This document shows positions 1 through 34,443 of a DNA stretch of 34,443 bases, piece after piece. The notes under the pieces were generated by a model. The model saw only the letters and a list, made by a program, of their open reading frames with translations, searched no databases and was not told the DNA's origin. The position numbers were made by a program, and so were the translations under genes. Every line of letters starts with the position of its first letter. Within the stretch, counting starts at the first letter, position 1. This DNA comes from an uncultured Clostridia bacterium (GTDB lineage Bacteria > Bacillota > Clostridia > Christensenellales > CALMFG01): assembly GCA_937863465.1 (NCBI GenBank), contig CALMFG010000193.1:1-34443 (forward strand), written 5' to 3'.

Positions 1-2
1 AC

Positions 3-293
3 GTCAAACCAATTCTCACCATCTCAGACGGTCTGGTGGATTCGGCTTCCAAGGACAGAGGGCTTAAAAAAGCCTTTGACGAAGTGGCCCCTCTCATCAG
101 CCATTCCGAGCAGACTTTGGACGGCAGGCGCATCATTTTGGGTCACACCAACGCGAAAGAGAATCTCGCGCTGTTCCGCGAATGGATTGAGAAAAACTAC
201 GCGCCAACCGAGATAATCGAAACGGATATCGGGCCGGTCGTCGGCACCCATGCCGGGCCGGGCGCTGTGGCCGTCTCATTTATCGAAGAATAA
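3..293 (+). CDS. DegV family protein, C-terminal part (5' end outside window)
   Basis: Open frame from the window edge reads VKPILTISDGLVDSASKDRGLKKAF...ILGHTNAKENLALFREWIEKNY...TDIGPVVGTHAGPGAVAVSFIEE, typical of a DegV C-terminus (GPVVGTHAGPGA). Confidence 0.9.
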   Translation, partial: VKPILTISDGLVDSASKDRGLKKAFDEVAPLISHSEQTLDGRRIILGHTNAKENLALFREWIEKNYAPTEIIETDIGPVVGTHAGPGAVAVSFIEE

Positions 294-308
294 TTTCTAA
301 GCACACAA

Positions 309-348
309 AAAACGGCCGCTTAATCAATCGGCCGTTTTGCTTTTTTTT
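309..348 (+). terminator. Rho-independent terminator after degV-like gene, possibly bidirectional
   Basis: AAAACGGCCG-cttaatcaat-CGGCCGTTTT followed by gcTTTTTTTT. Confidence 0.85.
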
Positions 349-356
349 AAACTGTT

Positions 357-1322
357 CTATTCCTGTACCGGCATGGCTTCCTCTTTGGGCGCCGGAGATG
401 GGAAAGGCGTCCCCTCGCAACGTGTCCGGGAGTTAAAGTACAGCAGTGTCGTAAACACATTGAAAAGTCCATAGATGGCGGCATATATAGCTGTAAGCAC
501 CACTGTACCAATAAGGATAATCAGCACAATCAGCACGGCACCGACCACACCCGCAGTCACTGTCTCCAAGATGGCCAGGATAAATATGAAGAAGATAGCG
601 AACCCTAATATGAAATTCGCGGCTGTGGTTACCACCAGTCCAAAGACTATATAGTAGCCGACTGCTGTCCAAAAATTACCTGAAACGATGATTTTAATCG
701 ACCGGCCCAAAGCCCTAAACCAACGCTTGTCTTCGAAAAGCGCTGCCTGTTTGGTAAACGCGCCGAGCACAAGAATTACCAGGCATATGAGATACAGGAC
801 AAGGATGATGCCCATCATCGACCACAGTTCGTCAAAAAAAGCATCCTCAGTCAAAAAATTAAATCCGCTCATTCTATCGACCATCACAACTGTAATCACC
901 ACGGCAAACGCGAAATAAACCAGCATGAGCGCAGTCTGCGCCCCGCAGGTCTTCCCGAACGAGCGGAACATCACCTTGCCGTGGACGCCTTTCTCCCGCT
1001 GTTTCCCTTCCAGATAATCGATGGTTTTCGGGCCGAAGTATCCGTTCAGCAGACTGGGCACCACCACAAAAGTGGCGGCATAGAAAAGCAGATAAGTCAG
1101 CGTCAGACCGATAATCGATATGGCGCTGGTGTCGAAAAACGGATAACCCGACGGATCTGACGTTAAGATCAGAATCGACATATAAGGCAAAGCAAAAACA
1201 ATCCCGATAAAGACCAGCGATGAACCAAATGCGATGTTCTTCCAAAAATCCTTGAAGAATATCTTGAAAGTCAAAACAAAAATGTCACCAAAGTCTTTCT
1301 CTGCGGGATATGTATTCTTCAT
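357..1322 (-). CDS. Polytopic integral membrane protein, function unknown
   Basis: 321-aa ORF with about six hydrophobic segments; no signature motif recognised. Confidence 0.75.
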   Translation of the reverse strand: MKNTYPAEKDFGDIFVLTFKIFFKDFWKNIAFGSSLVFIGIVFALPYMSILILTSDPSGYPFFDTSAISIIGLTLTYLLFYAATFVVVPSLLNGYFGPKTIDYLEGKQREKGVHGKVMFRSFGKTCGAQTALMLVYFAFAVVITVVMVDRMSGFNFLTEDAFFDELWSMMGIILVLYLICLVILVLGAFTKQAALFEDKRWFRALGRSIKIIVSGNFWTAVGYYIVFGLVVTTAANFILGFAIFFIFILAILETVTAGVVGAVLIVLIILIGTVVLTAIYAAIYGLFNVFTTLLYFNSRTRCEGTPFPSPAPKEEAMPVQE

Positions 1323-1357
1323 TATGCGCTCCTTCCATCAATCACGCGATTTCCATA

Positions 1358-2707
1358 TTATTCTATCACAATGACGACCGTTTCGCCAACCTTAACCCGA
1401 TTATACAGGAACTTGGCATGGCTGGTGTAGTTTCTGACACACATGTGGGATTTTTCTTCCGTTCCAATGCTCTGCAAAAATTCCTGCGGAGACGGGGTGG
1501 AAATGATGGCGCCGGCGGAATCGAACACATAGTTGGTCGGGATGCCGTGGATATACGCCCCGCCCGAAAAACGGAGCGCATACGGGGCATATCCGGCCCG
1601 TACAGCACGGTCATCAAAATCATACTCGAACTTATCCTGCTTTTTCTGTACCATGAATATTCCCAGCGGCGTGGGGTCCTGGGCTTCGGAATAGGTGCCG
1701 GTGGAAACAAAGCTCATGCTGAGCAGTTCCCATTCTCCCGTTTCTTCATTCGCCTCAAAATACATGGTATTCTGGTTTTTTCGGTCAATCACGATGCATT
1801 TGGTCAAATCCGTGATGGTGGACTCGGGTTCGGAAAAATAGTACTTCAAATACTGGCTGGGCATAAAATAGGTCTGGTCGTATTCCGGAACGTAAATCTG
1901 CGCCATTTCGCGGTCAATATCCAAAATCTGCACCATGGTGCCGTCCGGAATATACCGGAATTCGCTGGTGGTGTTTCGCTCGCTGTAAGCCGGAGCGGAT
2001 TGATCGCGCAAAACACCGTATTTGTCAACCACTTTCCCAAACTGGTCGGTCAGGCCGGAATCCGGCGCCATACCGTTGTCATTGCTTCGGTTGACGACAT
2101 AGACATACAGGCTGTTTTCATCGTTTATCGCGTTTGCGATCATCAGGGTTTCTTCGTAAGCGGTTTTCAACTGGAATTGTCGGTATTCGGCAATCAGGCT
2201 GTTGACGTAGCCATAGTACTCAACATCCTGATATTCGTCCGTGCCTTCCACCTTTTCGCTCTCTGTCCAGTGGATTCTGTACCAGGATACCCCGGTGTTT
2301 TCCTGCGCAACCAACCGCGCGGACGTTTCAAAGCGATCGCCGTATTCCACTTCCATAATCGGTTCTGACGATACATTCATTTCGGGATAGACATAACCGT
2401 CATCCATCAAAACCACATAGTCCGGGAATGCGACATACTTATCCTGATAATGATATTTAAAATCCACCGGGATGTTTTCCGGCATCAGTCCGGCATATTC
2501 CTCCGCCACATAGGCGCCGTCTCCATACGGTCCCGGGTCGGGTGTGGGCGAAGGTGTGGGCGACGGAGTCGGTGTCGGGGTGGCCGCAGGCGTCGGGGTG
2601 GGCGACGGGGTGGGTGTGGCCTTAACTACCCCGGGCAGAATGCCGCAGGAAGCCGCCGCCAGGCTCAGCGCAATCACACATATTATTAAAAGCGTTCTTC
2701 TTTTCAT
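1358..2707 (-). CDS. Lipoprotein with SH3-like region and C-terminal L,D-transpeptidase (YkuD-type) domain
   Basis: Lipobox LAAASC; Thr/Pro linker; C-terminal HGIPTN...SHMCVRN resembles the YkuD HG...SHGCxR motif. Confidence 0.85.
   Translation of the reverse strand: MKRRTLLIICVIALSLAAASCGILPGVVKATPTPSPTPTPAATPTPTPSPTPSPTPDPGPYGDGAYVAEEYAGLMPENIPVDFKYHYQDKYVAFPDYVVLMDDGYVYPEMNVSSEPIMEVEYGDRFETSARLVAQENTGVSWYRIHWTESEKVEGTDEYQDVEYYGYVNSLIAEYRQFQLKTAYEETLMIANAINDENSLYVYVVNRSNDNGMAPDSGLTDQFGKVVDKYGVLRDQSAPAYSERNTTSEFRYIPDGTMVQILDIDREMAQIYVPEYDQTYFMPSQYLKYYFSEPESTITDLTKCIVIDRKNQNTMYFEANEETGEWELLSMSFVSTGTYSEAQDPTPLGIFMVQKKQDKFEYDFDDRAVRAGYAPYALRFSGGAYIHGIPTNYVFDSAGAIISTPSPQEFLQSIGTEEKSHMCVRNYTSHAKFLYNRVKVGETVVIVIE
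2528..2617 (-). repeat. Low-complexity tandem repeat encoding a (TP/SP)n linker
   Basis: Repeated ggtgtgggcga / gtcggggtgg units; encodes TPTPSPTPTPAATPTPTPSPTPSPTPDPGP. Confidence 0.85.
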
Positions 2708-2937
2708 CAGATGCTCCGTTTCGATTTGGTATTCATATTAGTATATAAAACACACTCCCGTGCGTCAAGCGCTGTGCGCATTCATTCACAAGCTGGTTGT
2801 TAAATTTTTACGAATAATTCTTAAGATTCATGGTCTCTTAAACAAAAAAAGCTGGAAAAAACCGCCGAAACCCGATATAACTATTAGTGTTAAGCTTTGC
2901 GTTAAGAAAAATCATTCTAATTATATAAGGAGCGCTG

Positions 2938-4113
2938 ATGGATTACCGAAAAGAGAGCTTAAAGAAACACTATGAATGGAAGGGCAAAATCGAAGTGATT
3001 TCCACTGTGGCGGCCGATACCAAGGATGCCCTAAGTTTGGCCTACACGCCGGGCGTTGCCGAGCCCTGCCTCGCCATCCAGAAGGATATCGACCTGTCCT
3101 ACGAGCTGACGCGCCGTTGGAACATGGTTCTGGTGGTCACCGACGGCACCGCCGTTCTGGGTCTGGGTGATATCGGCCCCGAGGCCGGAATGCCCGTCAT
3201 GGAGGGCAAATGCGTGCTTTTTAAGGCTTTCGGCGATGTGGACGCTTTCCCGCTCTGTGTTAAGTCCAGGGATGTGGATACCATTGTCGAAACCGTCTAT
3301 CAGATTTCCGGCAGTGTGGCCGGCGTCAATCTGGAGGACATCGCCGCTCCCCGCTGCTTTGAGATTGAAAGAAAACTAAAGGAACGCTGTGACATCCCCA
3401 TTTTCCACGACGACCAGCACGGCACCGCCGTGGTCACCGCCGCGGCCATGATTAACGCCATGCGTCTGACCGGCCGGAAGCTCTCCGAACAGGAGGTGGT
3501 GGTTTCGGGTGCGGGTGCGGCCGGCGTGGCCTGCACCAACCTTCTAATGAAGATGGGTCTTAAAAACGTGGTGCTGTGCGACAGCAAGGGTGCCATCTAC
3601 GAGGGCCGAGCCGAAGGCATGAACCCGTTTAAAGAGGGCTTGGCCAAGGTCTCCAACCGCAACCTAAAAAAAGGCGGTTTGGCCGATGTCTTAAAAGGCG
3701 CGGATGTGTTTATCGGTGTTTCGGCGCCGGGCATCGTGACGCCGGAAATGGTCAAGAGCATGAATTCCGACCCGATTATCTTTGCCATGAGCAACCCCAC
3801 GCCCGAAATTATGCCCGACCTTGCCGTGGCCGCGGGCGCCAAAGTGGTGGGTACTGGCCGGAGCGACTTTGCCAACCAGATCAACAATGTGCTGGCTTTC
3901 CCGGGCATCTTCCGCGGTGCGCTGGATGTGCGTGCCAGCGACATCAACGATGACATGAAAATTGCGGCGGCCTATGCGCTGGCCGATCTGGTTTCTGACC
4001 ACGCGCTTGCGCCCGATTACGTCATCCCCGCCGCCTTCGATATCCGCGTGGGACCAGCCGTGGCCAAAGCCGTCGCCGAAGCCGCGCGGAAAAGCGGCGT
4101 CGCCAGAAAATAG
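2938..4113 (+). CDS. NAD(P)-dependent malic enzyme
   Basis: 391 aa; YTPGVAEPC, VVTDGTAVLGLGDIGPEAGMPVMEGK, FHDDQHGTAVVTAAA, SGAGAAGVAC, MSNPTPE. SD-like aggag upstream. Confidence 0.95.
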   Translation: MDYRKESLKKHYEWKGKIEVISTVAADTKDALSLAYTPGVAEPCLAIQKDIDLSYELTRRWNMVLVVTDGTAVLGLGDIGPEAGMPVMEGKCVLFKAFGDVDAFPLCVKSRDVDTIVETVYQISGSVAGVNLEDIAAPRCFEIERKLKERCDIPIFHDDQHGTAVVTAAAMINAMRLTGRKLSEQEVVVSGAGAAGVACTNLLMKMGLKNVVLCDSKGAIYEGRAEGMNPFKEGLAKVSNRNLKKGGLADVLKGADVFIGVSAPGIVTPEMVKSMNSDPIIFAMSNPTPEIMPDLAVAAGAKVVGTGRSDFANQINNVLAFPGIFRGALDVRASDINDDMKIAAAYALADLVSDHALAPDYVIPAAFDIRVGPAVAKAVAEAARKSGVARK

Positions 4114-4130
4114 TTTATGACCTAAAACCA

Positions 4131-4163
4131 AAAAGAGGGCGATTCCATCGTCCTCTTTTATTT
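4131..4163 (+). terminator. Rho-independent terminator after malic enzyme gene
   Basis: AAAAGAGGGCGA-ttcca-TCGTCCTCTTTT followed by attttg. Confidence 0.8.
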
Positions 4164-4184
4164 TGTCCTTAATTGTCAGTCTGC

Positions 4185-6650
4185 TTAGATAAACAGGTTG
4201 GTATCGGCATTCTCGGCCGCCCCCAGATAGCTGGCTACGCCCGCGTATTCGATGCCGTCGATCAGCTCTTCTTTTTCAATGCCGAGGACGTCCATGCTCA
4301 TCGTGCAGGCCACCATCCGTACGCCCGCCGCTTTCGCGCTTTCAATCAGCTCGTCCAGCGAAGCCACGTTCTTTTTCTTCATGATGTATTTCATCATCAC
4401 GCTGCCCATACCCATCATGTTCATCTTGGAAAGGCCCAGGCGCTTGGTGCCGCGCGGCATCATGGCGCCGAACATGGTTTCCAAAAAGCCCTTCTTCACC
4501 TTGACCTTCTCATGCTTTCTTAAGATGTTCAGTCCCCAGAAGGTGAAGAACATGGTCACCTTGCGGCCCATCGCGGCGCCGCCGTTGGCGATGATGAAGC
4601 TGGCGATGGCTTTGTCCAGATCGCCGCTGAAGACGACCATGGATTTGTCGTTGCCTCTGGCCGCCGTATCGATTTCGCAGGCTTCGCCTTCGCATCCCTT
4701 TTGGATGAATACCGAATACGCGCCGTCCACTCTTTCGCCCCTGATGTAGGTGTTTTTGGTTCGTGCGCACCAGGCCGCCGCGTCGGTGAAGAAACCGGGG
4801 TCGGTGGACATGATGTTAATCACGTCGCCGTCCTTCGCTTTTTCCATGGCCGCGTACAGCTGCATGACCGGGCCGGGGCACTGCAGGCCGCGGGCGTCTA
4901 CCAAGATGGTATTATTCATATCTACTTTTTCGCTCATCACTTTATCCTTCTTCACGTTTTCCGCTTTTTTAACATCACCCTTCACGGTGAAGTCTTTGGT
5001 CACCACATTGTAGCTGGTGAAACCGCCCGCCAGATTGCGGACGTTCTTAAATCCGTTCTGTTTCAGGATTCGGCAGGCCGCGTGGGCACGGATGCCCACC
5101 GCACAGGTGACGACATAGTCCTTGGACTTATCGAGTTCACCGATGCGTCCGCGTAAATCGTCCACCGGGATAAGCACACTGCCTTCGATGTGGCCGTAGT
5201 CATACTCCGCATTGGTCCGAACGTCCAGAATCACCGTTTCCTTCGGAAGCCCCGCGAGTTCGGCCACCGTGATGTTGTCCTCCACGCCGCTTAAGATGTT
5301 CTCGCCCGTGAAGCCCGCCATGTTGACCGGGTCTTTGGCCGAGGAAAACGGCGGAGCATAGCAGAGTTCCAGTTCCTCTAAATCATAGACGGTGGCACCG
5401 AATCGTAAAGCGGTGGCGATGACGTCGATGCGTTTATCCACACCGTCGTAGCCCACAGCCTGCGCTCCCAGCACCTTGCCGTCCTTCTTATCGAATATCA
5501 CTTTCAGTGTCATCGGCATACCGCCCGGATAGTATCCCGCGTGGGATGCCGGATGCATGATGGTGACTTTATAATCCACGTTCAGCTTTTTGCCGGCCGC
5601 GTCCAATTGCTTTTGGTTAAGGCCGGTATTGGCCACGGTGAGGTCAAACACTTTGGCCACCGAAGACCCCTGCGTGCCGCTATAGGTGCGTTTCATGCCG
5701 GCGATGTTGTCCGCCGCCATTCTGCCCTGCTTGTTGGCCGGTCCCGCCAGCGGAATCATGCCCGGCTGTTTGGTATTAAAATCGGTAATCTCCACCGCGT
5801 CGCCCACCGCATAGATGTTCTTGTCCGAAGTGACCAGACTATCATCCACCACGATGCCGCCGCGCTTGTTGAGCGCAAGGCCTGCCGCTTTGGCCAGTTC
5901 GGAATTGGGACGCACGCCGATGGCCAGAATGACCAGATCGGCCGCCACTTCACGTCCGCTTTGGGTCTTGACGATGACCGAATCGCCGTCCGGCTCAAAG
6001 GAGGAAACACCGTCGCCGAGTACCAGCTTGACGCCCTTGTCGCTTAAATGCTTGTGCAGAATCTGTGCCATATCGTAATCCACCGGCGCCATCACCTGAT
6101 TCAGCATCTCGACGATGGTGACGTCCAGTCCGGCTTCGCGCAGGTTCTCGGCCATCTCGATGCCGATGAATCCGCCGCCGATGACCGCCGCGGTCTGGGG
6201 CTTGGCGGTGTCCATAATACCCTTGATGCGGTCCATATCCGGAATGTTCCAGAGGCTCAGAATCCGGTCATGCTCGATTCCCGGGATTGGAGGTTTTAAC
6301 GGAGAAGAGCCCGGAGATAATACCAGCGTATCATACTTCTCGGTATATTCCTTGCCGCCCCTGGTTTTGACAGTCACCGACTTTTTGTCGCGGTCGATGG
6401 CCACCACCTCGGACGAAACCCGCACATCCACGTTGAAACGCGCGTTAAAGCTTTCGGGCGTTTGCAGCAGCAGGTTATCCCGCTTGGTAATCGCGCCGCC
6501 CAAAAAATAAGGCAGTCCGCAGTTTGCAAAGGAGATGTACTCCCCGCGCTCGAACAGGATGATTTCGGCCTGCTCATCCAGTCTTCTTAAGCGTGCCGCG
6601 CAGCTTGCGCCGCCGGCCACGCCGCCTACAATCAGTACTTTCTTTGCCAT
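4185..6650 (-). CDS. Multidomain CoA-disulfide/CoA-persulfide reductase-like flavoprotein fused to rhodanese, TusA and DsrE-like domains
   Basis: 821 aa; FAD motif VGGVAGGASCAARLRRLDE, FANCGLPYFLGG active-site Cys; NAD motif AVIGGGFIGIEMAENL; rhodanese CAVGIRAH; TusA DARGLQCPGPVMQL; DsrE-like C-terminus MVVFSGDLDKAIASFIIANGGAAMGRKVTMFFTFWG. Confidence 0.93.
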   Translation of the reverse strand: MAKKVLIVGGVAGGASCAARLRRLDEQAEIILFERGEYISFANCGLPYFLGGAITKRDNLLLQTPESFNARFNVDVRVSSEVVAIDRDKKSVTVKTRGGKEYTEKYDTLVLSPGSSPLKPPIPGIEHDRILSLWNIPDMDRIKGIMDTAKPQTAAVIGGGFIGIEMAENLREAGLDVTIVEMLNQVMAPVDYDMAQILHKHLSDKGVKLVLGDGVSSFEPDGDSVIVKTQSGREVAADLVILAIGVRPNSELAKAAGLALNKRGGIVVDDSLVTSDKNIYAVGDAVEITDFNTKQPGMIPLAGPANKQGRMAADNIAGMKRTYSGTQGSSVAKVFDLTVANTGLNQKQLDAAGKKLNVDYKVTIMHPASHAGYYPGGMPMTLKVIFDKKDGKVLGAQAVGYDGVDKRIDVIATALRFGATVYDLEELELCYAPPFSSAKDPVNMAGFTGENILSGVEDNITVAELAGLPKETVILDVRTNAEYDYGHIEGSVLIPVDDLRGRIGELDKSKDYVVTCAVGIRAHAACRILKQNGFKNVRNLAGGFTSYNVVTKDFTVKGDVKKAENVKKDKVMSEKVDMNNTILVDARGLQCPGPVMQLYAAMEKAKDGDVINIMSTDPGFFTDAAAWCARTKNTYIRGERVDGAYSVFIQKGCEGEACEIDTAARGNDKSMVVFSGDLDKAIASFIIANGGAAMGRKVTMFFTFWGLNILRKHEKVKVKKGFLETMFGAMMPRGTKRLGLSKMNMMGMGSVMMKYIMKKKNVASLDELIESAKAAGVRMVACTMSMDVLGIEKEELIDGIEYAGVASYLGAAENADTNLFI

Positions 6651-6842
6651 AATCGCTTACCCTCTATTCTTTCCCTGCGCCTGTCGGGCTCGCTTTAAGC
6701 GCATCCCCGATTTCCGCGCATTTTATATAGTTTTGTCTTTCTATCGTATCCTTTAAAACATGTATGCGAAAACCTTCATCTATTTGTAATCATTTTTTCG
6801 CGCTTTTAATCTTTGTCAATTCTTTCACAATCACGGGCCAAA

Positions 6843-6873
6843 CGATAACAGGACTGTTTTTGCCCTGTTACCG
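6843..6873 (-). other. Inverted repeat in the rhodanese/CoADR intergenic gap (possible weak terminator or processing hairpin)
   Basis: CGATAACAGG ... CCTGTTACCG, 10-bp stem with one G.T wobble; no strong U-tract follows. Confidence 0.5.
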
Positions 6874-6890
6874 TTAAGTCCTATATGGGT

Positions 6891-7631
6891 TTAATTGCTT
6901 TTCTGTGCCTGATAGGCTACCCAGGCCGTGATGCCGCCGTCCAGATTGGTCACGTTCATAAAACCATTTTCAACCAGAATCTGCGAGGCCACGATGCTTC
7001 GGTTGCCCGAATGGCAGTAAACCAGCACCGGGGTGTTCTTGTACTGCGCTATCTCTGAAATCCTGTTTTCAAGGTCATATACCGAGATCAGCGTTGCGCC
7101 GTCGATATGAACCTCGTCATATTCTTCCTGAGTGCGTACATCCAGAAGGAAGTAATCTCCGGTCATCGCCGCTTCAAAATCCGAAGGCCCGACGCTCCTG
7201 AAAACCGCCTGGTTCTCATAGGGCTTCACAACCAGAAGTCCCGTTTCGGTCGCACCGCCGTCGGTGGCACTCACTTCAAATTCGCCTTCCACCTTGGCTT
7301 TCACGTAAAGCGCCACGGTGTTGCTGTCCGAAGTGTTTTCGGCTTCGTAGCCCGGAACCGACAGGCTCACGCCCGCGGTTTCCCCGGTATAGATGATGGA
7401 AAGCTCTTCCCCGCGGTTGACCGAGATGCTGCTTTCGGAAAAGCCCTTCGCTATCTCAATCACCCGTATACCGTCTTCAATCTGTCCCGCTGTCTCGGCT
7501 TTCGCTGTGGGTTCTGCCGTGTTTGTGTTGTCCGCCGCAGCCATCGGCTGTGCCGCGCTCTGGCATCCCGCAAACAGCATGACCAGCACCAAAGCGGATG
7601 ACAGAATGATGATGCTCTTTTTTTTCAGCAT
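6891..7631 (-). CDS. Rhodanese-domain lipoprotein with N-terminal beta-rich (cupredoxin-like) region
   Basis: Lipobox VMLFAGC; rhodanese LLDVRTQEEYDEVHIDGA...VYCHSGNRS; preceding ~90 aa beta-rich region. Confidence 0.85.
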   Translation of the reverse strand: MLKKKSIIILSSALVLVMLFAGCQSAAQPMAAADNTNTAEPTAKAETAGQIEDGIRVIEIAKGFSESSISVNRGEELSIIYTGETAGVSLSVPGYEAENTSDSNTVALYVKAKVEGEFEVSATDGGATETGLLVVKPYENQAVFRSVGPSDFEAAMTGDYFLLDVRTQEEYDEVHIDGATLISVYDLENRISEIAQYKNTPVLVYCHSGNRSIVASQILVENGFMNVTNLDGGITAWVAYQAQKSN

Positions 7632-7643
7632 ATCATGTGTCCT

Positions 7644-7958
7644 TTACAGTGCCGAATCCAGCACTTTGGTGTAATAGGACTTGGGTCTTACGCCGATTGA
7701 AGAATCCACAATCTGTCCGTTCTTCATTAAGAATACGGTCGGGATGGACATCACCCCATAGCGCTGTACCAGTTCGGGTTCTTCGTCCACATTCACTTTA
7801 GCAATCACAGCTTTGCCATCGTATTCGTCCTTCAGCTCTTCCATCGTGGGAGTCAGCATTCTGCAGGGGCCGCACCATGCCGCCCAGAAATCTACCAAAA
7901 CAGGGGTATCGCTGCCCACCGTGGAATCAAAGTTTGATTTAGTCAAATTAATAGCCAT
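7644..7958 (-). CDS. trxA: Thioredoxin
   Basis: 104 aa with VDFWAAWCGPCRMLTPTMEEL and SIPTVFLMKNG. Confidence 0.95.
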   Translation of the reverse strand: MAINLTKSNFDSTVGSDTPVLVDFWAAWCGPCRMLTPTMEELKDEYDGKAVIAKVNVDEEPELVQRYGVMSIPTVFLMKNGQIVDSSIGVRPKSYYTKVLDSAL

Positions 7959-7966
7959 AATAAAAC

Positions 7967-8035
7967 ATCCTTTCTATCATAGGAAACCTGTTTCAATCGG
8001 GCATTCGCCCGATTCATTTTCTATGATGAAAGGAT
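7967..8035 (-). promoter_or_regulatory. Structured leader upstream of trxA with SD inside outer stem
   Basis: Outer arms atcctttctatcatag (7967-7982) and ctatgatgaaaggat (8021-8035) are complementary except one bulge; inner perfect IR AATCGGGC-attc-GCCCGATT (7995-8014). The trxA SD (GAAAGGA) is in one outer arm. Confidence 0.6.
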
Positions 8036-8058
8036 ACTCTATCTGGCTTTAAATAAAA

Positions 8059-8071
8059 GTGATTTTGTCAC
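8059..8071. promoter_or_regulatory. Candidate Crp/Fnr-type operator dyad
   Basis: GTGA-ttttg-TCAC within aaaAGTGATTTTGTCACaaag, just downstream of the crp-like gene and upstream of trxA. Confidence 0.4.
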
Positions 8072-8086
8072 AAAGTGTAACGAAGT

Positions 8087-8716
8087 CTATTTCAGCTGTA
8101 CTTTTCCCCGCTTAATTTCTAAAAGCCCCTGCTTTTCAAATTTCTTCAACTGACGGCTGACCACCTCACGCGAGGAGCCGATATCTCTGGCCATCATCTC
8201 ATGCGTGGCACTGACCGTATTGTTTTCGTCCGCGTTGTAATACAGGTAGTCGCTCAAGCGATCCTCGATGCTGGAAAAGTTCAGCATCTCGATGGCGCGC
8301 AGAGAGGCCACCAACTTATCGGCCAGTGCGTTGAAGATGTAGTTTTTAAACACATCGCTTTCGCTCATCAGCTGGCGAAACGCCTCGGGCGGCAGAACCG
8401 CCAGTTCGCAGTCCTCTTTGGCCTGTGCCGAAAAGTCATATTCAAAGTCGGCCAACGTGCAGATGGCCGCCAATACGCAGAGCTCTCCCTGATGCACGTT
8501 ATACACATTGATCTCGCGCCCATTCTCGGCCACACGGAACAGGCGTAAGGTTCCGGAGAGCAGCAGCGGCACGCCGTTGCACCGGCCGTTGTCGCCCATC
8601 ATCAGCTGGCCTTTGGGCAGTTTGCGCAAGCCCGCATATGCGACCAGCTTATCCAAATCCTTACCGTCCATCGAATCATAGAACGGGAATATCTTCAGGT
8701 CTTTTTTTTCAATCAT
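8087..8716 (-). CDS. Crp/Fnr family transcriptional regulator
   Basis: 209 aa; cNMP-fold N-terminus, C-terminal HTH ATHEMMARDIGSSREVVSRQLKKFEKQGLLEIKRGKVQL. Confidence 0.92.
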   Translation of the reverse strand: MIEKKDLKIFPFYDSMDGKDLDKLVAYAGLRKLPKGQLMMGDNGRCNGVPLLLSGTLRLFRVAENGREINVYNVHQGELCVLAAICTLADFEYDFSAQAKEDCELAVLPPEAFRQLMSESDVFKNYIFNALADKLVASLRAIEMLNFSSIEDRLSDYLYYNADENNTVSATHEMMARDIGSSREVVSRQLKKFEKQGLLEIKRGKVQLK

Positions 8717-9104
8717 TTTTTATCCTGTCTATCAGGTCAATTACCCGGGCTTTAATCAAATCCCGTGTCGCCGCAAAATCCTCAATCGGGCCGCCCGAAG
8801 GGTCGTCCAGCCCCCAGTCCTCGCGGTGCTTGCAGGGCACAAAGGGACAGGCCACGCCGCAGCCCATCGTGATGAGGTAATCCAGCTCGCCCGGAATTGC
8901 GTCCAGCAGTTTGGGGTGCTGACCGCTGATGTCCACGCCGTCCAGCGCCATCGCCTCCACCGCCAAAGGCTTCACTTCGGGGTAATTTTCCGTTCCTGCC
9001 GAATAGGCGTCCATCACGTCCGCGCCCAATGCGCGTGCGTACCCTTCGGCCATCTGTGAACGGCAGGAGTTATGGGTGCATACAAACGCTACTTTTTTCT
9101 TCAT
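8709..9104 (-). CDS. arsC: Low-molecular-weight phosphatase-fold arsenate reductase
   Basis: CTHNSCRSQMAEG P-loop; ITMGCGVACPFVPCKHREDWGLDDPSG. Confidence 0.9.
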   Translation of the reverse strand: MKKKVAFVCTHNSCRSQMAEGYARALGADVMDAYSAGTENYPEVKPLAVEAMALDGVDISGQHPKLLDAIPGELDYLITMGCGVACPFVPCKHREDWGLDDPSGGPIEDFAATRDLIKARVIDLIDRIKND

Positions 9105-9135
9105 GTCGTTCTTCTTTCCTAATCTTTAAAAAGAA

Positions 9136-10080
9136 TTATTTTTCAATTTCGGCGGACAGCTGATTCATCGCTTTCAGCGCCGATTCAATATCGGTTTCGC
9201 CCGATGTATATGCCGCCTTGACGGTCTCGATCGTTTTCATCAGTTCCTCACCGGCTTTCTGCACAGCCGCCAACGGGTTTTCGCCTTTGGCGATAGCCGC
9301 CTTCAACGCCTCCGCGCCGTTTTTCAGCTTCTCGCCGGCTGCCTCGCTTAAGGCTTTTTCCATATTCGCCACGGATTTTTGTTTGATGAGTGTGCCGGCC
9401 AGAACCATCTGGTTCCGCCACAGCGGAATAGTGCTTAAAAGTGAGGTTTGAACGCGCTCGACCAGAGCGCGGTTGGTGCTCTGTATCAGGTTAATCTGCG
9501 GCTCGGTCTGCATGGCGATGGTGTGCGCCAGCTTTAAGTCATGGATGCGTTTGTCCAGCACATCCAGTGTGCTTTCGGTTTCCAGAAGGTTCCCCGATCC
9601 GCTTTTCGCCGCGGCTTTTTTTTCGGCCAGAACCTTTTCCCCGGCCGCAATATAGCTTTCCAAAGCCTGCCGATGCGCTTTGTTTTTTTCTTTCAGTTTA
9701 TCCAGCAGGACGATGTCCCGCACCAAATCGCCTTTGATGCCCGCAAGGCGCATCTCCAGCTCGAATATCCGTTTGTCCGCGCGGTTGAAATCCGCAAGCA
9801 CCTTTTTGGCTTTGCGCATCATTCGCGGGCTTCCGCTGTCGTTCGCCGATATGCCGGAAAGGCTCACCGACTGAACCTCGGTTAACAGATCCTCCAACGG
9901 CTGCTCGATGTCACCTGTTTTAATCGACCGAAGCTGATCCAGCAGGGCCGCCGAAAAATCAGCCAGCTCATGCTGGGCGCGAACGCCGTAAGCCATCACC
10001 TTTTGGGCGTTGGTCAGATCAATCGCGTCTGCCGCTTTCGCTTGGTCTTCATTTGTGCCGGAGCTTTTCTCTTCTGCCAT
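9136..10080 (-). CDS. Toxic anion resistance protein, TelA family
   Basis: 314 aa coiled-coil-rich; LIQSTNRALVERVQTSLLSTIPLWRNQMVLAGTLIKQ typical of the TelA family. Confidence 0.88.
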   Translation of the reverse strand: MAEEKSSGTNEDQAKAADAIDLTNAQKVMAYGVRAQHELADFSAALLDQLRSIKTGDIEQPLEDLLTEVQSVSLSGISANDSGSPRMMRKAKKVLADFNRADKRIFELEMRLAGIKGDLVRDIVLLDKLKEKNKAHRQALESYIAAGEKVLAEKKAAAKSGSGNLLETESTLDVLDKRIHDLKLAHTIAMQTEPQINLIQSTNRALVERVQTSLLSTIPLWRNQMVLAGTLIKQKSVANMEKALSEAAGEKLKNGAEALKAAIAKGENPLAAVQKAGEELMKTIETVKAAYTSGETDIESALKAMNQLSAEIEK

Positions 10081-10090
10081 CGCGGTTCCT

Positions 10091-10720
10091 TTACGCCTCG
10101 GGCGTTTTTCCCGAATCCGAAAAATCTTCTTCCAGAGATTGATTTAAAACTTCGGTCTCCACGTCCATATTCAGCACATCGTTTTCATACAGCTTCTTGT
10201 TCTGTTCGTCAAACGCCGCAACCACCTTTTCAAGCGATTCCAGCGCGGACGCCTTGGCTTTTTCAATATCCTCGCCCTCAGGCGCCTTTTCCAGCGTCTG
10301 ATACGTCTGCATCACACGCTTGGCGCCGTCCAGCGCGGTCCGCATAAACAGACCGGCTTTCTCTGCGTCTCTGGCGTCGGCTTTCACGGTTTCAATCATC
10401 CGATTTGCGGCTTTTTCCACCAGCTTCAGCTTTTCCTTCACAGTCTTGTCGTGGATGTTGTAGTAGTAATGCATCAGCTCGGAAAGCATTTTTCGGTAGG
10501 CGGCGACGCGTTCGGAAATGTTGCCGTTCGCAATCTCGGCTTCTGTTTTGGTTTTCTTTTCCTTGGCAGAAGCGTAGACGATGTAGATGACCACCGCCAG
10601 AACCAGCAGACCCATGGCCGCCAGAATGATTTTCCAGAGGTTCTTAAAAAGCAGAAGCGCTCCGACTAACACCACAAATGCGATAATTCCGCCGAAGCTG
10701 CATCCTTTGTTGGTTTCCAT
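10091..10720 (-). CDS. XpaC-like (5-bromo-4-chloroindolyl phosphate hydrolysis) family protein
   Basis: Two N-terminal TM segments then alpha-helical domain; adjacent to telA as in known XpaC-TelA pairs. Confidence 0.7.
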   Translation of the reverse strand: METNKGCSFGGIIAFVVLVGALLLFKNLWKIILAAMGLLVLAVVIYIVYASAKEKKTKTEAEIANGNISERVAAYRKMLSELMHYYYNIHDKTVKEKLKLVEKAANRMIETVKADARDAEKAGLFMRTALDGAKRVMQTYQTLEKAPEGEDIEKAKASALESLEKVVAAFDEQNKKLYENDVLNMDVETEVLNQSLEEDFSDSGKTPEA

Positions 10721-10760
10721 GCCTGCGCCCCCTTTTTTTGGGATGAATTGCTTACCATTT

Positions 10761-10788
10761 ATTATAACTTAAATCCAAGCTTTTTCAA
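10761..10788 (-). promoter_or_regulatory. Sigma-A-type promoter upstream of xpaC-telA-arsC-crp
   Basis: TTGAAA - 16 bp - TATAAT on the minus strand. Confidence 0.6.
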
Positions 10789-10809
10789 AGGCTATTCACC
10801 GCAGCATGC

Positions 10810-11478
10810 TTATTCTTTTATTGCCGCTTGAACCATCTCAGCGATCAGCTTGGCCCCTTCTTCATTGGGATGCAGACCATCCGCGTACAGCTCATCTTTG
10901 CCTTCAAATGCAGAATAGACATCGATGGTCTCAAAACCGAATTCATCCGCCACCTTCTGGATGATGGGAATCATCTCGTTTTTCAGGATATCGTTGCTGT
11001 AGTTATATTCGGTGATGCCAATGGCCGGCGGAAGAACCAAATAAATATCCGCGTCGGCTTTGGCGTGGTACACCTCATACACAATCGCATGGTAGGCGGT
11101 CTCAAACGCTTCGGCGTCCCACACTGTCGTCCGGCAATCGTTGGTGCCAAGCGCAATCACCACGATACTCGCGCCGCTGTTCAGCGCATGATAGTACTGG
11201 GTTGTGGCTGTATAGGCGTTGTCACTTTCCAGCACGGTACTGCCCGCCACGCCGTAATTCAGTACCTGATAACGCGACCCCATCTTTTTGGAGAGTACGG
11301 CCGGATAGGATGATGTGCCTGCGTCGGCCACGCCCACGCCTTCGGTGATGCTGTCCCCCACGCAAAGCAGGATTTTGGGGTTGGAACCGCCGGAACCGGA
11401 CAGGACCGCGCATCCCGAAAACATCGCCCCCGCCAATGTGATAATCAAAACAAAAATGACGCTTCTCTTTATTGCCAT
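10810..11478 (-). CDS. SGNH/GDSL-family hydrolase lipoprotein
   Basis: Lipobox AMFSGC; LLCVGDSITEG block I, VIALGTND block III, DGLHPNEEG block V. Confidence 0.92.
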   Translation of the reverse strand: MAIKRSVIFVLIITLAGAMFSGCAVLSGSGGSNPKILLCVGDSITEGVGVADAGTSSYPAVLSKKMGSRYQVLNYGVAGSTVLESDNAYTATTQYYHALNSGASIVVIALGTNDCRTTVWDAEAFETAYHAIVYEVYHAKADADIYLVLPPAIGITEYNYSNDILKNEMIPIIQKVADEFGFETIDVYSAFEGKDELYADGLHPNEEGAKLIAEMVQAAIKE

Positions 11479-11625
11479 ATTAATGCTCCGTTATAGTAAT
11501 ATGATTCAGAGCGTATTATACCACATTCATCAGGTTTGTATGAATTGGAATATATCAACAAACTGCAAACATTTCGATGATAAATATGATATAATGGTGG
11601 CTCGAAAGGGGCGAAGAATACGCGC

Positions 11626-13866
11626 ATGTTTGCACAAGTGGTCGTCGATATCGAACATTCTAAAATCGACCGGATTTTCTCATATATGGTGCCGGACGGC
11701 ATGGACGCTGCCATTGGTTCGCGCGTGCTGGTGCCTTTCGGACGCGCCAACACCGCCGTGGAAGGCTATGTGCTGGGGTTTTCCGAAACCGCCGATATCC
11801 CCCCCGAGCGCATCAAGCGCATTCACCGCGTCTTACGCAAAATTCCCGAATTCACCGAGAACCAGCTCAAGCTGGCATACCGAATCAAGGACGCCTACAT
11901 GACTCCGCTGGTCACGGCGCTCCGGCTGATGTTCCCCGCCGAGATGCGCGGCGAACGCGTCAGCGAACTGACCCGCCGATATGTGGCGCTGAACTTAAAC
12001 CCGCTGGACTTGATGGCGGCCAAAGAAAGCCTGGTTGCCAAGGACGGGAAAATCAAGGCGCCCGTCATGGCCGGAATACTGGATATGCTGGGCGAAACGC
12101 CGACGGCGCTGACTGCGCTGACCGACACTTTTCCGTCGGCCGCGTCGGCTGTGACGGCCATGGAGAAAAAGGGATGGGTGATAACCTTTGACCAGGAAAC
12201 CGGGCGAAACCCGATTAAAGCCATCTCTCCGCACGGGGACACCGACTTTGTTCTGACGCGTGACCAGATAAACGCCATCGAAGCCATCACCAAGTCCGAA
12301 AACGGGCACTTTCTGCTGCATGGCGTCACCGGCAGCGGCAAGACCGAAGTGTATATCCGATGCATCGAACACTGCATCCGGAGCGGCAAAACCGCCATCA
12401 TGCTGGTGCCCGAGATTGCGCTGACCCCGCAGATGATTGCCATGTTTTCCACGCGTCTGGGCCGCGAGATTGCCCTCTACCATTCCCAGCTTTCAGCGGG
12501 CGAACGGTATGACGAATGGCGCAAGATCAACAGCGGCGAAGCCAAGGTGGTCATCGGCCCGCGTTCGGCGCTGTTTGTGCCGCTGAAAAACGTCGGCCTC
12601 ATCATTCTGGACGAGGAGCACGAAAACTCCTACCGCGCCGACACGCACCCCAAATACCGTACCCACGACATCGCGCGGATGCGCGCCGAAATTGAAGGCG
12701 CCAGACTGGTGTTTTCCAGTGCCACGCCTCTGGTGGAGACCTATTATGAAGCCAGGACCGGCGGTTTGGAGCTGCTGTCCCTGCCCAAGCGCGTAATGGA
12801 TCTGCCTTTGCCGGACGTCTATATCGAAGACATGCGAAAAGAACTGCGCGAGGGCAACCGCACCATTTTCTCAGGGCGGCTGTACGACGCGCTGGTCGAG
12901 ACGCTGGAAGCCAAAAAGCAGGCCAATCTGAGCATCAACCGCCGCGGCGTTTCGGCCTTTGTCATGTGCCGCGGATGCGGGCACATTGTCCGCTGCGATG
13001 ACTGCGACGTATCCATGACCCTGCACAATCGTGATGCGCACGGCACGCTGGTTTGCCACTACTGCGGCCGTACCAAACCCTACAGTAATATCTGTGAGAA
13101 GTGCGGAAAGCCCTACGTGAAAGCCTTCGGCATCGGTACCCAGCAGATTGAATATCAGGTGAACAGGATGTTCCCCAAGGCGCGGACCTTAAGAATGGAT
13201 CTGGACACCACCCGCACCAAGGATGCGCACGCCGATATCTACCGCAAATTTAAGAACGGCGAAGCGGATATCCTCATCGGCACCCAACTGGTCGCCAAGG
13301 GACTGGATTTTGAAAACGTCACGCTGGTGGGCGCCATGGCCGCCGATATCTCTCTGCACTTCCCCGATTATTTAGCCGTGGAAAAATCCTACGCGCTGTT
13401 GGAGCAGGTGGCCGGCCGCGCCGGACGAAAAGGCAGCGGGCGCGTGGTGATTCAAACCTACAAGCCCGAGCATTTCGCCATCCAGTTTGCCGCCAAGCAC
13501 GACTATATCGGCTTCTATGAGGAAGAGATTAAACAGCGGCAGCAGCTGAGCTACCCGCCTTTCGGCACCATCATCCGCATCCTCTTTGCCGGCACAGACG
13601 AGGCCCAGACCAAAGCGGCCTGTGAAACCGTGCAGAGCGGGCTGAAAAATGCCCTTGCCGCGCACAGGACTGATATTCTGGTTTTTAAGAGTTCACCCGC
13701 GCCCATTAAGAAAATCATGACCAAACAGCGGTACCAGATTGTGATGAAGATAAAAAACACCGAGGATATTGAAACCATCAAGCAGAAAATCTATGCTGAA
13801 CTGAAAAACCATCAGTTTGACACGGTGAACTTTGGAATCGAAATCAACCCGCCCAATATGGTCTAG
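11626..13866 (+). CDS. priA: Primosomal protein N' (replication restart helicase)
   Basis: 746 aa; LLHGVTGSGKTEVYIR Walker A, DEEHENSY, zinc-binding CRGCGHIVRCDDC...CHYCGR...CEKCG, GTQLVAKGLDFENVTLV. Confidence 0.97.
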   Translation: MFAQVVVDIEHSKIDRIFSYMVPDGMDAAIGSRVLVPFGRANTAVEGYVLGFSETADIPPERIKRIHRVLRKIPEFTENQLKLAYRIKDAYMTPLVTALRLMFPAEMRGERVSELTRRYVALNLNPLDLMAAKESLVAKDGKIKAPVMAGILDMLGETPTALTALTDTFPSAASAVTAMEKKGWVITFDQETGRNPIKAISPHGDTDFVLTRDQINAIEAITKSENGHFLLHGVTGSGKTEVYIRCIEHCIRSGKTAIMLVPEIALTPQMIAMFSTRLGREIALYHSQLSAGERYDEWRKINSGEAKVVIGPRSALFVPLKNVGLIILDEEHENSYRADTHPKYRTHDIARMRAEIEGARLVFSSATPLVETYYEARTGGLELLSLPKRVMDLPLPDVYIEDMRKELREGNRTIFSGRLYDALVETLEAKKQANLSINRRGVSAFVMCRGCGHIVRCDDCDVSMTLHNRDAHGTLVCHYCGRTKPYSNICEKCGKPYVKAFGIGTQQIEYQVNRMFPKARTLRMDLDTTRTKDAHADIYRKFKNGEADILIGTQLVAKGLDFENVTLVGAMAADISLHFPDYLAVEKSYALLEQVAGRAGRKGSGRVVIQTYKPEHFAIQFAAKHDYIGFYEEEIKQRQQLSYPPFGTIIRILFAGTDEAQTKAACETVQSGLKNALAAHRTDILVFKSSPAPIKKIMTKQRYQIVMKIKNTEDIETIKQKIYAELKNHQFDTVNFGIEINPPNMV

Positions 13867-13876
13867 GAGAAGAAAT

Positions 13877-14290
13877 ATGCAGGAAAACCTCATCGGCGAA
13901 GCGCCGATATCCGAAAAAGACGCGCGGATGCTAAGCCCGCTGAAGCTGGCCTATTTGGGCGACGCGGTGCTGGATTTGTTTGTGCGCGAATATATGGTGA
14001 AACACGATATGGGCAAGGCGGGAAAACTGCACAAAAAAGCGGTCAGCATCGTGAATGCCACCGCTCAGGCGCGATTTATTCAATCCATTGAACCCACCTT
14101 AAACGAAGCCGAAGCGGATATCTTCCGCCGCGGCCGCAACGCCAAGTCGGGCATGGTGCCCAAGAACAGCCCGGTCGCCGATTACCGCATCGCCACCGGC
14201 TTTGAAGCCCTGCTGGGCTATCTCTACGTCAGCGGAAGTTACGAACGGCTCAATACCATTCTGGACGCCCTGAAAAAAACCTATTTTTAA
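13877..14290 (+). CDS. mrnC: Mini-ribonuclease III
   Basis: ATG at 13877 after aggagaag SD; MQENLIGEAP...LSPLKLAYLGDAVLDLFVREYM...RGRNAKSGMVPKN...YRIATGFEALLGYLY. Confidence 0.93.
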   Translation: MQENLIGEAPISEKDARMLSPLKLAYLGDAVLDLFVREYMVKHDMGKAGKLHKKAVSIVNATAQARFIQSIEPTLNEAEADIFRRGRNAKSGMVPKNSPVADYRIATGFEALLGYLYVSGSYERLNTILDALKKTYF

Positions 14291-15771
14291 GAATCGGTCA
14301 GCTCAATGCCGGGGTTGCTGATGAAGATATCGCCGAAATACAGGTGTCCTGCCAGTGTTTCGGTTTTTTCGCCTTCCACCAAAAACTGAACCGAGTTGAT
14401 TCCCTTCATACCGGTCAGCGTATTGACCATTGAAAAAATCAGCAGCATTTCCTGATCGGTCGAAAGATTCCGGCACTGGTACTTGAAGTTGGCCGAAAGA
14501 TCGACCACCAGCGTTGACTGGTTGATGCTGGTGCTCAAAATATCCGCTTCGGTGATGCCCTCGGGGATTACGGCCGCCGCTGATGCGCTCTCGGAGGACT
14601 TCGGACCTTTCATTAACTCAAAAAGCCTGCCGCTGGCCGACCAGACTTTGTCTTCATCCACCATGCGATTGACCTTGACCAGCAGATTTTCATCTTTTTC
14701 ACGGAAAAGCAGTTCAATGCCGCCTGCCAGATGCCCGGAAGCTTCCTCCCGCGTGATGCCGTCCGACAGGTCGTAGCCTTCGCCCGACACGGTGACCGGC
14801 TCACCCATCACCGAAAAATATACCGTCTTTAAATTCGGGAAGAAAGACGTCAGCGTATAGGTCAGCGCCATATAGGTTTTTTCGTCACGGGCGGTGAGTG
14901 ACGGCGAAGCTTTGAAATCCAGCGTCAGTGTGTCGCCATCCTCCGCGCGGGTCCAAACCGGCGCGGTATCGCTGAGCGCCAGATCCTTGGCGACCGACGA
15001 AGAATAGACAAAGCTGTTGCGCGGGCCTTTGGCCAGTTCGCCGATGAGGGTGGTGAGGTAATCATCGCCGCCGGAATAAGTCACTTCCCGAACCTCGGGC
15101 AGCAGGTATTCGCCGCCAGCATCAAAAAAATACAGCGGAGTTTCCAGAATAATACCCAGCGACATTTCGTCGTTCCCCTCATCCTTGGCCGCCGCAATAT
15201 GGTTGCCCAGGATATCGTCATATTCTTCGGTCCAGATGCCGGTGATTTTGGCCTGCAGGGGATGCGGATATCCGTCGAAACCGTCCGCCAGGCCATTATA
15301 GAACACGTTGACATATTTCACCGAGAAATAATCGGTCAGCGTATTGGCCAGCGAAAGCTTCACGATAAAGCGCTCGGAGGCGGTAAGCGCCACCGGCGTT
15401 TTTAAATAGACATTGGCCACGTCCAGCGATATCTCGACGCGGTCTACCGTAACAGACATCGGCGCGATGGAATCCAGCGCAATATCCTTCGGCCCCAGCA
15501 GAAGCTGTTTAACAATCGACTTGGCCGGAGAATCATCGATCGCCACGGTGATGGTGCGCAGCTCGGCCACCAGCTTGCCCGTGCCCTTCTGCAAAAAATA
15601 CAGCGCAGGGCGAAGAACCCGACCTTCCCCCATGGTCAGTGTGTCATCCTGAGTGACCGATATCTCATAGGTTTGGTCCACCCGCCGTTCGCTTAAGGAC
15701 GCGCAGCCGCCAAAAAGCGAAACGATCAATATAACGATGAGGATTGCGCCAGTCAGCCTACTCCACGTCAC
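14287..15771 (-). CDS. Lipoprotein with three GerMN-like repeats
   Basis: Lipobox LFGGC; three copies of the pattern ..LLLGPK/LAKGPR/LMKGPK...LxLDxxxxF/VDLSANF...NTLTxxxxVxxVxF. Confidence 0.8.
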   Translation of the reverse strand: MTWSRLTGAILIVILIVSLFGGCASLSERRVDQTYEISVTQDDTLTMGEGRVLRPALYFLQKGTGKLVAELRTITVAIDDSPAKSIVKQLLLGPKDIALDSIAPMSVTVDRVEISLDVANVYLKTPVALTASERFIVKLSLANTLTDYFSVKYVNVFYNGLADGFDGYPHPLQAKITGIWTEEYDDILGNHIAAAKDEGNDEMSLGIILETPLYFFDAGGEYLLPEVREVTYSGGDDYLTTLIGELAKGPRNSFVYSSSVAKDLALSDTAPVWTRAEDGDTLTLDFKASPSLTARDEKTYMALTYTLTSFFPNLKTVYFSVMGEPVTVSGEGYDLSDGITREEASGHLAGGIELLFREKDENLLVKVNRMVDEDKVWSASGRLFELMKGPKSSESASAAAVIPEGITEADILSTSINQSTLVVDLSANFKYQCRNLSTDQEMLLIFSMVNTLTGMKGINSVQFLVEGEKTETLAGHLYFGDIFISNPGIELTDS

Positions 15772-16739
15772 TGCAGGAACACCTCCTCAAAAGAGGAATA
15801 TTCCACTTTCCAAAGATCCCTTTCGCGGCGAAGCTGCAGGATGATGTTGTCCTTCACCGTGGCGTCCCCGTCCTGATTTTTGAAGGAAAAGCTGATGGCC
15901 GCGATGCCGCTGTTGGCGTCATTGCTGACCACCGAATCCAGAAGGCGATAATCCTCCATGGTGCTGGTCTGGGAGGACATACTGCTGACAAAATCCTCCC
16001 GGCTGGGTTTGCTGGTTCCGTCCGCATTGTTATAGGCGATGAGCGCATACACTGTCTCGTAATCACGTTTGGCAAAAGCGTCCATCAGCAGCTGCACCGT
16101 GTTTTCAGGGGTCATGAGCAAAGTGCCGTTCCACCCTAAAGGTTCCAACGTGCCGCTTCCCGGATTGTCTTCGCCGATATCCGAAAGGCTGATGCGTTCG
16201 CCTCGCCCGGAATCGTTGGTATCCACCAAAATCTGAATACGCGAGAATCCGCCAAGTTCAATCAACGTATCCACGATGGAATAGATTGCGAGGTTCATGT
16301 CCTGTTTGGCTGTTTCAAACGCCGCCGCATTGGTTCTGTCCACAGAAGCCAACGCCGATTCGGTTAAAAATTCCTTGCTTAAGGTGACAAACAGATACTC
16401 GCCGCTTTCGGTGACGTCAATGATGGAAGCATTCGCCGGGATGACCGATTTTAATTCGGGGTTATCCTGACTGGGCCCTTTAAAAATCTCTTCCAGAACC
16501 GCCATCTCAATGCGCTCGTTGACCGGCACTTCGATGATGCGTGTCTCGCCTGCCAGCATGTTTTCATCGGCATATTTAAAGTACAGCGTCACCTCTTTGT
16601 CCACGGTATTGGCGGCTTCGGGTAACGGGTTGATATCGGTGGTGTCTTCCCCGGTCGTGGTGATGTCCGGAAAAAAGCTACAGCCGGCCAGTGTAGCGCT
16701 CAAAATCATCACGCAGATGATCATCTTTGTCGTTTTCAT
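15768..16739 (-). CDS. GerMN-domain lipoprotein with C-terminal NTF2-like region
   Basis: ORF trimmed to MKTTKMIICVMILSATLAGC (start 16739) with lipobox LAGC; GerMN EVTLYFKYADENMLAGETR...IFKGPSQDNPEL...IQILVD; C-terminus NTVQLLMDAFAKRDYETVYALI...DLWKVEY. Confidence 0.82.
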   Translation of the reverse strand: MKTTKMIICVMILSATLAGCSFFPDITTTGEDTTDINPLPEAANTVDKEVTLYFKYADENMLAGETRIIEVPVNERIEMAVLEEIFKGPSQDNPELKSVIPANASIIDVTESGEYLFVTLSKEFLTESALASVDRTNAAAFETAKQDMNLAIYSIVDTLIELGGFSRIQILVDTNDSGRGERISLSDIGEDNPGSGTLEPLGWNGTLLMTPENTVQLLMDAFAKRDYETVYALIAYNNADGTSKPSREDFVSSMSSQTSTMEDYRLLDSVVSNDANSGIAAISFSFKNQDGDATVKDNIILQLRRERDLWKVEYSSFEEVFLQ

Positions 16740-16758
16740 TCTTCCCTCCCTGTTTGCC

Positions 16759-18216
16759 TCAGCCCTTATCCGCCTGGGTGCGGATGGGGATGGTGAGCGT
16801 AAACGTTGATCCTTTACCATAGGCCGACTTGACCGATATGGTGCCGCCATGCAGGCGCACCACACGTTCGGTGATGTGCAGGCCAAGGCCGGTCCCGCCG
16901 GTCTTTCTCGCCCTGGCTTTATCCACGCGGTAGAACCGCTCAAAAATTTTCACCTGTTCAGATTTGGGGATGCCGACGCCCGTGTCCTTCACTTCCATGT
17001 TGGCCGTCTCTCCTTTTTTGTAGACGCGCACATCCACCTTGCCCTTGTCGTCGGTGTATTTCAGCGCGTTCTCAATCAGGTTGACCACCGCGATGCGCAG
17101 TTTCAATCCGTCGGCCAGCAGGGTAATTTCGTCCACAATCTCGGTTTTCAGCCGAATCTTCTTGGCCTGTGCAATCGGCCGAAGGCTGATGGCCACTTTG
17201 TTGACCAAATCCGAAAAGCTGATCATTGCAAGATTCAGCGCGCGGTCGTCATTCTCAATTTTGGTGAGCAGCAGCAGATCCGAGATGATGTCGTTTAAGC
17301 GATCCATCTCGGCATCGATATCGGTAAGAAATTCCCTGTACACCTTCTTATCCGCTTTTTCGTCATAGATCAGCGACTGCGCCAGAATCTTCATGGACGA
17401 GAGCGGGGTTTTCAGCTCGTGCGATGCATTGGAGACAAATTCGGACTTCATCGCGTCCATAGTTTCCAGCCGTTCGCTCATCAGATTAAACGTCTCACCC
17501 AGCCTGGATATCTCGTTGTTTCCGGTGGTCTCCACGCGTTGGTGCAGTTCGCCCTTGGCGATTTTGCTGGCCACTTCCTGAAGTTTTTTGATGGGCTTGG
17601 TGATGTATCCCGAAAGCATCAGCGACAGGAGAATGATGATGATGGCGATAATGATTGTGACCAGCGCCAACGTGGTGGTCATGCCCGACGCGCGCACAAT
17701 GACATCCTGGATAGATTCGGAATAGACCAGGATGCCGATGGTTTCGTATTCGCTGCTGATGGCCGAAGTGTAATTGACCGACCAAATCCAGCCGGTGCTC
17801 TCGGTATTGATGCGGTGAAAGCCGTAGGACGCGTCCATATTTTCAAACATGATGTCGTACACTTCGGGCAGCTGCATGCGCTGGCCCAGGAGCGCAGAAA
17901 AGCTGTCCATCAGCACAACGCCATTTGGGTTTAAAATCAAAAAACGCCCGCCATACAGGCGGCTGTTTTCCAGCAGAATTCGGTTCATGGAATCGGAATC
18001 ATATTCTTTTAGGTAGGGTGAAAGGCTGACCGAAATACTGTTTAAATTGCGCTGTTGTTCCGAAACGCGCTGGTTGATGATGTAATCGGTGAAGATGCGG
18101 GTGGCGATGGCCGAAAACAAAGAAAAAGCGGCAAACACCACGACCACGTAGGTCAGCACAAACCGCCATTTGATTGAAAAGAAACGTTTATTTGCTTGAG
18201 AAGTAATAACCAACAC
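16759..18216 (-). CDS. Sensor histidine kinase (TM-extracellular-TM-HAMP-HisKA-HATPase)
   Basis: HAMP SGYITKPIKKLQEVASKIAKGELHQRV; H-box FVSNASHELKTPLSSMK; N-box VNLIENALKYT; G-boxes DTGVGIPKSEQ, GGTGLGLHI. Start taken as GTG near 18216 (ORF extends to 18261). Confidence 0.93.
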   Translation of the reverse strand: MLVITSQANKRFFSIKWRFVLTYVVVVFAAFSLFSAIATRIFTDYIINQRVSEQQRNLNSISVSLSPYLKEYDSDSMNRILLENSRLYGGRFLILNPNGVVLMDSFSALLGQRMQLPEVYDIMFENMDASYGFHRINTESTGWIWSVNYTSAISSEYETIGILVYSESIQDVIVRASGMTTTLALVTIIIAIIIILLSLMLSGYITKPIKKLQEVASKIAKGELHQRVETTGNNEISRLGETFNLMSERLETMDAMKSEFVSNASHELKTPLSSMKILAQSLIYDEKADKKVYREFLTDIDAEMDRLNDIISDLLLLTKIENDDRALNLAMISFSDLVNKVAISLRPIAQAKKIRLKTEIVDEITLLADGLKLRIAVVNLIENALKYTDDKGKVDVRVYKKGETANMEVKDTGVGIPKSEQVKIFERFYRVDKARARKTGGTGLGLHITERVVRLHGGTISVKSAYGKGSTFTLTIPIRTQADKG

Positions 18217-18892
18217 CCCATTTTGTTCTGATGAACTCCGGCTTGGCCGGATTGGGTTCAATCTTTTCCCGCAGGCGGCGGATATGCACGTCCACGGTTC
18301 TTAGGTCGCCCAAATAGTCATAGCGCCAAATGGTTTCCAAGAGGTTTTCCCGGTCATAGACCTTGCCGGGGTTGGATATGAAAAGATGCAAAAGGTCAAA
18401 CTCTTTTGCCGTTAAGTTAATCTCTTTGCCGTCAATCTCCACACTGCGGTTGGTCAGGTTCACCGTCATGTTTCTGGCGGTAATGATCTTCGGGCTTTCG
18501 GTTTTCTGTTCGCGTTTGGATGCGTTTTCGGCACGCCGGAAAATGGTCTTGATTCGGGCTTTCAGTTCCAGCATATTGAACGGCTTGGTCAGGTAGTCAT
18601 CGGCGCCGTATTCCAGCCCCATGATCTTGTCCATGTCGTCGTCCTTGGCCGTCAGCATGATAATCGGCACGTCCGAAGCCTGACGTATCCGCTGGCAGAC
18701 TTCCCACCCGTCCACTTTGGGCAGCATGATATCCAGCAGAATCAAATCGTGGTTTTCGCTTTCAAACTTGCGTAAAGCTTCTTCTCCGTCGGTGGCTTCG
18801 TCAACCAAATAGCCTTCCTGCTGCTCCAGATTAAAGCGCAGGCCTTTGATTAAACTCGGTTCGTCATCCACGATCAATATCTTCTTACTCAA
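18188..18892 (-). CDS. OmpR/PhoB-family response regulator (TTG start)
   Basis: ILIVDDEPSLIKGL, LDIMLPKVDGWEV, LTAKDDD, GADDYLTKPF; C-terminal winged helix TVDVHIRRLREKIE...IRTKWGVGYYF. Confidence 0.95.
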   Translation of the reverse strand: MSKKILIVDDEPSLIKGLRFNLEQQEGYLVDEATDGEEALRKFESENHDLILLDIMLPKVDGWEVCQRIRQASDVPIIMLTAKDDDMDKIMGLEYGADDYLTKPFNMLELKARIKTIFRRAENASKREQKTESPKIITARNMTVNLTNRSVEIDGKEINLTAKEFDLLHLFISNPGKVYDRENLLETIWRYDYLGDLRTVDVHIRRLREKIEPNPAKPEFIRTKWGVGYYFSSK

Positions 18893-18978
18893 AACAAAAT
18901 TTCTCCCGTGCGCATCATTTAGAAAACTTCTTTTCGTTCCCGCTCGACGTCCTTCATGTTTTTGAGCATTGCTTTTAA

Positions 18979-19053
18979 TGGTACCACCTAGGGGAATCGA
19001 ACCCCTGATACCGCCGTGAGAGGGCAGCGTCCTAACCGCTAGACTAAGGTGGC
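18979..19053 (-). tRNA. tRNA-Glu (anticodon CTC), CCA encoded
   Basis: GCCACCTTAGTCTAGCGGTTAGGACGCTGCCCTCTCACGGCGGTATCAGGGGTTCGAATCCCCTAGGTGGTACCA folds as a cloverleaf; anticodon loop C-T-CTC-A-C. Confidence 0.95.
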
Positions 19054-19066
19054 GTGTACTTCGGTT

Positions 19067-19095
19067 ATTTTAACAGAAAAGAAATATAAATTCAA
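19067..19095 (-). promoter_or_regulatory. Promoter of tRNA-Glu
   Basis: TTGAAT - 17 bp - TAAAAT on the minus strand, ending about 13 bp upstream of the tRNA 5' end. Confidence 0.65.
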
Positions 19096-19205
19096 TCATT
19101 AATCATCGACTTTGAATAATTTCGCTATTCACAGGTTTGGGGCTGTTTTTTGGCGATTCTTGGCGATATAAACCAAAAAAATCGACGCATTTAACATTTT
19201 CTTAA

Positions 19206-19235
19206 TATACAAAACACATACTTTTAATATATAAT
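19206..19235 (+). promoter_or_regulatory. Candidate plus-strand promoter for an orphan small transcript
   Basis: TATACA - 18 bp - TATAAT. Confidence 0.4.
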
Positions 19236-19290
19236 GAACATGCAGAATCTGAATATGCGCCCACAATTTTTTCATTTTTTCTATATATTT

Positions 19291-19321
19291 TGGAAAGGCC
19301 CCGTGCCTTTCCACTTTTTTT
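19291..19321 (+). terminator. Strong plus-strand Rho-independent terminator with no upstream plus-strand gene
   Basis: TGGAAAGGC-cccgt-GCCTTTCCA followed by cTTTTTTTT; the nearest annotated plus-strand gene ends at 14290. Confidence 0.75.
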
Positions 19322-19958
19322 ACTGCGAAACAATGATCAGTGCGATGCCCGATTTCTGCAAAATGGTGACCTGATCCGCCTCGGCCGAATTGCTGACGCC
19401 GATTGGCCGGTCACGGTACAGGGTCAGTCCGTTTAGGGGATAAGCTAAGCCAGTCGATGCCGAGAAAGTACAACGTTTGGTGACCGAGAAAACCGAGACA
19501 TTTGCGCCCTTCGCGGCTGTAATCCGCGTCTTTTTTTGCGCCAGGAACACCCGCGTGGTGTCATCCGCCAGTTCGGCGCGCACACCCTGTTTTCTGGCGT
19601 ACAGCAGCAAAGCGATATTCGCGTATTGGTGATCCAGCCGTTTGCCCAGCGCGCCCAGAATCGTGATGGTTTTTGCGCCGCGCCGAATGGCCGCATCCAT
19701 GGCCAAGAGGGTATCCGTTTCGTCCTTATGCGTGTCGCTGACCTGAATGGCCGCCCTCCCGCCTTGATACGCCGCCAGAACATCCGGCGAAATCGAATCG
19801 AAATCCCCGACCAGCGTCAAATCGATGATGTCCAATCCAGTCAGCCCGTCGGCACCGCTGTCCGCCGCAATCACAAAATCCGCTTTCGCAATCTCGGTTT
19901 TTAAAAGGTCTGGCGCAGGCGGCGCACCGCCCGCCACAATCAGCGCGTGTTTCTTCAT
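19320..19958 (-). CDS. thiN: Thiamine pyrophosphokinase
   Basis: ADSGADGL, LVGDFDSI, KDETDTLLAMDAAIRRGAKTITILGALGKRLDHQYANI. Confidence 0.94.
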   Translation of the reverse strand: MKKHALIVAGGAPPAPDLLKTEIAKADFVIAADSGADGLTGLDIIDLTLVGDFDSISPDVLAAYQGGRAAIQVSDTHKDETDTLLAMDAAIRRGAKTITILGALGKRLDHQYANIALLLYARKQGVRAELADDTTRVFLAQKKTRITAAKGANVSVFSVTKRCTFSASTGLAYPLNGLTLYRDRPIGVSNSAEADQVTILQKSGIALIIVSQ

Positions 19959-19961
19959 CGC

Positions 19962-20612
19962 CTATTCGCCTTTGATTTTTTTCATCGCGGCCACCGGGTC
20001 GGACGCCTCAAACACCGCCGAGCCGGCCACCAGCACATCAAATCCATATGACGCCACCCTGTCGGCGTTTTCGGCAGTGATACCGCCGTCTATCTCTATT
20101 TCAAATGATAATCCTAATTTCTCTCTCAGCGCTTTGAGTTCGGCACCTTTTTCCAGCACGGCGGGAATCAGCTCCTGTCCGCCGTAGCCGGGGTATACGC
20201 TCATCAAGAGCACCATATCCACCTGGTCCAGCACATGCGTGATGGTCGAAATCGGCGTATCCGGGTTCAGCACGACGCCGGTCTTTTTATCTAAATCACG
20301 AATCATATGAAGCACAGCCGGCAGATCAGCGACCGCCTCCTGATGCACCTTGATTAAATCCGCCCCTGCGTCCGCAAACGCTTTGATATATTTTTCGGGG
20401 TTCACAATCATCAGATGCACATCAAACGGAATATCCGTATGTTGGGATATCCCCTTCAGGACAGGGATGCCAAACGAGATGTTCGGCACAAACACGCCGT
20501 CCATCACGTCGAAGTGCACGTAGTCCGCGCCGCCTTCGGCCATCATCCTGAACGCTTCTTTCAAACAAAAGAAATCCGCCGCCAATATGGAAGGCGCAAT
20601 TTTTCTTTTCAC
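19962..20612 (-). CDS. rpe: Ribulose-phosphate 3-epimerase
   Basis: IAPSILAADF, VHFDVMDGVFVPNISFG, VHLMIVNPEKYI, MSVYPGYGGQ, EIDGGIT, LVAGSAVF. Confidence 0.97.
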   Translation of the reverse strand: MKRKIAPSILAADFFCLKEAFRMMAEGGADYVHFDVMDGVFVPNISFGIPVLKGISQHTDIPFDVHLMIVNPEKYIKAFADAGADLIKVHQEAVADLPAVLHMIRDLDKKTGVVLNPDTPISTITHVLDQVDMVLLMSVYPGYGGQELIPAVLEKGAELKALREKLGLSFEIEIDGGITAENADRVASYGFDVLVAGSAVFEASDPVAAMKKIKGE

Positions 20613-20623
20613 TCTTTCTCTCC

Positions 20624-21493
20624 TTATCTTTCGCTGCCCAGCGTTTCAACCATCTGGATGTAGCGCTCGTATCTCGCCGGATTGATTTTTCCTTCGGCCA
20701 CCGCCTGCTTCACCGCGCATTTGGGTTCGCGGATATGCAGACAGGATGAGAATTTGCAGGTATGCAGAATTTCCCGCATCTCGGGGTAATGCCTTGAGAC
20801 TTCAGCCGGCGCCATCTCTTCGCTTTTTAAAAGGCTGAAGCCCGGCGTATCCACCACCATGCCGTTGACGCGGAACGGTCGTATCAGTTCGGCGTGGCGC
20901 GTGGTATGCTTTCCCCTGGCCGTCTTTTTGGAGAGCCCGCCGGTCTCGAGCTCCAGCTCGGAAAACAGCGCGTTCAGCAATGAGGATTTCCCCACCGCCG
21001 ACTGACCCGCAAAACAGGTGGTTTTTCCGCGCAGGCGTTTCTTGATTTCGGCCAGTCCTTCGCCGGTTTTGGCCGACGAGATCAGCACCTCATAATAGGG
21101 CCGGTATTGGGTAGCAATTTCCGTAATATCCGCGCTGTTGGTGAGGTCGCATTTATTGATGACCAGAATCGGTACGATATCGGCCATCTCCGCCGAGATA
21201 ATCAGTTTATCAATCAATAATAAATCCGGTTTCGGGTCCTTCACCGCCATGGTAATCATCACCTGATCCACATTGACCACCTGCGGTCGGGTCAGCTGAT
21301 TTTTGCGCGGAAGAATCTCCTCAATATACCCATCGCTGTCACCTTTTTGCGGAGTAAACGCAACAAAGTCGCCGGGCAATGGGGTGATATGATCATTTCG
21401 AAAGCGTCCGCGGGCCTTGCATTCATGAATGCGTTTCTGCTTGTCGTACACATAGTAGAACCCGCCGATACCTTTTAAAATCCTGCCTTCGAT
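20624..21493 (-). CDS. rsgA: Ribosome small subunit-dependent GTPase A; start probably ATC at 21493 (fallback GTG at 21451)
   Basis: GTPase motifs in circularly permuted order (NKCD, GQSAVGKSSLLN, DTPGF) and C-terminal Zn motif CKFSSCLHIREPKC; the conserved N-terminus IEGRILKGIGGFYYV lies upstream of the first canonical start codon. Confidence 0.92.
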   Translation of the reverse strand: MEGRILKGIGGFYYVYDKQKRIHECKARGRFRNDHITPLPGDFVAFTPQKGDSDGYIEEILPRKNQLTRPQVVNVDQVMITMAVKDPKPDLLLIDKLIISAEMADIVPILVINKCDLTNSADITEIATQYRPYYEVLISSAKTGEGLAEIKKRLRGKTTCFAGQSAVGKSSLLNALFSELELETGGLSKKTARGKHTTRHAELIRPFRVNGMVVDTPGFSLLKSEEMAPAEVSRHYPEMREILHTCKFSSCLHIREPKCAVKQAVAEGKINPARYERYIQMVETLGSER

Positions 21494-23370
21494 TACTCTT
21501 TCCTCCCCCAGTTTGTCACCTCGGCCGTATCCATCAACTCTTCGTTGACATACAACCGAACCACCTTTTCTTTCCCTTCAAAGCTGGTCAGCGGCACGGT
21601 GATGTTCTGCGCGCCTTTATCCATCTTGCTTTCCAGCATCACGTACTCAACCGGGCTATCCTCTTCGGCCAGCGTCACCCGCACCAGCGTGTCCGGCGTA
21701 TCGATGATAAACGAAAAATTCTCGGACGCCGTGAAGTTGACCGGGTAGGCGCCAATCCAGACGTAGATCGGGTTGGCGGTTTCCTCTTCGGTGTTTTTAT
21801 ACGGTGTCTGGTTTAAAACGACTCCGGCTTTTTTGTGCGCGCCGCCGTCTTCGCCCGGTTCCAGATAGGCAACGCAGGTTTCAAAATCCAGCTCGGCAAA
21901 AGCCGCTTTTACTTCATCAATCGTCATGCCGGTAAAATCCGGCACAACCGCTTTGGTTAAATCGATTGTTTTAGAAACGCTTAAGTTTACCGTTTCGCTT
22001 AGGGGCACCTGTGCATCCACTTCCGGGTCCTGCGCCACCACGTATCCCGCCGGCTGATCGGACGCCACATAGTCGATGTCGCCGACCACCAGTCCAAGCT
22101 CGGTGATGATGTCGCGCGCCTCCTCCAAAGTCTGGTTTAAAAGGCTCGGCATGGTCACCATCTCACTGCCTTGGGAAAAGGTCACTTCAATCGCCGTGTT
22201 CGCCTGCACCGTACTTCCCGCTTCAGGGTTCTGCTTCGTCGCCAGCCCCTCGGCCACATCCTGATTGTACTCATACAGCGGCGAAATCTTCAGCCCGTAC
22301 TGCGCCGCAGCATCCTTGGCTTCGGCCTCGGTCATCCGCATAAAGGAAGGCACGGTAATCGGGGCCGCCGGTGTGGCCTGGGCGTTGCTTCGGGTGCCAA
22401 ACACAGCCAGCATCAGGAGCACCAGCGCCACAATGATGGCCGCCGCACCGACGCCGACCAGACGCCAAACCAGGTGTTGATGGACTTTTTTCAGGTCTTC
22501 TTTGGTCGGAGCCAGCCGCTCGGGTTCCAGTTTGACATACTCGCCCGCCGGATGGTCAAAACAGAGTTTCAGGTCATCGGCAAAATCCTGCGCGGAATTG
22601 TAGCGCAATCGCTTGTTCTTGCGCGTGGCTTTCAGGACAATTTTATTCAACGCGTCGTTGATGCGGTCATTTCTTCGTTTGGGCTGGATGATGCGCTCGT
22701 TTAAGTGTTTCAGCGCGGTTTCGGTCGATGTCTCTCCCTCAAAAGGCAGTGTCCCCGTAATCATCTCATACAGCGAGATACCGAGTGCATAGACATCCGT
22801 CCGCCGGTCGGTTTTTTCGCCTTTTATCTGTTCGGGCGGAATATACTGCACCGAACCCACCACGATATTCTTCCGCGATTCCTTCTCCATCACCGCCGTG
22901 TTGCGCGCGATGCCGAAATCGGTGATTTTAACCTGCCCGTCCTTTTGAATCAGGATGTTGGCGGGTTTGATATCCCGGTGTACAAAGCCTTCCGCATGGG
23001 CATGGCTTAATGCGTTGCAAATGCTGATGGTGATTTCCACCGCGCGGTGCAGATCCAGCGCGCCGGTATCCTTAATCATCTGTTTCAGCGTCTGGCCCTC
23101 GATGTACTCCATCACCAGATAGTAGGAATCGTCGATGTTGCCCGCGTCCAGTACCTTGACGATATTGACATGTTCCAATGTCAGCGCGGCCTGCATTTCG
23201 GTTTCAAAGCGCTGGACAAAATCGCGGTTGCGCGAAACGCCCCGCTTCAGAATCTTGACCGCCACGATATTCTTGGTTCTCCGATCGACCGCGCGATAGA
23301 CTTTGGACGTACCGCCCGCATCCACCAGCTCTAAAATCTCATATCGATCATCGAGAATTCTGCCTTCCAT
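21493..23370 (-). CDS. prkC: PASTA-domain Ser/Thr protein kinase
   Basis: Kinase motifs AVKIL, HRDIKPANIL, DFGIAR, DVYALGISLYEM; TM VGVGAAAIIVALVLLMLAVFG; three PASTA-like repeats. Confidence 0.95.
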   Translation of the reverse strand: MEGRILDDRYEILELVDAGGTSKVYRAVDRRTKNIVAVKILKRGVSRNRDFVQRFETEMQAALTLEHVNIVKVLDAGNIDDSYYLVMEYIEGQTLKQMIKDTGALDLHRAVEITISICNALSHAHAEGFVHRDIKPANILIQKDGQVKITDFGIARNTAVMEKESRKNIVVGSVQYIPPEQIKGEKTDRRTDVYALGISLYEMITGTLPFEGETSTETALKHLNERIIQPKRRNDRINDALNKIVLKATRKNKRLRYNSAQDFADDLKLCFDHPAGEYVKLEPERLAPTKEDLKKVHQHLVWRLVGVGAAAIIVALVLLMLAVFGTRSNAQATPAAPITVPSFMRMTEAEAKDAAAQYGLKISPLYEYNQDVAEGLATKQNPEAGSTVQANTAIEVTFSQGSEMVTMPSLLNQTLEEARDIITELGLVVGDIDYVASDQPAGYVVAQDPEVDAQVPLSETVNLSVSKTIDLTKAVVPDFTGMTIDEVKAAFAELDFETCVAYLEPGEDGGAHKKAGVVLNQTPYKNTEEETANPIYVWIGAYPVNFTASENFSFIIDTPDTLVRVTLAEEDSPVEYVMLESKMDKGAQNITVPLTSFEGKEKVVRLYVNEELMDTAEVTNWGRKE

Positions 23371-23384
23371 CCCGCTTCTTTCCC

Positions 23385-24104
23385 CTAAATCGCCTTAGCG
23401 ACGATGATGGTGATATTGTCCGTGCCCCCGTGCTTTAAGGCTTCGGTCTGCAAAAGAAAAGTCAGCGCCTTCACCTCGCTGTCCGAAGATAGCACCGCTG
23501 CGATTTTCCCGTCAGCGACGTGCGACGTTAAGCCGTCTGTGCACAGCATCAGCTTGTCGCCCGCTGAAATGTTGACTTTAAACGTATCCACGATGACCCG
23601 TTTGGACGTGCCGACCGCGCGCGTAATCAGGTTGCGACGCGGATGGGTTCTGGCCTCTTCGGGCAGAATCACCTTTCTATCCACCAGCTGCTGAACATAG
23701 GAATGATCTTTGGTGACCTGATGCAATTCCCCCCGGCTGAAAAGATAGGCGCGGCTGTCCCCCACATTGGCGATGTACACGTCCTCTCCCATGACCAGCG
23801 CCGCTGTCACCGTGGTGCCCATGCCCCGATTTTTCTGCACATTGTTCGCGCTGAAATGAATCTCACGGTTGGCGTAGCAGATGGCCGACCGCAGCGCGTC
23901 CTCCGGATTCTCCGCGCCGTGCTGTTCAATATATTCCCGGATGCAGTGAATCGCCATGGCGCTGGCCACTTCTCCGGCGTTATGTCCGCCCATTCCGTCG
24001 GCCACAATCAGCAAATCAAAAGAATCCTTTTTTTCTGCCAAAAAGGAGTCTTCGTTGATTTGACGTATGTGTCCCAAATGAGTGGTTTTGCCGATATCGA
24101 TCAA
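23385..24104 (-). CDS. stp: PP2C-family Ser/Thr phosphatase
   Basis: RQINEDSF, VADGMGGHNAGEVAS, NVGDSRAYL, LCTDGLTSHV, GGTDNITIIV. Confidence 0.95.
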   Translation of the reverse strand: MIDIGKTTHLGHIRQINEDSFLAEKKDSFDLLIVADGMGGHNAGEVASAMAIHCIREYIEQHGAENPEDALRSAICYANREIHFSANNVQKNRGMGTTVTAALVMGEDVYIANVGDSRAYLFSRGELHQVTKDHSYVQQLVDRKVILPEEARTHPRRNLITRAVGTSKRVIVDTFKVNISAGDKLMLCTDGLTSHVADGKIAAVLSSDSEVKALTFLLQTEALKHGGTDNITIIVAKAI

Positions 24105-24110
24105 CTGTCG

Positions 24111-25148
24111 TTATTTCCCTTGTTTACTATTCATATGTTTCAGCCGAAGCTGTCCGCATGCCCCGTCAATGTCGTCCCCGCTGGTTTTGCGTACGGTGGC
24201 GCCCACCTTGTTCTTCTCCAGCGTCTGACGAAAAGCCTCCACCGCCGCTTTATTTGGTGCTTTAAAATCCCCGCCGACCGCGTTATAGGGGATGAGGTTA
24301 ACGTGGCAGTTAAAACCCCGAAGCCTTCCGGCCAGTTCCGCGGCGTTTTCCGCCGAAGCGTTGATGCCGTCGATTAAGACATACTCTATTATAACCCGAC
24401 GCCCTGTTTTATTAAAGTAGTATTTGGCCGCGTCCAACACCTCGCCCATGGTGTAGGTCTTGGCGATGGGCATTATCTGCCTGCGTATCGCATCGTTCGG
24501 CGCGTGCAGAGAGATGGCCAGCGTGGCTGGCAGACCTTCGTCCGCAAAGGCGATAATGCCCGGCACCAGCCCGCAGGTGGAAAGCGATATGGAGCGCATG
24601 CCGATATTGAGTCCTTTCGGGTGGTTGACCAGCTTTAAAAACTTCACGACATTGTCATAGTTGTCAAACGGTTCGCCCATGCCCATCAGCACCAGATTGT
24701 TCACCGTGTTTCCGTCGGTGACCGCCGCCAGCACTTCGGCCAGGATCTCGCCCGCCAGAAGATTCCGCTGGAGCCCCAAGGCCCCCGACGCGCAAAAAGC
24801 GCAGGCCATTCGGCATCCCGCCTGCGTGGAGATGCACAGCGTATTGCCGTAGGACTGCTTCATCAGCACGGCCTCCACGCTGACCCCGTCGGCAAAGCCC
24901 AGCAGATACTTGGTTGTGCCGTCCTTTGATACCTGCCTGTTTAGAATCTCGGCATACCCTTCGGTGGTTTCGGCTTTCAGGCGCGTCAAAAAGCTCTCCG
25001 GCAGATTGCGCATACCCGAAAAAGGCACGCCCTTGTTCAGCCAAAGATACAGCTGTTCGGCGCGAAACTTTTTTTCGCCGAGTTTGAGAACAAGGTCGGT
25101 CAGCTCTTCCAACGATAGGTTTAAGAGGGGTTTCGTTTGGCTTTGCAT
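24111..25148 (-). CDS. rlmN: Dual-specificity 23S rRNA/tRNA adenine-C2 methyltransferase
   Basis: Radical SAM CRMACAFCASG; NLVLMGMGEPFDNYDNV; ISLSTCGLVPGI; SLHAPND; RKTSGDDIDGACGQLR. Confidence 0.96.
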   Translation of the reverse strand: MQSQTKPLLNLSLEELTDLVLKLGEKKFRAEQLYLWLNKGVPFSGMRNLPESFLTRLKAETTEGYAEILNRQVSKDGTTKYLLGFADGVSVEAVLMKQSYGNTLCISTQAGCRMACAFCASGALGLQRNLLAGEILAEVLAAVTDGNTVNNLVLMGMGEPFDNYDNVVKFLKLVNHPKGLNIGMRSISLSTCGLVPGIIAFADEGLPATLAISLHAPNDAIRRQIMPIAKTYTMGEVLDAAKYYFNKTGRRVIIEYVLIDGINASAENAAELAGRLRGFNCHVNLIPYNAVGGDFKAPNKAAVEAFRQTLEKNKVGATVRKTSGDDIDGACGQLRLKHMNSKQGK

Positions 25149-26449
25149 ATAAAAAATCCGTCCATATGGCTGATATGCGGAAACAGCTGGATTCCGTGCG
25201 TTTTCTTCACGTAATCCATGCCCTTCGGCATATCCATTTTCTGTTCGATAAAGTCTTTGTTCTTCTTGAAAAACCAGGTCAGGTCGCTCTCGTCCCGCGT
25301 GATGGAACAGGTCGTTATCATCAGTGTTCCATTCGGCTTCACGTAATTCTTTGCCGCGTTGATGATGCTCTTTTGTAAGGCGGCCAGACTCACGATGCCT
25401 TCCTTGGTTTTGCCGATGCGCACATCCGCCTTCTTGTAGGCCAGCCCCAGCGATGAGCAGGGCAGGTCCAGAAATACGAGGTCGAACACACCGACCAGCG
25501 ATTCGTCATACTCGGCGGCGTCCTTCACCTCGGCCGAAACGTTGGTGCATTGAAGACGCGCCATGTTTTTTTCAATCAACTCCACGCGATGCGGATGGAT
25601 ATCCCAGGCCGCGATACGGCCGGTGTTCTCCATCATCGCCGAGAGGTAAGCGGTCTTGCCGCCCGGCGCGGCACAGGCGTCCAGCACGCGCATGTCCTTT
25701 TCGGCGCCAGCCAAACGGACGCACAGCATGCTGGCCTGACCCATGACGGTCAGTTCGCCGCTGTTATAGCCTTGGCTGTCCGCGATGCCGCCAAATCCGG
25801 TCACGTTTGCGCCGTCCTCAAACATCCCGTCGGGTGATATCGTGAGACCCTGTTTGATGCAGTTCTTCAGAATGGTTTGGGTGTCTCCCGCCAGCGTATT
25901 TAGCCGCACATGCGTCTGGTCGTGATCGGGCGTATAGGTGAAAAGCGACAATGCGAAATTCTCGCCGTATTCTTCTATGATCTCATCAATCAACCATTCG
26001 GGGTATCCGGTGAACACCCGCAGGTATCCTCTAATATCGGTTTTGGGGTCGGGGTACACCACATCGTCCTTGGTCGCAATCATCCGGCGCAGTACCGCGT
26101 TGACAAACCCCGCCAGCTGACCTTTCCCAATGGCCTTGGTCAAGTTCACCGCCTCAAAGACCACCGCGCGAAAAGGCGTACTCATAAACAGCGCCTCGCA
26201 TGTGGCCATGCGCAAAACCAGCCGTACCGAACCGTGGACGCGTTTGTCGCCAATGAGAGGTTCCAAAATGTAATCGATCTGGTTTAGGTGCTCCAGTGTG
26301 GTGTTGGTCAGCCGCGTGACCAGCGCCATGTCCTGCGGGCTTAAGCCCTTCACGTCTTTAAGCGCGATATTTAAAAATGCGCCGTCGTTTAACACTTTTT
26401 TCAGCACGCCGTGCGCATCGTATCTGGCCGTTCTATTCAAAGCAGTCAC
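25121..26449 (-). CDS. rsmB: 16S rRNA (cytosine-C5) methyltransferase
   Basis: N-terminal NusB-like region; VLDACAAPGGKTAYL, DLPCSSLGL, ITTCSITRDE. Confidence 0.95.
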   Translation of the reverse strand: MTALNRTARYDAHGVLKKVLNDGAFLNIALKDVKGLSPQDMALVTRLTNTTLEHLNQIDYILEPLIGDKRVHGSVRLVLRMATCEALFMSTPFRAVVFEAVNLTKAIGKGQLAGFVNAVLRRMIATKDDVVYPDPKTDIRGYLRVFTGYPEWLIDEIIEEYGENFALSLFTYTPDHDQTHVRLNTLAGDTQTILKNCIKQGLTISPDGMFEDGANVTGFGGIADSQGYNSGELTVMGQASMLCVRLAGAEKDMRVLDACAAPGGKTAYLSAMMENTGRIAAWDIHPHRVELIEKNMARLQCTNVSAEVKDAAEYDESLVGVFDLVFLDLPCSSLGLAYKKADVRIGKTKEGIVSLAALQKSIINAAKNYVKPNGTLMITTCSITRDESDLTWFFKKNKDFIEQKMDMPKGMDYVKKTHGIQLFPHISHMDGFFICKAKRNPS

Positions 26450-27365
26450 CCGCCGCGATGGGTTTCCCCAGAAGCGAAGCCTTGGCGTCCATCGCCTTGC
26501 CGCCCGGATATTGAATCTGTACCGCTTCCACCGCCCCGTCGCCAGTTTTGATGATCAGCCCTTGCTTGGGGTCGGCCGCAAGTACCTCTCCGGGTTTCCC
26601 TTCTGTTGCGGTTTCGGATATTTTAAGCGAAATCAGCTTGATCTCTTCACCGTTTAAGGACGCATAGCACCGCATGATGGGACATAGCGCCCGCACACGA
26701 TCCACGAGCTGTCTGGAAGTCTGACCGAAATCCAGCTTAGCCATCTCCTTATGAAGCATCGGATAATAGGAAGCGTCCTCTTCCTTCTGCGGCGTGCGCG
26801 TCAAAGTGCCGCTTTCCATCGCCTCCAGCGTGTCCTTCAGCACATCCGCACCTAAAATCGCCAGCCGCTCATAAAGCTCGCCGCCGGTCTCATCTTTTCC
26901 GATGGGCACGGCGCGCTTTAACAGCATATCGCCGGTGTCCAGCCCCACGTCAGTGAACATGGTGGTGATGCCGGTGGATGTTTCGCCGTTGATGATGACC
27001 CACTGGATGGGCGCGGCGCCGCGGTACTTGGGCAGCAGCGACGCATGCACGTTGATACAGCCAAGTTTCGGCGCGTCCAAAACTTCTTTCGACAGAATCT
27101 GCCCGTATGCGGCCGTCACCATCAGGTCAAGGTTTAGGTCCTTTATCTGCTGCACCGCTTCCGGGCTCTTAATCTTCTCAAACTGAAAAACAGGCAAGCC
27201 CAAACCGAGCGCGGTCTCCTTAACAGGTGAAAAGGACACATGGTGTCCTCTGCCGCTCTTTCTGTCCGGCTGGCAGAACACGCCAGCCACGGTATAGCCT
27301 TCGCCCGCCAGCATCTTTAAGCTGGGCACGGCAAAGTCGGGTGTGCCAAAAAAGCCTATTCTCAT
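26433..27365 (-). CDS. fmt: Methionyl-tRNA formyltransferase
   Basis: FFGTPDFAVPSLKML, INVHASLLPKYRGAAPIQW, TDVGLDTGDML. Confidence 0.97.
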   Translation of the reverse strand: MRIGFFGTPDFAVPSLKMLAGEGYTVAGVFCQPDRKSGRGHHVSFSPVKETALGLGLPVFQFEKIKSPEAVQQIKDLNLDLMVTAAYGQILSKEVLDAPKLGCINVHASLLPKYRGAAPIQWVIINGETSTGITTMFTDVGLDTGDMLLKRAVPIGKDETGGELYERLAILGADVLKDTLEAMESGTLTRTPQKEEDASYYPMLHKEMAKLDFGQTSRQLVDRVRALCPIMRCYASLNGEEIKLISLKISETATEGKPGEVLAADPKQGLIIKTGDGAVEAVQIQYPGGKAMDAKASLLGKPIAAGDCFE

Positions 27366-27856
27366 ATCTCGGGTGTTTCCTCGTCTTCGTCGGGTATCTC
27401 TTCCAGTTCGTCTTCGGGTATCACCTTGTCGGTGAACAGAATGCCTTCCAGATGATCGGTTTCGTGGCAGATGATGCGCGCCAGAAAATCCTCGGCGTCT
27501 ATCTGAATCGCTTCGCCCGCAAGGTTCATTCCAGTCACGGTCAGAGTTTTGGGGCGGTCTACATAGCCGCTTTTAGGCAGCAGGGACAAACACCCTTCAA
27601 GGCCGATCTGCGACCCTTGCGGGTTGGTGATGACCGGATTGATGATTTCAAAAACGCCGCTGCCGTCGTCCACGATGATGACGCGCTTAAGTACGCCCAC
27701 CTGCGGCGCGGCCAAGCCCACACCCTCCTCGGACGCCAGCGTTTCCTTCATGTCCTCCACCAGCTCTTTAATCCGATCGTCAATCACTTCGACCGGCTTG
27801 GATTTTTTCCGAAGTCTCGGGTTATTTTCCCCTTTTTGTATCTCTCGCTGTGCCAT
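27362..27856 (-). CDS. def: Peptide deformylase
   Basis: GVGLAAPQVG, EGCLSLL, CHETDHLEGILF. Confidence 0.96.
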   Translation of the reverse strand: MAQREIQKGENNPRLRKKSKPVEVIDDRIKELVEDMKETLASEEGVGLAAPQVGVLKRVIIVDDGSGVFEIINPVITNPQGSQIGLEGCLSLLPKSGYVDRPKTLTVTGMNLAGEAIQIDAEDFLARIICHETDHLEGILFTDKVIPEDELEEIPDEDEETPEI

Positions 27857-28063
27857 TTCTTCTCCTTGTTATGCGTTAAACAACTATGGTTATCGCCGGA
27901 ATCATCCAGCGTATTTGACTAATTTATACTATAACATTTCGCCCATATTTGTTCAAATCAATTGTTTTTGAACATTTTTATTCACAGCCCAACTCTTGCA
28001 ATCATACGTTTTACCGTGTAAAATGACCTATGATATTAAGGAAGGTCAGCGCACACGTCAAGG

Positions 28064-28975
28064 ATGAGAAAACTGATTGTCGAAAACACCCGCCGGGAGG
28101 GTATGTACCTGTCGGAATATATCCGCTTTGTCTATCCGCGCGCGTCGGAGGAGGCTGTTTTTCTCGGCATCCTGCGTGACGACATCTTCCTGAACGGCAA
28201 ACCTGCCGGTCAGGACGTCATCGTCCATGATGACGACGTCATTGAGATGAACCTTCTGTTTTTCCATCTGGGCCTCGCACCGGTTCTGGACATCCTCTAT
28301 GAAGACGAAAGCTTTATCGCGATTGAGAAGATGCCCGGGATTAAATCCTTTGACGAAAACCGCACGGGCGAAATCAATGTATACGACCTGGTTTTGGAAT
28401 ATATGCTCCAGAAAGGCGAGTATTCGGTGGATGCGCTCACTGTGCCCTACCTCTGCTACACTCTTCCCGAGAGCGCGGGCGGCATCCTGTTTATCGCCAA
28501 GCACGAAGCGGCCTACCGCTTTATCACCACCGCTCTAAGCCAGCGGCGCGTCAAGACCCAGTTTGAAGCCGTGGTCTTCGGCGGTCCGGTGTATGACAAG
28601 GGCGAAGAGTACCATTATGTGGATCCTTCGGGCAAATTCTTTTCCCGTCCCAAGGAGGACTGCGTCCCCTGCGCCACGCGCATCCATGTGCTGCGCCGGG
28701 CGGGCAAGTGCGCCACCTTACGGCTGGAGCCCATCACCTTCAACAAGGATCAGGTGAACGCGCATACGGCTTTTCTCGGTTTCCCCATCGTGGGCGACCC
28801 CGCCTTCGGCAACCGCCGGCTGAACAAAAAATACTTTGTCGATTATCAGGCCCTGTGGCTGAAACAGCTGAAATTCACGCTGGGCAAGGGCCATATGTTT
28901 GAATATTTAAATCAGGTGACCATCCGTCTGGACGATATGGTCTTCCCCAACAACATCACGCTGGAAAGGCAGTAG
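28064..28975 (+). CDS. RluA-family pseudouridine synthase-like protein, catalytic motif degenerate
   Basis: S4-like N-terminus, ALSQRRVKTQFEAVVFG and AHTAFLGFPIVGDPAFG match the RluA fold, but HRLDxxTSG reads YTLPESAGG. Confidence 0.8.
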   Translation: MRKLIVENTRREGMYLSEYIRFVYPRASEEAVFLGILRDDIFLNGKPAGQDVIVHDDDVIEMNLLFFHLGLAPVLDILYEDESFIAIEKMPGIKSFDENRTGEINVYDLVLEYMLQKGEYSVDALTVPYLCYTLPESAGGILFIAKHEAAYRFITTALSQRRVKTQFEAVVFGGPVYDKGEEYHYVDPSGKFFSRPKEDCVPCATRIHVLRRAGKCATLRLEPITFNKDQVNAHTAFLGFPIVGDPAFGNRRLNKKYFVDYQALWLKQLKFTLGKGHMFEYLNQVTIRLDDMVFPNNITLERQ

Positions 28976-28986
28976 AACCTTCGCTT

Positions 28987-30309
28987 ATGAGAAAAAGTGC
29001 TCAATATATAGCTTTTGCTTTCATTCTTGTCCTGGCCGTTTTTGCCGGATGTACTTCGGCCGCGTCTAACGCCGCTAAACCGACGAAAACTCCGGCTGTG
29101 GTTCCGACCGCAACGCTTGCGCCCGAACCCGTTTCCACTCCGTCTCCGACGCCAGAACCGACCCCTGTGACCGTTGTCATCGGCGCGGTGGGCGACGCCA
29201 TGGCGCATGACTCCCAGATGACCTATGATTATGACCCGAGGGAAGATGTCTACAATTTCATCCCTTCGATGATTGAGATGAAGCCCTCCATCGAAACGGC
29301 AGATTTTGCCATCGCCAATCTGGAAACCACGCTGACCGGCGCGGCCGCGGGTTATTCAGGCTACCCCATCTTCAATTCGCCCAACTCCTTTGTCACGGCG
29401 CTGCAGGCCATCGGCATCGATATGGTCACCCTTGGCAACAACCACGTGACCGACTACGGTGATGAAGGCATTAAAAACACTCTCGCTAATCTGGACGCGC
29501 TGGGTATGGACCACACCGGCCTCTATCTCGGCGAAGAAGATTACGCCGATTACTATATCAAAGACGTTAAAGGCATCAAGATTGCGGTCATCGCTTATAC
29601 TTATGAATCCTCCAGCATCAAGCGGCAGGGCAGTACCTACATCAGCCAGCGGCTTTGGGAGGATGAAGATCTGGTGAAAAAGGATATCAAAAACGTCAAG
29701 GCGCTGGGCGCGGACGTGGTGATTCTGGCCTTTCACTGGGGAGAGGAATTCTCGCGCGTCTATTCATCGGCGCATGAGGATTTGGCCAAGGAATACATCG
29801 CGGCTGGCGCGGATATCATACTGGGCGCCCATCCGCATGTCGTCCAGCCCATCGAACGCTACACGGTGGAGGGCGAAGACGGCACCACGCGTGAAGGCGT
29901 GGTTGCCTACTCTTTAGGCAACTTCATCAGCAACCAACGTGACCGATATAACATCACGGGCATCGTACTGTACCTGCCCGTCACCAAAGCGGTGGACGGC
30001 ACCATCAGTATCGGACACCTAACCTACGTTCCCACGCTGACGCGGCATACGCGCATCACCTTCAAGTTGGCCAGCGACCACCGCGTCATCCCGGCCGGCG
30101 CTTTCCTGCACGATGAAAAGCTCTATGCTTCGCTGGACTACTGGTATCGGCGCGATCAGGAGAACGCCACCTACGCCTACAACGACCTCGCAGAACTCAT
30201 CGACCCCGAGGTGGCCACGCCGCTGGACGGCGAATACATCAATTATCCATTTGAAATCTATGTTTCGCCCGCCGACCAGGAATGGCGAAAGGCACAGGAC
30301 GGAAACTAA
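28987..30309 (+). CDS. CapA-family lipoprotein (PgsA-like metallophosphatase fold)
   Basis: Lipobox AVFAGC, Pro/Thr linker; IGAVGDAMAHD, ANLETTLTG, LGNNHVTDYG, LAFHWGEEF, GAHPHVVQPIE, YSLGNFIS. Confidence 0.93.
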   Translation: MRKSAQYIAFAFILVLAVFAGCTSAASNAAKPTKTPAVVPTATLAPEPVSTPSPTPEPTPVTVVIGAVGDAMAHDSQMTYDYDPREDVYNFIPSMIEMKPSIETADFAIANLETTLTGAAAGYSGYPIFNSPNSFVTALQAIGIDMVTLGNNHVTDYGDEGIKNTLANLDALGMDHTGLYLGEEDYADYYIKDVKGIKIAVIAYTYESSSIKRQGSTYISQRLWEDEDLVKKDIKNVKALGADVVILAFHWGEEFSRVYSSAHEDLAKEYIAAGADIILGAHPHVVQPIERYTVEGEDGTTREGVVAYSLGNFISNQRDRYNITGIVLYLPVTKAVDGTISIGHLTYVPTLTRHTRITFKLASDHRVIPAGAFLHDEKLYASLDYWYRRDQENATYAYNDLAELIDPEVATPLDGEYINYPFEIYVSPADQEWRKAQDGN

Positions 30310-30314
30310 AAAAC

Positions 30315-30345
30315 AAGAGCGGGCATCAGCCTCGCTCTTTTTCTT
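30315..30345 (+). terminator. Terminator after capA-like gene
   Basis: AAGAGCG GGC atca GCC t CGCTCTT followed by tttctttt; the loop contains the aroQ stop codon on the other strand. Confidence 0.75.
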
Positions 30346-30772
30346 TTGATTTTTCAGTGAGTATATCCATCGCTTCAAGATATCCGATAAATCCCTTGCC
30401 CGTAATTTGCGCGATGCAGGCGTCCTTGGTCACCGAGTTCTGGCGGAAAACCTCGCGCTTTTTGATGTCCGAGATATGCACCTCCACAGCCGGAACGGTC
30501 ACCGACTTTAAGGCGTCCAGCACAGCGTAGGAATAGTGCGTCCAGGCCCCGGGGTTAATCACCATACCGCCAAAGCGCCCTTCACTCCGATGGATGGCGT
30601 TAATCGCTTTTTCTTCCGAATTGAACTGCACACATTTGACGCGCACGCCCTTCTCGCGGGCGTGTTTCTTAATCAGCTTAAACAGATCGGCCTGCGTCAG
30701 TCTGCCGTATATTTCGGGCTCGCGTTTGCCCAGCCGGTTTAAGTTGGGTCCGTTAATCACCAGTATTCTCAT
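30326..30772 (-). CDS. aroQ: Type II 3-dehydroquinate dehydratase
   Basis: INGPNLNRLGKREPEIYG, INPGAWTHYSYAVLDAL, VEVHISDIKKREVFRQNSV. Confidence 0.93.
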   Translation of the reverse strand: MRILVINGPNLNRLGKREPEIYGRLTQADLFKLIKKHAREKGVRVKCVQFNSEEKAINAIHRSEGRFGGMVINPGAWTHYSYAVLDALKSVTVPAVEVHISDIKKREVFRQNSVTKDACIAQITGKGFIGYLEAMDILTEKSKEKERG

Positions 30773-30775
30773 CCG

Positions 30776-32077
30776 TCACACCCGCCATTTCTCGATAATC
30801 TGCGCCGCCGCTGTTTCGGCGTCGGTTTCGTTCGCAATCCGGCAGTGGGAAAACTTCTGGTAGAGCCCGATGCGCTCTTCATACAGTTTAAATACCGCCG
30901 ATTTGTCCTGCTTTAAGAGCGGTCTGGAATCCGCGTCCACATCGCCATATATCTGCTCCACGGGTCTGTCCAAAAAGAAGATGGCCCCTGTTCCAGCCAG
31001 ATGCTTCATGTTTTCATTGCGCTTCACCACGCCGCCGCCCGTGCAGACCACCGTATTGGTTCGGTTTGCCGCAGCCGCCGCCGTTTGGAATTCGATATCC
31101 CGAAAATGTTCCTCGCCTTTCGCGAACAGGGCGTGGATATCACCGAAACGCGCCTCAATATCCGCGTCCATGTCGAAGAAGTCCATGTTCAATTGCTCGG
31201 CCACTAGCTTTCCCACTGTGGTCTTGCCGCTGCCCGGCATGCCGGTGATAACGATGTTCGGCTTGTCTTGGCTGAGACTGTTGTAGATTTGCCGTGTCAG
31301 CCACCCGTCCATCGCCCGTCCCTGCCAAATCTCCTCGGCTTTCATGGCCTGCGCCGCCAGCATATAGAGTCCGTTCACCGCAGGGATGCCTTTCGTAATG
31401 GCGTCCTGCATCAGCCGCGTTTGCGCAGGGTTATAGATTAAATCCACCAAAGTTTTGCATCCGTTCAAAGCGTCCGCCGGGATGGGCGAAACGCCTTCTT
31501 TCGGGTGCATCCCCACCGGCGTGGTGTTGACCAGAATTTTGCCTTCCAAATTTAAATCCACATAGCCAGCGGTCTTAAACGGCACAGCAAAAGACTTGCC
31601 TGAAAAACCCCTTTCGGCAGATTCGGGGCTTCTCGAAACCAGCGTGATGCTTCCGGCCGCGTGATCGCTAAGGTACGTCAGCACGCTGTTGGCCGCACCG
31701 CCCGCACCTAAGACCACAAAATCTTCACCGGCTGTATCGATGAAGTTGGCCGCCAGCAATGCCCCAAACCCGTCATAGTCGGTGTTAAAACCTTTCAGGG
31801 TTTTTCCTTCGCGCAAAATCGTGTTGACCGCGCCGATGCGCGCCGCCCCGTCCGAAAGCGCGTCCAGATATTGAATCACTTCCCTCTTGTAGGGGATGGT
31901 CACATTGATACCGTCGTACGCGCCGTCCTTGAAGGATTGCATAAAATCGGCGAGTCCTTGCGTCGGCACTTCGATGAGGCCATAATTGCCGTCAACGCCC
32001 AGCGCTTTTAACGCCATATCGTGAATGGCCGGCGACAGGCTGTGCCCCAGCTTTTCGCCCAGGAGCCCCAGTTTCAT
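30776..32077 (-). CDS. Fused shikimate dehydrogenase - shikimate kinase
   Basis: 433 aa; AroE part GEKLGHSLSPAIHD, NVTIPYKREV, NTDYDGF, VLGAGGAANSV; AroK part ITGMPGSGKTTVG, DMDADIEARFG, HFRDIEF, CTGGGVV, DSRPLL. Confidence 0.95.
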   Translation of the reverse strand: MKLGLLGEKLGHSLSPAIHDMALKALGVDGNYGLIEVPTQGLADFMQSFKDGAYDGINVTIPYKREVIQYLDALSDGAARIGAVNTILREGKTLKGFNTDYDGFGALLAANFIDTAGEDFVVLGAGGAANSVLTYLSDHAAGSITLVSRSPESAERGFSGKSFAVPFKTAGYVDLNLEGKILVNTTPVGMHPKEGVSPIPADALNGCKTLVDLIYNPAQTRLMQDAITKGIPAVNGLYMLAAQAMKAEEIWQGRAMDGWLTRQIYNSLSQDKPNIVITGMPGSGKTTVGKLVAEQLNMDFFDMDADIEARFGDIHALFAKGEEHFRDIEFQTAAAAANRTNTVVCTGGGVVKRNENMKHLAGTGAIFFLDRPVEQIYGDVDADSRPLLKQDKSAVFKLYEERIGLYQKFSHCRIANETDAETAAAQIIEKWRV

Positions 32078-33195
32078 GCTTCGGCGTCCTCATGGCTCTT
32101 GTACATGCCGATGATTCTAAACTGCCCGCATCCCAGCTGTAACTGCCCGAACACCTTGTTGATGCGTTCGTCGTCCGACGCGGCCAGAAAATCGAGGTAG
32201 AATTTATATTCCCACGGTTTTTCAGGGATGGGTCGGGATTCCAGATGGACGATGTTCAGCTTGAGTTTATCAAACAGAGACAGCACGTGATAGAGCGCAC
32301 CCGGTTGGTTGGCCACGACAAACGAGATGCTGATCTTGTCGTTATGGACATCCTTGTCATATTCCTTCGCGATGATGACAAAACGCGTAAAGTTGTTGTC
32401 GTTTCTCTGGACGCGGTAGTCCAGAATGCGTAAGCCATAGAGTTTGGCCGCCGTTTCGCTGGCGATGGCACCGAAGGATTTATTGTTGGATTCCTTCACC
32501 TGTTTGGCCGCTGTGGCTGTGTTCTCGGCTTCCTTGGGGGTCATCTTGTTTTCCATGAGATAATCACGGCACTGCGTAAGGCCCTGCGGATGGCTGAAAA
32601 CGGTTTTGATATCACGGAGTTCGGCATCGGGCAAACCCATCAGGCAGTGCTTGATGCGCATCCGATATTCGCCCACCACGTGGCAGTCGAATTCCTCGAT
32701 GCGGTCGATGACTTCCAAAACCGAACCCGTGATGCTGTTTTCGATGGGCAGTACGCCGAAGCGCGCTTTGCCGCCCGCTACTTCCATGCACACGTCCTTA
32801 AACGATGCGACCGACTCGGCCACCGCGTCCTCGCCGAAAAATTCAGCCGCCGCCTGTCCCGAGAAGGAGCCTTCCACGCCGGGGTACACGATGCGGCCGC
32901 CCTGCATCTTTAAGAGCTTTAAGTTCTCTTCGCCCGAAATCTTGGTCTGCAATTCCTTGCTGATGTTCATCAGCGATGTGAAATACTCGCGGGTGTAGCC
33001 GCCGAGATCCTTGTTTTTCAGGCGCGAGATGGCCATATCGATAATCTCTTTTTCGCGCGGCCCGCTGTAAATCGGGATGCGGTTCTGAATCTTGAAATCC
33101 GCGATATCCTTCACGTAGCCCATGCGCTGTTCAAAGTTCTCCAACAGCGCCTTGTCCACTTCGTCAATTTTTGCCCGCAATTCATCTAAGTTCAT
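32074..33195 (-). CDS. pheA: Bifunctional chorismate mutase / prephenate dehydratase
   Basis: Start MNLDELRAKIDEVDKALLENFEQRM (AroQ-class mutase) at 33195; PDT domain GVEGSFSGQAAAEFFG, LPIENSITGSV, ACT region NQPGALYHVLSLFDKLKLNIVHLESRPIPEKPWEYKFYLDF. Confidence 0.95.
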   Translation of the reverse strand: MNLDELRAKIDEVDKALLENFEQRMGYVKDIADFKIQNRIPIYSGPREKEIIDMAISRLKNKDLGGYTREYFTSLMNISKELQTKISGEENLKLLKMQGGRIVYPGVEGSFSGQAAAEFFGEDAVAESVASFKDVCMEVAGGKARFGVLPIENSITGSVLEVIDRIEEFDCHVVGEYRMRIKHCLMGLPDAELRDIKTVFSHPQGLTQCRDYLMENKMTPKEAENTATAAKQVKESNNKSFGAIASETAAKLYGLRILDYRVQRNDNNFTRFVIIAKEYDKDVHNDKISISFVVANQPGALYHVLSLFDKLKLNIVHLESRPIPEKPWEYKFYLDFLAASDDERINKVFGQLQLGCGQFRIIGMYKSHEDAEA

Positions 33196-34274
33196 GGTTG
33201 TCCCTTTCCGTTTTTGAAAATTTCGTCCAATATGGTGATGGCGCACACCGCTTCCACCACGGGCACCGCCCGCGGCAGCAGGCAGGGGTCATGTCGGCCC
33301 TTCACCTGCAGTGTCGCCTTCTCTTTCGTTGTCAAATCCACCGTGTCCTGCGGCTTGGATATCGACGGCGTCGCCTTGAACGCCGCTTTCACGACGACCG
33401 GCATGCCGTTGCTGATGCCACCCAAAACGCCGCCCATGTGGTTGGTTCTGGTTTTAATCTCGCCGTCCAATACCGTCAACGCATCATTCGAGAGGTCGCC
33501 GAAACGCTTGATGATGTCAAACCCTTCGCCGAACGCCACGCCTTTTACAGCCGGAATGCCGAACACCGCTTTGGCCAATGCGCCGTCCAGTCCTTCGAAC
33601 AGCGGGCCGCCGAGACCGGGCTTTAAGCCGAAGATGCCGCATTCCACCACGCCGCCCACCGAGTTTTTATCGGCTCTGGCACCCTGAATGATGTCAATCA
33701 TCCGCATGCCCATATAATCGTCGATAACGGGAAAAGCTTTTTTAGCAATCGCTTTTTTGTCCACGGCTTCGCCGTCAATCGGTTTATCCTCCACATCCAT
33801 GATCTGCTTGATGTGGGCGTAAATCTCGATGCCCATGGGCGCCAGCACCTGCTTGGCCACCGCCCCCGCAAACACCAGCGGTGCGGTCAGCCGACCCGAA
33901 AAATGTCCGCCGCCGCGATAATCGTTGTGCCCGCCGTATTTGACAAAGGCGGTGTAGTCCGCGTGCCCAGGTCTCGGCGTGTCCGCGATGTTGCCATAGT
34001 CTTTGGACCGCTGGTCCTGGTTTTCAATCACCATGGTCAGCGGCACGCCGGTGGTGACGCCGTCCAAAAGCCCGCTGATGATTTCGGGCGTATCGGTTTC
34101 GTTTCTCTGTGTGGACCAGTCCGACTTAATCGGCGTCCGGCGCTTCATCTCGGCTAAAATCGCGGGCATATCGAGCGTGATGCCCGCAGGACAGCCTTCG
34201 ATGACACAGCCGATATGCGTGCCGTGCGATTCGCCGAACACGGTCACCGTAAATCGTTCTCCAATTCTAGACAT
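33192..34274 (-). CDS. aroC: Chorismate synthase
   Basis: GESHGTHIGCVIEGCPAG, RPGHADYT, YRGGGHFSGRLTA, NHMGGVLGGISNGMP, KGRHDPCLLPRAVPVVEA. Confidence 0.97.
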   Translation of the reverse strand: MSRIGERFTVTVFGESHGTHIGCVIEGCPAGITLDMPAILAEMKRRTPIKSDWSTQRNETDTPEIISGLLDGVTTGVPLTMVIENQDQRSKDYGNIADTPRPGHADYTAFVKYGGHNDYRGGGHFSGRLTAPLVFAGAVAKQVLAPMGIEIYAHIKQIMDVEDKPIDGEAVDKKAIAKKAFPVIDDYMGMRMIDIIQGARADKNSVGGVVECGIFGLKPGLGGPLFEGLDGALAKAVFGIPAVKGVAFGEGFDIIKRFGDLSNDALTVLDGEIKTRTNHMGGVLGGISNGMPVVVKAAFKATPSISKPQDTVDLTTKEKATLQVKGRHDPCLLPRAVPVVEAVCAITILDEIFKNGKGQP

Positions 34275-34443
34275 AACTTCCTCCTAAAGCGGTGAAATCC
34301 TCCCAGAAGTTGGGGTACGATTTTTTCACCACGGTTTCGTCTTCAATCACTACGTCGCTTTCGCAAAAAGGACTAAGGGCCGCCGCCATCATGGCGATGC
34401 GGTGGTCGTTATAGGTGTTCACCCGTCCGCCCCGGGGGTTGCC
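34267..34443 (-). CDS. aroA: 3-phosphoshikimate 1-carboxyvinyltransferase, C-terminal part (5' end outside window)
   Basis: Frame from the edge reads GNPRGGRVNTYNDHRIAMMAAALSPFCESDVVIEDETVVKKSYPNFWEDFTALGGSYV*, typical EPSP synthase C-terminus. Confidence 0.93.
   Translation of the reverse strand, partial: GNPRGGRVNTYNDHRIAMMAAALSPFCESDVVIEDETVVKKSYPNFWEDFTALGGSYV

Follow-up and report, generated by a model that had tools for sequence, protein, structure and literature searches.

Can a member of the RluA family of pseudouridine synthases that has lost its catalytic aspartate still serve the cell and, if so, in what capacity? The question is posed by a gene (Table 1) in a stretch of 34,443 nucleotides (hereafter, the window) from an uncultured Clostridia bacterium, which we take to belong to the order of Christensenella (Christensenellales). 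An earlier note on this DNA had described the encoded protein as a probable pseudoenzyme, kept for a function such as RNA binding.

Table 1. The RluA-type gene of the window and the parts of its product
Feature	Position in the window	Strand	Evidence or remark
Degenerate RluA-family gene	28064..28975	+	open reading frame (303 codons + stop), translation, profile and structure matches
S4-like N-terminal domain, residues 1-63	28064..28252	+	alignment, secondary structure of the model, charge
Pseudouridine-synthase-fold domain, residues 74-295	28283..28948	+	TIGR00005/PF00849, AlphaFold model, Foldseek
Segment MLQKGEYS, residues 114-121	28403..28426	+	clade-wide GEY-type stretch preceding motif II
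Motif II site YTLPESAGGILFIAK, residues 132-146	28457..28501	+	expected HRLDxxTxGLxxxAK
Position of the active-site Tyr, now Phe167	28562..28564	+	alignment
Motif III site FNKDQVNAH, residues 226-234	28739..28765	+	expected GRTHQIRAH

The fold and the active site

The homology of the window protein to the RluA enzymes can be taken as certain. The TIGR00005 profile matches it across 273 residues (E=1.1e-22) and, together with a 66-row tree, this match points to common descent with the canonical RluA members. The scores are low, namely, 80.8 bits for TIGR00005 (curated cut-off 192.7) and 23.3 bits for PF00849 (E=8e-5; curated cut-off 26.8), the latter cut-off being exceeded by the orthologues L063, L066 and L068 with 61-71 bits. 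Sequence matches in the PDB are chains of RluC and RluD (E~1e-7). The AlphaFold model of the window protein is confident (pLDDT 90.9, with 94-98 in the motif blocks; pTM 0.79); its best Foldseek matches are RluD, RluA and RluC (E from 1e-16 to 3.4e-19, the latter for RluD), and it superimposes on RluA (2i82) with a target-normalised TM of 0.76-0.80, so that the proposed retention of the fold-defining parts is borne out by an RluA/RluD fold. The S4-like N-terminus that had been suggested along with it is seen in the alignment and in the model only; its basic residues are mostly lost, and no match to the Pfam S4 profile (PF01479) was listed for the window protein up to E=10, a search whose HMMER filters discard the bulk of very weak matches. 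Sub-threshold matches to the S4 profile were obtained for relatives, namely, for L066 (E=0.04) and for L148 (E=0.0018). Thus, the window protein shares with RluC, RluD and RluA of E. coli (TIGR00005, PF00849, COG0564) the fold and the domain order, S4-like followed by catalytic, but differs from them in lacking Asp, Tyr, Arg and most of the basic positions, and in scoring below the profile cut-offs.

The losses in the active site are extensive. In motif II, HRLD is replaced by YTLP, so that His and Arg are gone and the catalytic Asp has become Pro135, with a CCC codon (28466-28468) that is at least two base changes away from an Asp codon. In motif III, both Arg residues of GRxHQIR are gone (Asn227 and Asn232), the latter replacement removing the catalytic Arg. 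The earlier reading of both motifs was exact to the letter; it overlooked, however, a third catalytic loss, that of the active-site Tyr, which is now Phe167. The Tyr and the motif III Arg are both present in 42 of 42 canonical rows, and, outside the clade described below, the Asp is conserved in each of the 111 homologue rows that were inspected, some of which come from overlapping loci. Enzymes of the TruD type have Phe at the place corresponding to the motif Tyr; therefore, the change of Tyr to Phe would not by itself be sufficient evidence of inactivity.

The replacements are concentrated where catalysis takes place. Among the 42 canonical relatives, 14 columns are invariant, and half of these belong to the catalytic motifs; the window protein has lost six of these seven (R133, D135, Y167, H229, I231 and R232, with Q230 retained), as compared to one of the seven elsewhere (Y248, now Phe; D81, K89, G140, G173, G244 and D245 are retained). 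At a conservation threshold of 80%, the losses amount to 10 of 11 catalytic columns versus 14 of 37 others (Fisher p=0.002, with the catalytic set picked from the motifs by the analyst and the columns treated as independent). A catalytic Asp or other acid relocated within the active site was sought by family alignment and not found. That RluA-family enzymology requires the Asp follows from the behaviour of the D144A variant of RluC, which forms no pseudouridine (PMC11194073). With the Asp, the motif Tyr and the motif III Arg all replaced, the window protein very probably cannot isomerise uridine, as judged from its sequence and the established mechanism. The claim of a pseudoenzyme is, then, supported: the fold columns have been retained, and the frame, which starts with ATG and is intact over 303 codons exactly as claimed, has stayed open despite the divergence.

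A sequencing error was considered as a source of these replacements and appears unlikely, since the change from Asp to Pro takes two base changes and several more catalytic positions are altered within an intact frame.

Erosion of an orthologous family in Christensenellales

We use the label RluA3 for one RluA-type pseudouridine synthase of the order. In the 66-row tree, which was built without the motif columns, the window gene falls into a clade of 24 rows (support 99/97), where it pairs with family f21 with the same support values. The clade comprises single-copy orthologues from three Christensenellales families, Christensenella included; the loci of four genomes (G030, G053, G074 and G093) are of the same group as, or identical at the gene to, named Christensenella records. 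In families f21 and f31, the RluA3 gene was found in 23 of 23 genomes, one each at E<=1e-40; G030 alone carries an additional, weaker match (L153), which is a different paralogue. No second, intact copy was found in the window genome; apart from the window protein, PF00849 is represented there by three enzymes, of which one is YlyB/RluD-like, one is a second protein of the RluA type and one is RsuA/RluB-like.

Only two of the 24 rows (L048 and L049) keep both HRLD and the motif III Arg, and the sister row L009 is fully canonical. The remaining rows are eroded to different degrees and in different ways. Specifically, motif II reads YPLD or YNLE in family f21, FKLD in Christensenella, where the Asp is kept and His, Arg and Tyr are changed, and YRLD, HKLD or DVLD elsewhere in family f31; it is NVLP (CNVLP), NILP or NLLD in genus g87, and QRLD or GDID in g109. 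By parsimony, the state of the Asp changed four times (to Pro and Glu), one of which may be a regain, a count that depends on a within-clade branching order that is only partly supported; the Tyr changed five times, the Arg of HRLD three times, and the motif III Arg twice. As a side observation, in two g87 genomes a canonical HRLD enzyme occupies the dnaB-GNAT locus considered below (L148:5761-6714 in G163, and L049 in G228), with the other members of this genus having the LP form.

It had been proposed that a family alignment could reveal whether the substitutions are conserved and mark a distinct clade. The clade is indeed distinct; the substitutions, in contrast, are graded and repeated and form no single fixed set. 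As read from the sequences, the window protein is the extreme of this erosion and not a member of a group defined by one fixed substitution. Accordingly graded, the claim of catalytic death is strongest for the window protein, for L008 and for the LP group of g87, whereas the many relatives in which the Asp is retained may be active. Outside the eroded clade, the window protein is closest to other RluA-type enzymes of Christensenellales and Oscillospiraceae with HRLD or NRID (such as L009, L016 and L070), which resemble it in length and architecture but keep the Asp, the Tyr, the Arg and the positive charge. In addition, Met114 is found in 22 of 22 degenerate clade members and in L048, as compared to none of the 42 canonical rows.

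There appears to be hardly any record of naturally dead pseudouridine synthases from bacteria: the open-access literature searched yielded no natural dead enzyme of the RluA family besides the eukaryotic RPUSD3. This vertebrate (human) mitochondrial protein has lost the Asp (to Gly) and has no detectable activity (PMC12716993). The two proteins are alike in belonging to the RluA family, in the natural loss of the Asp and in the retention of the gene, the inactivity being observed for RPUSD3 and predicted for the window protein; they differ in that RPUSD3 is a eukaryotic paralogue that exists beside the active RPUSD4, whereas the window gene is a bacterial, single-copy, eroded orthologue that has lost the Tyr and the Arg as well. 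Hence, the window protein might be viewed as a bacterial counterpart of RPUSD3 in type, not in descent, with no orthology claimed. Among Firmicutes, YhcT and YjbO of Bacillus subtilis (COG0564), whose known targets are positions 1940/1944/1946 of 23S rRNA and 31/32 of tRNA (PMC7408541), are RluA-type proteins that could be functional counterparts of the ancestral RluA3; unlike the window protein, they are active enzymes.

The importance of this family lies in the fact that one set of orthologues spans the full series, with intact HRLD (L048, L009) at one end, FKLD and YPLD in between, and YNLE and YTLP at the other end, in gut bacteria that are related and have in part been cultivated (Christensenella hongkongensis, C. 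intestinihominis). Therefore, the question of whether it is the modification or the presence of the protein that matters becomes directly testable. Since the eroded versions replace the standard copy in these related gut bacteria, a job other than RNA editing is most likely for the window protein, and the label "RluA family pseudouridine synthase", when assigned automatically, probably misdescribes the most eroded members of the clade. The wider pattern of erosion around the window gene is beyond the reach of single-sequence reading.

Charge, constraint and the possible function

Considering both the retention of the fold and the clade-specific positions that are kept, the window protein has quite likely retained a non-catalytic role. 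The explanation that we favour as a whole, with a probability of about 0.6, is that the window gene is a single-copy RluA3 orthologue that has turned catalytically dead and kept a role in binding or assembly. Such a protein would most likely be a binding or assembly factor, which is a guess ranked over its rivals; it could take part in maturing whichever RNA or ribosomal particle the ancestral enzyme served, or it could contact a protein partner. The contact could be made via the conserved residual surface (R161, R162, P202, R206, R252, N254, K256, G274 and P295) and not via the classical basic RNA groove, most of which has been dismantled. Most of these surface positions are also found in the canonical relative L048 and, therefore, provide no proof of a new function.

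The state of the groove can be judged from the charge. If a column is counted as basic when at least 60% of the canonical rows have a basic residue there, 22 columns qualify; the window protein keeps five of them, the lowest number among the 24 clade members, as compared to a canonical mean of 18.4 (minimum 12) and to 10-15 in the other clade members. Its net charge is -5 (pI 5.9) versus a canonical mean of +11.2 (pI 9.2), the mean for the degenerate clade being -2.8, with +9 and +10 for the intact L048 and L049. The N-terminal domain (residues 1-70) has a charge of -4 versus a canonical mean of +4.8, with the basic columns replaced at 15, 22, 34, 37, 39, 42 and 47 and kept at 46; the catalytic domain carries -1 versus 0 and +5 in the same-genome paralogues, a smaller contrast than that with the canonical rows. 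More generally, basic proteins make up 43 of the 46 intact rows and non-basic ones 19 of the 20 degenerate rows, although an independent-contrast test for the coupling of motif loss with charge loss could draw on only three independent pairs and gave no significance.

These data bear directly on the strongest of the alternatives, namely, that the dead enzyme still binds the ancestral RNA through its S4-like and catalytic domains, acting as an RNA chaperone, a placeholder or a competitor. A catalysis-independent role is known for TruB. Such roles are also on record for RlmB and RlmKL (PMC11194073), and the window protein has kept the fold, an alignable S4-like N-terminus and four arginines (R161, R162, R206 and R252). 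Yet its five basic positions are fewer than in any canonical row, and its net charge has the opposite sign, so that this alternative appears rather unlikely; retained RNA binding, the function that the earlier note had offered as an example, is weakened by the charge data and not refuted by them. A generic chaperone role is not to be assumed, either, because dead RluC D144A fails to rescue the assembly of the 50S ribosome (PMC11194073), a result that makes a non-catalytic role in assembly less likely for the family in general.

A second alternative, that the gene is decaying after the modification became dispensable, with constraint relaxed and the intact frame a mere remnant, is improbable. 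The graded, repeated erosion across the clade would agree with it, as would the length of the terminal branch that leads to the window row (1.36 in the 66-row tree), which suggests that some relaxation of constraint is likely. However, in 300 simulated runs of neutral decay down to 40% identity, in which only substitutions were modelled, stop codons accumulated to a mean of 7.5 and a minimum of two, as compared to zero in the window frame. Furthermore, six of the seven invariant non-catalytic columns have been kept, the composition by codon position is normal (GC of 0.587/0.33/0.719, the same as in the adjacent genes), and none of the 23 genomes in the two related families lacks the gene. In pairs of Christensenella orthologues, dN/dS is about 0.03-0.10, which indicates strong purifying selection; the ratios are rough, most pairs having a dS close to saturation, and they pertain to Christensenella and not to the window gene itself, whose own family consists of one genome.

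Genomic setting and the acetyltransferase

The window gene has a setting of its own. On one side, the divergent def-fmt-rsmB-rlmN genes lie 207 bases from its start; on the other, a capA-like gene (PGA_cap, PF09587; 28987-30309) begins 11 bases past its stop codon, and the two may be cotranscribed. This context of def, fmt and capA recurs at no orthologue locus examined. In family f31, the RluA3 gene comes after dnaB and a GNAT acetyltransferase gene; the order dnaB-GNAT-RluA3 is found in G110 and G163 and, with genes between, in Christensenella. In five g87 genomes (L149/G138, L050, L054, L055 and L056), a degenerate RluA domain encoded directly after dnaB is fused to a C-terminal GNAT-like domain. 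The fusion in G138 (L149:5278-6828) is a frame of 517 aa with matches to PF00849 (E=4.9e-13) and PF13673 (E=8.5e-12); the other four, with frames of 460-487 aa, were read by eye, Pfam having been run for G138 only.

The gene order and the fusions could be taken to mean that, in this clade, the RluA3 fold has become a targeting or scaffold module for the acetyltransferase. As an account of the window gene this is very improbable: the same order occurs in G163, where the HRLD enzyme is intact, so that the linkage to GNAT is older than the loss of the active site, and in the window genome dnaB-GNAT is located close to the end of a contig (C185:81-1881; L157, L169) without RluA3 beside it, the window gene lying elsewhere, next to def and capA. 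For the order at large, one can tentatively envisage a broader course of events, possible but on balance doubtful, in which Christensenella and related families converted an ancestral enzyme of RNA modification into a protein that is non-catalytic and has a new, largely non-RNA role, losing the active site stepwise and repeatedly, and one genus fused it to an acetyltransferase that it may direct.

Finally, it is hardly credible that the window protein is still a pseudouridine synthase that works through Glu136, which adjoins the lost Asp, through Asp229, which lies within motif III, or by an unusual mechanism: both acids are also found in L047, where the standard Asp is present, and, therefore, do not look like swaps, which is why they were rejected as substitutes, the Tyr and the Arg are lost too, and the RluA family requires the Asp, as seen with RluC D144A.

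Two further observations concern neighbouring genes. At three Christensenella loci (L065, L066 and L067, at ~10.8-13.3 kb), the degenerate gene stands tail to tail with a second gene of the RluA type, which is intact; next come a gene for a SAM methyltransferase (its counterpart in the window genome matches PF10672) and an ispE-like gene. In the window, positions 30776-32077 hold an apparent aroE-aroK fusion (shikimate dehydrogenase and kinase), recognised by reading the sequence only, which clusters with aroQ-, pheA- and aroC-like genes.
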